Assembly (NCBI RefSeq): GCF_009602465.1
Contig: NZ_WBKP01000016.1
Span: 1-64,000 of the forward strand
Length of the DNA stretch: 64,000 bases
Direction of reading: 5' to 3'
DNA from: Cumulibacter manganitolerans
GTDB taxonomy: Bacteria; Actinomycetota; Actinomycetes; Mycobacteriales; Antricoccaceae
The notes below the pieces were generated by a model that did no database searches, was not told the DNA's origin, and worked only from the letters and a program-made list of their open reading frames with translations. Every line of letters starts with the position of its first letter. The stretch's first letter is position 1. This document shows positions 1-64,000 of this stretch, piece by piece. The position numbers and the translations under genes were made by a program.

Positions 1-1
1 A

Positions 2-1045
2 ACCCTCGTGTGCCCGGCACCGGCGGCGGCCCAGTCCCCCGCCCCGGCCCCCGCGCCTGCGAAGGCGGCTCCGGCGCCCGCGGCGAAGCAGGGCGACGAC
101 TCCGCTGCCTACGTGACCCCGCTGGTGCGCAAGCTCGCCGCCGAGAACGGCGTCGACCTCGCGTCGCTGAAGGGCACCGGCGTCGGCGGCCGCATCCGCA
201 AGCAGGACGTGCTGGCTGCTGCCGAGGCGGCGAAGGCGCCGGCCCCCGCGGCGGCGGCTCCCGCCCAGCAGACCGCCGCCGCGCCCGCGGCCGCGGGCAA
301 CATCGGCGCCGAGACCTCCAACCTGCGCGGGTCCACCGAGAAGCTCAGCCGGCTGCGCCGCCTGATCGCCAACCGGATGGTGGAGTCCCTGCAGACCGCC
401 GCGCAGCTGACGACGGTGGTCGAGGTCGACGTCACCCGCGTCGCCCAGCTGCGCGATCGGGTGAAGGCCGACTTCCAGGCGCGCGAGGGCGTGAAGCTGA
501 GCTTCCTGCCGTTCTTCGCGCTCGCCGCCGTCGAGGCGCTCAAGGCGCACCCGGTGGTCAACAGCGAGCTCGACATGGAGGCCGGGACGATCACCTATCC
601 GGCCGCCGAGCACCTCGGCATCGCGGTGGACAGCAACCGCGGTCTGGTCGTGCCGGTCATCCACAACGCCAGCGACCTGAACCTGGCGGGCCTGGCGCGC
701 AAGATCGCCGATCTTGCGCAGCGCACCCGCGACGGCCAGATCGGCCCCGACGAGCTCACCGGCGGCACCTTCACGCTGACCAACACCGGCAGCCGCGGCG
801 CGCTGTTCGACACGCCGATCATCAACCAGCCGCAGAGCGCGATCCTGGGCACCGGCGCGGTCGTCAAGCGCCCCGCAGTGATCGACGACCCGAACCTCGG
901 CGAGATCATCGCCGTCCGCTCGTACGTCTACCTGGCGCTGTCCTACGACCACCGCGTCGTGGACGGCGCGGACGCCGCGCGTTTCCTCGCCACCATGAAG
1001 GAGCGCCTGGAGGCCGGCCACTTCGAGGCCGACCTCGGCATCTAG
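2..1045 (+). CDS. sucB: Dihydrolipoamide acyltransferase E2 (2-oxoacid dehydrogenase complex), 5'-truncated by window edge
   Basis: The reading frame is open from the first bases, so the N-terminal lipoyl domain or domains lie outside the window. What remains is an Ala/Pro-rich swinging linker, a peripheral-subunit-binding domain (starting [16 protein letters not shown], with GTGVGGRI) and the full C-terminal catalytic acyltransferase domain, which ends with the active-site motif [10 protein letters not shown]2 passes the acyl group from its lipoyl arm to CoA in the pyruvate and/or 2-oxoglutarate dehydrogenase complexes. In mycobacteria the orthologue DlaT serves AceE and Lpd; aceE and lpdA both occur later in this window. 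lipA and lipB, which follow dlaT in M. tuberculosis, are not next to it here. Whether it serves PDH, ODH or both cannot be read from the sequence. Confidence 0.93.
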
Positions 1046-1110
1046 TCCGCGGAGCCGGCGCTCGTTCGACAACCACGGTCGCCTCGCGACTCACGGTCGC
1101 CCCGCGACCC

Positions 1111-1487
1111 ACGGTCGTCGAGCGAGCGAGGAACGAGCGACGTCGAGACGCCGCAAGCCGACAACCGACCGCACCACGTCTCGACGTCGCCTCCGCTAAC
1201 GCTCCGGCTCGCTCGACGACCGTAGAAGGCGCCCCTTCATCGCCGAGCCACACCCACGGTCGTCGAGCGAGCGAGGAACGAGCGACGTCGAGACGCCGCA
1301 AGCCGACAACCGACCGCACCACGTCTCGACGTCGCCTCCGCTAACGCTCCGGCTCGCTCGACGACCGTAGAAGGCGCCCCTTCATCGCCGAGCCACACCC
1401 ACGGTCGTCGAGCGAGCGAGGAACGAGCGACGTCGAGACGCCGCAAGCCGACAACCGACCGCACCACGTCTCGACGTCGCCTCCGCT
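1111..1487. repeat. 145-bp tandem repeat with internal palindrome (2 full copies plus a partial third)
   Basis: Near-identical units begin at 1111, 1256 and 1401, an exact 145-bp period. The third ends near 1487, where it runs into the 3' end of the next gene. Within each unit GGTCGTCGAGCGAGC and GACGTCGAGACG are matched downstream by CGTCTCGACGTC and GCTCGCTCGACGACC, so a unit can fold into a long hairpin. Degenerate ACGGTCGC-CTCGCGA pieces at about 1074-1110 precede the first copy. This fills the 447-bp gap between two convergent genes. Dispersed palindromes of similar sequence are common in actinobacterial intergenic DNA. No coding potential is apparent. Confidence 0.9.
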
Positions 1488-1492
1488 GGCGC

Positions 1493-2905
1493 TCAGGCTC
1501 GGCGCTCGGCGGTGTCGATCAGCCAGGCGCCGTCGACCGCCCGCAGCACCAGGGTCGTGGGCCCGGCCGCACGACCGGCGACCGGGAGATCGGCGCCGGC
1601 TGGGCCGCGGATCACGAAGTCGGGTAGCTCGTCGATCACTGTGACGGTGGCCGTCGACGCCGTGACCTGGACGTCGCGTACCTCGAGGACCGTCGGCGCG
1701 AATCCGGTGACCACCCGTTTCTGGCCGGCCAGCGCCGCGATGGTCTCCGCGTCGGCGCGCAGCTGCGCGCTTTCGGCGGTGAACACCTGCCGCAGCATGT
1801 CGATGTCGTTCTGCGCGAACGCCTCGGCGCGGGTCTCGTAGAGCGCGGGCAGGTAGCTCGTCCACTGCGGCACCGCCGACGATTCGGCCGCCGCTGCGAG
1901 CGCTGCCGCCGGCATCAGTGGCCGTGACACGTCCGGTCCTCGAGGCCACAGCGCCACGGCGCCGAGCAGCGCCCCGGCCGCGAGCAGCGCGACGGCCGCG
2001 ACGGTGGACCGGTCCGACCGCTGCGCCGCCGCGTGCCGCGGCGCGTACGGCGCGCCCCTTCGCATGCGACCTCGAGACCGGGGTGCCCGCGGCGTCGCTC
2101 GAAGCGGCGGTCGGCCGATCGGCGCGAGCCTCTCGTCGGCGCCGGAGGTCGTCTTTGCGGACGCGTCGGTAGAGTCGGTCGCGGTGGGCGCGGCGGACGG
2201 CGACCCGGTCGGCGCCGCGGCAACAGCCCCCGGGCCGGTGGGCGGCGATGCGGTGGGCGTCTCCGCCGACGCGCCGTCGGGCCCGGTGCCCGGCTGCAGG
2301 TCGAGGACGGCGGTGGCGCGCGCGATCAGTGCCGCGAGGCCGGCACGGCCGGCGGCCATCGCCGTCAACGTCTCGGCGAGCCGCGGGTCGACCTCTCCGT
2401 CGCCCACGAGCTCGACGGTGGCCACGACGGCGCAGATGTCGCGTCGCGCGCCGGGACGGTCGAGCTCCCCCGCAGCCTCCGCGCTGCCCCGCACCCACGC
2501 CGCGCCGTCCTCCGCCAGGTCGACGGTCCACCCGCCCAGGCCGCCGTGCGCGTAGCCGGCGGCGTGCATCGCCTCGATCGCGACGGCGATGTCCCGGGCG
2601 AGCCGGACCTGGCGGTCGCCGTCGACCCGGCCGGCCGCGGCGAGCGCCGTGCGGCCCGCCACGACGCGGTCGATGACGACCAGCGCACCGTCGTCTCCGG
2701 CGAGCGCCAGGGGCGGTGCGAGCCGCTCGCATGCGGACAGCGCACGCACGACAGCCCTCGCCGCGGACGCTCGCCGCGGCGCCGGATCGACTCGCCGCAC
2801 CCACACCGCCGAGCCGTCGGAGGTGTCGCGTCCGCTGCGCAGCACCCAGTGCGGGCCGGCCGCGACCGGATCGCCGATCTCGTAGGGGCCGATGACGCTC
2901 TTCAC
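1493..2905 (-). CDS. Membrane-anchored pseudokinase-like protein with extracytoplasmic NTF2-like domain
   Basis: 470 aa from a GTG start. Residues 1-200 follow the outline of a Ser/Thr protein kinase (IGPYEIGDPVAAGPHW at the start; a later AIEAMHAAGYAHGGL). The catalytic HRD is replaced by HGG, and no DFG motif or clear VAIK lysine is visible. A Pro/Thr/Ser/Ala-rich linker follows, then a single hydrophobic segment near residues 305-325 (TVAAVALLAAGALLGAVALW). The last 140 residues (WTSYLPALYETRAEAFA onward, ending with a GAWLIDTAE-type strand) resemble an NTF2/SnoaL-like domain outside the membrane. It is probably a catalytically dead receptor or scaffold. The stop lies just inside the decayed edge of the 145-bp repeat. 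The family assignment is an inference from motif layout. Confidence 0.75.
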   Translation of the reverse strand: MKSVIGPYEIGDPVAAGPHWVLRSGRDTSDGSAVWVRRVDPAPRRASAARAVVRALSACERLAPPLALAGDDGALVVIDRVVAGRTALAAAGRVDGDRQVRLARDIAVAIEAMHAAGYAHGGLGGWTVDLAEDGAAWVRGSAEAAGELDRPGARRDICAVVATVELVGDGEVDPRLAETLTAMAAGRAGLAALIARATAVLDLQPGTGPDGASAETPTASPPTGPGAVAAAPTGSPSAAPTATDSTDASAKTTSGADERLAPIGRPPLRATPRAPRSRGRMRRGAPYAPRHAAAQRSDRSTVAAVALLAAGALLGAVALWPRGPDVSRPLMPAAALAAAAESSAVPQWTSYLPALYETRAEAFAQNDIDMLRQVFTAESAQLRADAETIAALAGQKRVVTGFAPTVLEVRDVQVTASTATVTVIDELPDFVIRGPAGADLPVAGRAAGPTTLVLRAVDGAWLIDTAERRA

Positions 2906-2981
2906 GCCTACGACGCTAGCTACCGGAGGCGGCCCGGATCAGTTGTCCACAGGCCGAGCAGCCGGAGCCAGGGGGCGAGGA

Positions 2982-5831
2982 TCAGCCGACGACGAAGTTC
3001 ACCAGCTTGCCGGGCACCACGATGACCTTGCGCTCGGTCTTGCCGTCGAGCTGCGCGGCGATCTTCTCGCTCGCGCGGGCCGCCGCCTCCATCACGTCGC
3101 GACCGGCGTCCGGGGCGATCTGCACGGTGTCGCGGACCTTGCCGTTGACCTGCACCGGGATCTCGATGGTGCTGTCTGCGGCGAGCGACTCGTCGGCGAC
3201 CGGGTAGGGCTCCCAGACGAGGGTGTGCTCGTGCCCCAGACGCCGCCACAGCTCCTCGCTGATGTGCGGCGCGAGCGGCGCGAGCATCAGGACGAGCGGT
3301 TCGACCAGGTCCCGCGGGGCGCCGTTGGGATAGCGAGCGGTGATGTGGTTGTTCAGCTCGGTCAGCTTGGCGATGGCGAGGTTGAACCGCAGCGAGTCCA
3401 TGCCTTCGCGGGCCCCGATGATCAGCTTGTGCATGATCCGCAGCGACTCCTCGGACGGCGTCTCGGAGGTCACGGTCGTCTCACCGGTGTGCTCGTCGAC
3501 GACGTTGCGCCACACGCGCTGCAGCAGCCGCTGGCTGCCGACGACGTCCTTGGTCTCCCAGGGACGGGACTGGTCCATCGGGCCGGTGAACATCTCGTAC
3601 ACCCGCAGCGTGTCGGCGCCGAACGCCTCGTACATCTCGTCCGGGCTCACCGAGTTCTTCAGCGACTTGCCCATCTTGCCGGCCTGACGGGTGACCTCGT
3701 CGTCGCCGAGGTACCACTTGCCGTCCCGCTCGACGACGTCCGCCGCGGGCACGTACATGCCGCGGGCGTCGGTGTAGGACGCGGCGGTCACCATGCCCTG
3801 GTTGAACAGCCGCCGGAAGGGCTCGGCGCTGCTGACGTGGCCGAGGTCGAACAGCACCTTGTGCCAGAAGCGGGAGTACAGCAGGTGCAGGACGGCGTGC
3901 TCGACGCCGCCGATGTACAGGTCGACGCCGCCGGTGTCGCCCGCGTCGCGCGGCCCCATCCAGTACTTCTCGTTCTCGGCGCCCACGAACCGCTCATCGT
4001 TGTGCGGGTCGAGGTAGCGCAGCTCGTACCAGCAGGAGCCAGCCCACTGCGGCATGGTGTTGAGCTCGCGGCGGTACCGCTTCGGGCCGTCGCCGAGATC
4101 CAGCGTGACGTTCGCCCAGTCGGCGTTGCGGCCTAGCGGTGGCTCGGGCTCGCTCATCGCGTCGTTGGGGTCCCCCACCCGCGGCGAGAAGTCGTCGACC
4201 TCGGGCAGCTCGACCGGAAGCTGGGACTCCGGCAGGGCGACCGGCAGGCCGGTCTCGTCGTACACGATCGGGAACGGCTCGCCCCAGTAGCGCTGCCGGC
4301 TGAACAGCCAGTCGCGCAGCTTGTACGTCGTCGTCGGCTCACCGAGCCCGCGGGTGTGCAGCCAGTCGATCACCGTCTGCTTGGCCTGCGCGACCGGCAG
4401 CCCGTTGATGTCCAGGGCGCCGTCCTGGCGTGCCGAGTTGATCGCCGGGCCGTCGCCCACGAACGCCTCTCCGTCGAAGCCCTCGGGCGGCTGCACCGTG
4501 CGCACGATCGGCAGCTCGTACTTCACCGCGAAGTCCCAGTCGCGCTGGTCCTGTCCGGGGACGGCCATGATCGCGCCGGTTCCGTAGCCCATCAGCACGT
4601 AGTCACCGACGAAGACCGGCAGCTGGGCGCCGGTCACCGGGTTGGTCGCGAACGACCCGGTGAACGCACCGGTCTTCTCCTTCTCGTCGCTCTGCCGGTC
4701 GGCGTCGGTCCGGGCGGCGGCGTTCGCCACGTACGCCGACACCGCGGCCTTCGGCGTCTCGGCGCCGCCGGTCCACGCGCACTGCGCCTCCCACGGCCAC
4801 GCCTCGGCGGTGAGCGCGTCGACGAGCGGGTGCTCCGGCGAGATCACGACGAACGTGGCGCCGAACAGGGTGTCCGGCCGCGTGGTGAAGACCTCCAGGT
4901 CGCCCGCGTCCGTGACGAACCGGACCTTCGCGCCCTCGGACCGGCCGATCCAGTTGCGCTGCATCGTCTTGACCTTCTCGGGCCAGTCGAGCCGGTCGAG
5001 GTCGGCGAGCAGCCGGTCGGCGTACGTCGTGATCCGCATCATCCACTGCTTGAGCGGACGCTTGAAGACCGGGAAGTTGCCCCGGTCGCTGCGGCCCTCC
5101 GGAGTCACCTCCTCGTTGGCCAGCACGGTGCCCAGCCCCGGGCACCAGTTGACCGGCGCCTCGGAGATGTAGGCGAGCCGGTGCTCGTCGATCAGCGCGC
5201 GGCGCTCCGTGGGCTCCAGCTCGACCCAGCTGCGGCCCTCCGGCAGCCCGGCCGTGCGGACGCCGGTGTCGTACTCGGCGATCAGCTCGTCGATGGGGCG
5301 CGCCTTCTGGGCGTCCTCGTCGTACCAGGAGTTGAAGATCTGCAGGAAGATCCACTGCGTCCACCGGTAGTAGTCGACGTCCGTCGTCGACACCGAGCGC
5401 CGCTGGTCGTGTCCGAGACCCAGCCGGCGCAGCTGGCGGCGGTACGTCGCGATGTTCTGCTCGGTGGTGACCCGCGGATGCTGCCCCGTCTCCACGGCGT
5501 ACTGCTCGGCCGGGAGACCGAACGCGTCGAAGCCCATGGTGTGCAGGACGTTGTGGCCGTTCATGCGCTGGTAGCGCGCGTAGACGTCGGTGCCGATGAA
5601 GCCGAGGGGGTGGCCGACGTGCAGGCCGGTCCCCGAGGGGTAGGGGAACATGTCGTTGACGTACAGGTGCGGACGCTCGGCGACGGCCTCGAAGCCGTCC
5701 GAGAGGTCCCCGGCCGGGTTGGCCGTGTTGAACGTCCCGTCGGCATCCCACGTGTCCTGCCACTTCAGCTCGATCTGCTCGGCAAGCGCCGCCGTATAGC
5801 GGTGCTGCGGGACGTCGCTGTTCTCGCTCAC
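2982..5831 (-). CDS. leuS: Leucyl-tRNA synthetase
   Basis: 949 aa. This cytoplasmic enzyme charges tRNA-Leu with leucine. The class I HIGH equivalent is in [15 protein letters not shown] near the N-terminus, and KMSKS appears as KMGKSLKNS near the C-terminus. The large CP1 editing insertion and the C-terminal anticodon/tRNA-binding region are present, and length matches bacterial LeuRS with an actinobacterial insertion. I chose the GTG at 5831 ([10 protein letters not shown]) because AGGAAG sits just upstream. An in-frame extension to 5909 would translate through the leader terminator. The 5' leader carries a Leu-codon leader peptide and an intrinsic terminator, so expression is probably controlled by attenuation that senses charged tRNA-Leu. 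Confidence 0.97.
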
Positions 5832-5884
5832 ATGTCTTCCTTTTATTCGCTGAGGGCGTGGTTGCCGCGTCGACGGTGGGGCAC

Positions 5885-5914
5885 AAAAAATCCCCGCGCC
5901 TCGAGGCACAGGGG
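5885..5914 (-). terminator. Intrinsic terminator in the leuS leader (attenuator)
   Basis: On the minus strand CCCCTGTGCCTCGAGGCGCGGGG folds into an almost continuous stem (one bulged T, TCGA loop). It is followed immediately by ATTTTTTG, a textbook Rho-independent terminator. It lies about 54 nt before the leuS start and about 41 nt after the stop of a short ORF ending in three Leu codons, the expected arrangement for ribosome-mediated attenuation. Confidence 0.85.
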
Positions 5915-5955
5915 TCGGGCCGCGTCGGCAGGCTGGGCCTGGCTATCCGATGCGG

Positions 5956-5997
5956 CTAGAGAAGGAGTGCGCCACGGACAGCGCGCCGTACAACCAC
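5956..5997 (-). CDS. leuS leader peptide with three consecutive Leu codons before the stop
   Basis: A 13-codon ORF starts at GTG 5997 and ends CTC CTT CTC TAG, i.e. Leu-Leu-Leu-stop. The frame also contains ATG-ATG at 6009/6006, which would give a 17-aa version, but no Shine-Dalgarno precedes either. A TATGAT hexamer ends 7 nt before the GTG, the spacing of leaderless transcripts elsewhere in this window, so I prefer the GTG. Stalling of ribosomes on the Leu codons when charged tRNA-Leu is scarce would be expected to favour an antiterminator and allow leuS transcription. The peptide itself probably has no other role. Confidence 0.72.
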   Translation of the reverse strand: MVVRRAVRGALLL

Positions 5998-6004
5998 GCC
6001 GACC

Positions 6005-6010
6005 ATCATA
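6005..6010 (-). promoter_or_regulatory. Probable leuS -10 element (TATGAT)
   Basis: TATGAT on the minus strand lies 7 nt upstream of the GTG that opens the Leu-rich leader peptide. No good -35 is visible, as is common in high-G+C actinobacteria. If correct, transcription starts at or next to that GTG. Confidence 0.45.
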
Positions 6011-6117
6011 CCGCCCGCCCTGGGAGGAAACCTCGTCTTCACGCCCCTGGGCCGGTGAGTTGCGGTTAGATGGACCCAGGCACCCACCCATTGTCGATTC
6101 CGTGGAGGTTTACCCCC

Positions 6118-7281
6118 ATGCTGTTCAGGAAGAGCAGGTCCGAGGTCCTGAAGGAAGACGTCGCCGACGTCATCGAGGACGTCGCGAAGCTTGCCAGAAG
6201 CGCTGCGTTGGATGCGAAGAAGACGATCGGTCCGAAGCTCGAGGCGGCCCGCGAGACGCTCGTCGATGCCTTCGAGGCGACCCGCGAGACCGTCGCCGAC
6301 AAGGCGAAGGACGCCAAGGACTCCCTCGAGGACGCCGCCGGTGACACGCACAAGCGTGCCGACAAGGCCCTGGGGCTGCTGGCCAGCCGCGCCAAGGACG
6401 CGAAGGAGACCGTCGCGGACCGGTCCAAGGACGCGCGGGAGGTGCTCGCCGAGCGCTCGAAGGACGCTCGCGAGGTGCTCGCCGAGAAGGCCGCCGACGC
6501 GAAGGACGCGCTCGACGACGCCGCCAGCAAGAGCGGCAAGTCCGCCGAGCAGGCGCGCGGACGGGCCATCGAGCGCGGCCACGCGGCGCGCGGCGCGCTC
6601 GCCGACCGGGCCGGGAAGGCGCGGGAGGCGCTCGCCCCCACCATCCAGGAGGTGCGCGCCCAGGTGCTCGAGGCGCAGAAGGAGGCGGTCGCGATGAAGA
6701 AGTCCTCGCGCAAGGCCTCCAAGCAGGCTCGCGCCCAGGCGCACGAGCAGCTGCTGCTTGCCGCTGCCGCACTCGGCGAGGCGAAGAAGGCCGCGAAGAA
6801 GGACGCCAAGGACGTGCGCAAGTCGTCCAAGAAGGCGTCGAAGAAGGCCGAGAGCGCCCTCGCCGACTCGGCGGACGCTCTCAAGGACGCCGGCAAGCCG
6901 AAGAAGAAGCGCCGGTGGCCGCTGCTGGCCGTCGTCGCGGGTGCCGCCGCATTCGCCTACAAGAAGTCGCAGGGCGACCAGGGCGTCACCTGGCAGCAGC
7001 CGGCTCCGAAGCCGGCACCCAAGCCGGTCCCGGCGGGTGAGCCCGGTCCCGTCGCGACGGGCGGCACCCTGCCGACGACCAGCACCACGGCCCCGTCCGC
7101 CGGTGCGCAGCAGACCGGCGCCCCGGTCGACGTGCCGCCGGCGGCTGCGCCGTCCGCGTCCCCCGACGCTCCGAAGCCGACCGACGTCCCGCCGGCCGCT
7201 CCGGAATCGGACAAGCCGGCCGTCATCGAGGCGCTCGAGCAGGAGCGCAAGGGACGGCACTCGGCGCCCGACGAGGAGTAG
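6118..7281 (+). CDS. Lys/Ala-rich coiled-coil (LEA/apolipoprotein-like) membrane-anchored protein
   Basis: 387 aa from ATG 6118, preceded by GGAGG. Residues 1-270 are almost uninterrupted amphipathic helix built from degenerate 11-residue-like repeats rich in Ala, Lys, Asp and Glu (KDAREVLAERSKDAREVLAE), with an imperfect internal duplication. A short hydrophobic stretch (WPLLAVVAGAAAFAYK) follows a basic patch. The C-terminal 100 residues are a low-complexity Pro/Ala/Thr/Ser tail. The pattern resembles LEA or apolipoprotein-like helices that lie along membranes or brace the envelope, but I recognise no defined family. It is transcribed divergently from leuS and ends at a strong terminator. 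Confidence 0.8.
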   Translation: MLFRKSRSEVLKEDVADVIEDVAKLARSAALDAKKTIGPKLEAARETLVDAFEATRETVADKAKDAKDSLEDAAGDTHKRADKALGLLASRAKDAKETVADRSKDAREVLAERSKDAREVLAEKAADAKDALDDAASKSGKSAEQARGRAIERGHAARGALADRAGKAREALAPTIQEVRAQVLEAQKEAVAMKKSSRKASKQARAQAHEQLLLAAAALGEAKKAAKKDAKDVRKSSKKASKKAESALADSADALKDAGKPKKKRRWPLLAVVAGAAAFAYKKSQGDQGVTWQQPAPKPAPKPVPAGEPGPVATGGTLPTTSTTAPSAGAQQTGAPVDVPPAAAPSASPDAPKPTDVPPAAPESDKPAVIEALEQERKGRHSAPDEE

Positions 7282-7294
7282 CCCACCGACGGCA

Positions 7295-7331
7295 GAGCGG
7301 GCCCCGGCGACCAGGTCGCCGGGGCCCGCTC
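7295..7331 (+). terminator. Perfect 18-bp inverted repeat, terminator
   Basis: GAGCGGGCCCCGGCGACC and its exact reverse complement are separated by one base. There is no clear T-tract on the plus strand. It lies directly after the coiled-coil gene, so it most likely ends that transcript. Confidence 0.75.
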
Positions 7332-7390
7332 TCGTCTATCGCGGCGCACTGCTCGAGCGGTCCGCATCACCCATTAGAATCGAAGGCCTT

Positions 7391-8170
7391 ATGGCGAAGA
7401 AGACAGCAGACGCGGCCGCGACCGGCAAGGGCGCCCCTCGGGCGAAGAAGGTCAAGCAGCCCAAGGTCAAGAAGCAGCGGTTCGCACGAACCCGCGAGCT
7501 GATGCAGGCGTACACCCTGCTGAAGCCGAACGACCCGCGGCTCGGGCTGTACCTCGCGCTCGCGGCGCTCGCCGGCTTCGTCGTCGGCTTCCTCCTCATG
7601 GCGCTGATCGTCGGGTTCACCGCGCTCGGCATCGTGCTCGGCGTCGTCGCCGGCCTGATGGTCGGCCTGCTGCTCGGCATGGTCGTGTTCGGTGTCCGCG
7701 CGCGGCGTACCACCTTCGCCCAGGCCGAGGGTCGTCCCGGTGCCGCCGCCTGGGCGATGGAGCAGCTGCGCGGCGACTGGCGGATCACGCAGGCCGTCAG
7801 CGCGTCGTCGCAGCAGGACATCGTGCACCGAGTCATCGGGCGTCCGGGCATCGTCCTCGTCGGCGAGGGCAGCCCGCAGCGGGTCGCCGGGCTGCTCGGC
7901 CAGGAGAAGAAGCGCATCGCGCGGGTCATCGGCGACACGCCCATCTACACCGTCCTGGTCGGCAATGACGAGGGCCAGGTGCCGCTGAAGAAGCTCAACA
8001 GCCATCTGACCAAGCTGCCGCGGAACATCCAGGGCGCGCAGATCCGGGCCATCGAGAAGCGGCTGCTCGCCGTCGCGGCCCCGAAGATGCCGCTGCCGAA
8101 GGGCCCGATCCCCGGCGGCCGGAAGATGGCGGTCAGCAACCGGCAGATGCGCCGCCGCGGGATGGGCTGA
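7391..8170 (+). CDS. DUF4191 family membrane protein
   Basis: 259 aa, orthologue of M. tuberculosis Rv2219 by sequence character and position. A basic N-terminal tail (residues 1-40) is followed by two adjacent membrane helices (YLALAALAGFVVGFLLMALIV and a Gly/Leu-rich second helix). A large cytoplasmic domain ends in a basic RQMRRRGMG tail. The function is unknown. It is part of the conserved DUF4191-RDD-glnA cluster that in mycobacteria lies between lipA and glnA1. AAGG 5 nt before the ATG is a plausible ribosome-binding site. Confidence 0.88.
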   Translation: MAKKTADAAATGKGAPRAKKVKQPKVKKQRFARTRELMQAYTLLKPNDPRLGLYLALAALAGFVVGFLLMALIVGFTALGIVLGVVAGLMVGLLLGMVVFGVRARRTTFAQAEGRPGAAAWAMEQLRGDWRITQAVSASSQQDIVHRVIGRPGIVLVGEGSPQRVAGLLGQEKKRIARVIGDTPIYTVLVGNDEGQVPLKKLNSHLTKLPRNIQGAQIRAIEKRLLAVAAPKMPLPKGPIPGGRKMAVSNRQMRRRGMG

Positions 8171-8181
8171 GCGTCCGCATC

Positions 8182-8586
8182 GTGACGACTGAGCTCGAGT
8201 ACCCCGGCGTCACCCTGGGCCTTCCTCGCTCCGGCCTCGGCTCGGTGGCGACCTACGGCTCCCGGTTCCTCGCGCTGGTCATCGACTGCCTGCTCGCCGC
8301 CGCCATCACCTGGGCCTTCACCGCGCCCGCGGCGCCGCGTAACTGGTCGTTGATCACGCTGTTCGTGCTGTACACCGGCACCACTGCCTTCATCGGGCGC
8401 ACGCCGGGCATGATGCTCGCGGGCATCGGCCTGGCCAGCGAGATCGAGGGCCGCCCGCTGGGGCTGTGGAAGGCCGCGCTCCGGACCGTGCTGCTCATGC
8501 TGCTGATCCCGGCCGTCGTCGTCGACCAGAACCGCCGTGGCCTGCACGACAAGGCCGCCGGCACGATCGTGGTCAACGCCCGCTAG
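8182..8586 (+). CDS. RDD family membrane protein
   Basis: 134 aa from a GTG start, 11 bp after the DUF4191 gene and probably co-transcribed. It has the RDD signature: SRFLALVIDCLL in the first membrane helix, GRTPGMMLAGI in the middle, and a final LHDKAAGTIVV with three hydrophobic segments. It matches the position of Rv2219A. RDD proteins are small integral membrane proteins, some linked to ion or solute transport; no specific substrate can be inferred. Confidence 0.87.
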   Translation: MTTELEYPGVTLGLPRSGLGSVATYGSRFLALVIDCLLAAAITWAFTAPAAPRNWSLITLFVLYTGTTAFIGRTPGMMLAGIGLASEIEGRPLGLWKAALRTVLLMLLIPAVVVDQNRRGLHDKAAGTIVVNAR

Positions 8587-8627
8587 CAGCGCTGCCCTTC
8601 GCCGCCCCGGGTGCCAGACTGTGCGGC

Positions 8628-9176
8628 ATGGATCACCGGATGTTCGTCGCGGTGCGGCCGCCGGAGCACGTCACGCAGGCGCTCGCGGACTTCCTCGAGC
8701 CGCGCACCGGGATGCCGTGGATCGATCCGGCACAGTGGCACGTCACCCTGGCCTTCATGCGCTCGGTCCCCGATGCCGACGTCGACGAGCTGGTCGACCG
8801 GCTGGGAGCCGCGTCGACGAGGGTGCAGCCCTTCGAGGCGGTCGTCCGGGGCGCCGGTACCTTTCCCGCCCCCGAGCGGGCGTCGGTCCTCTGGCTGAGG
8901 GTCCTGCCCGACGAGCCGCTGCGCCGGCTGGCAGCCTCGGCCCGCGCTGCCGCCAACGCCTCGGGAGCCCCGCCGGACGGCAAGGCGTTCGTGCCCCACC
9001 TCACGCTCGCCCGCCTGCGCCGTCCGATCGAGGCCACGAAATGGCTCCGCGTGCTGGACACCTTCGGCTCCCCGCCGTGGCGCGTCGAGGAGATCGAGCT
9101 GATCGAGTCACACCTGGGCGAGGGTCCCCGACGGCGCCCGCGACATGAAACGGTCGCCGCCGTCCGGCTGGGCTGA
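8628..9176 (+). CDS. thpR: RNA 2',3'-cyclic phosphodiesterase (2H phosphoesterase, ThpR family)
   Basis: 182 aa. It carries the two HxT motifs that define 2H phosphoesterases (HVTL at residue 38 and HLTL near residue 124) and the usual family length. Such enzymes hydrolyse 2',3'-cyclic phosphate RNA ends to 2'-phosphates and were first described as 2'-5' RNA ligases. The ATG at 8628 is preceded by no strong Shine-Dalgarno. It lies between the RDD gene and glnA on the same strand, but the glnA control region separates it from glnA, so I treat it as the end of the upstream group. Confidence 0.88.
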
Positions 9177-9232
9177 CACCCGCGCACGCGGCGCCCGGCG
9201 GCGTGCGCGCCGTCACAGCCGCAGTGGGGCGT

Positions 9233-9270
9233 GTAACACCGCTGAAACAACAAGGTCATTATCGAGCAAC
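9233..9270 (+). promoter_or_regulatory. GlnR-type double operator upstream of glnA
   Basis: The sequence reads GTAAC-n6-GAAAC-n6-GTCAT-n6-GCAAC. This follows the actinomycete GlnR layout (gTnAC-n6-GaAAC, twice) with exact 6-nt spacers. It is 46 bp upstream of the glnA start, and a TAAGGT hexamer (9281-9286) just downstream could be the -10. GlnR is the OmpR-type nitrogen regulator known to control glnA. The glnR gene is not in this window. Confidence 0.72.
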
Positions 9271-9315
9271 GCCTCCCGAGTAAGGTCGTTCGCACCGACC
9301 CATCACGGAGGATCA

Positions 9316-10737
9316 ATGTTCGAATCCAAGGAAGAGCTGGTCTCGTACATCGAGGCGAACGACGTCAAGTTCATCGACGTCCGCTTCTGCGACCTGCCCG
9401 GCATCATGCAGCACTTCACGATCCCGGCCTCGGGCGTGGACGACATGTTCGAGGACGGCCTGGCGTTCGACGGCTCGTCGGTGCGCGGGTTCCAGGAGAT
9501 CCACGAGTCCGACATGCTGCTGCTGCCCGACCCGAAGACTGCGGTCGTCGATCCGTTCCGCGCTGCGAAGACGGTCATCGTGAACTTCTTCGTGCACGAC
9601 CCGATCACCCGTGAGCCGTACAGCCGCGACCCGCGCAACATCGCGCGCAAGGCCGAGGAGTACCTCAAGTCGTCGGGCATCGCCGACGAGGCGTTCTTCG
9701 GGGCCGAGGCTGAGTTCTACGTGTTCGACTCGATCCGCTTCGGCGACGAGATGAACGCGCAGTACCACCACATCGACTCCTCCTCCGGCTGGTGGAACAC
9801 CGGCCGTGAGGAGGAAGGCGGCAACAAGGGCTACAAGGTTCGCCCCAAGGGCGGCTACTTCCCGGTGGCGCCGTACGACCAGTACGGCGACCTGCGCGAC
9901 CAGATGACGCTGAACCTGCAGGACGCCGGCTTCGAGATCGAGCGCGCCCACCACGAGGTCGGCACCGCCGGACAGGCCGAGATCAACTACAAGTTCAACT
10001 CGCTGCTGCACGCCGGCGACGACATGATGCTGTTCAAGTACATCATCAAGAACACCGCGGCCGAGGCCGGCAAGACGGTCACCTTCATGCCGAAGCCGCT
10101 GTACGGCGACAACGGCTCGGGCATGCACACCCACCAGTCGCTTTGGAAGGGCGGCAAGCCGCTGTTCCACTCGGAGTCCGGCTACGCGGGCCTGTCCGAC
10201 GAGGCGCGCTGGTACATCGGCGGCCTGCTGCACCACGCCCCCGCCGTGCTGGCGTTCACCAACCCGACGATCAACAGCTTCCACCGCCTGGTCCCGGGCT
10301 ACGAGGCGCCGGTCAACCTGGTGTACTCGCAGCGCAACCGCTCGGCGTGCATCCGCATCCCGATCACCGGCAACAACCCGAAGGCCAAGCGCCTCGAGTT
10401 CCGGGTGCCCGACCCGTCGTGCAACCCGTACCTCGCATTCGCCGCGCAGATGATGGCCGGCCTCGACGGCATCCGCAACCGCATCGAGCCCGCGGACCCA
10501 ATCGACAAGGACCTCTACGAGCTGCCGCCGGACGAGGCCGCCGAGATCCCGCAGGTCCCGGACAGCCTCCCCGGCGTCCTCAACGCGCTCGAGGAGGACC
10601 ACGACTTCCTGCTCGAGGGTGGCGTGTTCACCGAGGACCTGATCGAGACCTGGATCCGTTACAAGCGGGAGAACGAGATCGACCCGATCCGCCTGCGCCC
10701 GCACCCGCACGAGTTCGCGCTGTACTACGACATCTAG
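9316..10737 (+). CDS. glnA: Glutamine synthetase type I
   Basis: 473 aa, the main ammonium-assimilating enzyme (glutamate + NH3 + ATP to glutamine). Start ATG 9316 follows GGAGG. Conserved blocks are [16 protein letters not shown], the ATP-loop region [13 protein letters not shown] and NRSACIRIP. Near residue 400 LYELPPDEA contains the tyrosine expected to be adenylylated by GlnE, so this is the GSI-beta, GlnE-regulated isoform. It is orthologous in position and type to glnA1. The upstream GlnR-like sites indicate transcriptional control by nitrogen supply; glnE and a second synthetase lie at 28.3-33.4 kb. Confidence 0.97.
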
Positions 10738-10758
10738 ATCTCGTCACTGCGCACCGGG

Positions 10759-10810
10759 ACGGTCCCGGCGCCGGAGAACGCCTTCGGGCGCGCGCCGGCG
10801 CCGGGACCGT
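10759..10810. terminator. 16-bp inverted repeat between convergent glnA and NERD gene
   Basis: ACGGTCCCGGCGCCGG (10759-10774) pairs perfectly with CCGGCGCCGGGACCGT (10795-10810) across a 20-nt loop. It lies 21 bp after the glnA stop, and the position between converging genes suggests a bidirectional terminator. Confidence 0.75.
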
Positions 10811-10821
10811 TCTGCATTCCG

Positions 10822-10852
10822 GCGCCGGTTCGGCTGCGCGGCGAACCGGCGC
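10822..10852. terminator. Second hairpin terminator, NERD gene side
   Basis: GCGCCGGTTCG and CGAACCGGCGC form an 11-bp perfect stem with a 9-nt loop ending 6 bp before the NERD-gene stop. It probably terminates the minus-strand transcript, in tandem with the hairpin at 10759. Confidence 0.65.
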
Positions 10853-10857
10853 AGGAC

Positions 10858-11547
10858 TCAGGCCGCCCGCAGGCGGCCGGCGATGAGCTCGCGCACCGCA
10901 GGGACGTCGACGGTTCCTTCGGCACCGGCCAGCAGCTTCGCGAGCCGCTTCGGCCAGAGCACCTGGACTCCGCTGATCGTGAACGCGCCGCCGATCATCG
11001 GCCAATCGGCATCGACGAAACAGAGCGCGCCGGTGACCGGGATGTCGCCGACGATCCCGCGGACGAGCTGCACCTGCTTCAGTGCTCCGTCCACGAGCCG
11101 CGTGCAGTCGCGGCGACCGACGATGAGCTTGTCCACCCGCGGTCGAAGGAGACCGCCCTCGATGCGGAGCCGCGGACGCCCCTTGTAGCGCTTCGCGTCG
11201 ATGACCCAGACGCCGGCGCGGGTGATCGCGATGTGGTCGATGTTCGCCCGGGACCCTGGGACGCGTCGGTCGTGCAGCACCGCGAGGGAGTCCGAGACCA
11301 GCGCATCGAGGTGGCCGCCGAGGCGCGCCTCCCCGACCGCGCCAGTCGCCCATGCCCTCGTGCTCTGCTTCTCGTCGGAGAGGGCGACCGCGAGGCCGCC
11401 GAGCCGTCCCCACTTCCGGCGCAGGCGCTCTTCGTCCCTGGCCTTGCGCCGCTCGTATTCCCGCCAGGCCGAGCCGCCGGCGTCCCCCGCGTCCCGAGAG
11501 ACGTCGCGCTCCGGCGACGGGTGCGTATCCCGCCCGCTCTGCGTCAC
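10858..11547 (-). CDS. NERD domain (nuclease-related) protein
   Basis: 229 aa from GTG 11547, which has GGAG upstream. Residues 1-60 are charged and probably helical. The NERD domain follows: GAVGEARLGGHLDAL, then the core ANIDHIAITRAGVWVIDAKR with the Asp and the Asp-x-Lys expected of a restriction-endonuclease-like fold. It lacks the helicase or kinase domains that some NERD proteins carry. Nuclease activity is predicted from the fold but rarely shown for this family. It stands alone, convergent with glnA. Confidence 0.82.
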   Translation of the reverse strand: MTQSGRDTHPSPERDVSRDAGDAGGSAWREYERRKARDEERLRRKWGRLGGLAVALSDEKQSTRAWATGAVGEARLGGHLDALVSDSLAVLHDRRVPGSRANIDHIAITRAGVWVIDAKRYKGRPRLRIEGGLLRPRVDKLIVGRRDCTRLVDGALKQVQLVRGIVGDIPVTGALCFVDADWPMIGGAFTISGVQVLWPKRLAKLLAGAEGTVDVPAVRELIAGRLRAA

Positions 11548-11754
11548 GGTGCAGCTCCTATCAAGACAGCTCACTTTCCTCTACCCGACGATCCCGACCC
11601 CAGGCTCCGCCCGGCTGGTGTACGGCCTCCGCTGAGCCCGCGGGGATCTTCACGAAAGCATCACATACGGGCGCCCGGTCCCTTCACACACTCGCGATGA
11701 ACTGGGAATCGAACACGGGGATGACCCCCGGTTCCCCACGAAGGAGTGAGAACA

Positions 11755-12507
11755 ATGATCAAGAACCGCAGGCTCCAGCTGGGCATCGCTGCCACCACCG
11801 TCGCGGTGCTCGCCACTGTCGGCGCAACGGCCGCGTTCGGGCTGCCGCCCACCGACGCCCCGGGCACGCCCGGCCAGGGCCCGAACGCGACCGCGACGGC
11901 GACCGAGCCGCTGAGCGAGGCAGAGAAGGGCGACCTGCTGCTGACCCGTGAGGAGGAACGGCTCGCGCGGGAGCTGTACCAGGCCTTCGGCGACAAGTAC
12001 CCGGATGTCACGTTCTTCAAGAACGTCGCCGTCAGCGAGGACCATCACGCCGAGGCGGTCGGGCGGGCGTTGACGCGGTATGACCTCGCGGATCCGTCGG
12101 CGAGCGCCACCCCGGGTCAGTACGCCGACAGCACTCTGCAAGGGCTGTACGACAAGTGGTACGCCCAGGGCATGCAGAGCGAGCAGGAGGCGATCAAGGT
12201 CGGCGTCGAGCTGGAGAAGACCGATATCGACGGGCTGAAGAAGGCGATCGAGACCTCTGACAACGCCGACCTCGATCAGTTGTACGGCAGGCTGCTCTGG
12301 GGGTCGCAGCACCACCTGGCCGGGTACGAGGCACTCGCCAACGGCCAGGATCCCACCGGCCAGTGCGCGACGGACGCCGCCGGCCAGGGCCAGGGTCCGA
12401 ATCAGGGCCAGGCTCACGGCGCTGGCCGTGGCGAGGGCCGGGGTCCGGATCATGGGCAGGGCCAGGGTCACGGCCCGGCTGACGGCCAGGGTCCGGGACA
12501 GGGCTAG
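11755..12507 (+). CDS. Secreted DUF2202 (ferritin-like) protein with Gly/Gln/His-rich tail
   Basis: 250 aa, start ATG 11755 with AAGGAG. Residues 1-28 form a Sec signal peptide (MIKNRRLQLGIAATTVAVLA, then an AFG-type cleavage zone). The core (50-195) has the DUF2202 pattern: EEERLARELYQAF, later SEDHHAEAVG and WGSQHHLAGYEAL, Glu and His residues placed as in ferritin-like four-helix bundles. The last 50 residues repeat GQGQGP / GHGPADGQG units. Metal binding is plausible but unproven. It converges on a two-component system at 12541-14357, which may respond to the same stimulus. Confidence 0.83.
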   Translation: MIKNRRLQLGIAATTVAVLATVGATAAFGLPPTDAPGTPGQGPNATATATEPLSEAEKGDLLLTREEERLARELYQAFGDKYPDVTFFKNVAVSEDHHAEAVGRALTRYDLADPSASATPGQYADSTLQGLYDKWYAQGMQSEQEAIKVGVELEKTDIDGLKKAIETSDNADLDQLYGRLLWGSQHHLAGYEALANGQDPTGQCATDAAGQGQGPNQGQAHGAGRGEGRGPDHGQGQGHGPADGQGPGQG

Positions 12508-12540
12508 CGACGACGCCGGGCTGCGCCGGCGCGCAACGCC

Positions 12541-13650
12541 TCAGGGGCGGATCGGCAGGACCAGCGTGAGCGTGGTCCCCCGGTCCGCCCCTGACGACGC
12601 GGCCGTGAGCGTGCCGCCGTGCGCGCGCACGATGTCGCGGGCGATCGTCAGGCCGATCCCCGAGCCTTCGGAGCTCTGGGCGCGCGGGGCACGGTAGAAC
12701 CGCTCGAAGATCTTCGGCAGCTCGTCGGCGGAGAGGCCGACCCCGTTGTCGGCCACGGTCACGACGGCCGATCGCCGGCCGTGGCCGACGGCCTCGTCCA
12801 GCTCGATCCGGACCCTCGGATCCGGCCGTCCTCGCGTCGCCCGGAGCGCGTTGCCGAGCAGATTGGAGATCACCTGCGCGATCCGGTCGGAGTCGACCTG
12901 CGCGACGACCGGACGGGCGACCCGCACCTCCAGATCGATGCCGGCTTCGTCGAACTGCGGTTGCAGCCGCTCGCTCGTCCGCGCGACCAGGTCGGCCAGG
13001 TCGACCTCCGTGGGATGGAGCTGCAGATTTCCCTCCTGGACGCGGGAGAGAGTCGACAGGTCGTCCGCGAACCGCCGCAGCTTGCGCACCTCGGAGCTGA
13101 TCTGGTCCAACCGCTCGGGATCCGGGGAGAAGACGCCGTCGATCATGCCCTCGACGTACCCGTCGATCACGGTCAGCGGGGTCCGCAGCTCGTGCGCGAC
13201 ATCGGAGATCAGCCGCACCCGCCGCTGCTCCGTCGAGGCGAGCGCCGCGGCGAGCGCGTTCACGTCGTCGGACAGCTCGGCGAGCTCCGCTGTCCCCGGC
13301 CGGCCGACCTGCAGCGTGTAGTCCCCCTCCGCCAGCCGCCGGGTGGCGACCTGCATCTCCCGCAGCGGCGCGAGCAGCCGACGGGTGGTCACGACACCGA
13401 ATACGGCGGCGAGCACTGCGCCGCTGAGCACGCCGATCAGCAATGCTTCGTCGATAGCGGACGCCACCGCGGCCCGCAGCTGGTCCTGTCCGGTGCTCGA
13501 CCCCCGACCCTGGCTGCCCACGCCCATCCCGTGCGTGGCCTGGTCGTACAGCCGCGGCGCGAGCAAGCGAACGAGGACGTAGGTCACCAGCCCGCCGATC
13601 ACCGCGACCGCGAGGTGGGAGGCGACCAACCGGACCGAGAGCCGTTTCAC
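12541..13650 (-). CDS. Sensor histidine kinase
   Basis: 369 aa from a GTG overlapping the response-regulator stop (GTGA). Membrane helices at about 9-30 and 66-90 flank a very short extracytoplasmic loop (about 35 residues). HAMP follows at about 88-140, then the HisKA box ISDVAHELRTPL with phospho-acceptor His153. The ATPase has N box (NLLGNALRA), G1 (DNGVGL), F box and G2 (GSGIGLTIA). The tiny sensor loop suggests detection in the membrane or by a partner. It forms one operon with the upstream regulator. The signal is unknown. Confidence 0.95.
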   Translation of the reverse strand: MKRLSVRLVASHLAVAVIGGLVTYVLVRLLAPRLYDQATHGMGVGSQGRGSSTGQDQLRAAVASAIDEALLIGVLSGAVLAAVFGVVTTRRLLAPLREMQVATRRLAEGDYTLQVGRPGTAELAELSDDVNALAAALASTEQRRVRLISDVAHELRTPLTVIDGYVEGMIDGVFSPDPERLDQISSEVRKLRRFADDLSTLSRVQEGNLQLHPTEVDLADLVARTSERLQPQFDEAGIDLEVRVARPVVAQVDSDRIAQVISNLLGNALRATRGRPDPRVRIELDEAVGHGRRSAVVTVADNGVGLSADELPKIFERFYRAPRAQSSEGSGIGLTIARDIVRAHGGTLTAASSGADRGTTLTLVLPIRP

Positions 13651-14357
13651 GCCCGCTCCCCGATGAACTTGTAGCCGACGCCACGCACTGTCCGGAGAAA
13701 ACGCGGCTCGGCCGCGTCGTCGGCGAGCTTCCGGCGCAGGTTGCGGATGTGGACGTCCACCACGCGAGCGTCACCGTAGAAGTCGTAGCCCCACACCTTC
13801 TCCAGCAGCTGAGCCCGCGAGAAGACCCGACCGGGAGCCTCGGCGAGGGCGCTCAGCAGATCGAATTCCAGAGCAGACAGCTCGAGGACCTGCCCGTCCA
13901 TCTCGACGACCCGCTCGGCGGGCCGGATCTCCAGCCCGACGAAGCGCCACCGCGGCGACTGCGACTCGGGTGCCGCGGACCGCTCGCGCCGCAGGATCGC
14001 CTTCACCCGGGCCACCACCTCGCGCGGGCTGAACGGCTTGGTGACGTAGTCGTCGGCGCCCACGGCGAGGCCGATCAGCTTGTCGACCTCCTCGTTGCGC
14101 GCGGTGACCATCATGACGTAGGTCTCGGCCTGCGCGCGATCGGGCAGGGCGCGCAGCCGACGCAGCACCTCCACGCCGTCGAAGTCCGGCAACCCGACGT
14201 CCAGCATGACCAGCGCCGGCGTCCGACGCTGCACCAGCTCCATCGCCGCGGCGCCGGTGTCGGCCTCGAGCACTCCGAAGCCGTCAGCCTCGAGGAAGGC
14301 GCGCAGGACCTCACGAATCTGGGGTTGGTCGTCGACGACCAGGACCTCCTGCGCCAT
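13647..14357 (-). CDS. OmpR/PhoB-family response regulator
   Basis: 236 aa. The receiver domain (1-120) has acidic D9/D10, phospho-acceptor D53 (MLDVGLPDF), T85 and K107 (VTKPF). The winged-helix DNA-binding domain (about 138-236) contains RVFSRAQLLEKVWGYDF and VDVHIRNLRRKL, typical of OmpR-type regulators. It is translationally coupled to the histidine kinase by a 4-nt overlap. The target genes are not evident; the neighbouring secreted DUF2202 gene and the ZIP transporter are candidates by position only. Confidence 0.96.
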   Translation of the reverse strand: MAQEVLVVDDQPQIREVLRAFLEADGFGVLEADTGAAAMELVQRRTPALVMLDVGLPDFDGVEVLRRLRALPDRAQAETYVMMVTARNEEVDKLIGLAVGADDYVTKPFSPREVVARVKAILRRERSAAPESQSPRWRFVGLEIRPAERVVEMDGQVLELSALEFDLLSALAEAPGRVFSRAQLLEKVWGYDFYGDARVVDVHIRNLRRKLADDAAEPRFLRTVRGVGYKFIGERA

Positions 14358-14621
14358 CGCTCAGCCGCCCGCCGCGGTCTGCGACGGCACGGCCCGCCCG
14401 CTCGTCATCGGCCACCTCCGCACGCGCTACTGCTCGAGAAGGTACACCGTCGAACAGCGCGCCCCACTCGTGCGGTCAGAGCTGTTGCCGCACGCCCGGT
14501 TCGACGGACACCCCGGCACCTGGGGGCCACATGCCTGGCGATGCTCACTGCTCCACCGGGCGGCGCGATGGGCGCCGGAGCGGGCACTTGCAGCCGCGGA
14601 GCAATGTGGCTTCGCCGGTGC

Positions 14622-15374
14622 TCAGCCCAGGCGTCCCACGCTGAACGCGGTGAGGAAGCCCAGAGTGGCGATCAGCCCGGCATACAGGTGCGTCCGCTCG
14701 AAGGCCTCGGGGATCATCGTGTCGGCGATCATCGTCAGGATGGCCCCTGCCGCGAGCGCCGTGATCGCCGCGACGACCTGCGGCGCCGCCCCTTCCAGCA
14801 GCAGGCAGCCGAGCAGACCGGCTATCCCGCTGGCCACGGCCACCCCGATCCACACGCCGAAGACGTACTTCGCGGACCGGCCGTTGCGCTTCATGCCCGC
14901 CGCGCTCGAGAGGCCCTCGGGGAGGTTCGAGATGAAGATCGCGACCAGCACGGGCACGCCCACCCCGCCACCGCCGAGCAACGACAGGCCCAGCACGACC
15001 GACTCGGGGATCCCGTCGAGCAATGCGCCGATGGCGATCGCCGCTCCGCTGCCGCTCTGCTCCTGCTCGCTGGGCTGCTGGTCCCCGGAACGCTTGCGGT
15101 GCCGCGCTCCCCTCTTGTCCAGCAGGACGTTGGCCGCCAGGTAGGCGATCGCACCCGCGAGGAAGCCCAGCACGGTGGCGGTGAGGCCACCGGTGTGCTC
15201 GGCGTCGTCCACGAGGTCGAAGGCCAGCGCGGAGATCAGGACGCCGGCTCCGAAGGCCATGACCGAGGCGACGACCTTCTGCGGCACCTTGACGAACCAG
15301 GCGATCAACGCGCCGATCACCAGCGCGCCACCCGCGATGAGCCCCCAGATGCCGGCCTGCAACGCGATGGGCAT
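14622..15374 (-). CDS. ZIP-family metal transporter with altered metal-site histidines
   Basis: 250 aa, about eight hydrophobic segments with a basic loop (RHRKRSGDQQPSEQEQ) between helices III and IV, as in ZIP proteins. The paired metal motifs are recognisable but unusual: DGIPES where ZupT-type transporters have HNxPEG, and SNLPEG where they have HNIPEG. Both first-position histidines are therefore replaced (Asp, Ser). It probably moves a divalent cation, but specificity cannot be assumed to be zinc. The 264-bp gap before it (14358-14621) holds no recognisable gene. Confidence 0.82.
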   Translation of the reverse strand: MPIALQAGIWGLIAGGALVIGALIAWFVKVPQKVVASVMAFGAGVLISALAFDLVDDAEHTGGLTATVLGFLAGAIAYLAANVLLDKRGARHRKRSGDQQPSEQEQSGSGAAIAIGALLDGIPESVVLGLSLLGGGGVGVPVLVAIFISNLPEGLSSAAGMKRNGRSAKYVFGVWIGVAVASGIAGLLGCLLLEGAAPQVVAAITALAAGAILTMIADTMIPEAFERTHLYAGLIATLGFLTAFSVGRLG

Positions 15375-15402
15375 CAGCGCACCTCGACCGTGCGCGGGTG
15401 TG

Positions 15403-15888
15403 TCAGACCAGGTAGCTGGACCATGGCATCTCTCCCATCTCGTGGGCGGCGTCGGCGAACGCCGTCAGGGCGCGGATCGTCACGTCGACGTCGCCGGTCG
15501 TCATACGGCCCAGCACTCTCTGGACCTCGCGTCGCCGGTAGGCGTGTACCTCGGCCAGCAGGTCACGCCCCGTCGCAGTGAGCGACACCGTCACCACCCG
15601 GCCGTCCTCGGCCGAACGTCCCCGACTGACCAGATCCAGGCGCTGCAGCCGGTCGACCAGGCGGCTGGCGTTCGAGGCGTTCACCTCGAGCTGTGCGGCC
15701 AGCGCCCCCACGGTCTGGGCGCCGCCGGAGGCCAGCAGCACGAGGAGGCGATGCTGCACGAGGGTGATCTCCACCGGCGCGGCGTTGACCGACCGAACGG
15801 CGATCCCCACCAGGGCCCGGCTCACGGCAATGAGCGTGTCGGCGTGGCGTTCGTGTGAGGCAGCGGGTTCCTCGTTCTTCGATGCCAC
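15403..15888 (-). CDS. MarR-family transcriptional regulator
   Basis: 161 aa, GTG start. Winged-helix core: LVQHRLLVLLASGGAQTVGALAAQLEVNASNASRLVDRL, then the wing LDLVSRGRSAEDGRVVTVSLT, followed by dimerisation helices. Standard MarR length. It is divergent from the molybdopterin oxidoreductase, with about 78 bp between them, so that enzyme is its likeliest target; the transporter gene at 14622 lies just downstream on the same strand. The imperfectly symmetric GCGCATAC...CGTAGCGC around 15923-15942 may be its operator. The ligand is unknown. Confidence 0.93.
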   Translation of the reverse strand: MASKNEEPAASHERHADTLIAVSRALVGIAVRSVNAAPVEITLVQHRLLVLLASGGAQTVGALAAQLEVNASNASRLVDRLQRLDLVSRGRSAEDGRVVTVSLTATGRDLLAEVHAYRRREVQRVLGRMTTGDVDVTIRALTAFADAAHEMGEMPWSSYLV

Positions 15889-15965
15889 GCGTACCCCCGC
15901 GAGATGTGGTTTGGTTGCCCTGGCGCATACATACCGTAGCGCATGAGTTCCAGGCAGGTGGGTAC

Positions 15966-18485
15966 GTGACTCAGATGCAGCAGAACGAGATGTCAGCGGA
16001 TCGCATTGCGGATGTCTTCGGGCAGCTGACCCCGCACGGACGCGGCACGGTCTGGCCGGCCCGGGTCGACCAGCACCTCGAGGAGGGCCTCGAGGAGCAG
16101 GACGTCGACCGATGGGTGCAGTCCGCGTGCCTGTTGTGCAGCAACGGCTGCGGCGCCGACATCGCGGTGAAGGACGGCCGGATGGTCGGCATCCGGGGGC
16201 GGGCGGGCGATACCGTCAACCACGGTCGGCTCGGGCCGAAGGGGTTGTACGGCAGCACTCCGTGGGCCACCTCGCCGGACCGGCTGACGCGGCCGCTGAT
16301 CCGCGTGGACGGCGAGCTGGTCGAGACCGACTGGGACACCGCCATGGGGCGCATCGTCGCTGAGTCCCGCCGGCTGCTGGACGAGAAGGGACCGCTCACC
16401 CACGGCTTCTACACCTCGGGCCAGCTCTTCCTCGAGGAGTACTACACCCTCGCGGTGATCGGAAAGGCCGGGCTGGGCACGCCCCACATGGACGGCAACA
16501 CCCGGTTGTGCACGGCGACCAGCGCGGCGGCGTTCAAGGAGTCCTTCGGCGCCGACGGACAGCCCGGGTCGTACACCGACATCGAGCACTGCGACGCCAT
16601 CTTCCTGTACGGCCACAACATGCCGGAGACGCAGACCGTGCTGTGGACGCGCATCCTGGATCGCACCCGCGGCGAGGATCCGCCACGCATCGTGTGCGTC
16701 GATCCGCGACGTACCGAGGTCGCCGACGAGGCGGTTCGCACCGGAGGGGTGCACCTCGCTCCGCGGGTGGGCACCAACCTCGCACTGATGAACGGGGTCA
16801 CCCGCGAGCTGTTCGCGAACGACTGGGTCGACCACGCATGGGTGGCCGAGCACACCGTCGGGCTGGAGACGCTCCGGGAGATCGTCGACCCGTACACCCC
16901 CGAGAAGGTGGCCGAGATCTGCGCCGTGCCCGCGGACGACCTGCGGGCCGCGGCCCGCATCTTCGGGCAGAGCAAGGGTGTGCTGTCCACCGTCCTGCAG
17001 GGGTTCTACCAGTCGCACCAGGCGACGGCAGCGTCCGTCGCGGTGCACAACCTGCATCTGCTGCGCGGCATGATCGGGCGGCCGGGCGCCGGCGTGCTGC
17101 AGATGAACGGGCAGCCGACCGCCCAGAACAACCGCGAGTGCGGCGCGGACGGCGACCTGCCGGGCTTTCGCAACTGGGACAACCCGAAGCACGTCCAGCA
17201 GCTGGCCGACGCCTGGAACGTCGACGTCATGACGATCCCGCACTGGGCCCCGCCGACCCACGCGATGCAGATCATGGGGTACGCCGAGACCGGGTCGATC
17301 GAGCTGTTGTGGATCTCGGCGACGAACCCGGCGGTGTCGATGCCGGAGTCGGCGCGGATCCGCAAGATCCTCAGCAGCCCCAAGTGCTTCACCATCGTGC
17401 AGGACCTCTTCCGTACCGAGACCGCCGAGCTCGCGGACGTCGTCCTGCCCGCCGCGGGCTGGGGCGAGAAGACCGGTTGCTACACCAACGTCAACCGCAC
17501 CGTGCACCTGTCCGAGAAGGCGGTCGAGCCACCCGGCGAGGCGCGCAGCGACCTCGACATCTTCCTGGCGTACGCCGACGCCATGGGCTTCACCGACAAG
17601 GACGGCCGGCCGCTGATGAAGTGGCGCACGCCCGAGGAGGCGTTCGACGCGTGGGCCGCCGTGACCGCCGGCCGACCGGTCGACTACACCGGCCTGTCGT
17701 ACGACAAGCTCCGCGGACCGTCGGGGATCCCGTGGCCGGTCAACGTCGAGCACCCCGACGGCACCGATCGCCTCTACACGGACGGCATCTTCCCGACCGA
17801 CACCGACTACTGCGAGACGTACGGCCACGACCTCATCACCGGCGGCACGGTCACCGAGCAGGAGCACCGCGCGATGGCTCCCGCGGGCCGCGCCATCCTC
17901 AAGGGGGCGCCGTACACACCCGCGCACGAGCCGCCGAACGAGGACTATCCGCTGCTGTTCACCACCGGGCGCACCGTGTTCCAGTTCCACACCCGCACGA
18001 AGACCGGACGCGCCCGCTCGCTCGACCAGGCGGCCCCCGACGCCTGGGTCGAGCTGTCGCCGGAGGACGCCGAGGCGCTCGGCGTGAGCGAGGGCGACTG
18101 GGTGCGGCTCGAGTCGCCGCGAGGGTCCATCGAGGTGCGGGCGCGTGTCGGGCGGGTCATGCAGGGGGCGGTCTTCGCGCCGTTCCACTACGGGCACTGG
18201 GATCCGGACGACGTGAGCGACGCCGCGCACCGCACGGCCAACGAGCTCACGATGACCGTGTGGGACCCGGTGTCCAAGCAGCCGACCTTCAAGACGGCCG
18301 CCTGCCGCGTGACCCGGCTGCGCGGGGACGACGGTCCCTCGCCCGCGCCGACCAACACCGCGTCCGCACCCGCCCGGAACGCCCGTGTCACGGTCCCGCC
18401 CACGCGCGGCGGTGGCGCGACGTCCAGCCGGGCGCTCGACGAGACGCCCCGCTACCCGCTCGATCCCGCACAGGAGAACCGCTGA
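15966..18485 (+). CDS. Molybdopterin-dependent oxidoreductase (formate dehydrogenase/nitrate reductase superfamily) lacking the fourth Fe-S cysteine
   Basis: 839 aa from GTG 15966 (ATG 15975 is an alternative). The N-terminal [4Fe-4S] motif has C55, C58 and C62 (CLLCSNGC), but the usual fourth ligand in NxGRLCxKG is Gly90 (NHGRLGPKG). A Mo-ligand cysteine is present at C182 (NTRLCTATSAAAF). Molybdopterin-binding and C-terminal barrel domains (FQFHTRTKTGRARSLD, the molydop-binding fold) are complete. It belongs to the superfamily of FdhF, NasA and NapA, but the substrate cannot be assigned. It is translationally coupled (TGATG) to a small helical protein and probably controlled by the divergent MarR gene. 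Confidence 0.9.
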   Translation: MTQMQQNEMSADRIADVFGQLTPHGRGTVWPARVDQHLEEGLEEQDVDRWVQSACLLCSNGCGADIAVKDGRMVGIRGRAGDTVNHGRLGPKGLYGSTPWATSPDRLTRPLIRVDGELVETDWDTAMGRIVAESRRLLDEKGPLTHGFYTSGQLFLEEYYTLAVIGKAGLGTPHMDGNTRLCTATSAAAFKESFGADGQPGSYTDIEHCDAIFLYGHNMPETQTVLWTRILDRTRGEDPPRIVCVDPRRTEVADEAVRTGGVHLAPRVGTNLALMNGVTRELFANDWVDHAWVAEHTVGLETLREIVDPYTPEKVAEICAVPADDLRAAARIFGQSKGVLSTVLQGFYQSHQATAASVAVHNLHLLRGMIGRPGAGVLQMNGQPTAQNNRECGADGDLPGFRNWDNPKHVQQLADAWNVDVMTIPHWAPPTHAMQIMGYAETGSIELLWISATNPAVSMPESARIRKILSSPKCFTIVQDLFRTETAELADVVLPAAGWGEKTGCYTNVNRTVHLSEKAVEPPGEARSDLDIFLAYADAMGFTDKDGRPLMKWRTPEEAFDAWAAVTAGRPVDYTGLSYDKLRGPSGIPWPVNVEHPDGTDRLYTDGIFPTDTDYCETYGHDLITGGTVTEQEHRAMAPAGRAILKGAPYTPAHEPPNEDYPLLFTTGRTVFQFHTRTKTGRARSLDQAAPDAWVELSPEDAEALGVSEGDWVRLESPRGSIEVRARVGRVMQGAVFAPFHYGHWDPDDVSDAAHRTANELTMTVWDPVSKQPTFKTAACRVTRLRGDDGPSPAPTNTASAPARNARVTVPPTRGGGATSSRALDETPRYPLDPAQENR

Positions 18486-18949
18486 TGCCGCACCTCGCCA
18501 CCTATGTAGCGCTGGCCGACCACAGCGAGCAGACGCTCGCCGACTCCCTGCGCGCCGTCGCCGAGGGCCATGCCCGCCAGGCCGACGTGTTCCACACCTG
18601 CCACACCCTCGCCGGCTGGAGCGACAAGCACCGCGAGGCGCTCGCGCCGGCCGTCGATCGCTACGGCGAGCAGGACGACGTCGACGAGCCCGAGCGGCTG
18701 CGCGGCGACGCGCTCACCGAGACCCGCGAGGGTGAGGTCGGGCTGCTGCGCGACCTCCAGGACCTGCACCTGCTCGCCACCCTCGTGCAGACCACCTGGA
18801 CCGTCATCGCACAGGGCGCGCAAGGCCTGCGCGATACCGAGCTGCTCGACATCGCGAACTCCTGCAACGCCGAGACCGCCCGGCAGCTTCAGTGGCTGAC
18901 GACCCGCATGAAGCAGGCCGCGCCGCAGGCGCTGATCGTCGCGCCCTGA
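18485..18949 (+). CDS. Small all-helical protein coupled to the molybdopterin enzyme
   Basis: 154 aa, ATG overlapping the oxidoreductase stop (TGATG). No family recognised. It is predicted to be almost entirely alpha-helical, with His/Cys/Glu-containing stretches (QADVFHTCHTLAGWSDKHREAL and LDIANSCNAETARQLQWL) that look like a four-helix bundle. It has no signal peptide or membrane segment. Tight coupling suggests a dedicated subunit, electron carrier or maturation chaperone for the upstream enzyme. Confidence 0.78.
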   Translation: MPHLATYVALADHSEQTLADSLRAVAEGHARQADVFHTCHTLAGWSDKHREALAPAVDRYGEQDDVDEPERLRGDALTETREGEVGLLRDLQDLHLLATLVQTTWTVIAQGAQGLRDTELLDIANSCNAETARQLQWLTTRMKQAAPQALIVAP

Positions 18950-18972
18950 GCCGGCCCGCCGCGACCGCGCTT

Positions 18973-19752
18973 CTACCGCCCGGTGAAGCGCGGTTCGCGG
19001 CGCTCGATGAAGGACGCGACGCCCTCCTTGTGATCCGCGGAGGCGAAGCATTCCTGCAACGCCGTCCGGTGGGCCGCGAGGTGGCCGGCCTCGTCCCTGC
19101 CGAGACCGGCATAGATGAGCTGCTTCGCGCGCCGGGCGGCGAACGGCGAGCCGCGGGAGATACGGCGTGCCAGGTCGATCGCGCGCCGGCCCAGCTCCTC
19201 CGGCGCGACGACCTCCATGACGTACCCGAGGCGCAGCGCCTCGTCGGCCTCCAGGAACTCGCCGGACAGCACCAGCCGCAGGGCGTTGCTGAGCCCGATC
19301 TGGCGCGGCAGCAGGTACGACCCGGCACCGGTGTCGGGGACCAGACCCCGGTGCACGAAGTTCCAGGCGATCCGGGCGCGCGTGCTGGCGATCCGGAGAT
19401 CCGCCTGCGTCGCGATGTCGGCACCCATGCCGACGGCGGGGCCGTCGATCGCGGCCACGACGGGCTTCGGGCAGCTGGCGACCATCCACGGCCACTCGTC
19501 CGCGTCGCGGTTGCCGCCGCGACGATCGGCGGCGGTCTCCCCCAGCTCCGACAGGTCGGTACCGGCGCAGAACGCTCCCCCGGCTCCGGTGATCACCACG
19601 GCGAGGACGTCGTCGTCCGCGGCGGCCTGCCGCAGCGCGTCCCGGAACTGCGCGAGCGCACCCCAGCCCATCGCGTTCTTCTTGTGGGGTCGGTTGATGG
19701 TCACGACCGCGATACCGTCGGTGACCTCGTACAGGATGTCCGCGCTGTCCAT
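18973..19752 (-). CDS. Enoyl-CoA hydratase/isomerase family protein
   Basis: 259 aa crotonase fold: VTINRPHKKNAMGWGAL, oxyanion-hole strand GGAFCAGTDLSEL, and CPKPVVAAIDGPAVGMGADIA. In classical hydratases two Glu residues provide acid/base catalysis; here the first lies where the sequence reads GMGADIATQADLRIA and the second where it reads HRGLVPDTGAG, so both catalytic glutamates appear replaced and it may not be a hydratase. It could be an isomerase or another crotonase activity. It is isolated and convergent with the oxidoreductase operon; a 9-bp hairpin (CCGCGCTTC/GAAGCGCGG) overlaps its 3' end. Confidence 0.9.
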   Translation of the reverse strand: MDSADILYEVTDGIAVVTINRPHKKNAMGWGALAQFRDALRQAAADDDVLAVVITGAGGAFCAGTDLSELGETAADRRGGNRDADEWPWMVASCPKPVVAAIDGPAVGMGADIATQADLRIASTRARIAWNFVHRGLVPDTGAGSYLLPRQIGLSNALRLVLSGEFLEADEALRLGYVMEVVAPEELGRRAIDLARRISRGSPFAARRAKQLIYAGLGRDEAGHLAAHRTALQECFASADHKEGVASFIERREPRFTGR

Positions 19753-20063
19753 CTGGCTCCCTCGTCCTACCGGCGAAACGCCGCGTCACCTCTGTCTACA
19801 CGCAGGGCGCCCGGCGCGACCAGCAGCGGGACCGCTCCTCGGCCCTGGTCGACTGCGGCCTCCGGAAAACCACGAGATTCTGGGACGCTGACCGTTCCGG
19901 GTGGACAGCGGCCCGGAATCGCGACGTAATGCGGGAAGCTCCTTCTACATGGCCGGGCTCGGCGCGTACCGCCAGGTCCTGGAGGACTGCCGCAGCAAGG
20001 AATACCACGGGTTCGCGCTCCGCTGATTGTGTGGCGTGCGGCACATCGGCTTATGGTGTGCTG
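19753..20063. other. 311-bp intergenic region with a possible 41-aa ORF
   Basis: No established gene. An ORF from GTG 19901 to TGA 20026 (41 codons) contains a stretch with normal amino-acid composition (FYMAGLGAYRQVLEDCRSKE) and could be a small protein or the remnant C-terminus of a lost gene. The last 40 bp hold the likely promoter of the sigma/rsb operon. The rest shows nothing recognisable. Confidence 0.4.
20027..20057 (+). promoter_or_regulatory. Possible promoter of the sigma-rsb operon
   Basis: TTGTGT (20027-20032) and TTATGG (20051-20056) are 18 bp apart, and the GTG start at 20064 follows by 7 nt, compatible with a leaderless transcript. No Shine-Dalgarno precedes the start. Confidence 0.35.
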
Positions 20064-21143
20064 GTGACGGAAGCGGGCGCGACGGACAGCCCCGAAGCCG
20101 TGCCCGGTTTCGACCCTGAGGCACTGCTGCCGGTGCTGCGGCGGGTCATCGGCGCTCGGGTCGCCTCGCGACCCGACGCCGAGGACCTCGTCCAGGAGGC
20201 ACTGGCCCGGATGCTCAAGGCGTCCGACCGCATCGACCCGCAGACCGCGGAGGCCTACGCGATCACCACCGCGCGCAACCTGATCGCGACTCGCTGGCGC
20301 GACGAGATGCGCTTTCGAGAACGCCGCCACCAGCTGGTCGAGGTGGACCACGCACCGACACCCGAGGACAGCGCTGTGGACGCCGAGGACGGCCGGCTGA
20401 TGGCCGAGGCGCTCAGCAGGTTCAGCGACGAGGACCGCGCCCTGTTGCTCGCGCACGAGGTGGACGGCGTGCCGAACGCCGAGCTCGCCGACCGCATCGG
20501 CTCGACCGCCGGTGCGGTCGGCGCTCGGCTGCACCGGCTGCGGATGCGGATGCGGGTCGAGTACCTGCTGATCGCCGAGGGCATCGACCCCCCGACGACG
20601 CGGTGCCGCTCGGTGCTCTATGCGCTGGCGAGCAACGACCGTCGGCGGCGCCGCGAGTCCGATGTCGAAGGACACCTCCTGGAGTGCGACACCTGCTACG
20701 CGCTCAGCACTCGGCTGCAGCCGCACGAGACGACCGACGACGGCACGGTCCGGCTCGCCATCGAGCGCGACGCCGACCTGGTCCAGGCCCGCCAGGCCGC
20801 CCGCGAGCTCGCCGCCCACCTCGGTTTCGCCAAGGTCGAGCTCACCGTGATCGCGACCGCGGTCTCGGAGATGGCGCGCAACGTGCTCAAGTTCGCCGGC
20901 AGCGGCACGATCACGCTGAGCGCGCTGGAGCAGGGTCGACGGGGCTTCCGCGTCGTGGTCGCCGACAGAGGGCCCGGCATACCTGATCTCGAGGCGGCAG
21001 TGCGCGACGGCTACAGCACCTACCGCGGCCTCGGCCTCGGCCTCGGCGGCGCGCGCCGCCTGATGGACGAGTTCGACGTCGTGTCCCGACCGGGCCGCGG
21101 CACGATCGTGACCATGACCAAGTGGCTCGAAGGGAACCCGTGA
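20064..21143 (+). CDS. Fusion protein: ECF-type sigma factor + zinc anti-sigma (ZAS-like) motif + RsbT switch kinase
   Basis: 359 aa. Residues 15-90 are sigma region 2 (DAEDLVQEALARM, AYAITTARNLIATRWRDEMR). Residues 105-165 are region 4 (FSDEDRALLLAHEVDGVPNAELADRIG, then a helix-turn-helix ending RLHRLRMRMR). C181 with H204-x3-C208-x2-C211 (HLLECDTC) is a zinc-binding anti-sigma-like motif. Residues 226-359 are a full-length RsbT: SEMARN (N box), DRGPGIPD (G1), GLGLGLGGARRLMDEF (G2), aligning over their whole length with B. subtilis RsbT. A GTG at 20058 is an alternative start. It is coupled by TGATG to rsbR. In the classical pathway RsbT leaves the stressosome and activates the phosphatase RsbU; here the kinase carries its own sigma factor. 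The domain calls are strong; the mechanism is inference. Confidence 0.93.
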   Translation: MTEAGATDSPEAVPGFDPEALLPVLRRVIGARVASRPDAEDLVQEALARMLKASDRIDPQTAEAYAITTARNLIATRWRDEMRFRERRHQLVEVDHAPTPEDSAVDAEDGRLMAEALSRFSDEDRALLLAHEVDGVPNAELADRIGSTAGAVGARLHRLRMRMRVEYLLIAEGIDPPTTRCRSVLYALASNDRRRRRESDVEGHLLECDTCYALSTRLQPHETTDDGTVRLAIERDADLVQARQAARELAAHLGFAKVELTVIATAVSEMARNVLKFAGSGTITLSALEQGRRGFRVVVADRGPGIPDLEAAVRDGYSTYRGLGLGLGGARRLMDEFDVVSRPGRGTIVTMTKWLEGNP

Positions 21144-22033
21144 TGCAGCAGAAGGACAGCTATCCGCAGGACGTCGTCGGCGTCGGCGACGGTACCGGGG
21201 ACGCGCTGCTGGCCGAGCTCGTGGAGCATCTCCGCGAGAACCGGCCGCAGCTGCGCGATACCTGGGCACGCCGCATCGTGGCCGCCCACCTGCTCACCGC
21301 CATGACGCCGGAGGAGATGAACGCCGAGACGCAGTCGGTCTACGACAACTACGTCGACGTGCTCGAGACCGGCAGCGTCGAGGCGCTCAGCGCGTACGCC
21401 CGCGATCTGTCCGAGCGGATCATCCCCCGGGGCGTCGAGACCTACGAGGTGGTCGGCATCGTGCTGCTGCTGCGCGACGTCCTCGCCCGCTCCCTGTTCG
21501 AGAAGTACCGGGCGGACGTCGGGATGCTCAACCAGGTGCTCGACGTCTACGAGCCGGCGGCGAACCGGATCGCCAACACCGTCGCCGTGAGCTTCGTCGA
21601 CGAGAGGGAGCGGGTCATCCGCCAGCAGCAGGCAGCGCTGCGCGAGCTGTCGACGCCCGCGCTGCCGGTCCGCGAGCGGCTGCTCATCCTGCCGATCATC
21701 GGCGTCCTCGACAAGGACCGCGCCAGCCAGCTCACCGAGCAGCTGCTCAACGCCATCCGCAAGCACCGCGCGAAGGTGGTCGTCATGGACATCACCGGCG
21801 CGCCCGAGGTGGACGCCGTCGTCGCGAACCATCTGGTGGGGACGGTGGACGCGTCACGCCTGATGGGCGCGAGCGTCATCATCACCGGAGTGTCCCCGAC
21901 GATCGCCCAGACCCTCGTCACCCTCGGCGTCGATCTGAGCAAGATGAACACCGTCGGGGACCTGCAGGGTGGCTTGGAGGAGGCCGAACGCCTGCTCGGC
22001 TACACGGTGACTCGCCAGGAAGGGATTGCCTGA
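21143..22033 (+). CDS. rsbR: RsbR-type stressosome protein (sensor N-domain + STAS)
   Basis: 296 aa. The N-terminal all-helical sensor domain (1-155) has the non-haem-globin-like RsbR_N pattern (LRENRPQLRDTWARRI). A linker (LRELSTPALPV) leads to a STAS domain (180-285) that aligns without gaps to B. subtilis RsbRA. At the positions of the two phosphorylated threonines, T171 and T205, this protein has Lys191 (GVLDKDRA) and Ala225 (PEVDAVV). The canonical phospho-switch residues are therefore missing. It should form the mixed RsbR:RsbS shell that holds the RsbT domain. The start overlaps the sigma-RsbT stop. The alignment was done from memory of the B. subtilis sequence. Confidence 0.92.
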   Translation: MQQKDSYPQDVVGVGDGTGDALLAELVEHLRENRPQLRDTWARRIVAAHLLTAMTPEEMNAETQSVYDNYVDVLETGSVEALSAYARDLSERIIPRGVETYEVVGIVLLLRDVLARSLFEKYRADVGMLNQVLDVYEPAANRIANTVAVSFVDERERVIRQQQAALRELSTPALPVRERLLILPIIGVLDKDRASQLTEQLLNAIRKHRAKVVVMDITGAPEVDAVVANHLVGTVDASRLMGASVIITGVSPTIAQTLVTLGVDLSKMNTVGDLQGGLEEAERLLGYTVTRQEGIA

Positions 22034-22037
22034 GGGA

Positions 22038-22427
22038 ATGGACGGACCGGCGCTGGTCTCGATCCTGCGCCAGGGTGACACCCTGGTCGCGTCGGTCCAC
22101 ACTGCGCTCGACGACTCCCAGATGCTGCGGTTCCAGCGCGACCTCGTCGAGCAGATCGGCGCCCAGCGCGCACGCGGCGTGATCATCGACGTGGCGGCAC
22201 TCGACGTCCTCGACTCGTTCGCCACCAGCACGTTGTGCGACATCGCGGAGATGGCCAGGCTGCGGGGCGCGCGCACCGTCGTCGTCGGCATCCAGCCCGC
22301 GGTCGCGTTCACGATGGTCCGGCTCGGGATGGCCACACCCCAGTTCGAGGTCGCCCTCGACCTGGACGACGGTCTGGAGATGCTGAGCGCCGACTCCGCC
22401 TCGCCGGCGCCAGGTCGCCGCGGATGA
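22038..22427 (+). CDS. rsbS: RsbS-type stressosome scaffold (single STAS domain)
   Basis: 129 aa, one STAS domain. It has the strongly conserved RsbS signature VLDSFATSTL with Ser60, equivalent to the RsbT-phosphorylated Ser59 of B. subtilis RsbS, and GIQPAVAFTMVRLG downstream. It begins 4 bp after rsbR (TTG 22026 is an in-frame alternative) and overlaps the next gene by ATGA. RsbS with RsbR sequesters RsbT; phosphorylation of this serine releases it. Because RsbR here lacks its own threonines, Ser60 is the only canonical phospho-site left in the module. Confidence 0.94.
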   Translation: MDGPALVSILRQGDTLVASVHTALDDSQMLRFQRDLVEQIGAQRARGVIIDVAALDVLDSFATSTLCDIAEMARLRGARTVVVGIQPAVAFTMVRLGMATPQFEVALDLDDGLEMLSADSASPAPGRRG

Positions 22428-22774
22428 ACGACTACGACGCGAGCGACGATCCGCTCGAGGCGCTGCGGCGCGACTATCGGGTCGCCTTCCTCCGCTATCT
22501 GCCGCACGCCGACGAGGCGGCCCTCGCCACTGCGTACGACATCGGGCGGCGGGTGCTCCCCGCCGACCTCGGTCTGCTGCACGTCGTCCACGTGCACCAC
22601 GAGGTGCTCGGCGAGGTGCTCGCCGCCGAACGGCCGGAGCAGTGGGAGCACCTCGTGCAGGCCGCCGGCGAGTTCATGAGCGAGGTGCTCGCCGCGATGC
22701 ACATGATCCAGCGCCCCCCTCGGCGCGGACGACTGAACGCCCGTACGCCGACGCGCGGAAGGCGTGACGCGTGA
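22424..22774 (+). CDS. Stand-alone RsbU N-terminal (RsbT-binding) domain without phosphatase
   Basis: 116 aa. Residues 8-90 match the helical kinase-recruitment domain of RsbU (YRVAFLRYL, DEAALATAYDIGRRVL, LGLLHVVHVHHEVLGEVL). The protein ends shortly after in a basic tail (RPPRRGRLNARTPTRGRR) with no PP2C domain. In B. subtilis this domain dimerises and binds RsbT to switch on the phosphatase. Here it overlaps rsbS by 4 nt and can only act as a docking partner or dimerising clamp for the RsbT part of the sigma fusion, or as a DNA-binding helper through its tail. The domain call is from sequence similarity; the role is inference. Confidence 0.82.
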   Translation: MNDYDASDDPLEALRRDYRVAFLRYLPHADEAALATAYDIGRRVLPADLGLLHVVHVHHEVLGEVLAAERPEQWEHLVQAAGEFMSEVLAAMHMIQRPPRRGRLNARTPTRGRRDA

Positions 22775-22791
22775 CACGCCGACGATTTTTT
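22761..22791 (+). terminator. Terminator of the sigma-rsb operon
   Basis: GGCGTG (22761-22766) pairs with CACGCC (22775-22780) across an 8-nt loop, followed by GACGA and six T. The hairpin spans the stop codon of the RsbU_N gene, so no further rsb gene belongs to the transcript. Confidence 0.65.
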
Positions 22792-22902
22792 CTGCCGTTC
22801 GCCGCCATCCGCCGGTAATGCCGCAGGGCTGCCGACGTCTTCATCGGTGTGCTCGGAGACGCCGGGCCCGCAGGCAGAGCAGTATCGAAGGAGCGCACCA
22901 CA

Positions 22903-23436
22903 ATGAACCTCCGTAATCGACTTACCACCGTCATCGCGACCGCCGCCCTCGCGGGAGGTGGCGTACTGCTACCGGCCGTCGCCGCCAACGCCGCCCCGGC
23001 TCCCAACAGTGCCGCCGCCGCGGCGGCTCTCAACAGCACGCTGCCGGTGACCGGCACCCTCGGCGACGGCAGCGCCTTCACCGGCACGCTGTCGAACCTC
23101 ACGACGTCCGTCGTCGGCGGCGTCCTGCAGCTCACGGGCACGCTCACCAGCACCGCCCTGCCGGGCGGGAGCGGCACCTTCACCGTCCCCCTGAACCTCG
23201 CCGACATGTCGGGGTCGTGCCCGGTGCTCACGCTCAACCTCGGGCCGCTGGACCTCGACCTGCTCGGGCTGACCGTCCACCTCGACGAGGTGAACCTCGA
23301 CGTCACCGCGGTGCCGGGCGCGGGCAACCTGCTGGGCAACCTGCTGTGCGCGGTGACCCACCTGCTCGACAACAACGGGCCGGTCACGGGCATCAGCGCG
23401 CTGCTGAACCGGCTGCTCACCGGCCTCGGCCTCTAG
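22903..23436 (+). CDS. Secreted hypothetical protein
   Basis: 177 aa, start ATG 22903 with AAGGAG. It has a signal peptide (TTVIATAALAGGGVLLPAVA, then an ANA|AP-type cleavage site near residue 31). The mature part alternates Thr/Gly/Leu-rich strands (GTLSNLTTSVVGGVLQLTGT) and ends with a Leu-rich helix. Two cysteines (SCPVL and LLCAV) may form a disulfide. This type of small secreted actinobacterial protein has no known function; I recognise no motif. It is monocistronic, between the rsb terminator and the phosphofructokinase gene. Confidence 0.8.
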   Translation: MNLRNRLTTVIATAALAGGGVLLPAVAANAAPAPNSAAAAAALNSTLPVTGTLGDGSAFTGTLSNLTTSVVGGVLQLTGTLTSTALPGGSGTFTVPLNLADMSGSCPVLTLNLGPLDLDLLGLTVHLDEVNLDVTAVPGAGNLLGNLLCAVTHLLDNNGPVTGISALLNRLLTGLGL

Positions 23437-23594
23437 AGCAGCGCAGCTCCGGACCGGTGGACGCAGCCGGTCCGGTCCCCGCGACGCCGGGTGGTGGGAC
23501 CCCGAACCGCCACCCGGCGTCGTCCGCGGCCTCGAACCGGCCGGCCTGTCCCTAGACTCGCAGGTGCACCCGGTCGACCGCGGAGAGGACGTTC

Positions 23595-25892
23595 GTGCCC
23601 GAGATCAGCACCCCGGTCAGGATCGGCGTCCTCACCTCCGGCGGCGACGCCCCCGGCATGAACGCGGCGCTGCGTGCCGTCGTGCGCTCCGGGCTGAATG
23701 CCGGCGCCGAGATGTTCGCCGTCCACGAAGGCTGGCAGGGCGCGGTCAACGGCGGCGCGCAGATCGTGCCGATGGGGTGGGAAGACGTCTCCGGCATCCT
23801 GCAGCTCGGCGGCACCGTCATCGGCACCGCGCGCTGCGCCGAGTTCCGCGACCGCGCCGGACGCCGCGCGGCCGTCCGCAACCTCCTCGACCGAGGCATC
23901 GACCGGCTCGTCGTCATCGGCGGCGACGGCTCGCTGACCGGCGCCGATCAGCTGCGCGCCGAGTGGAGCGGGCTGCTCGACGAGCTGGTGGCTGCCGGCG
24001 AACTCGCGCCGGAGCTGCGGGAGCGGCATCCGCGGCTGATGCTCGTCGGCCTGGTCGGATCGATCGACAACGACATGGTCGGCACCGAGATGACCATCGG
24101 CACCGATTCCGCGCTGCACCGCATCACCGACGCCATCGACGCGATCTCCTCGACCGCCGCCAGCCACCAGCGCGCCTTCATCATCGAGGTGATGGGCCGT
24201 AACTGTGGCTACCTGGCGGTGATGAGTGCCCTGGCGGGCGGTGCGGACTACGTCTTCGTGCCCGAGGCACCGCCCGGGCCAGACTGGCCGGAGCGGATGT
24301 GTGCCGTGATCCGCCGGGCCCGTGAGGCGGGACGACGCGACTCGATCATCGTCGTGGCCGAAGGAGCCGTCGACCTGAGCGGTGCCCGGATCACCTGCGA
24401 CCAGGTCCGCGTCGCCGTCCAGGAGGGGCTCGGGCAGGACGCCCGCATCACCGACCTCGGCCACGTCCAGCGCGGGGGTACGCCCAGCGCCTACGACCGC
24501 TGGATGGCCTCGGTGGTCGGGGTGGCTGCCACGGAGGCGCTGCTGAACGCGGACGCCGGCACCGAGCCCGTGGTGCTCGGCGTCCAGCGCAACGAGGTGG
24601 TGCGCCGACCCCTCATGGAGGCGGTCGAGGAGACCCGGGCGGTCCCCGCGCTCATGGCCGGCGGACGCAGCGCCGAGGCGGTCGCCGCGCGGGGCCCCGG
24701 TTTCGGCCGCTCCCTTCGAATCTTCCAGGCCATCTCGGAGGCCGATCCCACCGTCGAGCCGGCGGTACCGGCCAAGCGGATTGCCATCGTGCACGCCGGC
24801 GGCCTCGCGCCGGGGATGAACACCGCGGTCTGGGCCGCCGTCCGCCTCGGCATCGACGCCGGGCACCGGATGGCCGGGATCCAGGGCGGCTTCCCGGGGT
24901 TCTGCCGCGGAGACGTCGTGGATCTCGAGTGGGGCGATGTCGAGGGCTGGGTCTCCCGCGGAGGTGCCGAGCTCGGGACGCGCCGCTCGATCCCCGACGG
25001 TGCCGCCTTGGAGCAGATCGCGCGGACGATCGAGCGCCGCGACATCGACGCGCTGCTGGTCGTCGGCGGCTACAACGCCTACGAGGCGGTCCGCCTGATG
25101 GTCTCCGAGCGCGACCGTCTGGCTGCCTTCCGGCTCCCGATCGCGTTGCTCCCGGCGAGCATCGACAACAACCTGCCGGGCTGGAAGATGGCGATCGGCG
25201 CCGACTCCGCTCTCGGTGTTGCCACCGAGGCCCTCGACCGGGTGAAGCAGTCGGCGTCGGCGCACCGCCGCTGCTTCGTCGTCGAGACGATGGGCCGCTC
25301 CTGCGGCTTCCTCGCGCTCATGAGCGGGCTGACCTCCGGCGCCGAGCGGGTCTACCTGCACGAGGACGGCATCGATCTCAGCCGGCTGGAGTCCGACGTC
25401 CGCCAGATGCGCGCCGCGTTCGAGCAAGGCCGCCGCTTCCACCTCGCGATCCGCAACGAGGAGGCCGACCCCTACTACACGACCGACGTGCTCGCCCGGC
25501 TGTTCGAGGCCGAGAGCGGCGGCCGGTACGACGTACGCACCCTCGTCATCGGGCATGTGCAGGAAGGCCCGAGCCCCAGCCCGTTCGACCGGATGACGGC
25601 CGCCCGGCTCGCCGCCGCCGGCATCCGGTTCCTGTCCGACCGGCTCGCGGACGGGAGCGACGACGCGGTGTTCGCCGCCGAGAGCAGCGACGGCACGACG
25701 ATGCTCCCGGTCGCCGAGCTGGACGGGCTCGTCGATCCGGTTCACCGGCGGCCCGTGGATCAGTGGTGGCACCGGCTGCGGGGAACCGCCGCGGCGATCA
25801 ACGAGCGCAGCTTCGTCGAGCACGACACGGCGAGGCCGCCCGGGCGGTCGCATTCGATCTGGCCCGGAGTGCACCGCAAGTTTCGAGGCTGA
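23595..25892 (+). CDS. Duplicated, eukaryotic-type 6-phosphofructokinase
   Basis: 765 aa, twice the normal bacterial length, GTG start with GGAGAGGA upstream. The N-half is catalytic: GGDAPGMN (16-23), GGDGSL (109-114, the Gly that marks ATP-dependent enzymes), GSIDND (155-160, catalytic D158) and MGRNCGY (200-206). The C-half repeats the fold, but the corresponding motifs are degenerate (GGLAPGMN, GGYNAY, ASIDNN, MGRSCGF), exactly the catalytic/regulatory split of animal and fungal PFK-1. Strings such as LVGSIDNDMVGTEMTIGTDS and GHVQRGGTPSA are close to human PFKM. It phosphorylates fructose 6-phosphate in glycolysis; the second half is expected to be an effector-binding domain. A TAGACT -10 at 23553 is likely. 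Confidence 0.93.
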   Translation: MPEISTPVRIGVLTSGGDAPGMNAALRAVVRSGLNAGAEMFAVHEGWQGAVNGGAQIVPMGWEDVSGILQLGGTVIGTARCAEFRDRAGRRAAVRNLLDRGIDRLVVIGGDGSLTGADQLRAEWSGLLDELVAAGELAPELRERHPRLMLVGLVGSIDNDMVGTEMTIGTDSALHRITDAIDAISSTAASHQRAFIIEVMGRNCGYLAVMSALAGGADYVFVPEAPPGPDWPERMCAVIRRAREAGRRDSIIVVAEGAVDLSGARITCDQVRVAVQEGLGQDARITDLGHVQRGGTPSAYDRWMASVVGVAATEALLNADAGTEPVVLGVQRNEVVRRPLMEAVEETRAVPALMAGGRSAEAVAARGPGFGRSLRIFQAISEADPTVEPAVPAKRIAIVHAGGLAPGMNTAVWAAVRLGIDAGHRMAGIQGGFPGFCRGDVVDLEWGDVEGWVSRGGAELGTRRSIPDGAALEQIARTIERRDIDALLVVGGYNAYEAVRLMVSERDRLAAFRLPIALLPASIDNNLPGWKMAIGADSALGVATEALDRVKQSASAHRRCFVVETMGRSCGFLALMSGLTSGAERVYLHEDGIDLSRLESDVRQMRAAFEQGRRFHLAIRNEEADPYYTTDVLARLFEAESGGRYDVRTLVIGHVQEGPSPSPFDRMTAARLAAAGIRFLSDRLADGSDDAVFAAESSDGTTMLPVAELDGLVDPVHRRPVDQWWHRLRGTAAAINERSFVEHDTARPPGRSHSIWPGVHRKFRG

Positions 25893-25917
25893 CGCGCCGC
25901 CGGCCGCCCCGGATCGC

Positions 25918-25923
25918 TAGGCT
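25918..25923 (+). promoter_or_regulatory. -10 element of leaderless lpdA (TAGGCT)
   Basis: TAGGCT ends 6 nt before the lpdA ATG with no Shine-Dalgarno between, indicating a leaderless transcript. No convincing -35. Confidence 0.45.
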
Positions 25924-25929
25924 GGCACC

Positions 25930-27327
25930 ATGGCTGACTTTGATGTTGTTGTTCTGGGTGCGGGACCCGGCGGGTACGTCGCCGCGATCCGCGCGTCGCA
26001 GCTGGGCCTGAAGGCCGCGGTCGTCGAGCTGAAGTACTGGGGCGGCGTGTGCCTGAACGTCGGCTGCATCCCCTCGAAGGCGCTGCTGCGCAACGCCGAG
26101 CTCGCTCATCTCCTGGAGCACGATAAGGACAAGTACGGCATCACCGGCGATGCCTCGATGGCCTTCCAGCCCACCCACGCCCGGTCGCGCCAGGTCTCGA
26201 GCGAGATCGTCAAGGGCGTGCACTTCCTGATGAAGAAGAACAAGATCACCGAGATCGACGGGTGGGGCACCATCACCAGCCCGACCTCGATGGACGTCAA
26301 GCTCAGCGACGGCTCGACCAAGCAGATCACGTTCGACAACCTCGTCATCGCCACCGGCGCGACCACCCGGCTCATCCCCGGTACCGAGCTCTCCGAGCGG
26401 GTCGTGACGTACGAGGAGCAGATCCTCGACGACACCCTCCCGGGCTCGATCATCATCGCCGGCTCCGGAGCCATCGGCGTCGAGTTCGCCTACGTGATGA
26501 AGAACTTCGGCGTCGACGTCACGATCGTGGAGTTCCTCGACCGCATGGTGCCGACCGAGGACGCCGAGGTCTCCAAGGAGCTCGCCAGGCACTACAAGAA
26601 ACTCGGCGTGAAGGTGCTGCTGGGCACCAAGGTCGAGTCGATCGACGACTCGGGCGACAAGGTCAAGGTCACGGTCTCCCCCGCCAAGGGCGGCGACCAG
26701 CAGGTCCTCGAGGCGGACAAGGTGCTGCAGGCGATCGGCTTCGCGCCGCGGCTCGAGGGCTACGGCCTGGAGTCCCTCGGCGTGGAGATCACCGATCGCA
26801 AGGCGATCGCCGTCGACGAACGCGGCCGCACCAACGTGCCCAACGTGTACGCGATCGGCGACGTCACCGGCAAGATGATGCTCGCGCACACCGCCTCCGC
26901 CATGGGCATCGTCGCGGCCGAGACCATCGCGGGCGCCGAGACGATCGAGATCGATTTCGACATGATCCCGCGGGCGACGTACTGCCAGCCGCAGATCGCG
27001 TCGTTCGGGTACAGCGAGGAGCAGGCCAAGGAGAAGGGCTTCGACGTGAAGACGGCGAAGTTCCCGTTCTCGGCCAACGGCAAGGCCAAGGGGCTCGGTG
27101 ACACGGCAGGCTTCGTGAAGATCGTCGCCGACGCCAAGCACAACGAGATTCTCGGCGCGCACCTGATCGGCCCCGACGTCACCGAGCTCCTCCCGGCGCT
27201 GACCCTTGCCCAGAAGTGGGACCTCACCGCCGACGAGGTCGCCCGCAACATCTTTGCGCACCCGACGCTGTCGGAGGCCGTGATGGAGGCCGTGGAAGGC
27301 ATCGCTGGCCACATGGTCCACCTCTAG
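25930..27327 (+). CDS. lpdA: Dihydrolipoyl dehydrogenase (E3)
   Basis: 465 aa flavoprotein. FAD-binding [10 protein letters not shown] at the N-terminus, redox-active disulfide C41/C46 ([12 protein letters not shown]), NAD-binding [17 protein letters not shown], second FAD motif YAIGDV, and the C-terminal catalytic His-Glu dyad (AHPTLSEAV). It reoxidises dihydrolipoamide on E2 of the pyruvate/2-oxoglutarate dehydrogenase and glycine-cleavage systems. It is encoded alone, with E2 at the window start and E1 (aceE) at 46.8 kb, as is usual in actinobacteria. A sirtuin gene follows 73 bp downstream on the same strand with its own -10. Confidence 0.97.
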
Positions 27328-27387
27328 CCTTTCCTCCGCGGGGGCGACCGGCGTCCGGCGGCGGCCAGGGCGGTGCCCCGGCGCCCG

Positions 27388-27393
27388 TAGGAT
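27388..27393 (+). promoter_or_regulatory. -10 element of leaderless sirtuin gene (TAGGAT)
   Basis: TAGGAT ends 7 nt before the ATG at 27401, and no Shine-Dalgarno is present, so the message is probably leaderless. Confidence 0.5.
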
Positions 27394-27400
27394 GGTCGGC

Positions 27401-28234
27401 ATGTCGCTCGCTCAGGGAACCGGTAGCAGCCTGGATCTGCATTGGCTCATCGACGAGATCGGCAACGGCGGCGTGGCCGTCCTGTGCGGCGCCGGCCTGT
27501 CGACCGACAGTGGCATTCCCGACTATCGCGGCCCGAACGCCCGGCCCCGGCGGCAGATCACCCTGCAGGAGTTCAGCCGCTCCGAGCAGTTCCGGCAGCG
27601 CTATTGGGCGCGGTCCTACGTCGGCTTCGAGAAGTTCGAGGTGGCGGGGCCCAACGCCGGCCACCACGCCCTTGCGGCGCTGCAGTCCCGCGGGTATGTC
27701 GGCGGGATCATCACCCAGAACGTCGACGGCCTGCAGCAGGAGGCCGGATCGGTGGGGGTCATCGACCTGCACGGCCGCATCGACGAGGTGATCTGCCTCG
27801 ACTGCCGCCAGGTGACCGCACGCCAGCAGCTGCAGGACCGGTTGCGCGTCGCGAACGCCGGCTTCCTGGAGCGGCACGACGGGGTCATCGCGCCGGATGG
27901 CGACGCGGATATCGCCGACACGGCGGGCTTCCACGTCGTGCCCTGCCTCAACTGCGGCGGGCGCCTCAAGCCACACGTCGTCATGTTCGGCGAGACCGTG
28001 CTGCCGGAGATCGTCGAGGCGTGCTACGCCGTGGTGGACGCCGCCGAGATGCTGCTCGTAGTCGGCTCGAGCCTGCAGGTGCAGTCGGGGCTCCGGTTCG
28101 TACGGCGGGCGCACGGCCACAAGCCCGTCGCGATCGTCAATCGGGGCCGGACCCGCGGCGACGCGATGGCCGACGTCCACCTCGAGCACGGCGTCAGCGA
28201 GACCCTCACGGCGATCGCCGACGCCCTCGACTGA
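27401..28234 (+). CDS. Sir2-family NAD-dependent protein deacylase, class II (SIRT4-like)
   Basis: 277 aa. NAD-binding GAGLSTDSGIPDYRG, TQNVDGL, catalytic His in LHGRI, GSSLQVQSG, and a structural zinc site from CLDC and CLNC. Several class II/SIRT4 features stand out: RQRYWARSYVG after the first motif, an APDGD insertion between the zinc pairs, and CGGRLKPHVVMFGETVLP. Human SIRT4 has lipoamidase activity on pyruvate dehydrogenase E2; here the gene lies next to lpdA, so removal of lipoyl or similar acyl groups from E2 is a reasonable hypothesis. General deacetylase activity is the alternative. ATG 27401 is chosen because a TAGGAT -10 lies 7 nt upstream. Confidence 0.92.
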   Translation: MSLAQGTGSSLDLHWLIDEIGNGGVAVLCGAGLSTDSGIPDYRGPNARPRRQITLQEFSRSEQFRQRYWARSYVGFEKFEVAGPNAGHHALAALQSRGYVGGIITQNVDGLQQEAGSVGVIDLHGRIDEVICLDCRQVTARQQLQDRLRVANAGFLERHDGVIAPDGDADIADTAGFHVVPCLNCGGRLKPHVVMFGETVLPEIVEACYAVVDAAEMLLVVGSSLQVQSGLRFVRRAHGHKPVAIVNRGRTRGDAMADVHLEHGVSETLTAIADALD

Positions 28235-28239
28235 GCCCG

Positions 28240-28301
28240 CCCCCGTTCAGTTGTGCCGACTTCGGGCGACGTCGCCCGAAGCGGTAACAACACAACGGGG
28301 G
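28240..28301. terminator. Bidirectional terminator between sirtuin gene and glnE
   Basis: The core is a perfect 22-bp palindrome, CTTCGGGCGAC/GTCGCCCGAAG (28260-28281), enclosed by an outer pair CCCCCGTT (28240) and AACGGGGG (28294-28301). It fills the space between two convergent genes. Confidence 0.75.
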
Positions 28302-31300
28302 TCACTCGCCGTAGAACAGCCGCTCGGCGACGTGCCGGGCGCGGCGGGTCTTGCGGGAGTAGTCGTCGAGGAACTCCTCGCTGGTCACCGTGTCGGGATA
28401 GCCGGAGAGGCGCGCGACCGCGACCAGGTCCTTCGGCAGCCGCGGGAGCTCGTCCGAGGCCTTGCCCTTGGCCAGCATGATCGCATCGCGGCACTTGGAG
28501 ACCAGCCGCCACGACTCGGCGAGCGCGTACGCGTCGTCACCGCTGATCAGCCCGGCCTCGGCCGCCCCGCGCAACGCCGTCAGCGTCGACGTGGTCCGCA
28601 GCTCGGAGTGCTCGTGGCCGTGCTGCAGCTGCAGCAGCTGCACGGTCCACTCGATGTCGGACAGCCCGCCGCGGCCGAGCTTGAGGTGCCGGTTGGGGTC
28701 GGCCCCCCGCGGCAGCCGCTCGGTGTCGACGCGCGCCTTGATCCTGCGGATCTCGCGCACCTGCTCCGGCGCCAGACCGCCCTCGGCGAACCGGATCGGG
28801 TCGATCAGCTGGGTGAACCGCGCCCCCAGCAGGACGTCGCCGGCAGCGGGACGAGCCCGCAGCAGGGCCTGCGTCTCCCACGGCTGGCTCCAGCGCGCGT
28901 AGTACTCCCGGAAGCCCTCGAAGGACCGTACGAGGGCACCGTTGCGGCCCTCGGGGCGCAGGTCGGCGTCCAGCCCGACCGCCGGGTCGGCGCCGGGCTT
29001 GGCGAGCAGCTTGATCATCAGCTCGACCGTCTGCAGCGCGATCTTCCGCGCGTCCTCCGGGTCGGCGCCCGGCCGTACGTCGTACACGTACACGACGTCC
29101 GCGTCCGAGCCGTAGCCGAGCTCTGCGCCGCCGTACCGGCCCATGCCGATCACCGCGATGTCGCACGGGAAGTCGCCCATCCCGATCTCGCGCTCGGAGC
29201 CGACCTGCTTGGCCGCCACCGAGAGCGCGGCGCGGATCGTCGCGTCGTTCAGGGCCGTCAACGCCGAGCCGACGTGCACGACGTCGATCCGGTGCAGGAT
29301 GTCCGCCGAGGAGATCCGCACCAGCTCGTGACGCCGGATCGACCGGATGGCGGCGATCGCCTCCTCCGGGTTCGCCGCCCGGCCGGCCGCGGCGAACATC
29401 TTCATCTCGATCGCGGTCTCCATGCGCGGCGCGAGCTGGGACAGCTCGGCGAACATCTGGATGGCCTCCGGCGCGCGGCCGAGCAGCCCCGCGACGTACT
29501 TGCTCGAGCCGAGGACCAGCGCCAGGTTCCCGCTCACCGCGCCCTCGTCGCGCAGCAGCCGCAGGTACCACGGCGTGCGGCCGAGCTGCTCGGAGACCTG
29601 GCGGTAGGCCAGCACACCGCCGTCGGGGTCGGGAGCGTCGGCGAACATCGACAGGATCGCCGGCAGCACGATGCGCTGCAGCGCAGCGGTCCGGCTGGTC
29701 CCGGCGGTCAGCGCCTCGACGTGCTTCAGGACGCCTTCGGGGCGTTCGAAGCCGAGCGCCCGCAGCCGCTGCACGGCCGCCTCGGTCGTGAGCCGCAGCG
29801 CCTCGCCCGGCACCGCCGCGACCGCCGACAGCAGCGGGCGGTAGAAGACCTTCTCGTGCAGGCGGCGCACCTCGCGGGCGTGCGCCTCCCGGTCGTGCAG
29901 CAGCGACTTCACGGGGTCGCCCTCGTAGCCGAGCGACCGCGCCAGGGTCAGCAGGTCGTGCTGGTCGGCGGGCAGCAGATGCGTGCGGCGCAACTGCGAG
30001 AGCATCACCCGATGCTCGAGGGTGCGCAGGAACCGGTACGAGTCGGCGAGCGTGCGCCCGTCCTCGCGGCCCACGTAGCCGCCGGCGGTCAGCGAGCGCA
30101 GCGCGTCGAGGGTCGCCGGCTCGCGGATCGACTCGTCGGCGCGCCCGTGCACCATCTGCAGGATCTGCACCGAGAACTCGATGTCGCGCAAGCCACCCGG
30201 GCCCAGCTTCAGCTCGCGGCCGGCCAGCTTGTCCGGGATGTTGTCCTCGACCCTGCGGCGCATCGACTGGACGTCGTCGACGAAGCCATCACGCTCGGCG
30301 GCCTGCCAGCACTGGGCGGCGATGGCCTCCATGTACTGCCCGCCGAGGTCCGGGTCGCCGGCGATCGGCCGGGCTTTCAGCAACGCCTGGAACTCCCAGG
30401 TGCGTGCCCAGCGGGAGTAGTAGGAGCGGTGGCCGTCCAGGGTGCGGATCAGCGCGCCCGCCTTGCCCTCGGGTCGCAGCGCGGCGTCGACCTCCCACGC
30501 GACCTCCTTGCAGATCCGCATCATCGCCGACGCCCACGTCGCGCCGTTGCGCATGGCGACGTCCTCGGGCGTGCCGTCGACCGGCTCGCCGACGTAGATG
30601 ACGTCGACGTCCGAGATGTAGTTCAGCTCGTGAGCGCCGCACTTGCCCATGCCGATCACGGCGAGCCGGACGCCGGACGCCCGCTCGCCCAGCTCGGCGG
30701 CCGCCACCGCGAGCGCCGTCTGCACCAGCGCGCCCGCCATGTCGGAGAGGTCGTCGGCCGCGGTCTCGAGGGACGCCTCCCCCACCAGGTCACGCGCGGC
30801 GACGTCCAGCAGCGCCCGCGTGTACGCGATGCGCAGCAACCGCACCGCCTCCGCACCGGTGGTGGTCGCCCGGCGGCCCGTCGGCCCGGTGCACGGGTCG
30901 TCGAGATCGGCGCCCACCGAGACGGCGATGCCGTCGAGGAGCTCCTGGAAGGACGCCGGCCGCTCCTTCAGCAGCCGCCACTGGCCCACGTTGGCACACA
31001 GCCATTCGCCGAGCGCCCGCGAGCTGCCGAGCACCGCGCACAGCCGCCGCGCGAAGTCGTCGTCGGCGCGCAGCGCCTCCAGCGCGCCCTCGTTGCCGCC
31101 GGCCTCGACGAGCCGGACGAGCAGCAGCACCGCCTGATCCGGGTCGGCTGCGTCGTTGAGCATGCGCACGAGCACCTCGGCGCGCTCGTCCGCGAAGTCG
31201 CCGCTCTCGGTCACCAGGCCCACGGGCAGCAGGAACCGCGCGACTCGGTCGGGGTCGGCGAAGTCCAGGCGCGCCAGCGGCTTGAGCCGCTGGCGCCCGG

Positions 31301-31334
31301 TGTCGACGGCCCGCGCCGGTCGCGGATCAGTCAT
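28302..31334 (-). CDS. glnE: Bifunctional glutamine synthetase adenylyltransferase/deadenylase
   Basis: 1010 aa, the expected size for GlnE. It contains two nucleotidyltransferase modules: the N-terminal (de-adenylylating) one with ISDVDVIYVGE and the C-terminal (adenylylating) one with GSDADVVYVYD, each followed by a helical regulatory region. It adds AMP to, or removes it from, the tyrosine of GlnA according to nitrogen state. ATG 31334 (MTDPRPARAV) is chosen: it overlaps the stop of the upstream amidotransferase gene by 8 bp, and an extension to 31466 would lie wholly inside that gene. It is last in the operon glnA2-amidotransferase-glnE. Confidence 0.96.
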   Translation of the reverse strand: MTDPRPARAVDTGRQRLKPLARLDFADPDRVARFLLPVGLVTESGDFADERAEVLVRMLNDAADPDQAVLLLVRLVEAGGNEGALEALRADDDFARRLCAVLGSSRALGEWLCANVGQWRLLKERPASFQELLDGIAVSVGADLDDPCTGPTGRRATTTGAEAVRLLRIAYTRALLDVAARDLVGEASLETAADDLSDMAGALVQTALAVAAAELGERASGVRLAVIGMGKCGAHELNYISDVDVIYVGEPVDGTPEDVAMRNGATWASAMMRICKEVAWEVDAALRPEGKAGALIRTLDGHRSYYSRWARTWEFQALLKARPIAGDPDLGGQYMEAIAAQCWQAAERDGFVDDVQSMRRRVEDNIPDKLAGRELKLGPGGLRDIEFSVQILQMVHGRADESIREPATLDALRSLTAGGYVGREDGRTLADSYRFLRTLEHRVMLSQLRRTHLLPADQHDLLTLARSLGYEGDPVKSLLHDREAHAREVRRLHEKVFYRPLLSAVAAVPGEALRLTTEAAVQRLRALGFERPEGVLKHVEALTAGTSRTAALQRIVLPAILSMFADAPDPDGGVLAYRQVSEQLGRTPWYLRLLRDEGAVSGNLALVLGSSKYVAGLLGRAPEAIQMFAELSQLAPRMETAIEMKMFAAAGRAANPEEAIAAIRSIRRHELVRISSADILHRIDVVHVGSALTALNDATIRAALSVAAKQVGSEREIGMGDFPCDIAVIGMGRYGGAELGYGSDADVVYVYDVRPGADPEDARKIALQTVELMIKLLAKPGADPAVGLDADLRPEGRNGALVRSFEGFREYYARWSQPWETQALLRARPAAGDVLLGARFTQLIDPIRFAEGGLAPEQVREIRRIKARVDTERLPRGADPNRHLKLGRGGLSDIEWTVQLLQLQHGHEHSELRTTSTLTALRGAAEAGLISGDDAYALAESWRLVSKCRDAIMLAKGKASDELPRLPKDLVAVARLSGYPDTVTSEEFLDDYSRKTRRARHVAERLFYGE

Positions 31335-32058
31335 CCGCGGGGCCCTCGGTCGCCAGCTGCGCGAATCGCACGATGAACGGCTCCCACACCTCGCGCAGGT
31401 CCGGGTGCGCGATTTCCGAGCGCCGCACCAGCTCCTCGGTGTCGAATCCCTTGCGCTGCAGCGCATCCTCGTTGTCGACGATCCACGACCGGAACGTCTC
31501 GTGCGTCGTCTCGAAATGGAACTGGGTCGCCCACATCCGATCGCCGAACCGGAAGGCCTGGTGGTCGTACAGCGGCCCGCCCATCAGATGCACCGCGCCG
31601 GGCGGCAGCTCGGCGATGACCTCGCCGTGGAACTGGATCACGTCGGGCGCCATCGGCAGCGTCTCGAACAGCTCGTCCTTGTAGGAGACGTCCTTGCGGC
31701 CCGAGAGCATCGGGCCGATCTCCATGCCCTCGCTCCCCCGCTCGACGCGGCCGCCGAGCGCCTGCGTGACGAGCTGCGCGCCGAGGCAGATCGCGAGGGT
31801 CGGGTGCGACGTGGCGGCCGCCCGCTGGAGCATCTCGAGGGTCTGCGAGCGCCACGGGAAGCCCTTGTCGGAGGTGGCGCTCAGCCCGCCGCCCAGCACG
31901 ATCGTCCCGGCGTACTGCGTCAGGTCGTCCGGCAGCGGATCACCGGCGTACGGGCGGATCACCACGCACTCGTAGCCGTGCTCGGTGAGCCAGTCCAGCA
32001 GCGGCCCGGGCGGGTCGGTCTTGTCGTGCTCGATGAAGGCGAACGGCTTGGTGGTCAT
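31327..32058 (-). CDS. Class I glutamine amidotransferase-like protein
   Basis: 243 aa, single GATase1 domain: nucleophile in ICLGAQLV, catalytic His/Glu in TQFHFETTHET, oxyanion region VLGGGLSA. Stand-alone domains of this kind hydrolyse glutamine or gamma-glutamyl compounds (GuaA-like or PuuD-like). It starts immediately after the glnA2 stop (TAGATG) and overlaps glnE, so all three are co-translated. In M. tuberculosis glnE and glnA2 are directly adjacent without it. Location beside a GlnA2-type ligase suggests release of ammonia or processing of gamma-glutamylated products, but this is inference. Confidence 0.9.
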   Translation of the reverse strand: MTTKPFAFIEHDKTDPPGPLLDWLTEHGYECVVIRPYAGDPLPDDLTQYAGTIVLGGGLSATSDKGFPWRSQTLEMLQRAAATSHPTLAICLGAQLVTQALGGRVERGSEGMEIGPMLSGRKDVSYKDELFETLPMAPDVIQFHGEVIAELPPGAVHLMGGPLYDHQAFRFGDRMWATQFHFETTHETFRSWIVDNEDALQRKGFDTEELVRRSEIAHPDLREVWEPFIVRFAQLATEGPADD

Positions 32059-33417
32059 CTACAGCACTCCGAGGTAGGACTCGATCTCGAACGGGGTCAC
32101 GCGGGCGCGGTAACCGATCCATTCCTGGCGCTTGTTGCGCAGGAAGTAGTCGAAGACGTGCTCGCCGAGGATCTGCGGCATGAGCTCGGACTCCTCCAGG
32201 CAGCTCAGCGCCTCGTAGAGGTTGTGCGGCAGGTCGGCGAAGCCCATGGCGCGGCGCTCGCGGGAGGTCAGCGCCGAGACGTCCTCCTCCGCGCCGGGCG
32301 GCAGCTGGTACTCCTCCTCGACACCCTTCAGGCCCGCGCCGATGAGCACCGCGAGCGCCAGGTACGGGTTGCAGGCGGGATCCGGCGAGCGCACCTCGAT
32401 GCGGGTCGAGCTGGACTTGCCCGGGCTGTACTGCGGCACCCGGATCAGCGCCGACCGGTTGGCGTGCCCCCAGCACACCCACGCGGGCGCCTCGGAGATC
32501 TCCCCCTCGCCCTCGAAGGCGTAGAGGCGCTTGTAGGAGTTCACGAACTGGTTGGTCACCGCGGTGAGCTCGCGCGCGTGCCGCAGGATCCCTGCGATGA
32601 AGTGCCGGGCGGTCTTCGACAGCGACAGCTCGTCGGTCGGGTCGTGGAAGGCGTTGTTCTCGCCCTCGAACAGCGAGATGTGGGTGTGCATGCCGCTGCC
32701 GGCGTGCATCGTGAACGGCTTCGGCATGAAGGTGGCGTACACGCCCTCCTCGAGCGCCGTCTCCTTCATCATGTGCCGGAAGGTCATGATGTTGTCGGCC
32801 GTGGTGAGCGCGTCGGCGTACCGCAGGTCGATCTCCTGCTGGCCCGGCGCGACCTCGTGGTGGCTGAACTCGACGGAGATGCCCATCGCCTCCAGGGCCG
32901 TCACCGCGCGGCGGCGGAAGTCGTGCGCCTTGATGTGCGTGGGCATGTCGAAGTAGCCGCCCTGGTCCACCGGCCGCGGGGGCTTGCCGGACGCCGGCTC
33001 GTCCTCGAGCAGGAAGAACTCCATCTCCGGGTGGGTGTAGCAGCTGAAGCCCATGTCGGAGGCCTTGGCCAGGACCCGGCGCAGCACGTGCCGCGGATCG
33101 GCCCAGGCCGGGGAGCCGTCGGGCATCTTGATGTCGCAGAACATCCGAGCCGTGTCGGAGGGCTCGCCGTTCTCCATCGGGATGACCTGGAACGTCGTCG
33201 GGTCGGGGTGCGCGACCATGTCGCTCTCGGTGACGCGGGCGAAGCCCTCGATCGCCGAGCCGTCGAAGCCGATGCCCTCCTCGAAGGCCGACTCGAGCTC
33301 GGCGGGGGCGATCGCGACGGCCTTGAGGAATCCCAGGACGTCGGTGAACCACAGCCGGACGAACTTGATGTCGCGCTCTTCGATGGTGCGCAGGACGAAC
33401 TGCTGCTGACGATCCAC
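32059..33417 (-). CDS. glnA2: Glutamine synthetase type I, second paralogue
   Basis: 452 aa from a GTG start with GGAG upstream. GSI blocks are present (GIGFDGSAIEGF, PEMEFFLLEDE, SGMHTHISLFEG, NRSALIRVPQYSPGKSSSTR). The adenylylation loop differs from GlnA: EYQLPPGAEEDV instead of LYELPPDEA. This is the GSI-alpha/GlnA2 type, 21 residues shorter than GlnA, and orthologous in position to Rv2222c. Such paralogues can be glutamine synthetases or gamma-glutamylpolyamine synthetases; sequence alone does not decide. It is first gene of the glnE operon, with its promoter in the 57-bp gap before it. Confidence 0.94.
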   Translation of the reverse strand: MDRQQQFVLRTIEERDIKFVRLWFTDVLGFLKAVAIAPAELESAFEEGIGFDGSAIEGFARVTESDMVAHPDPTTFQVIPMENGEPSDTARMFCDIKMPDGSPAWADPRHVLRRVLAKASDMGFSCYTHPEMEFFLLEDEPASGKPPRPVDQGGYFDMPTHIKAHDFRRRAVTALEAMGISVEFSHHEVAPGQQEIDLRYADALTTADNIMTFRHMMKETALEEGVYATFMPKPFTMHAGSGMHTHISLFEGENNAFHDPTDELSLSKTARHFIAGILRHARELTAVTNQFVNSYKRLYAFEGEGEISEAPAWVCWGHANRSALIRVPQYSPGKSSSTRIEVRSPDPACNPYLALAVLIGAGLKGVEEEYQLPPGAEEDVSALTSRERRAMGFADLPHNLYEALSCLEESELMPQILGEHVFDYFLRNKRQEWIGYRARVTPFEIESYLGVL

Positions 33418-33474
33418 GGTTGTTCTCCCTACGACTGGTACGGCGCCGCCTCTAGTCTGCCTGGACCCGGTTTC

Positions 33475-34683
33475 CTACTTGTTACCGGCTTTCCAGGTCT
33501 CCCAGTCGACGTTCCAGTCACCCCATCCGTCGCCCGGCTTGAGCTCGAGCTCGGCGCCGCTGATGATCACGATGTCGCCGTACCGCGCGTTCTCGTAGAA
33601 CCACTTGCCGTTCTCCATCGACAGGTTGATGCAGCCGTGCGAGACGTTGCGCACGCCCTGGTCGGCCACCGACCACGGCGCGGCGTGCACGAACTCGCCC
33701 GACATCGAGATGCGGGTCGCGTACGGCACCTCCTCGTAGTAGCCGTCGGGCGCGTCGGTGGGCAGCCCCCAGGTCGAGGAGTCCATGATCTTCTTCTCGT
33801 ACTTCTCCTGCACCACATGGATGCCGTTCTGCGACGGGTACTTCGGCATGCCCAGCGAGCCGGGCATCGTGCGGATCAGCTTCCCGTTCTGGTACACCTT
33901 CAGCTGCAGGTCCGAGCTGTCGATCTTGGAGATCACCGAGTCGCCGATGACGAAGTCGGTGTGGTGGTCCTTCTGGCCGTACAGCCCGCCGCCGAGGTCC
34001 TTGCCGTAGATCTGCACGTCGAGGCTCACGGTGGTGCCGGGCGTGTAGAAGTCCTTGGGCCGCCAGTGCGCCTCCTTGCTGGAGAACCAGTACCAAGCGC
34101 CTTCCACCGGCGGGTTGGTCGTGACCTTCATGTACTGCTCGGCGGTGTTCTTGTCCTTGATCGGCTCGTCGAAACGCACGATCAGCGGCATGCCGACCCC
34201 GTAGGTGCCGCCCGCCTTGCTGGGCAGGGTGCTCACCGCGGTCTGGTTGGTCGGGACGACGGTCTGGATGGTGCCCGTGTACTGCTTGGCCGCGCCCTCG
34301 ACGCTGGTGGTCTCGGCGGTCACGGTGTACGTGCGGGCGTATCCGAACGGCTCGCCGGAGGTCCAGGTCAGGCCGTCCGGCGCGAGCGTGCCCTGCACCT
34401 GCTTGCCCTCGCTGTTGGTGACGGTCACCGATGTCATGGTGCCCTGGGCGGCCGTGACGACCAGCGGGGTGAGCGGGTTGACGTTCGTGGACCCGTCGGG
34501 CGGGTTCATCGTCACCGCCGTCGTGATCGGCGCCTTCGTCGTCGTGGGCGCCGCTTCGCTCGTCGGCGCGCCACCGCCGGCGCTCGTCGAGCCGCTGCCG
34601 GTCGTGCAGGCGCTCACGAGCAGGAGGGCCAGCACGGCGATCAGGGCCAGGGCGGCCTGGGTGGCGGGAGACCTACGGTTCAT
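33475..34683 (-). CDS. L,D-transpeptidase lipoprotein (YkuD, Ig-like domains)
   Basis: 402 aa. Signal peptide with lipobox LVSAC (Cys26), then a Ser/Thr/Ala-rich linker, two Ig-like domains (about 55-250) and the YkuD catalytic domain with SHGCINLSMENGKWFYENA, whose Cys is the nucleophile. It matches the architecture of mycobacterial LdtMt2. It forms 3-3 cross-links in peptidoglycan at the outer membrane face and is the usual target of carbapenems. It is monocistronic between glnA2 and a metal-receptor gene, on the same strand as both. Confidence 0.95.
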   Translation of the reverse strand: MNRRSPATQAALALIAVLALLLVSACTTGSGSTSAGGGAPTSEAAPTTTKAPITTAVTMNPPDGSTNVNPLTPLVVTAAQGTMTSVTVTNSEGKQVQGTLAPDGLTWTSGEPFGYARTYTVTAETTSVEGAAKQYTGTIQTVVPTNQTAVSTLPSKAGGTYGVGMPLIVRFDEPIKDKNTAEQYMKVTTNPPVEGAWYWFSSKEAHWRPKDFYTPGTTVSLDVQIYGKDLGGGLYGQKDHHTDFVIGDSVISKIDSSDLQLKVYQNGKLIRTMPGSLGMPKYPSQNGIHVVQEKYEKKIMDSSTWGLPTDAPDGYYEEVPYATRISMSGEFVHAAPWSVADQGVRNVSHGCINLSMENGKWFYENARYGDIVIISGAELELKPGDGWGDWNVDWETWKAGNK

Positions 34684-34789
34684 CGAGTTTCCAGACGGGC
34701 GAGAGCGTGACGGCAGGTGTCACTGCGGTGAGCGGCGGGGGCGGGGACGAAGAGCCATTCTCCCACAGAAACCGAGGTCATGGCCTCGA

Positions 34790-35545
34790 CTAGATCGACA
34801 TCACCGGTCCGCGAGCGGCGCCGCCGATCACCGCGTGCGCCGCCACGAGCGACGGGCCGTACCAGGTGAGGTAGCGACCCTCGAACAGCGCGCACCGGCG
34901 GCCGGCGAACGCCTCGGGACCGTCGGAGAGGCTGAACGGATACGGCTCGTCGGGCAGCAGGATCAGCTCGGCGTCGATGCCGGGCTCGACGCGGGGATAA
35001 CGCGGCTCGGTGACGACGTTGACCAGGCCGAGCCGCTGGATCAGGTCACCGGAGAAGGTCTGCGATCCGACGGCCATCCACGGCTTGCGCCAGATGAAGC
35101 ACGCCGTGCGGACGCCGATAAGGTCCGGATCCGGTCGCTCCCAGACACGGCCCGCGGTGTCCAGCCAGGCGGACCGCGGCAGGCCGAGGGCGTCCAGCAG
35201 CCGCGCGATCGAGCCGAGAGCGGCATCGAGCGTGTCGGGGCTGGTGACGTAGACGGGGATGCCGGCGTCCCGCAACGCCTCCACGTCGGCCTGCTTGTTC
35301 TCCTCCTTGTTGGCCACCACGACGTCCGGCCGCAGGGCGGTGATGCGCTCGATGCCGGGCTTCTTGGTGCCGCCGATCCGCTCGGCGCGCAGGTCCGCCG
35401 GGTGCGTGCACCAGTCGGTCACGCCCACGAGCAGGCCCGGGTACTCGTACGCGATGGTCTCGGTGAGCGACGGGACCAGGCTGACGACGCGGCGCACGTC
35501 GCCGAGCCTCAGCTCGACGCCCAGGTCGTCAACGACGCTGCGCAT
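34790..35545 (-). CDS. Helical backbone metal receptor (BtuF-like fold), apparently cytoplasmic
   Basis: 251 aa with the periplasmic-binding-protein class III layout: VVSLVPSLTETIAYEYPGLL, DWCTHPADL, ALRPDVVVANKEENK, a long linker helix, and a C-terminal lobe with FIWRKPWMAVGSQTFSGDL. These are the features of BtuF-type cobalamin/haem/siderophore binders. There is no signal peptide or lipobox at the N-terminus and no ABC transporter genes nearby. It overlaps the upstream ribonuclease gene by 17 bp. The ligand is unknown; Cys46 and nearby His could take part. Confidence 0.83.
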   Translation of the reverse strand: MRSVVDDLGVELRLGDVRRVVSLVPSLTETIAYEYPGLLVGVTDWCTHPADLRAERIGGTKKPGIERITALRPDVVVANKEENKQADVEALRDAGIPVYVTSPDTLDAALGSIARLLDALGLPRSAWLDTAGRVWERPDPDLIGVRTACFIWRKPWMAVGSQTFSGDLIQRLGLVNVVTEPRYPRVEPGIDAELILLPDEPYPFSLSDGPEAFAGRRCALFEGRYLTWYGPSLVAAHAVIGGAARGPVMSI

Positions 35546-36944
35546 GGCCCACGAGCTCCAGCTGCAGCTCCGGCTTCTGCGGGTCGGCCGCGTCGACGCG
35601 CACCTGCACGGAGTCGCCGAGCCGCGCGCCGCCCTCGGCCTTGGCCCGGACGGCGGGCTCGTCGAGCACGACGGTGACCGAGTCCTTGCCGGTGCCGACG
35701 ACGACGGCCGGGAACTGCTTGCCGACCGCGTCGCGCAGCAGCAGGGCCTCCACCGTGTCGATGATCGCGTTGTCGAGACGGCTCTCCAGCGCGCCGGTGC
35801 CCGCGACGACGTCCGGCAGCCTCGGCAGCGCGTCCAGCGCCCAGGCGGGGATCGGTTGCCCGGCGCACGCCGAGAGGCACACCTCCAGGCCGTAGCGGTC
35901 GACCAGCCGCCGCAGCGGGGCGGTGACGTGGGCGTAAGGGGCGCCGATCGCGGCGTGCACGGCGTCCTCCGGGCGCCCGTGGGTGTAGCCGAGGTAGCCG
36001 GCGCCCCGCAGCAGGTGCGCGGCCTGCTCGATGAACGCCACGTGGCGCGGGTTCTCCCGGTCGAGCCCGTCGATGACGTCGGAGGGATGCGCGCCGTCCG
36101 GCCACGCGATGCCGAGCGTGAGGGCGGTGGCGCGCACCTCCGCCAGCGTCTCCTCGGGTGCGGGCGGCAGCGTGCGCAGGATCCCGGCGCCGGCGTCCAG
36201 CATGATCGACGCGGCGGCCACGCCGGTCATCAGCGAGATCTCGGCGTTCCAGAGCTCACACGGCAGCGGGGTGCGGTACTGCAGCTCCCACCCGTGCGGG
36301 CCCTGCTCCACGACCTGCTCGGGCAGGTTCAGGTTGATCGCGTGCCGCTGCTGCGCGAGCCGCAGCCGCTTGGGCCCGACCTCGGCCAGCAGGGCGAGGG
36401 AGGGGTGCGCCGACCCGGCGGCGAAGTCCCGCTGCGTCTGCTCGTAGCTCAGCGCCGCGGTGCTGCGCACCTTCGTGCGCCGCACCGTCGCCGACGTCAC
36501 CGCCCCCGAGGCGTCCAGGCGCAGCTCCCACAGGGCGGCCGGGCGCACCTGCTCCGGCAGCAGGCTGGCACCGTCCTCGCTGAGCTCGGTGGGGTGCAGC
36601 GGGATGCGCTTGTCCGGGCAGTAGAGCGTCTGCCCGCGCAGCCAGCACTCGTCGTCGATGGGGCCGCCCGCGGTGACGAAGGCGGCGACGTCCGCGATCG
36701 CGTAGCTCACGAGGTAGCCGTCGCCGTCGCGGGCGATGTGCACCGCCTGGTCGAGGTCGCGCGACCCCTCGGGATCGAGCGTCACCAGCGGCAGGCCGGT
36801 GTCGTCGGCCTCGGGAAGCCGCGGATCGGCGGCCGCCCGCCGCGCCTCGGCGAGAACCTCGGCCGGGAACTCCTCGCGCACGTGGAGCTCGGCGCGTACC
36901 TGCGCGAAGTCGACGCCGGGAACGGTGCGGCGGACGGTCACCAC
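35529..36944 (-). CDS. RNB-domain ribonuclease (RNase II/R family), short form
   Basis: 471 aa. The RNB catalytic domain is evident: LDPEGSRDLDQAVHI supplies the Asp cluster that binds the two metal ions, and SYAIADVAAFV and IPLHPTELSEDGASLLP follow, with the downstream RYGLEVCLSACAG block. Compared with RNase II or R it lacks the N-terminal cold-shock domains and the S1 domain, a form typical of actinobacteria. It degrades single-stranded RNA 3' to 5'. GTG start; it ends inside the start of the metal-receptor gene and follows a small SPOR-like gene on the same strand. Confidence 0.92.
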   Translation of the reverse strand: MVTVRRTVPGVDFAQVRAELHVREEFPAEVLAEARRAAADPRLPEADDTGLPLVTLDPEGSRDLDQAVHIARDGDGYLVSYAIADVAAFVTAGGPIDDECWLRGQTLYCPDKRIPLHPTELSEDGASLLPEQVRPAALWELRLDASGAVTSATVRRTKVRSTAALSYEQTQRDFAAGSAHPSLALLAEVGPKRLRLAQQRHAINLNLPEQVVEQGPHGWELQYRTPLPCELWNAEISLMTGVAAASIMLDAGAGILRTLPPAPEETLAEVRATALTLGIAWPDGAHPSDVIDGLDRENPRHVAFIEQAAHLLRGAGYLGYTHGRPEDAVHAAIGAPYAHVTAPLRRLVDRYGLEVCLSACAGQPIPAWALDALPRLPDVVAGTGALESRLDNAIIDTVEALLLRDAVGKQFPAVVVGTGKDSVTVVLDEPAVRAKAEGGARLGDSVQVRVDAADPQKPELQLELVGHAQRR

Positions 36945-37145
36945 CTAGCTGTCCTGCTCCTCGCCGCTCCAGGCGCGGTCTTCCTCGTCGAGCCTGGCCT
37001 CGCGCTCGTGCAGGGCCTTGAGGCCGTTGGCGGCCTCCTCGGCGGTGTCGTACGGCCCGAGGCGGTCCTCGGCCTTCGACTCGCTCGCCCGGATGACCTT
37101 GCCGTCGCTGACCCGCAGCCAGAACTTGTCGTCGCCCTCAGTCAT
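36945..37145 (-). CDS. Small SPOR-domain-like protein
   Basis: 66 aa, ATG 37145 preceded by GAGGAGG. The N-terminal half, KFWLRVSDGKVIRASESKAEDRLGPYDTAEEAANGL, has the pattern of very small actinobacterial SPOR-like proteins; the C-terminal third is highly charged. There is no membrane segment. It ends next to the ribonuclease start and lies downstream of rnpB on the same strand. The function is unknown. Confidence 0.78.
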   Translation of the reverse strand: MTEGDDKFWLRVSDGKVIRASESKAEDRLGPYDTAEEAANGLKALHEREARLDEEDRAWSGEEQDS

Positions 37146-37209
37146 GTCGTCCTCCTCGAGCATGGGTGGTGGTGTGCACAACCCTAGCCAATCGGCGGGT
37201 GGGGCGAGT

Positions 37210-37606
37210 GCGGATGAGCCGGGCTGTACGCCGGATCCTGTCCCCGGGCACCTCGCGGTGCACCGATGGGCGACCATCCATCTAGGCCTGCCGTCGCCGG
37301 CAGGCTCAAGCGGCCTACCCGCCAGCTCGAGCGAGCAGCCCTCAGGCGCTGGCGCAGCCACGCGGCGGACCGCGTGGCCTCTTGGCCTTGCTCCGGGTGG
37401 GGTTTACCGAGCCACCCCGGTCACCCGGGGTGCTGGTGGTCTCTTACACCACCGTTTCACCCTTACCCGCCCTCACGGGCGGGCGGTCTGTTTTCTGTGG
37501 CACTGTCCCGCGGGTCACCCCGGGTTGCCGTTAGCAACCACCCTGCTCTTCGGAGTCCGGACGTTCCTCGAGGCACGCCTCGCGATCGCCCACCCGACTC
37601 ATCCGC
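37210..37606 (-). ncRNA. rnpB: RNase P RNA (bacterial type A)
   Basis: The minus strand begins GCGGATGAGTCGGGTGGGCG and ends with a complementary CGGCTCATCCGC, closing helix P1. Between them are the conserved cores: GAGGAACGTCCGGACTCC-type CR-I, AGGGTGGTTGCTAACGGC, GGGTGACCCGCGGGACAGTG, CCACAGAAA, GGTAAGGGTGAAACGG, and near the 3' end ACAGGATCCGGCGTAC. Length is about 397 nt. It is the catalytic RNA that matures tRNA 5' ends. It occupies most of the 533-bp gap between the SPOR-like gene and the acyl-CoA ligase gene. A TACACT -10 lies just upstream. Confidence 0.96.
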
Positions 37607-37613
37607 GAGCAGA

Positions 37614-37619
37614 AGTGTA
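37614..37619 (-). promoter_or_regulatory. -10 element of rnpB (TACACT)
   Basis: TACACT on the minus strand lies 7 nt before the first base of the RNase P RNA, as expected for a vegetative promoter. The -35 is weak. Confidence 0.55.
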
Positions 37620-37678
37620 CGGCGTCCGCGCCGCGTCGTTGTAGCCTCCAGGTGACCCGGCCCGTTCTTGGAGGCGTG

Positions 37679-39337
37679 ATGAAGCACCCCGACGACGTCT
37701 ACGCGACCCGGCCGTGGCTCGGCCTGTACCGCGCCGGCCAGCCGGCCGAGGTCGAGGTGCCCTGGCGGTCGATGCTCGAGGTGATCGAGCACAACGCCGA
37801 GGAGGCGCCCGATCGCGAGCTGATCAAGTACTTCGACGGCGTGCTGACCTACCGCGAGTTCGACGAGATCACCGACGCCCTCGCGTGCGGGCTGCTGGCC
37901 CGCGGCATCGCGGCCGGCGACCGGGTCGCGGTGATGACGCAGAACAACCCGCAGTTCCTGATCGCGATGGCGGGCATCTGGAAGGCCGGCGCCATCATGG
38001 TCTCGGTCAACCCGATGAACCGCGAGCGCGAGCTCGGCTACATCGCGCGCGACTCGGGCGCCCGCGCGATCGTGTGCCTGGAGTCGATCTACCGCGACGT
38101 CGTGTCGCACGTGGTCGGCGACTCGCCGATCGAGCTCGCGCTGAGCACCAGCGAGCTGGCGTACCAGTCGCGCAACGATCAGCGGGTGTTCGCCGGCGTC
38201 ACGCGCGAGACGCCGGACGGCGCGACCGACCTGGAGGCGCTCATCGACCAGCACCGCGGCGAGCGTCCGCCGCCGGTGCGGTTCGGCGCGGGGGACGTCG
38301 CGATCATCACCTACACGTCCGGCACGACGGGCGAGCCGAAGGGTGCCACCAACACGCACGGCAACGTGCTGCACAACTCGCTGGCCTACCTGCGCTGGAT
38401 GGAGCTGGACGACGACACGATCTTCGGGATCGCTCCGCTGTTCCACATCACCGGCATGATCGGCCACGCCACGGTGGCGCTCTACGGCCCGGTGACCCTG
38501 GTGCTGGCGCACCGCTTCGAGCCGTTCGTCACCGCGGATCTGATCGAGGAGCACGGGTGCACGTTCACCATCGGCGCGATCACCGTCTACATCGCGATGA
38601 TGAACGCGCCGGGCCTGGACGCCGGGAAGCTCGCCAGCCTCCGGAAGGTGTTCTCCGGCGGCGCAGCGATCCCGCCCTCGGTCGTCGAGCGGTTCCGGTC
38701 GTTCTGCGGGCTGTACATCCACAACGCGTACGGCCTCACCGAGTCCACCTCGCCGACGCACCTCGTCCCGCTCGGCACCGAGGCGCCGGTCGACGAGACG
38801 TCCGGCGCGATCAGCGTCGGGGTGCCGATCTACGGAACAGTCGTGCGGATCGTCGACGAGGACGGCGAGCCGCTGCCGGTCGGGCAGGTCGGCGAGCTCG
38901 AGAGCGACGGCCCGGGGATCGTCCCGGCGTACTGGCGCAAGCCGGAGGAGACCGCCCGCTCGATCCCCCACGGCCGGCTGCGTACCGGCGACGTCGGGTT
39001 CATGAACGCCGACGGCTGGTTCTTCATCGTGGACCGCAAGAAGGACATGATCAACGCCTCCGGCTACAAGGTGTGGCCCCGAGAGGTGGAGGACGTGCTC
39101 TACGGGCATCCCGCCGTTCGCGAGGCGGCCGTCGTCGGCGTCGCGGACGAGTATCGCGGCGAGACCGTGAAGGCGGTCGTCTCCTTGCAGAAGGGCGAAA
39201 GCGTCACGCCGGACGAGCTCACGGCGTACTGCAAGGAGCGGATGGCGGCCTACAAGTACCCACGGATCGTCCAGATCGTCGACGAGCTGCCGAAGACCGT
39301 CTCGGGCAAGATCCTGCGCCGCGAGCTGCGCGACTAG
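37679..39337 (+). CDS. Acyl-CoA synthetase / AMP-binding ligase
   Basis: 552 aa from ATG 37679 with GGAGG upstream. ANL-superfamily motifs: P-loop TYTSGTTGEPKGA, NAYGLTEST, LRTGDVGFMNADGW, VDRKKDMINASGYKVWPREVE, and the C-terminal catalytic Lys in KTVSGKILRREL. It activates a carboxylic acid, most likely a medium/long-chain fatty acid, as acyl-AMP and then acyl-CoA. The substrate pocket cannot be read. It is monocistronic, divergent from rnpB. Confidence 0.93.
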   Translation: MKHPDDVYATRPWLGLYRAGQPAEVEVPWRSMLEVIEHNAEEAPDRELIKYFDGVLTYREFDEITDALACGLLARGIAAGDRVAVMTQNNPQFLIAMAGIWKAGAIMVSVNPMNRERELGYIARDSGARAIVCLESIYRDVVSHVVGDSPIELALSTSELAYQSRNDQRVFAGVTRETPDGATDLEALIDQHRGERPPPVRFGAGDVAIITYTSGTTGEPKGATNTHGNVLHNSLAYLRWMELDDDTIFGIAPLFHITGMIGHATVALYGPVTLVLAHRFEPFVTADLIEEHGCTFTIGAITVYIAMMNAPGLDAGKLASLRKVFSGGAAIPPSVVERFRSFCGLYIHNAYGLTESTSPTHLVPLGTEAPVDETSGAISVGVPIYGTVVRIVDEDGEPLPVGQVGELESDGPGIVPAYWRKPEETARSIPHGRLRTGDVGFMNADGWFFIVDRKKDMINASGYKVWPREVEDVLYGHPAVREAAVVGVADEYRGETVKAVVSLQKGESVTPDELTAYCKERMAAYKYPRIVQIVDELPKTVSGKILRRELRD

Positions 39338-39364
39338 GCGAGCGGCGCGACCCGGCGTTACCAC

Positions 39365-39370
39365 TACACT
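39365..39370 (+). promoter_or_regulatory. -10 element of leaderless TauE-like gene (TACACT)
   Basis: TACACT ends 7 nt before the GTG start of the permease gene, without an intervening Shine-Dalgarno. Confidence 0.5.
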
Positions 39371-39377
39371 CGCTCGG

Positions 39378-40139
39378 GTGACTGCCTGGGAGATCGTGCT
39401 GCTGGCCGTCGGCGGGATCCTCGGCGGCGGGATCAACTCCATCGCCGGCGGTGGTTCCCTGGTCGTCTTCCCGGCCCTGCTCGCGACCGGCATGTCGCCG
39501 TTGCAGGCCAACGTCACCAACTCGGTCGGCCAGTGGCCGGGCTACCTCGGCGCCGTCGTCGGCTTCCGGCCCGAGCTGCGCGGGCAGGCGCACCGGGTGC
39601 GCCAGGTCGCCGTCGCGTCGGTCGTCGGCTCGGCGGTGGGCTGCGCCCTGCTGCTGTCGCTGCCGTCCGCGGCGTTCGACGCGATCGTTCCGGCGCTGGT
39701 CCTGCTCGCGGCCGCGATGCTCTACTTCCAGCCGCGGCTGAAGAAGTACGCCGAGGCCCGGCAGGCGGCCAAGTCGGGACCGGAGTGGGAGCTGCCGCTC
39801 GCGGTCGGGCTCGGCGCGGTGTACGGCGGCTACTTCGGCGGTGCGCTGGGCGTGATCCTGCTCGGGGTGCTGGCGCTGGTCTCCCCCGACACGCTGCGCC
39901 GCAACAACGCGCTGAAGAGCTCGATCTCGCTGGTCGTCTCGACGGTGACCGTGGTCGCGTTCGCGCTGTTCGGTCCGGTCGACTGGGTGGCGGTCGCGAT
40001 CACGGCGCCCGCCGCGCTCCTCGGCGGCGTCCTGGGCGCCCGGGTCGCCCGCCGGATCCGCGACGACGTGCTGCGCTGGGTCGTGATCGTGCTCAGCGTC
40101 GGAGTCGCGATCTGGCTCATCGTTCAAGCCGCGTCGTAG
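39378..40139 (+). CDS. TauE/SafE-family membrane permease
   Basis: 253 aa with about eight membrane helices. The family signature GGGINSIAGGGSLVVFPALL is at the N-terminus, and the repeated half contains VYGGYFGGALGVILLGVLAL and NNALKSSISLVVS. Members export sulfite, sulfonates or organosulfur anions. No sulfur gene is nearby, so the substrate is open. Leaderless GTG start. Confidence 0.92.
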   Translation: MTAWEIVLLAVGGILGGGINSIAGGGSLVVFPALLATGMSPLQANVTNSVGQWPGYLGAVVGFRPELRGQAHRVRQVAVASVVGSAVGCALLLSLPSAAFDAIVPALVLLAAAMLYFQPRLKKYAEARQAAKSGPEWELPLAVGLGAVYGGYFGGALGVILLGVLALVSPDTLRRNNALKSSISLVVSTVTVVAFALFGPVDWVAVAITAPAALLGGVLGARVARRIRDDVLRWVVIVLSVGVAIWLIVQAAS

Positions 40140-40177
40140 CTGCCGGGCCGCCACGTCCGGGCGGACCGCACGGCGGC

Positions 40178-41347
40178 TCAGAGCGCGCCGAGGTGGCTGA
40201 TCTCGTTCACGAGCTTCACGACCGTCCGGCCGTCGTGGTAGTCGACCCGCGACAGCGAGCACAGGTCGAGGTTGATGCGCGAGGCGATCCGGAGGCCGCC
40301 GAGCGCTTCGCCGATGAGGGCCTTGATCGGCGTCATGTGGGTCACGATGAGCACCCGTTCGCCCTCGTGCCGGCGGATCAGCCGATTGCGCAGGCCGGCG
40401 ACCCGCTCCATGCACTGCTGCTGGCTCTCACCGCCAGGCGGCGCGAGCTCGTGGTCGGCCAGCCAGCGGGTGAACGCGTCTCCTCCGGCGCGCCGCGCCT
40501 CGGTGAAGGTCATCCCCTCCCACTGTCCGAAGTCGACCTCCCGCAGCGCGTCGTCGACGACGACGCGGACGCCGATCAACGCCCCGACCGCCTCCGCGGT
40601 CTGCCGGGCGCGCCGCAACGGCGACGAGTAGATGGCCGAGATCGCCGACGCGCCGGCGATCCGCGCCGCCGCGGCGGCGGCCTGGGCCTCCCCCTTGCCG
40701 GTCAACGGCAGGTCGCTCGACCCGCTGAACCGCCGCTCCAGCGACTGCTCGGTCTCCCCGTGGCGCAGCATCACGAGCGTGAGCACCGGATCGGGCCCGG
40801 GGCTCATGGTCACGAGCGACCCCGGCGGCCCCTCGGTGACGGTCGCTGCGGCGGGCTGCACCGGGTCGGGGTCGTCGTCGCCGCGTCCGGCGTCCGCCAG
40901 CGGGTCACCGCCGACGCGGTTCACGTCGCCCTTGCCGGCGCCGTCCATCGCCTCGTTGGCGAGCCGGTCGGCGAGGTGGTTCTCGGCGCGCGGGATCCAC
41001 TGCAGGTCGACGCGATCGAAACGGTCCAGCAGCGCCCGGGCGCGCAGTGCCAGCGGCTTCATCGCGGGGTGCTTGATCTTCCACCTGCCGGACATCTGCT
41101 CGACGACCAGCTTGGAGTCCATCCGCATCTCGAGCTCGGTGATGCCGAGCTCGAGCGCGGCCTCGAGCGCCGCGATCAGGCCGCGGTACTCGGCGACGTT
41201 GTTGCTCGCGGTGCCGATGTACTCCGCCCGCTCGGCCAGGACGAGGTCGGCCTCGGTGTCGACGACGACCGCGCCGTACCCGGCGATGCCCGGATTGCCC
41301 CGCGAACCGCCGTCGGCCATCGCGACATAGCGCAGCGGCGCGCTCAC
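40178..41347 (-). CDS. Bifunctional RNase HI / acid phosphatase (phosphoglycerate-mutase-like)
   Basis: 389 aa. Residues 1-135 are RNase HI with the D-E-D-D catalytic residues in MADGGSRGNPG, NNVAEYRGL, MRMDSKLV and NHLADRLAN. An acidic Pro-rich linker is followed by a histidine-phosphatase domain (LRHGETEQSLERRFSGSSDLPLT, later VTHMTPIKALI). The same fusion is Rv2228c of M. tuberculosis, reported to have RNase H and CobC-like alpha-ribazole phosphatase activity. GTG 41347 overlaps the stop of the zinc-ribbon gene (GTGA), so the two are coupled. Confidence 0.95.
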   Translation of the reverse strand: MSAPLRYVAMADGGSRGNPGIAGYGAVVVDTEADLVLAERAEYIGTASNNVAEYRGLIAALEAALELGITELEMRMDSKLVVEQMSGRWKIKHPAMKPLALRARALLDRFDRVDLQWIPRAENHLADRLANEAMDGAGKGDVNRVGGDPLADAGRGDDDPDPVQPAAATVTEGPPGSLVTMSPGPDPVLTLVMLRHGETEQSLERRFSGSSDLPLTGKGEAQAAAAAARIAGASAISAIYSSPLRRARQTAEAVGALIGVRVVVDDALREVDFGQWEGMTFTEARRAGGDAFTRWLADHELAPPGGESQQQCMERVAGLRNRLIRRHEGERVLIVTHMTPIKALIGEALGGLRIASRINLDLCSLSRVDYHDGRTVVKLVNEISHLGAL

Positions 41348-42084
41348 AGTCCCGACTCGTGGGTGCGCACCATGATGCAGCGGCACGACTCGCAGCGCAC
41401 GATCTCCTCGGGGGCGGCGGCGCGCACCGCGGCCAGCTCGGAGCCCGCGAGCTCGATCCGGCAGCCGCCGCATCGGCGCTGCGTCATCAGCGCCGCGCCG
41501 GGCACGCCCGTGGCCCGGATCTTGTCGTACAACGCCAGCAGCTCGCTGTCGAAGGTCGCCGCCATCGCGTCCCGCTGGGTCTGCGTCATGGAGATCGTCT
41601 GGTCGGACTCCGCCCACTTCTGGTCACGCTCGGCGAGCGCGCCGGCCCGGATCTCCTCAACCGCCTGCCGCGCGCTGCCGACCTCCTTGAGCTGCGCCTC
41701 GAGCTCCTCGGCCCGCCCCATCAGCTCGAGCTCCTGGTCCTCGAGCGTCGACTGGCGCCGGTGCAGCGTCTGCATCTCGTGCTCGAGCGAGGCGACGTCC
41801 TTGGCGCTGCTGACGGCGCCGGAGTCCAGGCGCTGCTGGTTGCGGGCGATCCGGCTGCGCACGCTGTCGATGTCGGCCTCGAGGCGCTGGATCTCGCGGT
41901 CGAGGTCGTTCTGCGCGGTCTGCGCCTCGACCACGTCACCGCGCGTGGCCGCCAGCTGGCGGTCGGCGTCCTCGATCGTCTTCAGCTCGGGAATTGCGTT
42001 GCGCTCATGCCGAAGCCGGTTGAGGGACTTGTCGACGTCGGCGAGGTCGAGCAGCCGCAGCTGCTCTCGAGGTTCGATCTGCAC
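41344..42084 (-). CDS. C4 zinc-ribbon coiled-coil protein
   Basis: 246 aa (Rv2229c orthologue). Residues 10-180 form a long coiled coil (LASLEHEMQTLHRRQSTLEDQ-type heptads), and the C-terminus is a zinc ribbon with CGGC and CESC. Such proteins have a hairpin-like shape, and a role in RNA or nucleotide metabolism has been suggested by conserved linkage to RNase H and Nif3. GTG 42084 is chosen because a TAGGGT -10 lies 7 nt upstream; GTG 42093 is an alternative. Confidence 0.88.
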   Translation of the reverse strand: MQIEPREQLRLLDLADVDKSLNRLRHERNAIPELKTIEDADRQLAATRGDVVEAQTAQNDLDREIQRLEADIDSVRSRIARNQQRLDSGAVSSAKDVASLEHEMQTLHRRQSTLEDQELELMGRAEELEAQLKEVGSARQAVEEIRAGALAERDQKWAESDQTISMTQTQRDAMAATFDSELLALYDKIRATGVPGAALMTQRRCGGCRIELAGSELAAVRAAAPEEIVRCESCRCIMVRTHESGL

Positions 42085-42119
42085 GGAGCCCACCCTACCG
42101 CCCTGGCAGGGTGGGCTCC
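42085..42119 (-). terminator. 12-bp inverted repeat that also contains the zinc-ribbon gene -10
   Basis: GGAGCCCACCCT and AGGGTGGGCTCC flank an 11-nt loop. It follows the permease gene stop on the minus strand, so it may terminate that transcript, although no T-tract follows. One arm includes the TAGGGT hexamer used here as the -10 of the downstream gene. Confidence 0.5.
42092..42097 (-). promoter_or_regulatory. -10 element of leaderless zinc-ribbon gene (TAGGGT)
   Basis: TAGGGT on the minus strand is 7 nt before GTG 42084, the same spacing as at other leaderless genes in the window. Confidence 0.4.
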
Positions 42120-42143
42120 GCCGCTCGTCAGGCGGCCGGCGGG

Positions 42144-43829
42144 CTAGCGCGACGGGTGCTCGTGCCCTTCCTTGCCCACCAGCGTGTCCATCACCTGCTC
42201 GTGCCGCGCGGCCGCCACGGCGCCCGCGTCACCGGCCTGCGAGCCGTCGTAGTAGTAGTCGGCGGGGAGCGTGCTGTCGACGCCGTCCGCCACCTTCATC
42301 GCGCGCAGCAGCGGCGTCAGGATCACCGAGACCAGCACTCCCAGCACGACGACCACGAAGCCGACCCAGATGGTCGCCTTGGTGTCGAACCCGAGCTCGG
42401 CGAGCGGGAATCCGGAGCCGCCGAAGTGCTTCTTGGCCACCACCCCGGTCACCGGGTTGGGCGGCCCGGAGATCTTCCAGAGCATCCACAGCGCGACGGC
42501 GGCCGAGACGACCCACCCGATGATCAGCGCACCGCGGTGGAACCAGCTCGTGAGCAGCCCGAGCCCCACCGCCGGCAGGGTGGTGAGGATGATGATCCCG
42601 CCGACCAGCTGCAGGTCGATGGCGTAAGCCGGGTCGAGCAGCAGGATGAAGGCCACCGCCCCGAACTTCACCAGCAGCGAGACGATCTTCGCGACGATCG
42701 TCTCCTCCTTCGCGTCGGCGTCCGGGCGGAAGTACTCCTTGTAGATGTTGCGCGTGAAGGTGTTGGACGCCGCGATCGACATGACGGCCGCCGGGACCAG
42801 CGCCCCGATGGCGATGGCTGCGAACGCGACGCCGGCGAACCAGTTGCTGAAGTGCAGATCGAACAGCTGCGGCACGATCGTGTTGACGTCGCCGGCCTTG
42901 CCGAGCTTCGGGTCGGCGCCGATCGGCTTGACCCCCGAGGCGATGGCCATGAAGCCGAGCAGGGTCAGCAGGCCCAGCAGCAGGGAGTACGCCGGCAGCA
43001 GGGCCATGTTGCGCTTGATCGTGTTGCGGCTGCGGGCGGCGAGGATCGCCGTCGACGCGTGCGGATACAGCATCAGCGCCAGGGCGGACCCGAGCGCGAG
43101 GGTGATGTACTGCAGGTGCTGCGGACCGGCGAGCAGCACCCCGGGTCCGTCCTTCGCGGAGAACTTCTTCTCCGCCGCCCCGAACACGGCGCTCCACCCG
43201 CCGAGCTTCGACGGGATGTAGATGATCGCGACGATGATGACGATGTAGATCAGGACGTCCTTCACGAACGCGATCAGCGCCGGTGCCCGCAGCCCGGAGT
43301 TGTATGTGTACAGCGCCAGCACCAGGAAGGCGATGATCAGCGGCAGGGAGCCGGTGACGCCCATGGTGGTGAGCACCGACTGCACGCCGACGAGCTGCAG
43401 CGCGATGTAGGGCATCGTGGCGACGATCCCGGTGACGGCGACCAGCAGCGCCATGGTGCGCGAGCCGAAGCGGGCCTTGACGAAGTCGGCGGTGGTGACG
43501 AACCCGTTGACGTGCGCGACCGACCACAGCCGGATGAGCACCAGGAAGACGATCGGGTAGGCGATCGTCGCGTAGGGCACCGCGAAGAAGCCCATCGCGC
43601 CCGCGCCGAACAGCAGCGCCGGAACCGCGACGAACGTGTACGCCGTGTACAGGTCGCCGCCGATGAGGAACCAGGTGATCCAGGTGCCGAACTGGCGACC
43701 ACCGAGGCCCCACTCGTCGAGGCTGTGCATCGAGTCGCCGGCCTTCCACCGCGACGCCGCGAAGCCCATGACGGCCACGACGAGGAACAGGATGGTGCAG
43801 ATGACCAGCTCGGTCGTCTTGAGCTCCAT
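42144..43829 (-). CDS. Sodium:solute symporter, monocarboxylate permease (MctC/ActP-like)
   Basis: 561 aa, about 13 membrane helices, SSS family. Typical blocks are GLGGRQFGTWITWFLIGGDLYTAYTF, FGSRTMALLVAVTGIVATMPYIALQL and PAAVMSIAASNTFTRNIYKEYF. Related actinobacterial proteins take up acetate, propionate and pyruvate with Na+ or H+. It starts 2 bp after the stop of the DUF3311 gene, the usual arrangement for this transporter type. It separates the zinc-ribbon gene from nif3, which are neighbours in M. tuberculosis, so this pair looks like an insertion. Confidence 0.92.
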   Translation of the reverse strand: MELKTTELVICTILFLVVAVMGFAASRWKAGDSMHSLDEWGLGGRQFGTWITWFLIGGDLYTAYTFVAVPALLFGAGAMGFFAVPYATIAYPIVFLVLIRLWSVAHVNGFVTTADFVKARFGSRTMALLVAVTGIVATMPYIALQLVGVQSVLTTMGVTGSLPLIIAFLVLALYTYNSGLRAPALIAFVKDVLIYIVIIVAIIYIPSKLGGWSAVFGAAEKKFSAKDGPGVLLAGPQHLQYITLALGSALALMLYPHASTAILAARSRNTIKRNMALLPAYSLLLGLLTLLGFMAIASGVKPIGADPKLGKAGDVNTIVPQLFDLHFSNWFAGVAFAAIAIGALVPAAVMSIAASNTFTRNIYKEYFRPDADAKEETIVAKIVSLLVKFGAVAFILLLDPAYAIDLQLVGGIIILTTLPAVGLGLLTSWFHRGALIIGWVVSAAVALWMLWKISGPPNPVTGVVAKKHFGGSGFPLAELGFDTKATIWVGFVVVVLGVLVSVILTPLLRAMKVADGVDSTLPADYYYDGSQAGDAGAVAAARHEQVMDTLVGKEGHEHPSR

Positions 43830-43831
43830 GG

Positions 43832-44089
43832 CTAGTGGCTCCCCGACTTGGTCTTCAGGTAGACGACGCCGCAGCAGGCCGACGTGACCAGCACCAGGAG
43901 CAGCTGGATCCAGTAGAAGAACGGGATCCCGAACAGCTGCGGGTCCTTGCGGTTCCAGAAGAACGACAGCAGCGGAAGGATCACCGGCGGCAGCAGCAGC
44001 CAGTTCCACGGGCTCGGGCGCGGCTTGACGAACGCGGGTGCGGTGGCGCGGGTCTCGCTGCCGCCGACGCCCTCGGTTGGATTGGTCAT
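43832..44089 (-). CDS. DUF3311 small membrane protein, partner of the symporter
   Basis: 85 aa from ATG 44089 (MTNPTEG). Two hydrophobic helices: WNWLLLPPVILPLLSFFW and FFYWIQLLLVLVTSACCGVVYL. DUF3311 proteins are normally encoded directly before SSS monocarboxylate permeases and may be an accessory subunit, analogous to DUF485 with ActP. An in-frame extension to 44206 has no ribosome-binding site. Confidence 0.85.
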   Translation of the reverse strand: MTNPTEGVGGSETRATAPAFVKPRPSPWNWLLLPPVILPLLSFFWNRKDPQLFGIPFFYWIQLLLVLVTSACCGVVYLKTKSGSH

Positions 44090-44180
44090 CACGGATGTCC
44101 TCTCGCGGGTGGGCTGCGCGAGAGTATGGCGTGACCCGCGCCACACCGGCAACGCGGCGTCCGGCCGGGTCGCCCTATCG

Positions 44181-45314
44181 TTACCGAACCGAGTCGCGAC
44201 CTGCACAAACGGTCCACGGGTCGGTGACCAGATCGGACACCTCGCAGGTCAGCTCGGAGCCGAACCGCTCGCGCAGCAGCCGGGCCGCCACGGGCAGCCA
44301 GGTCGCCTCCGTGGCCCAGTGGCCGGCGTCCACCAGCGCCGGTCCCCCGTCGGCGAGGTGCTCACCGGCCGGGTGGTGGCGCAGGTCGGCGGTGACGTAG
44401 GCATCCACGCCGGCGCGCGCGGCGTCCCCGAGGTGCCCGTCGCCGGCGCCGCCGAGGACCGCGACCCGGGCGATCCGCCGGTCGGGGTCGCCCGCGCCGC
44501 GGACGCCGACCGGGGCGGCCGGAAGCGCCGCGGCGACGTGCGCGCAGAACTCCCGGAAGGTCACCGGCGTCTCGAGCTCGCCCACCCGCCCCAGGCCCTG
44601 GTCGGTCGGGAGCGGCACCATCGCGAGCAGGTCGAACGCGGGTTGCTCGTACGGGTGCGCCGTCCGCAGCGCGGCCAGCACGGCGGCGCGACGGTGCGGA
44701 GCGAGCACCATCTCGATGCGGGTCTCGCCGACCACCTCGGCCGCCCCGGGCGTGCCGATGGCCGGGTGCGCCCGCTCTCCCGGTGTGAACGTCCCGGTGC
44801 CGATGGACAGGAACGCGCACCGCGAGTAGTCGCCGAGCTGCCCGGCGCCGGCGGCGGCGAGCGCGTCGACGACCGTCGCGGCGTCCGCGTGCGGGACATA
44901 CGTGACGACCTTCTCCAGCCGCAGCTCCTCCGCGGGCACCAGCGGCGTGGTCGCGCGCAGCCCGAGCCGGTCGGCGAGCGCGTCGTTCACCCCGTTCCGG
45001 GCGCGGTCGGCGTTGGTGTGCGCGTTGAACATCGCGCAGTCCGCCTTGATCGCCGACCGCAGGATCCGGCCCTTGGACGTGGTCGAGGCGACCTGGCTGA
45101 TGCCCTTCAGCAGCAGCGGGTGGTGGGTCAGCAGCAGGTCGGCTCCGCGGGCGATCGCCTCGCCGAGGGTCTGCTCGGTGGGGTCGAGCGCCAGGTGGAT
45201 GCGCCGTACCGGCTGGTCGGGATCCCCGCTGATCAGCCCGACGCTGTCCCAGGACTCGGCCAGCGCCGGCGGGTAGATCTCGTCGAGGAACGCGGTGATG
45301 TCGGCTAGGCGCAT
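44181..45314 (-). CDS. Nif3-like dinuclear metal centre protein (NIF3/YqfO family)
   Basis: 377 aa, long form with the YqfO insert. Metal-binding LLLTHHPLLLKG, and FNAHTNADRARNGVND in the first half, with DAGHWATEATWL at the end. It matches Rv2230c in position. The family has GTP cyclohydrolase/phosphatase-like folds, but its role is unsettled. It is followed by the permease pair rather than by the zinc-ribbon gene. Confidence 0.93.
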   Translation of the reverse strand: MRLADITAFLDEIYPPALAESWDSVGLISGDPDQPVRRIHLALDPTEQTLGEAIARGADLLLTHHPLLLKGISQVASTTSKGRILRSAIKADCAMFNAHTNADRARNGVNDALADRLGLRATTPLVPAEELRLEKVVTYVPHADAATVVDALAAAGAGQLGDYSRCAFLSIGTGTFTPGERAHPAIGTPGAAEVVGETRIEMVLAPHRRAAVLAALRTAHPYEQPAFDLLAMVPLPTDQGLGRVGELETPVTFREFCAHVAAALPAAPVGVRGAGDPDRRIARVAVLGGAGDGHLGDAARAGVDAYVTADLRHHPAGEHLADGGPALVDAGHWATEATWLPVAARLLRERFGSELTCEVSDLVTDPWTVCAGRDSVR

Positions 45315-45396
45315 ACCGCGATTGTGCCAACCGGCCCCATGGCAGCCCGGGACGGTCGGCGCGGCTCGGCGCCGAGAGGGCGAGAAACGGAGAGGG

Positions 45397-45469
45397 TGGG
45401 CGTAACAGGACTCGAACCTGTGACCACTCGCTTGTAAGGCGAGCGCTCTACCAACTGAGCTATACGCCC
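45397..45469 (-). tRNA. tRNA-Val (anticodon TAC)
   Basis: The minus strand folds as a full cloverleaf: acceptor GGGCGTA/TACGCCC, D-stem GCTC/GAGC, anticodon stem CTCGC/GCGAG with loop CTTACAA (anticodon TAC), T-stem ACAGG/CCTGT, discriminator A. No CCA is encoded. It decodes GTA/GTG valine codons. Confidence 0.97.
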
Positions 45470-45529
45470 GCTGTACGGCGGTGAAAGTGTACAGGTGGCG
45501 GCCGGGCCGGGGTCATGCCGCGCGCGGGG

Positions 45530-45586
45530 CTTCGGTACAGCGGGCGGACTTCGGTACAGCGGGCGGACTCGGGTACAGCGGGCGGA
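45530..45586. repeat. Three 19-bp tandem repeats echoing the tRNA-Val 5' flank
   Basis: CTTCGGTACAGCGGGCGGA occurs at 45530 and 45549, and with one change at 45568. The 12-mer GTACAGCGGGCG inside it is also the sequence just before and into the tRNA-Val 5' end on the opposite strand (plus-strand 45465-45476), so the repeats are an inverted echo of that junction. Confidence 0.75.
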
Positions 45587-45654
45587 CGGATCGGTCCGCT
45601 CGCAGTGCACGAGTCCGCTGTCTGTGCAGGAGTCCGGGCCGGCAGCACCCGCCA

Positions 45655-45701
45655 CTCAGGTGCTCAGGTGCTCAGGTGCTCAAGGTGCTCAGGTGCTCAG
45701 G
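45655..45701. repeat. Short direct repeats (CAGGTGCT)n at the end of the ahpE gene
   Basis: Five copies of AGGTGCTC, one with an extra A, run across the ahpE stop codon at 45689-45691. It is a microsatellite-like array that could vary by slippage and shift the C-terminus by a few residues. Confidence 0.75.
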
Positions 45702-46171
45702 GCGGCGATGGCCTGCTTCCACTCGCGCGGGTCGCGCGCCTCGCCGGGACCGTTCACGGCGGCGTACCGCACGATCCCGTCCCGGTCGATCAGGAAGGTG
45801 CCGCGCAGTGCGAAGCCGGCCGCCTCGTTGAACACGCCGTACGCCGAGGCGATCGCGCCGTGCGGCCAGAAGTCGGCCAGCAGCGGGAACTCGTAGCCCT
45901 CCCGCTGCGCGTACGCCTTGAGGGCGAACGGGTGGTCGACCGAGATGGGCAGCACCTGCACGGCGTCGTTCTGGAACGCGGCGAGGTCGTCGCGGACGGC
46001 GCCCAGCTCGCTGGTGCAGATGCCGCTGAACGCGAACGGGTAGAACACGAGCAGCACGCTGCGCCGGCCGCGGAAGTCGCGCAGCGCGACGTCCTGGTTG
46101 TGCTGGTCCTTGGTGGCGAACTCCGGCGCCGGGTCACCGAGCCTGATCGTCGTCATGGCGGGCGTGCTCAC
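45689..46171 (-). CDS. ahpE: AhpE-type one-cysteine peroxiredoxin
   Basis: 160 aa. Peroxidatic Cys52 in YPFAFSGICTSEL, and the AhpE hallmarks LLADFWPHGAIASAYGVFNE and RGTFLIDRDGIVRYA, close to M. tuberculosis Rv2238c. It reduces hydroperoxides and peroxynitrite, recycled by mycothiol/mycoredoxin or similar thiols. It overlaps the upstream lipoprotein gene by GTGA. Its stop codon lies in a short tandem-repeat array. Confidence 0.95.
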   Translation of the reverse strand: MSTPAMTTIRLGDPAPEFATKDQHNQDVALRDFRGRRSVLLVFYPFAFSGICTSELGAVRDDLAAFQNDAVQVLPISVDHPFALKAYAQREGYEFPLLADFWPHGAIASAYGVFNEAAGFALRGTFLIDRDGIVRYAAVNGPGEARDPREWKQAIAALST

Positions 46172-46650
46172 TTGCAGTAGGCGGTCGCGCTGTTGACGGC
46201 CGTGCGGTACGACGTGAGCTCCACCGCGATGCCCGACTGCAGGCCCTCGACGATCTTGGTCATCTCGGCGACGATCGCCTGGACGTGCGAGATCAGCGTC
46301 GTGTCGGTCAGCGTGGGCAGCTGCGCGTTGAGCTGGTCGATGTAGCCCTGCACCTCACCGGCGAGGGTGTCGCGCTCGTCGGCGGTGGGCACGGTGCCGG
46401 ACGACGCGAGCGCCTTCCAGCTGTTCAGGAAGCCCTTGGCGGTGCTCAGCGCGACGGCGCACTGCTTCTTCATGCCCTGCAGCCCGTCGGACGACGGCGC
46501 CACCGTGCTCGTCGACGAGCCGGCCGCGTGCTGCGCACTGCCGGGCACGCTACTCACACACCCCCCCAACGCCGCCACGCTCACGGTGCAGGCTGCCACG
46601 ACGAGGGTTGCTCGTCTTGCCAGGGTGGGGATCACGTCGGTCGCTTTCAC
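46168..46650 (-). CDS. Small lipoprotein, Rv2240c-like position
   Basis: 160 aa from GTG 46650. Signal peptide and lipobox (VSVAALGGC), then a Ser/Thr-rich linker and a helical domain (CAVALSTAKGFLNSWKAL ... GYIDQLNAQLPTLTD) with a C-terminal Cys (TAYCK), probably disulfide-linked to the first. No family recognised. It is co-transcribed with ahpE and divergent from aceE, as in M. tuberculosis. An extension to 46854 would cover the aceE promoter and is unlikely. Confidence 0.8.
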   Translation of the reverse strand: MKATDVIPTLARRATLVVAACTVSVAALGGCVSSVPGSAQHAAGSSTSTVAPSSDGLQGMKKQCAVALSTAKGFLNSWKALASSGTVPTADERDTLAGEVQGYIDQLNAQLPTLTDTTLISHVQAIVAEMTKIVEGLQSGIAVELTSYRTAVNSATAYCK

Positions 46651-46847
46651 TCGCTGCTTCCGGGCAGGTCGGGCTCGACGAACAGCGTAGTCGACCGGCA
46701 TCTCGGCGGCGTGAGTCCGGCGCGGTCTCCACTGGCTCGGCCTGCGGCACGCCGGAGGAATAGATTGGTCGTAACGCCTCGCGTGGCCCGGACGACCTCC
46801 CCCGGACAACCCCGGAGGCACGCTGCCGCACCGAAGGAGAACCCATC

Positions 46848-49679
<2,832 letters not shown>

Positions 49680-50461
49680 CCTCGGCGAGGGGGTCGGCGC
49701 TCGCGTCCCCGTCGACGTCGACGGTGGTGCCGACCGCCCCGTCGGCGCGTCGGGCCGCGACCCGGCCCACGGCGTACGACGTGAGGGCCGCCCACGTGAT
49801 CGCCAGGCTGAACCCGGCGAGCACGTCGCTGGGATAGTGCACGCCCAGCGCCATCCGGCTCAGGCCCACCGCGGCGGGGATCGCGAATGCGACGCCCATC
49901 ACCAGCACCCGCCGCCAGCCCCGGGCGCTCATCGCGACCACGCAGACGACGGTGAGCGCGACGAGCATCGAGGCGCCCGAGTGCCCGCTGGGGAACGAGG
50001 TCTCCTGGAAGGTGAGCGCGGGATCCGCCGACGCCGGCCGGGGCCGGTTGACCAGCACCTTGATCAGCGTGCTCAGCACCGGGTACGTCGCGGCGCTCAG
50101 CGCCACCCACACGGCGGTGACCGTGTTGCGGCGGACCAGCGCCACGACGACGAGCAGCAGGTACACGCTCGTGGTGAACACCTTCTCCCCGAGGTGGGTG
50201 ACGGCGCGGAACACTCGCCAGCGCGCGGGGTCGGCGTGCGCCCACGCGTGCAGCGTCGGCGTGACGGAGTCGTCGACGGCGCTCGGGCCGCGATGGGCGA
50301 GCAGCACCACGACCAGCAGCGCGGCGGCGAGGGTGACCGCGACCACCCCGGTCATCGCGAAACGACGTCCGGGCCACCACTGAGTGAGCATTAGGTCATT
50401 CTGCCCGGCCAACCAGCGCGGCGGACTGGCTATACCGCCCGGTAACGACCAAGGTGGATGC

Positions 50462-51361
50462 GTGATCGCGATTGTTGCGCCCGGACAGGGCTCGCAGACC
50501 CCCGGAATGTTCTCCCCCTGGCTCGAGCTGCCCGGTGCCCGCGAGACCGTGGCGGCGATGTCCGACCTCAGCGGGCTGGACCTCGAGCGCCTCGGTACGA
50601 CGGCCGACGCCGACGAGATCAAGGACACCGCGGTCACCCAGCCGTTGGTCGTCTCGCTCGCGCTGCTCGCCTTCGAGGCCATCGCGCCGTCCGGCGACCT
50701 CGTCGTCGCCGGCCACAGCGTCGGTGAGATCGCCGCCGCGGCGATGGCCGGCGTGATCCCGAAGGACGAGGCCGTCCGCCTCGCGGCGGTCCGCGGACGG
50801 GCGATGGCCGACGCGTGCGCGCTCGAGGAGACGTCGATGGCGGCCGTGCTCGGCGGTGACGAGCAGGAGGTCCTGCGGGCCCTCGACGCGCTCGGCCTCG
50901 ACCCGGCCAACCGGAACGGGGCCGGACAGATCGTCGCCGCCGGCCCGCTGCAGGCGATCACCGCCCTGCGCGAGAACCCGCCGGCCAAGGCACGCGTGAT
51001 GCCCCTGTCGGTGGCCGGCGCGTTCCACACCCGCTTCATGCAGCCGGCCCAGGACCGGGTCGCCGAGCAGCGGGCCACGCTGCAGGGCTCCGCGCCGGCG
51101 TACACCCTGCTCTCGAACGCCGACGGCACCGCGGTCGGCGACGGCGGCGAGTTCCTCGACCGGCTGGTCACCCAGGTCACCAGCCCGGTGCGCTGGGACC
51201 TGTGCATGAGCACGATGCTCGATCTCGGCGTCGACGCGATCGTGGAGCTGCCGCCGGCCGGCGCGCTCAGTGGCCTGGCCCGCCGGGCGATGAAGGGCGT
51301 GCAGAACGTCGCCGTCAAGACGCCCGACGACCTCGACGGCGTCCGCGACCTGCTCGCCTGA
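50462..51361 (+). CDS. fabD: Malonyl-CoA:ACP transacylase
   Basis: 299 aa, GTG start after AAGGTGG. Active site GHSVGE (Ser86), catalytic His in GAFHTRFM, and the usual GQGSQTPGMF near the N-terminus. It loads malonate from CoA to ACP for fatty-acid elongation. It is first gene of the fabD-fabH-acpP-fabF-accD operon. Confidence 0.95.
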   Translation: MIAIVAPGQGSQTPGMFSPWLELPGARETVAAMSDLSGLDLERLGTTADADEIKDTAVTQPLVVSLALLAFEAIAPSGDLVVAGHSVGEIAAAAMAGVIPKDEAVRLAAVRGRAMADACALEETSMAAVLGGDEQEVLRALDALGLDPANRNGAGQIVAAGPLQAITALRENPPAKARVMPLSVAGAFHTRFMQPAQDRVAEQRATLQGSAPAYTLLSNADGTAVGDGGEFLDRLVTQVTSPVRWDLCMSTMLDLGVDAIVELPPAGALSGLARRAMKGVQNVAVKTPDDLDGVRDLLA

Positions 51362-51363
51362 CG

Positions 51364-52323
51364 ATGCACTTTCCTAGCGCCCGCCACTACGCGGCGATCA
51401 AGAGCTTCGGCGGCTACCGGCCGGCGCGGGTGGTCACCAACGACGAGCTGGCGACCCAGGTCGACACCAGCGACGAATGGATCCTGACCCGGGTCGGCAT
51501 CCGCGAGCGCCGGTTCGCCGCGCCGGGCGAGACCGCCGTGTCCATGGCCGTCGAGGCCGGCCGCGAGGCGATCGAGCGCGCCGGGATCGCGCCGACCGAT
51601 ATCGACCTGGTGCTCGTCGCGAGCTGCACCCTGCCCACCCAGCTGCCCAGCGCAGCTCCCGAGGTCGCGCACCTGCTCGGCATCGGCGCCCCCGGCGCCT
51701 TCGACATCAACGCCGCGTGCGCCGGGTTCTGCTATGGCATCGGGCAGGCCTCGCACGCCGTCCAGACCGGGGCGGCCGAGACGGTGCTGGTGATCGGCGT
51801 GGAGAAGTTCACCGACTGGGTCGATCCGAGCGACCGGTCCACCTACATCATCTTCGCCGACGGCGCCGGCGCGGCGATCGTCGGCCGGTCGCCCGAGCAG
51901 CGCATCGCGCAGACCGTCTGGGGGTCGGCGGGCGACCGCCCGGAGGCGATCATCGTGCGCGACCGCCGCAGCCTGATCGAGATGGACGGTCGGGCCGTGT
52001 TCCGCTGGGCGACCACCGAGGTGCGCGACGAGATCACCCGGATCTGCGCCGCCTCCGGCCTGTCGCTGCGCGACATCGACGTCTTCGCCCCGCATCAGGC
52101 CAACCTGCGGATCATCGACTCGATGGTGCGGGCGCTGGACTTCCGTGACGACGTCGTCGTCGCGCGGGACATCGCAGTGTCCGGAAACACCTCGGCCGCG
52201 TCGATTCCCCTCGCCGTGCGGGCGCTGCTTGAGCGCGGCGAGGCACGCAGCGGCGATAAGGTTCTCACGATCGGGTTCGGCGCAGGACTGACCTTCGCCG
52301 GTCAGGTCTTCGAGATGCCCTAG
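51364..52323 (+). CDS. fabH: 3-oxoacyl-ACP synthase III
   Basis: 319 aa, beginning 2 bp after fabD. Catalytic triad Cys119 (INAACAGF), His in APHQANLRI, Asn in SGNTSAAS. It condenses acyl-CoA (acetyl or branched starter) with malonyl-ACP to initiate fatty-acid synthesis. In mycobacteria fabH is elsewhere, but in Streptomyces and many other actinobacteria it sits between fabD and acpP as here. That placement argues for a type II system as the main fatty-acid synthase. Confidence 0.95.
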   Translation: MHFPSARHYAAIKSFGGYRPARVVTNDELATQVDTSDEWILTRVGIRERRFAAPGETAVSMAVEAGREAIERAGIAPTDIDLVLVASCTLPTQLPSAAPEVAHLLGIGAPGAFDINAACAGFCYGIGQASHAVQTGAAETVLVIGVEKFTDWVDPSDRSTYIIFADGAGAAIVGRSPEQRIAQTVWGSAGDRPEAIIVRDRRSLIEMDGRAVFRWATTEVRDEITRICAASGLSLRDIDVFAPHQANLRIIDSMVRALDFRDDVVVARDIAVSGNTSAASIPLAVRALLERGEARSGDKVLTIGFGAGLTFAGQVFEMP

Positions 52324-52345
52324 CGACAGGAAAGGAACCACCACT

Positions 52346-52588
52346 ATGGCAACCACCCAGGAAATCCAGGACGGCCTCGCCGAGATCCTCGAAGAGGTAG
52401 CAGGCGTCATGCCCGAGGACGTCGCCCCGGAGAAGTCGTTCACCGACGACCTCGACGTCGACTCGCTGTCGATGGTCGAGATCGCCACCGCGGTGGAGGA
52501 CAAGTGGGGCGTCGCGATTCCCGACGAGGAGCTCGCGAACATCAAGACCGTCGGCGACGCGATGAAGTTCATCGAGGACAACCAGTAG
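52346..52588 (+). CDS. acpP: Acyl carrier protein
   Basis: 80 aa acidic protein with phosphopantetheine attachment site DVDSLSM (Ser40). It carries growing acyl chains between the Fab enzymes. RBS AGGAAAGGAA, 13 nt before the ATG. Length is that of a classical AcpP, shorter than AcpM of mycolate synthesis (about 115 aa), which suggests no mycolic-acid specialisation. Confidence 0.95.
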   Translation: MATTQEIQDGLAEILEEVAGVMPEDVAPEKSFTDDLDVDSLSMVEIATAVEDKWGVAIPDEELANIKTVGDAMKFIEDNQ

Positions 52589-52701
52589 TCCGCACCGCCG
52601 CATCCTGGGTGCGGGTGCCCGCCATCGCCGGGCACCCGCACCAGTGCCACCCCCGGGGCGCGCCCGCGCGACCCCTGACACCCCCTGAGAGAAGGACGCT
52701 C

Positions 52702-53925
52702 GTGACCGACGTAGTGATCACCGGACTGGGCGCGACGACGCCGCTCGGCGGCGACGTCGAGAGCTCGTGGAAGGCGCTGCTGGCCGGTGCGAGCGGCGTC
52801 CACGAGCTCACGGACCTGGTGTACGCCGAGATCCCCTGCCGTATCGCGGCCCCGTTCGCCGACTCCCCCACCGATCACCTCGAGCGGGCGAAGGCCCGGC
52901 GGCTGGACCGGTCGCAGCAGGCCGCGCTGGTCGCGGCCAAGGAGGCCTGGGCCTCGGCCGGCAGCCCGGAGGTCGACCCCGAGCGGCTGGCCGTGGTGGT
53001 CGGCACCGGCGTCGGCGGCGCGGTCACCCTGCTGGCCCAGGACGACATCCGCGAGGAGCGCGGCCCGAAGCGGGTCTCTCCGTACATGGTGCCGATGCTG
53101 ATGCCCAACGGACCGGCCGCGACCGTCGGCCTCGAGCTGGGCGCGAAGGCCGGCGTGCACACGACCGTCTCGGCCTGCGCCTCCGGCGCCGAGGCGCTGC
53201 AGGTCGCCATGGACCTGATCCGCTGCGGCCGCGCCGATGTCGTCGTCGCCGGCGGCGCCGAGGCGTGCATCCACCCCACGCCGTTCGCCGGGTTCGGCAT
53301 GGCGCGCGCGATGTCCACCCGCAACGACGACCCGACCGGCGCCTCGCGGCCGTTCGACACCGCCCGCGACGGCTTCGTGATGGGCGAGGGCGCGGCGCTG
53401 ATGGTGCTGGAGAGCGCCGAGCACGCCGCGGCCCGCGGCGCGACCGTCATCGCCCGCCTGGCCGGCGCGGGGACGACGTCCGACGCGTACGACATGGTCG
53501 CGCCCGACCCGGGCGGCAGCGGCGCGGCCCGCGCCATCACCCTCGCGCTGCGCGACGGCGGGCTCGAGCCCACCGACGTCCACCACGTCAACGCGCACGC
53601 CACCTCCACCCCGGTCGGCGACATCGCCGAGGCGGCCGCGATCCGCGCCGCCATCGGTGACCACGCGGCGGTCACCGCGACCAAGGGCGCCACCGGCCAC
53701 ATGATGGGGGCGTCCGGCGCGGTCGAGGCGCTGTTCACCATCCTCGCGATCCGCGACCAGGTCAGCCCGCACATCCTGAACCTCACCGACGTCGATCCGG
53801 ACCCCAACGTGCAGGCGCTGGACCTCGTCCGCGAGGCACCCCGCGAGATGCGCATCGATGCGGCCATCAGCGACTCGTTCGGCTTCGGGGGCCACAACAC
53901 CGCACTGCTGTTCACCAGGCCGTAA
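52702..53925 (+). CDS. fabF: 3-oxoacyl-ACP synthase II (KasA/FabF)
   Basis: 407 aa from GTG 52702, with GAAGGA upstream. The Cys nucleophile is in VSACASGAEAL, with two His in NAHATSTPVGD and GATGHMMGASG. It elongates acyl-ACP. Only one copy follows acpP, whereas M. tuberculosis has kasA and kasB. The long 5' extension to 52504 would overlap acpP and is rejected. Confidence 0.95.
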   Translation: MTDVVITGLGATTPLGGDVESSWKALLAGASGVHELTDLVYAEIPCRIAAPFADSPTDHLERAKARRLDRSQQAALVAAKEAWASAGSPEVDPERLAVVVGTGVGGAVTLLAQDDIREERGPKRVSPYMVPMLMPNGPAATVGLELGAKAGVHTTVSACASGAEALQVAMDLIRCGRADVVVAGGAEACIHPTPFAGFGMARAMSTRNDDPTGASRPFDTARDGFVMGEGAALMVLESAEHAAARGATVIARLAGAGTTSDAYDMVAPDPGGSGAARAITLALRDGGLEPTDVHHVNAHATSTPVGDIAEAAAIRAAIGDHAAVTATKGATGHMMGASGAVEALFTILAIRDQVSPHILNLTDVDPDPNVQALDLVREAPREMRIDAAISDSFGFGGHNTALLFTRP

Positions 53926-53934
53926 GGAGCATTC

Positions 53935-55338
53935 GTGACCGCCACGCAGGAGCAAGCCGTCGACCCCCGCGACCCCGTCGCCCGCCTGGCGACGCTGTTC
54001 GATCCGGGCTCGCTGGAGCTCGCGAACGACCGCGAGGAGGGCACCGGAGTGGTCTGGGCCCGCGGCAAGGTCGAGGGCTCCCCCGCCGTCGCGTTCTGCT
54101 CGGACGCGACGAAGATGGGCGGCGCGATGGGCTCGGAGGGCTGCGCCAACATCGTCGACGCGATCGAGACGGCCAACCGTGAACGCATCCCGTGCGTCGG
54201 CATCTGGCACTCCGGCGGCGCGCGTCTCGCGGAGGGCGTCGAGGCGCTCGACGCGGTCGGCAAGGTGTTCGCGGCCATGGTGCACGCCTCGGGCCGCATC
54301 CCGCAGATCTCCGTCGTCCTCGGCCCGGCGGCCGGCGGTGCCGCGTACGGCCCGGCGCTCACCGACGTCGTCATCATGTCCGCCAGCGGCCGGGTGTTCG
54401 TGACCGGTCCGGAGGTCGTCCGGTCGGTCACCGGGGAGCAGGTCGACATGGAGGCGCTCGGTGGCCCCGACGCGCACGGCAAGAAGAGCGGCGTCGTGCA
54501 CATCACCACGCCCAGCGACGAGGACGCGTTGAGCACCGCCCGCGAGCTGGTCGACCTGCTCGGCGAGCAGGGCCGCTTCGACCTGAAGAAGACCGAGATC
54601 AAGCCGTCGCTGGCGAGCGCGCTGCCGGAGTCGCCGCGTCGCGCGTACGACGTCCGCCCCCTGCTGCGCGAGCTGGTGGACGGCGACCTGCTGGAGATTC
54701 AGCCCAAGTGGGCCCCGAACATCGTGTGCGCGTTCGCCCGGCTGGCCGGCCGCACCGTCGGCGTCGTCGCCAACAACCCCATCCGCCTCGGCGGCTGCCT
54801 CGACTCCAACAGCGCGGAGAAGTCCGCGCGCTTCGTGCGGCTGTGCGACTCCCTCGGTGTGCCGCTGGTCGTGGTGGTCGACGTGCCGGGCTACCTCCCG
54901 GGCGTCGGGCAGGAGTGGGACGGCGTCGTCCGCCGCGGCGCGAAGCTGCTGCACGCGTTCGCCGAGTGCGTCGTGCCGCGGGTGACGGTCGTGACGCGCA
55001 AGGTGTACGGCGGCGCCTACATCGCGATGAACTCCAAGTCGCTCGGCGCGACGAAGGTGTTCGCCTGGCCCACCGCCGAGGTGGCCGTGATGGGCGCCAA
55101 GGCCGCGGTCGGCATCCTGCACCGCAAGACCCTCGCCGCGACCCCGATCGAAGAGCGTGACGCGGTGCACGAGCAGCTCGCCGAGGAGCACGAGCGGATC
55201 TCCGGCGGCGTGCAGCGCGCGGTCGACATCGGCGTCGTCGACGAGATCCTCGAGCCCGAGCGCACCCAGGTGGCGCTCGTGCAGGCGCTCAGCTCGCGGC
55301 CGTCCGGCCGCGGCATGCACGGCAACATCCCGCTGTAG
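53935..55338 (+). CDS. accD6: Acyl-CoA carboxylase beta subunit (AccD6-like carboxyltransferase)
   Basis: 467 aa, biotin-dependent carboxyltransferase. Acyl-CoA site in GIWHSGGARLAEGVEAL and GPAAGGAAYGPALTD; carboxybiotin half VVDVPGYLPGVGQEWDGVVR and KVYGGAYIAMNSKSLGATK. It supplies malonyl-CoA with a separate AccA biotin-carrying subunit not encoded here. It is last gene of the fab operon, matching Rv2247. Confidence 0.95.
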   Translation: MTATQEQAVDPRDPVARLATLFDPGSLELANDREEGTGVVWARGKVEGSPAVAFCSDATKMGGAMGSEGCANIVDAIETANRERIPCVGIWHSGGARLAEGVEALDAVGKVFAAMVHASGRIPQISVVLGPAAGGAAYGPALTDVVIMSASGRVFVTGPEVVRSVTGEQVDMEALGGPDAHGKKSGVVHITTPSDEDALSTARELVDLLGEQGRFDLKKTEIKPSLASALPESPRRAYDVRPLLRELVDGDLLEIQPKWAPNIVCAFARLAGRTVGVVANNPIRLGGCLDSNSAEKSARFVRLCDSLGVPLVVVVDVPGYLPGVGQEWDGVVRRGAKLLHAFAECVVPRVTVVTRKVYGGAYIAMNSKSLGATKVFAWPTAEVAVMGAKAAVGILHRKTLAATPIEERDAVHEQLAEEHERISGGVQRAVDIGVVDEILEPERTQVALVQALSSRPSGRGMHGNIPL

Positions 55339-55409
55339 GACCAGGACGCCGCGAGCAGGCCGCCCGTGCTGTCCAGATGCGGTGGGCTATGCCCCGCTCT
55401 TGCGGCATG

Positions 55410-55458
55410 CGGTGGGATGTACCCCGCTATCGGCGCGATAGCGGGGTGGAACCCACCG
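55410..55458. terminator. Bidirectional terminator between accD6 and DUF3145 gene
   Basis: ACCCCGCTATC (55421) pairs with GATAGCGGGGT (55437-55447) across 5 nt, enclosed by CGGTGGG and CCCACCG. A related copy of the left part (GCGGTGGGCTATGCCCCGCT) stands 30 bp before. It separates convergent genes. Confidence 0.75.
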
Positions 55459-55475
55459 CCAGAGCGGCGGTACGG

Positions 55476-55967
55476 CTAGGACGCCGCGACGATCTGGGTG
55501 GACGGCGCGCCGTCGCCACCGGCGCGGTACATCTCGAGCTCGTCGTCGAAGGTCTGCCCGCTCAGCTGGTCCAGACCGTGCCGGAAGTCCTCGATGGTGC
55601 GCGCGGTCTCGCGCAGGTGCCGCAGCTGGTTCTCCGAGACCACGATGTCGCCGTTCACGCCGATCTGGGAGCGGAACAGCCCGCGTCCGGGCAGGTAGGC
55701 GATGCGCTCGCCGTCCGTGCCGGCGGTCGGCTCCTCGGTGACCTCGAAGACGAGCATCGGCCAGGCCTTGAGCGCCGCCGCGATGTTGTTCGCCGACCCT
55801 GAGGGACCGTGCCAGACGATCTCGGCGCGCAGCTCGCCGGGAGCCGCCGGCTGCGGCGTCCAGCGCATCTTGACCGGGCATTTGAGGGTAGCGGAAATAG
55901 CCCACTCGGCATGCGGCGTCAGGGCCGGCGGAGCCGAATGGACGAACACAACGCCACGCGTCTGCAT
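55476..55967 (-). CDS. DUF3145 family protein
   Basis: 163 aa, actinobacteria-specific family. Recognisable by GVVFVHSAPPALTPHAEWAI at the N-terminus and the central WHGPSGSANNIAAALKAWP. No membrane segment or signal peptide; probably a cytoplasmic alpha/beta protein. The function is unknown. It converges on the fab operon. Confidence 0.88.
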   Translation of the reverse strand: MQTRGVVFVHSAPPALTPHAEWAISATLKCPVKMRWTPQPAAPGELRAEIVWHGPSGSANNIAAALKAWPMLVFEVTEEPTAGTDGERIAYLPGRGLFRSQIGVNGDIVVSENQLRHLRETARTIEDFRHGLDQLSGQTFDDELEMYRAGGDGAPSTQIVAAS

Positions 55968-56135
55968 CGCACTTCCCTTTCAGGTCGATCGGACGTCTTC
56001 CCCAACGCCGTGACCAAAGTGGTGCGAGTTGCGCGTGTTCCTGTTGTGCTCTCATTGTGGCGCACCGGCGCCGTTTGCGCCAGGGCCTGTGGTTCGATGG
56101 CTTGCAGCCAGTTCCATCCAGGCCTAAGGAGCCCC

Positions 56136-56867
56136 ATGCGCTTTCGTCGCCGCCCGGCCGAGGAGCCCGAGGAGCAGGACGTCCTCGAGGAGACCGTCGA
56201 GGAGCAGGAGCCGGCCGACGAGGACCTTCCCGAGGACGCCGCGGACCAGGACGCCGTCGAGGCGGACGCCGACCAGGCCGCGCCGGAGGAAACCGAGGAG
56301 GAGTACGAGGATCCCGAGCCGACCGGACGGTTCGGGTGGCTCAAGCCGCGCAAGCGCAAGATCGACTACGGCCCGGACTTCTCCGTCAGGGTCGCCACGC
56401 TGCCCGACCTCGAGCGCTTCCCCGAGGACGGCCACGTGCCTCCGGAGATCGTCCGCTCCTGGATGGCGCTGCAGCAGTTCGGCGAGGCCATGCTGCTGGT
56501 CTCGTGGCTCGACCGGGCCCCCGCGGGCTACGTCCTGGTGTCCTGGACCGGCGACTGGGACGACGAGGTCCGCGCCGCGTATCCCGACGTCCCGGCCCTG
56601 TGCAACCTGTGGACCGACGAGCGGTGCGCCGAGGACGACGTCGAGCGGCGCCTCGTCGAGGCGGCGATCACCGTGTGCCGCAAGCAGGGCAGGGCAGCGC
56701 TGCTCGCCACCGTCGCGGACACGGACGCCACGCTGCGCGGTCACCTGGAGGATCTCGGCTTCGAGGAGACCGGCATGGCCACGGCGGAGAAGTACGTCTA
56801 CCGTGATTCCACCGGCAGGAAGCGCCGGGGCAGCCATCAGAACACCGTGCTGCGCAAGGAGCTGTAG
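56136..56867 (+). CDS. GNAT-like protein with long acidic N-terminus
   Basis: 243 aa from ATG 56136 with AAGGA. Residues 8-65 are strongly acidic and probably disordered (EEPEEQDVLEETVEEQE), followed by a short basic patch (LKPRKRK). Residues 80-230 fit an N-acetyltransferase fold: AGYVLVSWTGDWDDEV, then a CNLWTDERCAEDDVERRLVEAAI segment and LEDLGFEETGMATAEKYVY. The acetyl-CoA loop is not canonical (no RxxGxG/A), so activity is uncertain. The acidic head may mediate interactions. Confidence 0.72.
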   Translation: MRFRRRPAEEPEEQDVLEETVEEQEPADEDLPEDAADQDAVEADADQAAPEETEEEYEDPEPTGRFGWLKPRKRKIDYGPDFSVRVATLPDLERFPEDGHVPPEIVRSWMALQQFGEAMLLVSWLDRAPAGYVLVSWTGDWDDEVRAAYPDVPALCNLWTDERCAEDDVERRLVEAAITVCRKQGRAALLATVADTDATLRGHLEDLGFEETGMATAEKYVYRDSTGRKRRGSHQNTVLRKEL

Positions 56868-56975
56868 CGGCGCCCGCCGCGCCCCGAGTGATGAACGCGG
56901 CATTCGCGCGGCGGTTTAGCCCTCAACGATCGGGTACGATGGACGACGGCCATTTTATCCTTCGGAGGCACACCC

Positions 56976-58055
56976 ATGGGTTCGATCAAGGTCGCCATCG
57001 TCGGCGTCGGTAACTGCGCGTCGTCGCTGGTCCAGGGGGTGCACTACTACCGCGAGGTCCCGGCCACCGAGACCGTCCCCGGCCTGATGCACGTCCAGTT
57101 CGGTGAGTACCACGTCGGCGACATCGAGTTCGTCGCGGCGTTCGACGTCGACGACCTCAAGGTCGGCAAGGACCTGTCCGAGGCGATCAACGCCTCGCAG
57201 AACAACACGATCAAGATCTGCGACGTCCCGACCACGGGCGTCGAGGTGAGCCGCGGGCACACCCTCGACGGCCTCGGCAGCTACTACCGCGACATGATCG
57301 ACGAGTCGCCGGCGGCGCCGGTCGACGTCGTCTCGATCCTCAAGGACCGCCAGGTCGACGTGCTGATCTCCTACCTGCCGGTCGGCTCGGAGGAGGCGGA
57401 CCGCTTCTACGCGCAGTGCGCCATCGACGCGAACGTCGCGTTCGTCAACGCGCTGCCGGTCTTCATCGCCAGCGATCCCGTCTGGGCCAAGAAGTTCGAG
57501 GACGCCGGCGTCCCGATCGTCGGTGACGACATCAAGTCGCAGGTCGGCGCGACCATCACCCACCGCGTCCTGACCAAGCTCTTCGAGGACCGCGGCGTGA
57601 AGGTCGAGCGCACGTACCAGCTCAACTTCGGCGGCAACATGGACTTCATGAACATGCTGGAGCGCCAGCGCCTGGAGTCGAAGAAGATCTCCAAGACGCA
57701 GGCGGTGACCAGCCAGATCGGCCGCGAGCTGCCCGCCCGCGACGTGCACGTCGGCCCGTCCGACCACGTCCCGTGGCTCGACGACCGCAAGTTCGCCTAC
57801 GTCCGCATGGAAGGCCGCGGCTTCGGCGACGTCCCCACCTCGCTCGAGTACAAGCTCGAGGTCTGGGACTCCCCCAACTCAGCGGGCGTCATCATCGACG
57901 CGCTGCGCGCGGCCAAGATCGCCAAGGACCGCGGCATCGGCGGCCCGATCCTGTCCGCGTCGTCCTACTTCATGAAGTCGCCGCCGGAGCAGTACGACGA
58001 CTCGACCGCGCGGGACGCCGTCGAGAAGTTCATCTCCGGCGAGAACGAGCGGTAG
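56976..58055 (+). CDS. ino1: Inositol-1-phosphate synthase (actinobacterial type)
   Basis: 359 aa. NAD-binding [16 protein letters not shown], then [20 protein letters not shown] and [21 protein letters not shown], with the catalytic-lysine region [19 protein letters not shown]. It converts glucose 6-phosphate to inositol 1-phosphate, the entry to phosphatidylinositol and mycothiol in actinobacteria. A TACGAT at 56935 may be the -10; GGAGG precedes the ATG. Confidence 0.96.
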
Positions 58056-58074
58056 CCACCGCAGCAGACTTCGA

Positions 58075-58106
58075 GCAGCCCATCGCGCACCGGCGCGGTG
58101 GGCTGC
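58075..58106 (+). terminator. Terminator after ino1
   Basis: GCAGCCCATCGCGC and GCGCGGTGGGCTGC form a 14-bp stem (one G-T pair) with loop ACCG. It lies 19 bp after the ino1 stop, facing the convergent tetR gene. Confidence 0.75.
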
Positions 58107-58121
58107 TTCGCGTTCCGGGCG

Positions 58122-58733
58122 CTACCGGCCCGCGGCCACCCGGGCCGGGAAGCCGGCGCGGAGCTGGGCGAAGGACGCGTCCAGCCGCGCGATCAGGTCA
58201 CCGCGCAGGCACGCGTCGACGTGCATCCGGAACGCGCTGCGCATCGCGGCCAGCGCGGCGTACGCCGTGACCACGACCGCGACGTCGCTCGAGCCCTCGC
58301 GCGCGACGGCCGCGTCGACGATCGCCCGTTCGAGGCGCGCCGTGGCCCCGGACATCGCATTGCCCAGCGACGGGGCGACCTCCGCGGCCATGCGGCGCAG
58401 CTTCCACGACTCGACGTCGTCGACGATCACCTGCAGCAGGTCCCGGATGACCACCTCGAGGACGCTGAGCAGGTCCTCCTCGGCCGGGCGCGCGGCGATC
58501 GCCGCGGCCAGCGATCCCGACGAGTCGCCGGTGAGACCGACGAACGCCTCGTCCTTGCTCTGGAAGTAGTTGAAGAAGGTGCGCGAGGAGACGCCCGCGC
58601 GGGCGGCGATGTCGTCGATCGTGACGCGTTCGGGGGTGTGCGCGATCGCCAGCTCGAGCGCGGCGCGGTGGATGGCGGTGCGCGTCTGCCGCTTCTTGCG
58701 CGCGCGCAGCGACCCTTCCTCGGTGTGGTCCAT
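58122..58733 (-). CDS. TetR-family transcriptional regulator
   Basis: 203 aa from ATG 58733 (MDHTEEGSLRARKKRQ). N-terminal helix-turn-helix: RVTIDDIAARAGVSSRTFFNYFQSKDEAFVG. The C-terminal ligand domain is all helical. It is divergent from a DHA2-type exporter with two short palindromes between, so it probably represses that exporter and itself until a toxic compound binds. Confidence 0.94.
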   Translation of the reverse strand: MDHTEEGSLRARKKRQTRTAIHRAALELAIAHTPERVTIDDIAARAGVSSRTFFNYFQSKDEAFVGLTGDSSGSLAAAIAARPAEEDLLSVLEVVIRDLLQVIVDDVESWKLRRMAAEVAPSLGNAMSGATARLERAIVDAAVAREGSSDVAVVVTAYAALAAMRSAFRMHVDACLRGDLIARLDASFAQLRAGFPARVAAGR

Positions 58734-58759
58734 CAGACGTCGCTCTCGTTCGTTCAGGC

Positions 58760-58783
58760 ACTGCATTTTTGCAGTCAATGCAA
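58760..58783. promoter_or_regulatory. Probable TetR operators between tetR and the exporter gene
   Basis: Two overlapping inverted repeats: ACTGCA-TTTT-TGCAGT (58760-58775) and TTGCA-GTCAA-TGCAA (58769-58783). This AT-rich patch contrasts with the high-G+C surroundings and lies 27 nt upstream of the tetR start. Confidence 0.6.
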
Positions 58784-58868
58784 TATTGTAGACGCAGCGC
58801 GCCGCGGCGCCGTGCCGAACCCGTCACAGGCCCGCGGCCCACCGAACCGGAATTCTCGGAGGCCACCC

Positions 58869-60542
58869 ATGTCCGCTCGCCCGGCGTCGCCCGGCGCCCC
58901 CGCGCCGTACAAGATGTCGCCCGAGCACCGCCGGGTGTTCGGCGGCCTGATGCTGGGCATGTTCGTCGCCTCGGTGAGCCAGACGATCGTCGGCCCGGCG
59001 ATGCCGCGGATCGTCGCGGAGCTGGGCGGCATGGAGCACTACAGCTGGGTGGCGACCGCGGCGATGCTGGTCTCGGCGGTCACCGTGCCGATCGTCGGGA
59101 AGCTGTCGGACCTCTACGGACGGCGCGGCTTCTACCTCGGCGGCATCGCGGTGTTCGTCATCGGCACGCTGGTGTGCGGGTTCGCGCAGAGCTTCTGGAT
59201 GCTGATCGCGGGACGCGCCATCCAGGGCATGGGCATGGGCACCCTGATGCCGCTGTCCCAGACGATCATCGGCGACATCATCCCGGCCCGGCAGCGCGGC
59301 AAGTACCAGGGCCTGATGGGTGCGGTCTTCGGGGTCACCTCGGTCGCCGGTCCGCTGGCCGGCGGGGTCATCACCGACCACCTCGGCTGGCGCTACCTGT
59401 TCTTCACCGCGGTGCCGATCGGCCTGGTCGCCCTGTACATCCTGTGGCGCTTCCTGCACCTGGAGCACCAGCGTCGCGAGGCGAAGATCGACGTCGCGGG
59501 GATCGTGGCGCTGACCGTCGGGCTCACCACGCTGCTGGCGGCGCTCTCGCTCGGCGGGACGACGTACGCCTGGTCCTCGGCGCAGATCGTCGCGCTCGTC
59601 CTCGTCGGCGTCGTCGCCATCGTCGCCTTCGTGCTGATCGAGCGGCGCGCGGTCGAGCCGGTGCTGCCCCTGCGGCTGTTCCGCAGCGGCATCTTCACGT
59701 GGTCGGTCGTGGCGGCGTTCGCCGTCTCGGTCGCGATGTTCGGCGCGATCATGTACATCCCGGTGTTCGCCCAGGGCGTCCTCGGGGTCAACGCGACCAA
59801 CTCGGGCCTGATCCTGATGCCGCTGATGGTCGGCTTCATCTCGCTGGGCATCGTCACCGGCATGCTGATCACCCGCACCGGACGCTACAAGCCGTTCATG
59901 GTCGTGGGCGTCGTCATCATGGGCGTCGGCTACTGGCTGCTCACCCGCCTCGGATACGGATCGTCGACCGGCGCGCTGACCGGCACCATGGTCGTGGTCG
60001 GCGTCGGTCTCGGCATGTGCATGCAGCAGTACACCCTCGTCGTGCAGAACAACGCCGACCGCGCAGACATGGGAGTGGCCACCGCGGCCACCCAGTTCTT
60101 CCGCAACGTGGGCTCGACCGTCGGCATCGCCATCTTCGGCACCGCGATGACCACCGGGCTCGGCGACGCGATCGTGAAGTACATCCCGGACGAGATCGCC
60201 GCGAAGCTGCCGCCCGGCGGCGGGATCGACGCGGGCGCCGTCCTCGACCCGGCGAAGCTGCAGGAGCTGCCGGCCGTCGTCGCCGAAGCGGTGCGGCAGG
60301 GCCTCGGCGACCGGCTGCACATCGTGTTCCTGCTGGGCCTGCCGACGCTCGCGATCGCCCTGGCGGCCACCCTGCTGATCAAGGTGACCCCGCTGCGGGA
60401 CACCCTCGCGCCGAAGAACGCCGAGGACTCCGGGCACGAGCTGCTCGACGCGATGTCCTCCTCGGCCGCGGGGGTGGACGACGACCTGTCCGGCGACGCG
60501 GACCGCCGCGACGACGAGAACCGGCTCGCGCGCCGCGCCTGA
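58869..60542 (+). CDS. MFS drug exporter, DHA2 (14-TM) family
   Basis: 557 aa, start ATG 58869 with GGAGG. Motif A GKLSDLYGRRGFYLGG, motif C-type GAVFGVTSVAGPLAGGVITD, 14 membrane helices and a hydrophilic C-tail. It is an H+-coupled exporter of hydrophobic compounds; the divergent TetR gene is its likely regulator. The actual drug or metabolite is unknown. Confidence 0.93.
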   Translation: MSARPASPGAPAPYKMSPEHRRVFGGLMLGMFVASVSQTIVGPAMPRIVAELGGMEHYSWVATAAMLVSAVTVPIVGKLSDLYGRRGFYLGGIAVFVIGTLVCGFAQSFWMLIAGRAIQGMGMGTLMPLSQTIIGDIIPARQRGKYQGLMGAVFGVTSVAGPLAGGVITDHLGWRYLFFTAVPIGLVALYILWRFLHLEHQRREAKIDVAGIVALTVGLTTLLAALSLGGTTYAWSSAQIVALVLVGVVAIVAFVLIERRAVEPVLPLRLFRSGIFTWSVVAAFAVSVAMFGAIMYIPVFAQGVLGVNATNSGLILMPLMVGFISLGIVTGMLITRTGRYKPFMVVGVVIMGVGYWLLTRLGYGSSTGALTGTMVVVGVGLGMCMQQYTLVVQNNADRADMGVATAATQFFRNVGSTVGIAIFGTAMTTGLGDAIVKYIPDEIAAKLPPGGGIDAGAVLDPAKLQELPAVVAEAVRQGLGDRLHIVFLLGLPTLAIALAATLLIKVTPLRDTLAPKNAEDSGHELLDAMSSSAAGVDDDLSGDADRRDDENRLARRA

Positions 60543-60575
60543 GACGCCGCTCAGGCATCCTGCGGTGCGCGGCGC

Positions 60576-60581
60576 TAGTCT
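60576..60581 (+). promoter_or_regulatory. -10 element of leaderless MFS gene (TAGTCT)
   Basis: TAGTCT ends 6 nt before ATG 60588 without a Shine-Dalgarno. Confidence 0.45.
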
Positions 60582-60587
60582 CGCCGG

Positions 60588-61844
60588 ATGAGCACCCCCG
60601 CACCCCGCTGGTCGGCATGGCGGGTCGTCATCTGGTTCGGCATCGTGTCGCTGGCCGCCGACATGGTCTACGAGGGCGCCCGCTCGATGTACGGACCGCT
60701 GCTCGGCGCGCTCGGCGCCAGCGCGACCGTGGTGGGGCTGGTCACCGGCGCCGGCGAGGCGATGGCGCTGGTGCTGCGTCTGGTCTTCGGACCGCTGGCC
60801 GACCGGACGGGCGCGTACTGGTCGCTGACCATTCTCGGCTACGGGCTGACCGCGGTCTGCGTCCCGCTGCTGGCCGTCGCCCCCCGGCTGGGCGCGGCGG
60901 GGCTGGTCGTGGCCGCGGTCCTGATCCTCGCCGAGCGCGCCGGCAAGGCCGTGCGCAGCCCCAGCAAGTCCGCGCTCCTCGCCCACGCCGCCGGCGCGGT
61001 GGGCCGCGGCAAGGGCTTCGGGATCCACAAGGCGCTGGATCAAACCGGCGCGTTCGCCGGCCCGCTGCTGGTCGCAGCGGTGATCGCCGGCGCCGGCACC
61101 ATCTGGCCGGGCCTGGCGGTGCTGGCCATACCCGGCGCGGTGGCGATGGTGGTGCTGCTCGTCGTCCGCCGGGCGGTGCCGGACCCCAGCGTGTACGACC
61201 CGGAGCCGGTCGCCGCGCCGCCGTCCGCCGCGGCCGCGGGCGGGCTACGCGGCTGGGTCGGCAGCGCGGTCGGCGCCGGCCTTCCTCGTGAGTTCTTCCG
61301 ATTCGCCGTCGCCGCCAGCATCTGCACCGGCGGCCTCGTCACCTTCGGCATCATCGGCTACCACCTCACGCGGTCCGGGCTGCTCGGCGTCGCCGGCGTG
61401 CCGGTCGTCTACGCCGGCGCGATGCTGGTCGAGGCGTTCGCCGCGCTCGCCGTCGGCATGGTCTACGACCGGCTCGGCGGCGGCGTGCTCGTCATCGTCC
61501 CCGTGCTGGTGGCCGCGGTGCCGCTGCTCGCGCTGTCGCGCCTCGCCTGGCTGGCCCTGTGCGGCGTCGCGGCCTGGGCCCTGGCGACCGCGGTCCTGGA
61601 CTCGACCGTCAAGGCGCTCGTGGCCGAGCTCGTCGACGCACCGCGCCGGGCCACGGCGTACGGCGTGTTCGCCGGCATCCAGGGCGCGTTCGCCGTGCTC
61701 GGCGGCCTGCTCGCCGGCTGGCTCTACGACCGGTCGATCACGGCGCTCGTCGTCACGGTGGCCGCCACGCAGCTCGTCGCGCTCACGCTGCTGCTGCGCA
61801 CGGCCCGCATCGGCAGCCGGGAGAAGATCCCCGCGAGCCAATGA
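60588..61844 (+). CDS. Major facilitator superfamily transporter
   Basis: 418 aa, 12 predicted membrane helices. N-terminal RVVIWFGIVSLAADMVYEGARSMYGPLL, with GPLADRTGAYWSL as motif A, resembles actinobacterial MFS members annotated only as permeases. It has an independent leaderless promoter after the DHA2 exporter. The substrate is unknown. Confidence 0.9.
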   Translation: MSTPAPRWSAWRVVIWFGIVSLAADMVYEGARSMYGPLLGALGASATVVGLVTGAGEAMALVLRLVFGPLADRTGAYWSLTILGYGLTAVCVPLLAVAPRLGAAGLVVAAVLILAERAGKAVRSPSKSALLAHAAGAVGRGKGFGIHKALDQTGAFAGPLLVAAVIAGAGTIWPGLAVLAIPGAVAMVVLLVVRRAVPDPSVYDPEPVAAPPSAAAAGGLRGWVGSAVGAGLPREFFRFAVAASICTGGLVTFGIIGYHLTRSGLLGVAGVPVVYAGAMLVEAFAALAVGMVYDRLGGGVLVIVPVLVAAVPLLALSRLAWLALCGVAAWALATAVLDSTVKALVAELVDAPRRATAYGVFAGIQGAFAVLGGLLAGWLYDRSITALVVTVAATQLVALTLLLRTARIGSREKIPASQ

Positions 61845-61845
61845 A

Positions 61846-61851
61846 TAAGAT
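61846..61851 (+). promoter_or_regulatory. -10 element of mutA (TAAGAT)
   Basis: TAAGAT ends 6 nt before ATG 61858; AAGGA also lies in this gap, so the start could be leaderless or use this as a close ribosome-binding site. Confidence 0.4.
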
Positions 61852-61857
61852 CAAGGA

Positions 61858-63660
61858 ATGGCCGACGATTCTGTAGAACATCTGAGCTTGCGCGGTGACG
61901 CGGCGGCGACCGAGCAGCAGTGGCAGGACGCCGTCGCGGCCGTGCTGCGCAAGAGCGGCCGGCTCGGCGCCGACGACGACGCGGCTCTCGCGCCCGGCAA
62001 GCTGACCAAGAGGACGACGGACGGCATCGCGATCGCGCCGCTGGCCGGCACCGACGTGGCGGCCGCGCTCGCCGGCACCCCGACCGGCTCCGACGCGGTC
62101 CGCGGCCGGCCGCAGCCGGCCCGCGAGGTCGGCGACGTGCCGACGTGGGATCTGCGCGCGTTCGTCGTCGACGCCAACGACTCGGTGACCGCCGAGCTCG
62201 AGGGCGGCGCGTCGTCGGTCTGGATCTGCACCCGCCCCGGCGCGGTCGCCGACCTGCGCAAGGCCCTCGAGGGCGTGCTGCTGGACGTCGCACCGATCGT
62301 GCTGGACTCCGCAGACCCGCTCGCCGACGGCGGCACGCTCGTCGAGCTCGCGACCACCGGCCTGCACCCCGCGACGAACCTCGGCGTCGACCCCGCGGGC
62401 GAGCGGCTGCTGACCGGCACCGCCGCGCCGGCCGACCTGGCCGCCGTCGCCGCCTTCGCCCGCGACAACGGCATTCGCGGCTTCGTCGTCGACGCGGCCA
62501 TCGTGCACGACGCGGGCGCCGGTGAGGTGCTCGAGCTGGCGTACGCCGCCGCGGCGGGGCTGGACCTGCTGCGCGCGCTGGACGCCGCCGGCGTCCCCGC
62601 CGCCGAGGCGATGCCGCTCATCGAGTTCCGCTACAGCGCGACCGACCAGCAGTTCACCACCATCGCGAAGCTCCGCGCCGCGCGCGCGGTGTGGGCCCGG
62701 ATCTGCCAGGTGCTCGGCGTGGCCGACGACGTCCAGCGGCAGCACGCGGTGACCTCGGGCCGGATGATGACCCAGTTCGACCCGTTCACCAACCTGCTGC
62801 GCACCACCATCGCGACGTTCGCCGCGGCCGTCGGCGGCGCCGACGCGATCACCGTGCAGCCGTACGACTCGGCCCTCGGCAGCAGTGACGAGTTCGGTCG
62901 CCGGATGGCCCGCAACATCTCCAACCTGCTGGTGCACGAGTCGCACGTCGGCCAGGTCACCGATCCCGCAGGCGGGGCCGGCAGCATGGAGAAGCTCACC
63001 GACGACCTCGCGCGCACCGCGTGGGCAAAGCTGAACGAGATCGAGCAGACCGGCTTCTCCTCGTACGTCGAGAGCGGGCTGGCCGGTGACCTCGAGGCGG
63101 CCATCGACCGGCGCACCCGGGCGATCGCGACCCGCAAGCAGCCGATCACCGGCGTCAGCGAGTTCCCGCAGTACGCCGAGCAGCCGCTGGATCGCCCCGC
63201 GGGGTACTCGCGGTACAACGCCGGCGGCCTCATCAAGCCGGTGCACGACGCCGACGGCTTCGAGAGGCTGCGGCGCAACCCCGCCGAGCGTCCGGTGTTC
63301 CTGTGGCCGGTGGGCTCGCTGGCCGCCTCCACCGCCCGGCAGACCTTCGCGGCCAACCTGCTCGCCGCCGGCGGCATCCCGACCGTCACCGGCACCGCCG
63401 GATCCGGCCCCGAGCAGCTGTCCGACGAGCTGGCCAAGGCTGGCACCTCCGTGGTGTGCCTGGTCGGCAACGACAAGGGCTACTCCGCCGAGGGCGCCGA
63501 CCTCGTCGCCCGGCTGCGCGACGGCGGCGCAACGCGCGTCGTCGTGGCCGGCAAGCCCGTGGCCGAGCTCGACGGGGTCGTCGACGACCACATGGCCGTC
63601 GGCGAGGACGTCCTTGAATTCCTGAACCGCACCCGCTCGGCACTACAGGAGAACCGATGA
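61858..63660 (+). CDS. mutA: Methylmalonyl-CoA mutase small (beta) subunit
   Basis: 600 aa. TIM-barrel half with [13 protein letters not shown] at the start of the conserved region, [44 protein letters not shown] and [12 protein letters not shown], and a degenerate C-terminal B12-like domain ([15 protein letters not shown]). The small subunit lacks the cobalamin-ligating His motif and pairs with MutB to isomerise methylmalonyl- and succinyl-CoA. It is translationally coupled to mutB by ATGA. Confidence 0.96.
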
Positions 63661-64000
63661 GCATCCAGAGCTTCGCCGACACGCCGTACGACGCGGCCCC
63701 CGCACGTCACGGCGAGCTGCGCCCGGCCGAGGGCAGCGAATGGGAGTCCCCCGAGGGCATCGCCATCAAGAACGTGTATTCGGAGGAGGACCTCGCCGGT
63801 CTCGACGGCCTGGACACCTACCCGGGTCTGGCGCCGTTCATCCGCGGCCCCTACCCCACCATGTACAACTCCCAGCCGTGGACCATCCGGCAGTACGCCG
63901 GCTTCTCCACCGCCGAGGAGTCGAACGCCTTTTACCGCAGGAATCTGGCCGCCGGCCAGAAGGGCCTGTCGGTGGCGTTCGACCTGGCCACGCACCGCGG
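63657..64000 (+). CDS. mutB: Methylmalonyl-CoA mutase large (alpha) subunit, 3' end outside window
   Basis: Only the first 114 codons are present. They contain the N-terminal [16 protein letters not shown] and [21 protein letters not shown] blocks that bind the CoA ester, ending in [11 protein letters not shown]. The catalytic barrel and cobalamin domain lie beyond the window. Confidence 0.95.

Follow-up and report, generated by a model that had tools for sequence, protein, structure and literature searches.

The sigma-zinc-RsbT fusion heads a four-gene operon

The window, that is, the whole 64,000-nucleotide stretch of Cumulibacter manganitolerans DNA that was analysed, carries the following features.

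20052..20057, + strand: -10-like element TATGGT (leaderless-type promoter), directly 5' of the GTG of the fusion gene
20064..21143, + strand: sigma-zinc-RsbT fusion ORF, 359 aa, GTG start at 20064 and stop at 21143
20121..20312, + strand: sigma region 2 (Sigma70_r2), aa 20-83 (Pfam 2.4e-13)
20400..20552, + strand: sigma region 4 (Sigma70_r4_2), aa 113-163 (Pfam 1.1e-6)
20580..20723, + strand: ZAS-like segment, C181/H204/C208/C211 and four short helices (from invariant residues, position and predicted helices)
20736..21134, + strand: RsbT kinase domain, aa 225-357 (HATPase_c_2 at aa 237-353, 2.8e-15; tree; residues)
21143..22033, + strand: RsbR-type co-antagonist, RsbRD_N-like N-terminus and STAS domain (STAS 2.4e-13)
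22038..22427, + strand: RsbS-type STAS protein; matches B. subtilis RsbS at 7.2e-26 and has the phospho-serine, Ser60
22424..22774, + strand: free RsbU_N domain (RsbT-docking) with no phosphatase (PF08673, 1.1e-9)
22761..22780, + strand: terminator-like hairpin and T-run at the operon end (1 found against 0.7 expected, near chance)
22815..22843, + strand: promoter-like motif GTAATG-N16-GTCTTCA (profile E 6.2e-5)
22903..23436, + strand: small secreted protein, predicted to be controlled by the fused sigma factor (homologues lie behind the same motif elsewhere)

The first-pass annotation had described a sigma factor, a zinc motif and RsbT in one polypeptide within a stressosome operon, and the Pfam domains, the reading frame and full-length homologues bear out this description. 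It had overlooked the fourth gene of the operon, the terminator, the promoter motif (22815-22843) and, downstream of that motif, the gene for the secreted protein. The fusion contains sigma2 and sigma4 without sigma1 or sigma3, as ECF (group 4) sigma factors do (TIGR02937, 4.2e-20), and the columns of the DLVQE core-binding motif in sigma region 2 (D41-E45) are invariant in the homologue alignment. Compared with PDB sequences, the full-length fusion gave ordinary ECF and SpoIIAB matches, and the AlphaFold model (pTM 0.42) left the arrangement of the domains unfixed. The start codon is supported because the homologues are mostly 358-360 aa long and because the -10 element lies at a fixed distance from it; TANNNT with its first T 11-14 nt ahead of the fusion start was found in 25 of 32 homologous loci, against 0.25 expected from shuffles. 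Since this element stands immediately 5' of the start, a basal leaderless transcript of the fusion gene is likely.

We searched 399 genomes of the same order for homologues. The whole fusion protein was present in 27 of them, the window's genome included, and the 26 others encode it at 50-57% identity over ~340 aa with no internal stops; 154 genomes matched in total, mostly over stand-alone RsbT alone. Further full-length fusions were found in Intrasporangiaceae (Humibacillus and a Tetrasphaera MAG), in a Nocardioidaceae MAG and in other families of the class and the phylum, which brings the tally for several actinobacterial families to about 36 distinct genomes. The distribution is patchy, for the fusion is missing from two genomes of the same genus and from two of the same family. 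The first-pass annotation had named a sequencing frameshift between two genes as the finding that would undo the fusion. The fusion withstood this check, and a joining of two genes through sequencing or assembly error, which is refuted by the identical full-length architecture in about 36 genomes, has in our judgement practically no chance of being right. The gene order fusion-RsbR-RsbS-RsbU_N was the same in all 27 loci, mostly with 4-bp ATGA overlaps, and also occurs in other actinobacteria.

The kinase domain is of the RsbT type

The C-terminal module had been annotated as a full-length RsbT, a claim open to refutation if the domain clustered with RsbW-type kinases. A tree built from 105 domains placed the fusions inside RsbT, grouping with stand-alone RsbT, and split them from the RsbW type by the deepest branch (support 100); the RsbW branches are long, and the size of this distance calls for caution. 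The module is a complete RsbT-type GHKL kinase with intact ATP-binding residues and is ~50% identical to the stand-alone RsbT of RsbRST operons. The N-box residues E269 and N273 and the G1 residue D301 are invariant across fusions and stand-alone RsbT, the G1 box reading D301-x-GPGI in the fusion. The RsbT residues that contact RsbU are R19, R23, N24 and D92 (PMC12143880). In the fusion alignment R243 and R247 are invariant and D315 is nearly so. By motif position, we take R243/R247/E248/D315 of the fusion to be the equivalents of B. subtilis RsbT R19/R23/N24/D92.

We also considered whether the kinase could be a cis-acting anti-sigma domain of the RsbW/SpoIIAB type, with the sigma part as its ligand. 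Among solved structures, SpoIIAB and RsbW are indeed the closest to the kinase part, but no RsbT appeared among them, and hence these neighbours are not decisive. The phylogeny, the ~50% identity to RsbT as against weak RsbW matches, and the RsbR/RsbS pair adjoining the fusion gene all argue against this explanation, and the NCBIfam RsbW and SpoIIAB models scored the fusion kinase far under their cut-offs. We rejected an RsbW-type identity because of the placement in the tree, and regard a cis anti-sigma kinase as quite improbable.

RsbR and RsbS of a predicted stressosome module

The second and third genes provide an RsbR, with a sensory N-domain and a STAS domain, and a separate RsbS STAS protein. 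Residues 28-294 of RsbR align with solved stressosome RsbR (2.4e-34), and its Pfam RsbRD_N match lies under the curated cut-off (21.7 against 24.3 bits). Ser60 of RsbS, a phosphorylatable serine equivalent to B. subtilis Ser59, is invariant in 27/27 loci. The position of RsbR Thr205 holds Glu in 23 loci, Ala in 3 and Gln in 1, and never Ser or Thr, and the Thr171 position holds Ser or Thr in 15 of 27. The window's RsbR has Lys at the Thr171 position and Ala at the Thr205 position (position 225, 21815-21817). It thus lacks both phosphorylatable threonines, a trait that is not decisive because the stand-alone-RsbT relatives vary too, with Ser in place of Thr205 in 12 of 19. Because Ser60 is invariant and the RsbR sites are variable, RsbS is the likely substrate of the kinase. 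From the Glu at the Thr205 position we infer that RsbR may be partly fixed in a phospho-mimic state.

Strong conservation of the RsbR N-domain was considered as a trait specific to the fusion loci and was rejected, since Acidobacteria with stand-alone RsbT share it. No RsbX-like reset phosphatase was found within the operon. Genes for RsbV, RsbW and the phosphatase are likewise absent from it, as the gene content confirms for the first-pass annotation.

RsbU_N is free of any effector domain

The fourth gene encodes an RsbU_N domain by itself, and each fusion locus that extends this far has such an RsbU_N-only partner. Its model is a four-helix bundle (mean pLDDT 85), for which Foldseek ranked the RsbU_N structures 2j6y and 1w53 second and third with weak E-values (0.1). 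Nine residues are invariant over 27 sequences, including E31, which aligns with E24 of RsbU, a residue that contacts RsbT. The tail varies among the loci and is modelled with low confidence, and the protein has no counterpart of the RsbU linker, with which RsbT also makes contact.

This domain is the only RsbU_N in the genome, and the only PP2C match of the genome, a PP2C-HATPase-STAS protein (C15:34421-35002, L186), has no RsbU_N. For these reasons an output through a distant RsbU was rejected. The canonical sigmaB arrangement, in which an RsbU phosphatase, RsbV and RsbW stand between RsbT and the sigma factor, is not present.

At stand-alone RsbT loci with the same RsbR subfamily, RsbU_N heads larger effector proteins that carry a SpoIIE/PP2C phosphatase or a histidine kinase. 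We scanned eight candidate RsbU_N-headed proteins from such loci. Three, of the mycobacterial type, have RsbU_N heading PAS-PP2C-RsbW, and four are RsbU_N-histidine kinases, some with PAS, that adjoin RsbRST in Acidobacteria, a Bacteroidetes MAG and Chloroflexi (L080, L082, L091 and L092); the eighth was an RsbR. RsbU_N is thus joined to an effector where RsbT stands alone and is bare where RsbT is fused, which suggests that the effector moved from RsbU_N to RsbT. By this comparison of loci, effector fusion to RsbT is accompanied by effector loss from RsbU_N. The first-pass annotation supposed that release from RsbR/RsbS could directly free or relocalise the sigma factor. That picture is incomplete: because fusion loci encode a dedicated RsbU_N partner, release is probably a partner switch onto RsbU_N and not simple freedom.

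The zinc segment and its relatives

All four residues singled out in the first-pass annotation, C181, H204, C208 and C211, proved invariant in 27/27 full-length homologues, and the spacing H-x3-C-x2-C with the upstream ligand C181 is that of the ZAS motif. The helices of the segment were modelled at pLDDT about 80-92. Because a Pfam scan gave no zinc-finger match in the fusion protein, the name ZAS rests on the motif, the position and the predicted helices. The AlphaFold model was unusable, with its low pTM, as proof that the zinc segment covers sigma2 and sigma4.

In a related protein family (L084, L180-L185, and L072, which is interrupted at a contig end), the sigma-zinc core, up to 44% identical, is followed not by RsbT but by a hydrophobic stretch, probably membrane-spanning, and a conserved C-terminal domain. 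Hydrophobic helices were found in most members, and the C-terminal domain reads ANEGFWVG...VWVQL.... In a quick sigma-zinc tree, the fusion and membrane families group in a single clade to the exclusion of other ECF factors (support 97), in which the membrane family branches among the fusion lineages. The fused sigma-ZAS-membrane factors ECF48/52/53 (PMC8999054), such as SCO4117, resemble the fusion in that sigma2 and sigma4 are followed by a zinc anti-sigma-like segment in cis, and they are thought to be cis-inhibited and freed through proteolysis (PMC8999054; PMC5826349). They differ in having a membrane helix and an extracytoplasmic domain where the fusion has RsbT. Given these factors and the related membrane family, it is plausible that the zinc segment acts as a cis brake on the sigma factor.

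A promoter-like motif accompanies the fusion

Of the 27 loci, 24 have the promoter-like consensus GTCAT(G/C)-N16-GTCTTCA next to the operon, where it precedes small secreted proteins; the other three lack it. Near the fusion loci, GTNAT(G/C)-N16-(G/C)TCTTCA occurred 23 times at a spacer of 16, once at 18, and never at 13, 14, 15, 17 or 19. A matrix built from 22 sites placed a site within 760 bp of the operon in the same 24 loci, and 100 column-shuffled matrices gave 0. In 1.03 Mb taken from other loci, chance matches reached no more than 10.2; one further fusion locus there scored 26.5. The motif evidence comes largely from one family, Geodermatophilaceae.

We then scanned 40 genomes, 18 with and 22 without the fusion, with the profile. 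All 16 matches with E below 0.001 were in fusion genomes and the best match without the fusion was 0.004, a separation that the training sites inflate. Matches outside the training set include G348:C2, G372:1885840, G360:117436, G241:C17 and G405:C35. Some sites unlinked to the operon precede genes homologous to the targets that lie beside it. In G145 (C2, E 0.015, weaker than 0.001) the site precedes a secreted protein (78% identity, 3e-54), in G241 a small helical protein (5e-11), and in G405 a further small protein (53%, 3e-42).

The motif of the window is the sole strict match in the 3.9-Mb genome. The strict motif search gave too few sites for a wide regulon, and with one in the own genome the regulon of the fused sigma factor appears narrow. 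The secreted-protein gene recurs beside the operon in other families, in differing orientations, and beyond the four operon genes it is the main neighbour that recurs between families. Further downstream, at 23595-25892, a single 765-aa ORF looks like a tandem of two phosphofructokinase-like halves.

Several Geodermatophilaceae have a site on the fusion's own strand, 311-517 bp upstream of its gene and ahead of a small helical ORF, which suggests autoregulation of the fusion operon in these species. The small helical ORF behind the motif is ~68-147 aa long by longest start (L048-L050, L058, L062, L065, L066, L068 and L253), and that of L253 had no significant Pfam match. Four Modestobacter-like loci (L047-L050) have a strong motif 170-220 bp away that is aimed at the 3' end of the operon, and no secreted gene is evident behind it; the motif may be antisense or mark a decayed target.

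Proposed mechanism

We propose a shortened stressosome pathway in which a stressosome-tethered, zinc-braked sigma factor is released to RsbU_N, and we put the probability of this whole reading at about 0.6. The RsbT end would dock the fusion protein onto the RsbR/RsbS complex, while the zinc segment beside sigma4 would hold the sigma factor inactive in cis. Upon stress, the kinase would phosphorylate Ser60 of RsbS and detach, and the detached fusion would bind the RsbU_N dimer encoded by the same operon. This exchange would lift the brake, or keep the fusion protein off the stressosome. The sigma factor could then load RNA polymerase at promoters of the form GTCAT(G/C)-N16-GTCTTCA that serve genes for small secreted or membrane proteins and, in several Geodermatophilaceae, might also act at the promoter of its own operon. 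RsbV, RsbW and the phosphatase relay would not be needed. The gene content, the conserved residues, the motif and its link to the fusion come from computation, while the tethering, the zinc brake and the role and direction of RsbU_N in this scheme are what we infer.

The main rival holds that the RsbU_N-only protein is a negative partner, or sink. It would capture the fusion protein once released, or compete for the RsbT domain, and prevent the sigma factor from reaching RNA polymerase, giving the operon two brakes. A bare docking domain with no effector of its own could be a sink, and its tail is variable and modelled with low confidence. In described outputs, however, RsbT binding to RsbU_N is the activating step (PMC12143880), and a brake is already offered by the zinc segment. 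We consider a sink unlikely, though the least unlikely of the rivals. It could also be argued that RsbT is a mere docking tag, the sigma factor being constitutively stored on the stressosome and the kinase activity irrelevant. The equivalent of RsbR Thr205, which in the 27 loci is Glu 23 times and in no case Ser or Thr, would fit such a role, but the N-box and G1 residues and Ser60 of RsbS are invariant, and we give the docking tag little credence.

Relation to known stressosome pathways

The operon resembles the RsbRST-RsbU-RsbV-RsbW-sigmaB pathway of B. subtilis and Listeria in its RsbR, its RsbS with a phospho-serine, its RsbT and its RsbU_N. It differs in that RsbT is fused to an ECF sigma factor, RsbU_N is free with no phosphatase, RsbV and RsbW are absent from the operon and the RsbR Thr205 equivalent is never Ser or Thr. 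Other described stressosome outputs are a diguanylate cyclase (Moorella), a two-component system (Vibrio) and RsbU_N-histidine kinases (PMC12143880, PMC9237108). These share RsbT with RsbU_N as the output joint, but their effector is on RsbU_N, or undefined, whereas here it is on RsbT. The mycobacterial stressosome with an RsbUW fusion (PMC8115616; L154-L156, L159-L163) has a closely related RsbR subfamily and RsbT, and its output is an RsbU_N-PAS-PP2C-RsbW protein where the present operon has a sigma factor.

Among the publications found, a 2022 review (PMC8999054) catalogues ECF factors that have regulatory extensions. A sigma-RsbT fusion was not found in the literature searched, and an earlier listing in the ECF re-classification (10.1093/nar/gkaa1229) is possible. 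The modules are all known; their wiring and the promoter class appear to be undescribed. Our view of what would be new is that the released stressosome subunit is the transcription factor itself, with kinase, zinc-braked sigma factor and docking module on a single chain, that a phosphatase-free RsbU_N dimer takes it over from the RsbR/RsbS core and co-activates it, that the effector moved from RsbU_N to RsbT and that a dedicated promoter class is served; we hold this combination tentatively, at a little under even odds.

If the proposed pathway is correct, a stressosome would feed transcription without a phosphatase and anti-anti-sigma relay. The coupling of sensing to output in stressosomes is hard to dissect because the sigmaB cascade is long; here, release of the kinase and transcription would coincide in a single event that a motif-bearing reporter could read out. 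It would also be a case of rewiring at the level of domains, with the effector on RsbT rather than on RsbU_N, and with RsbT standing where a membrane segment otherwise follows the sigma-zinc core.
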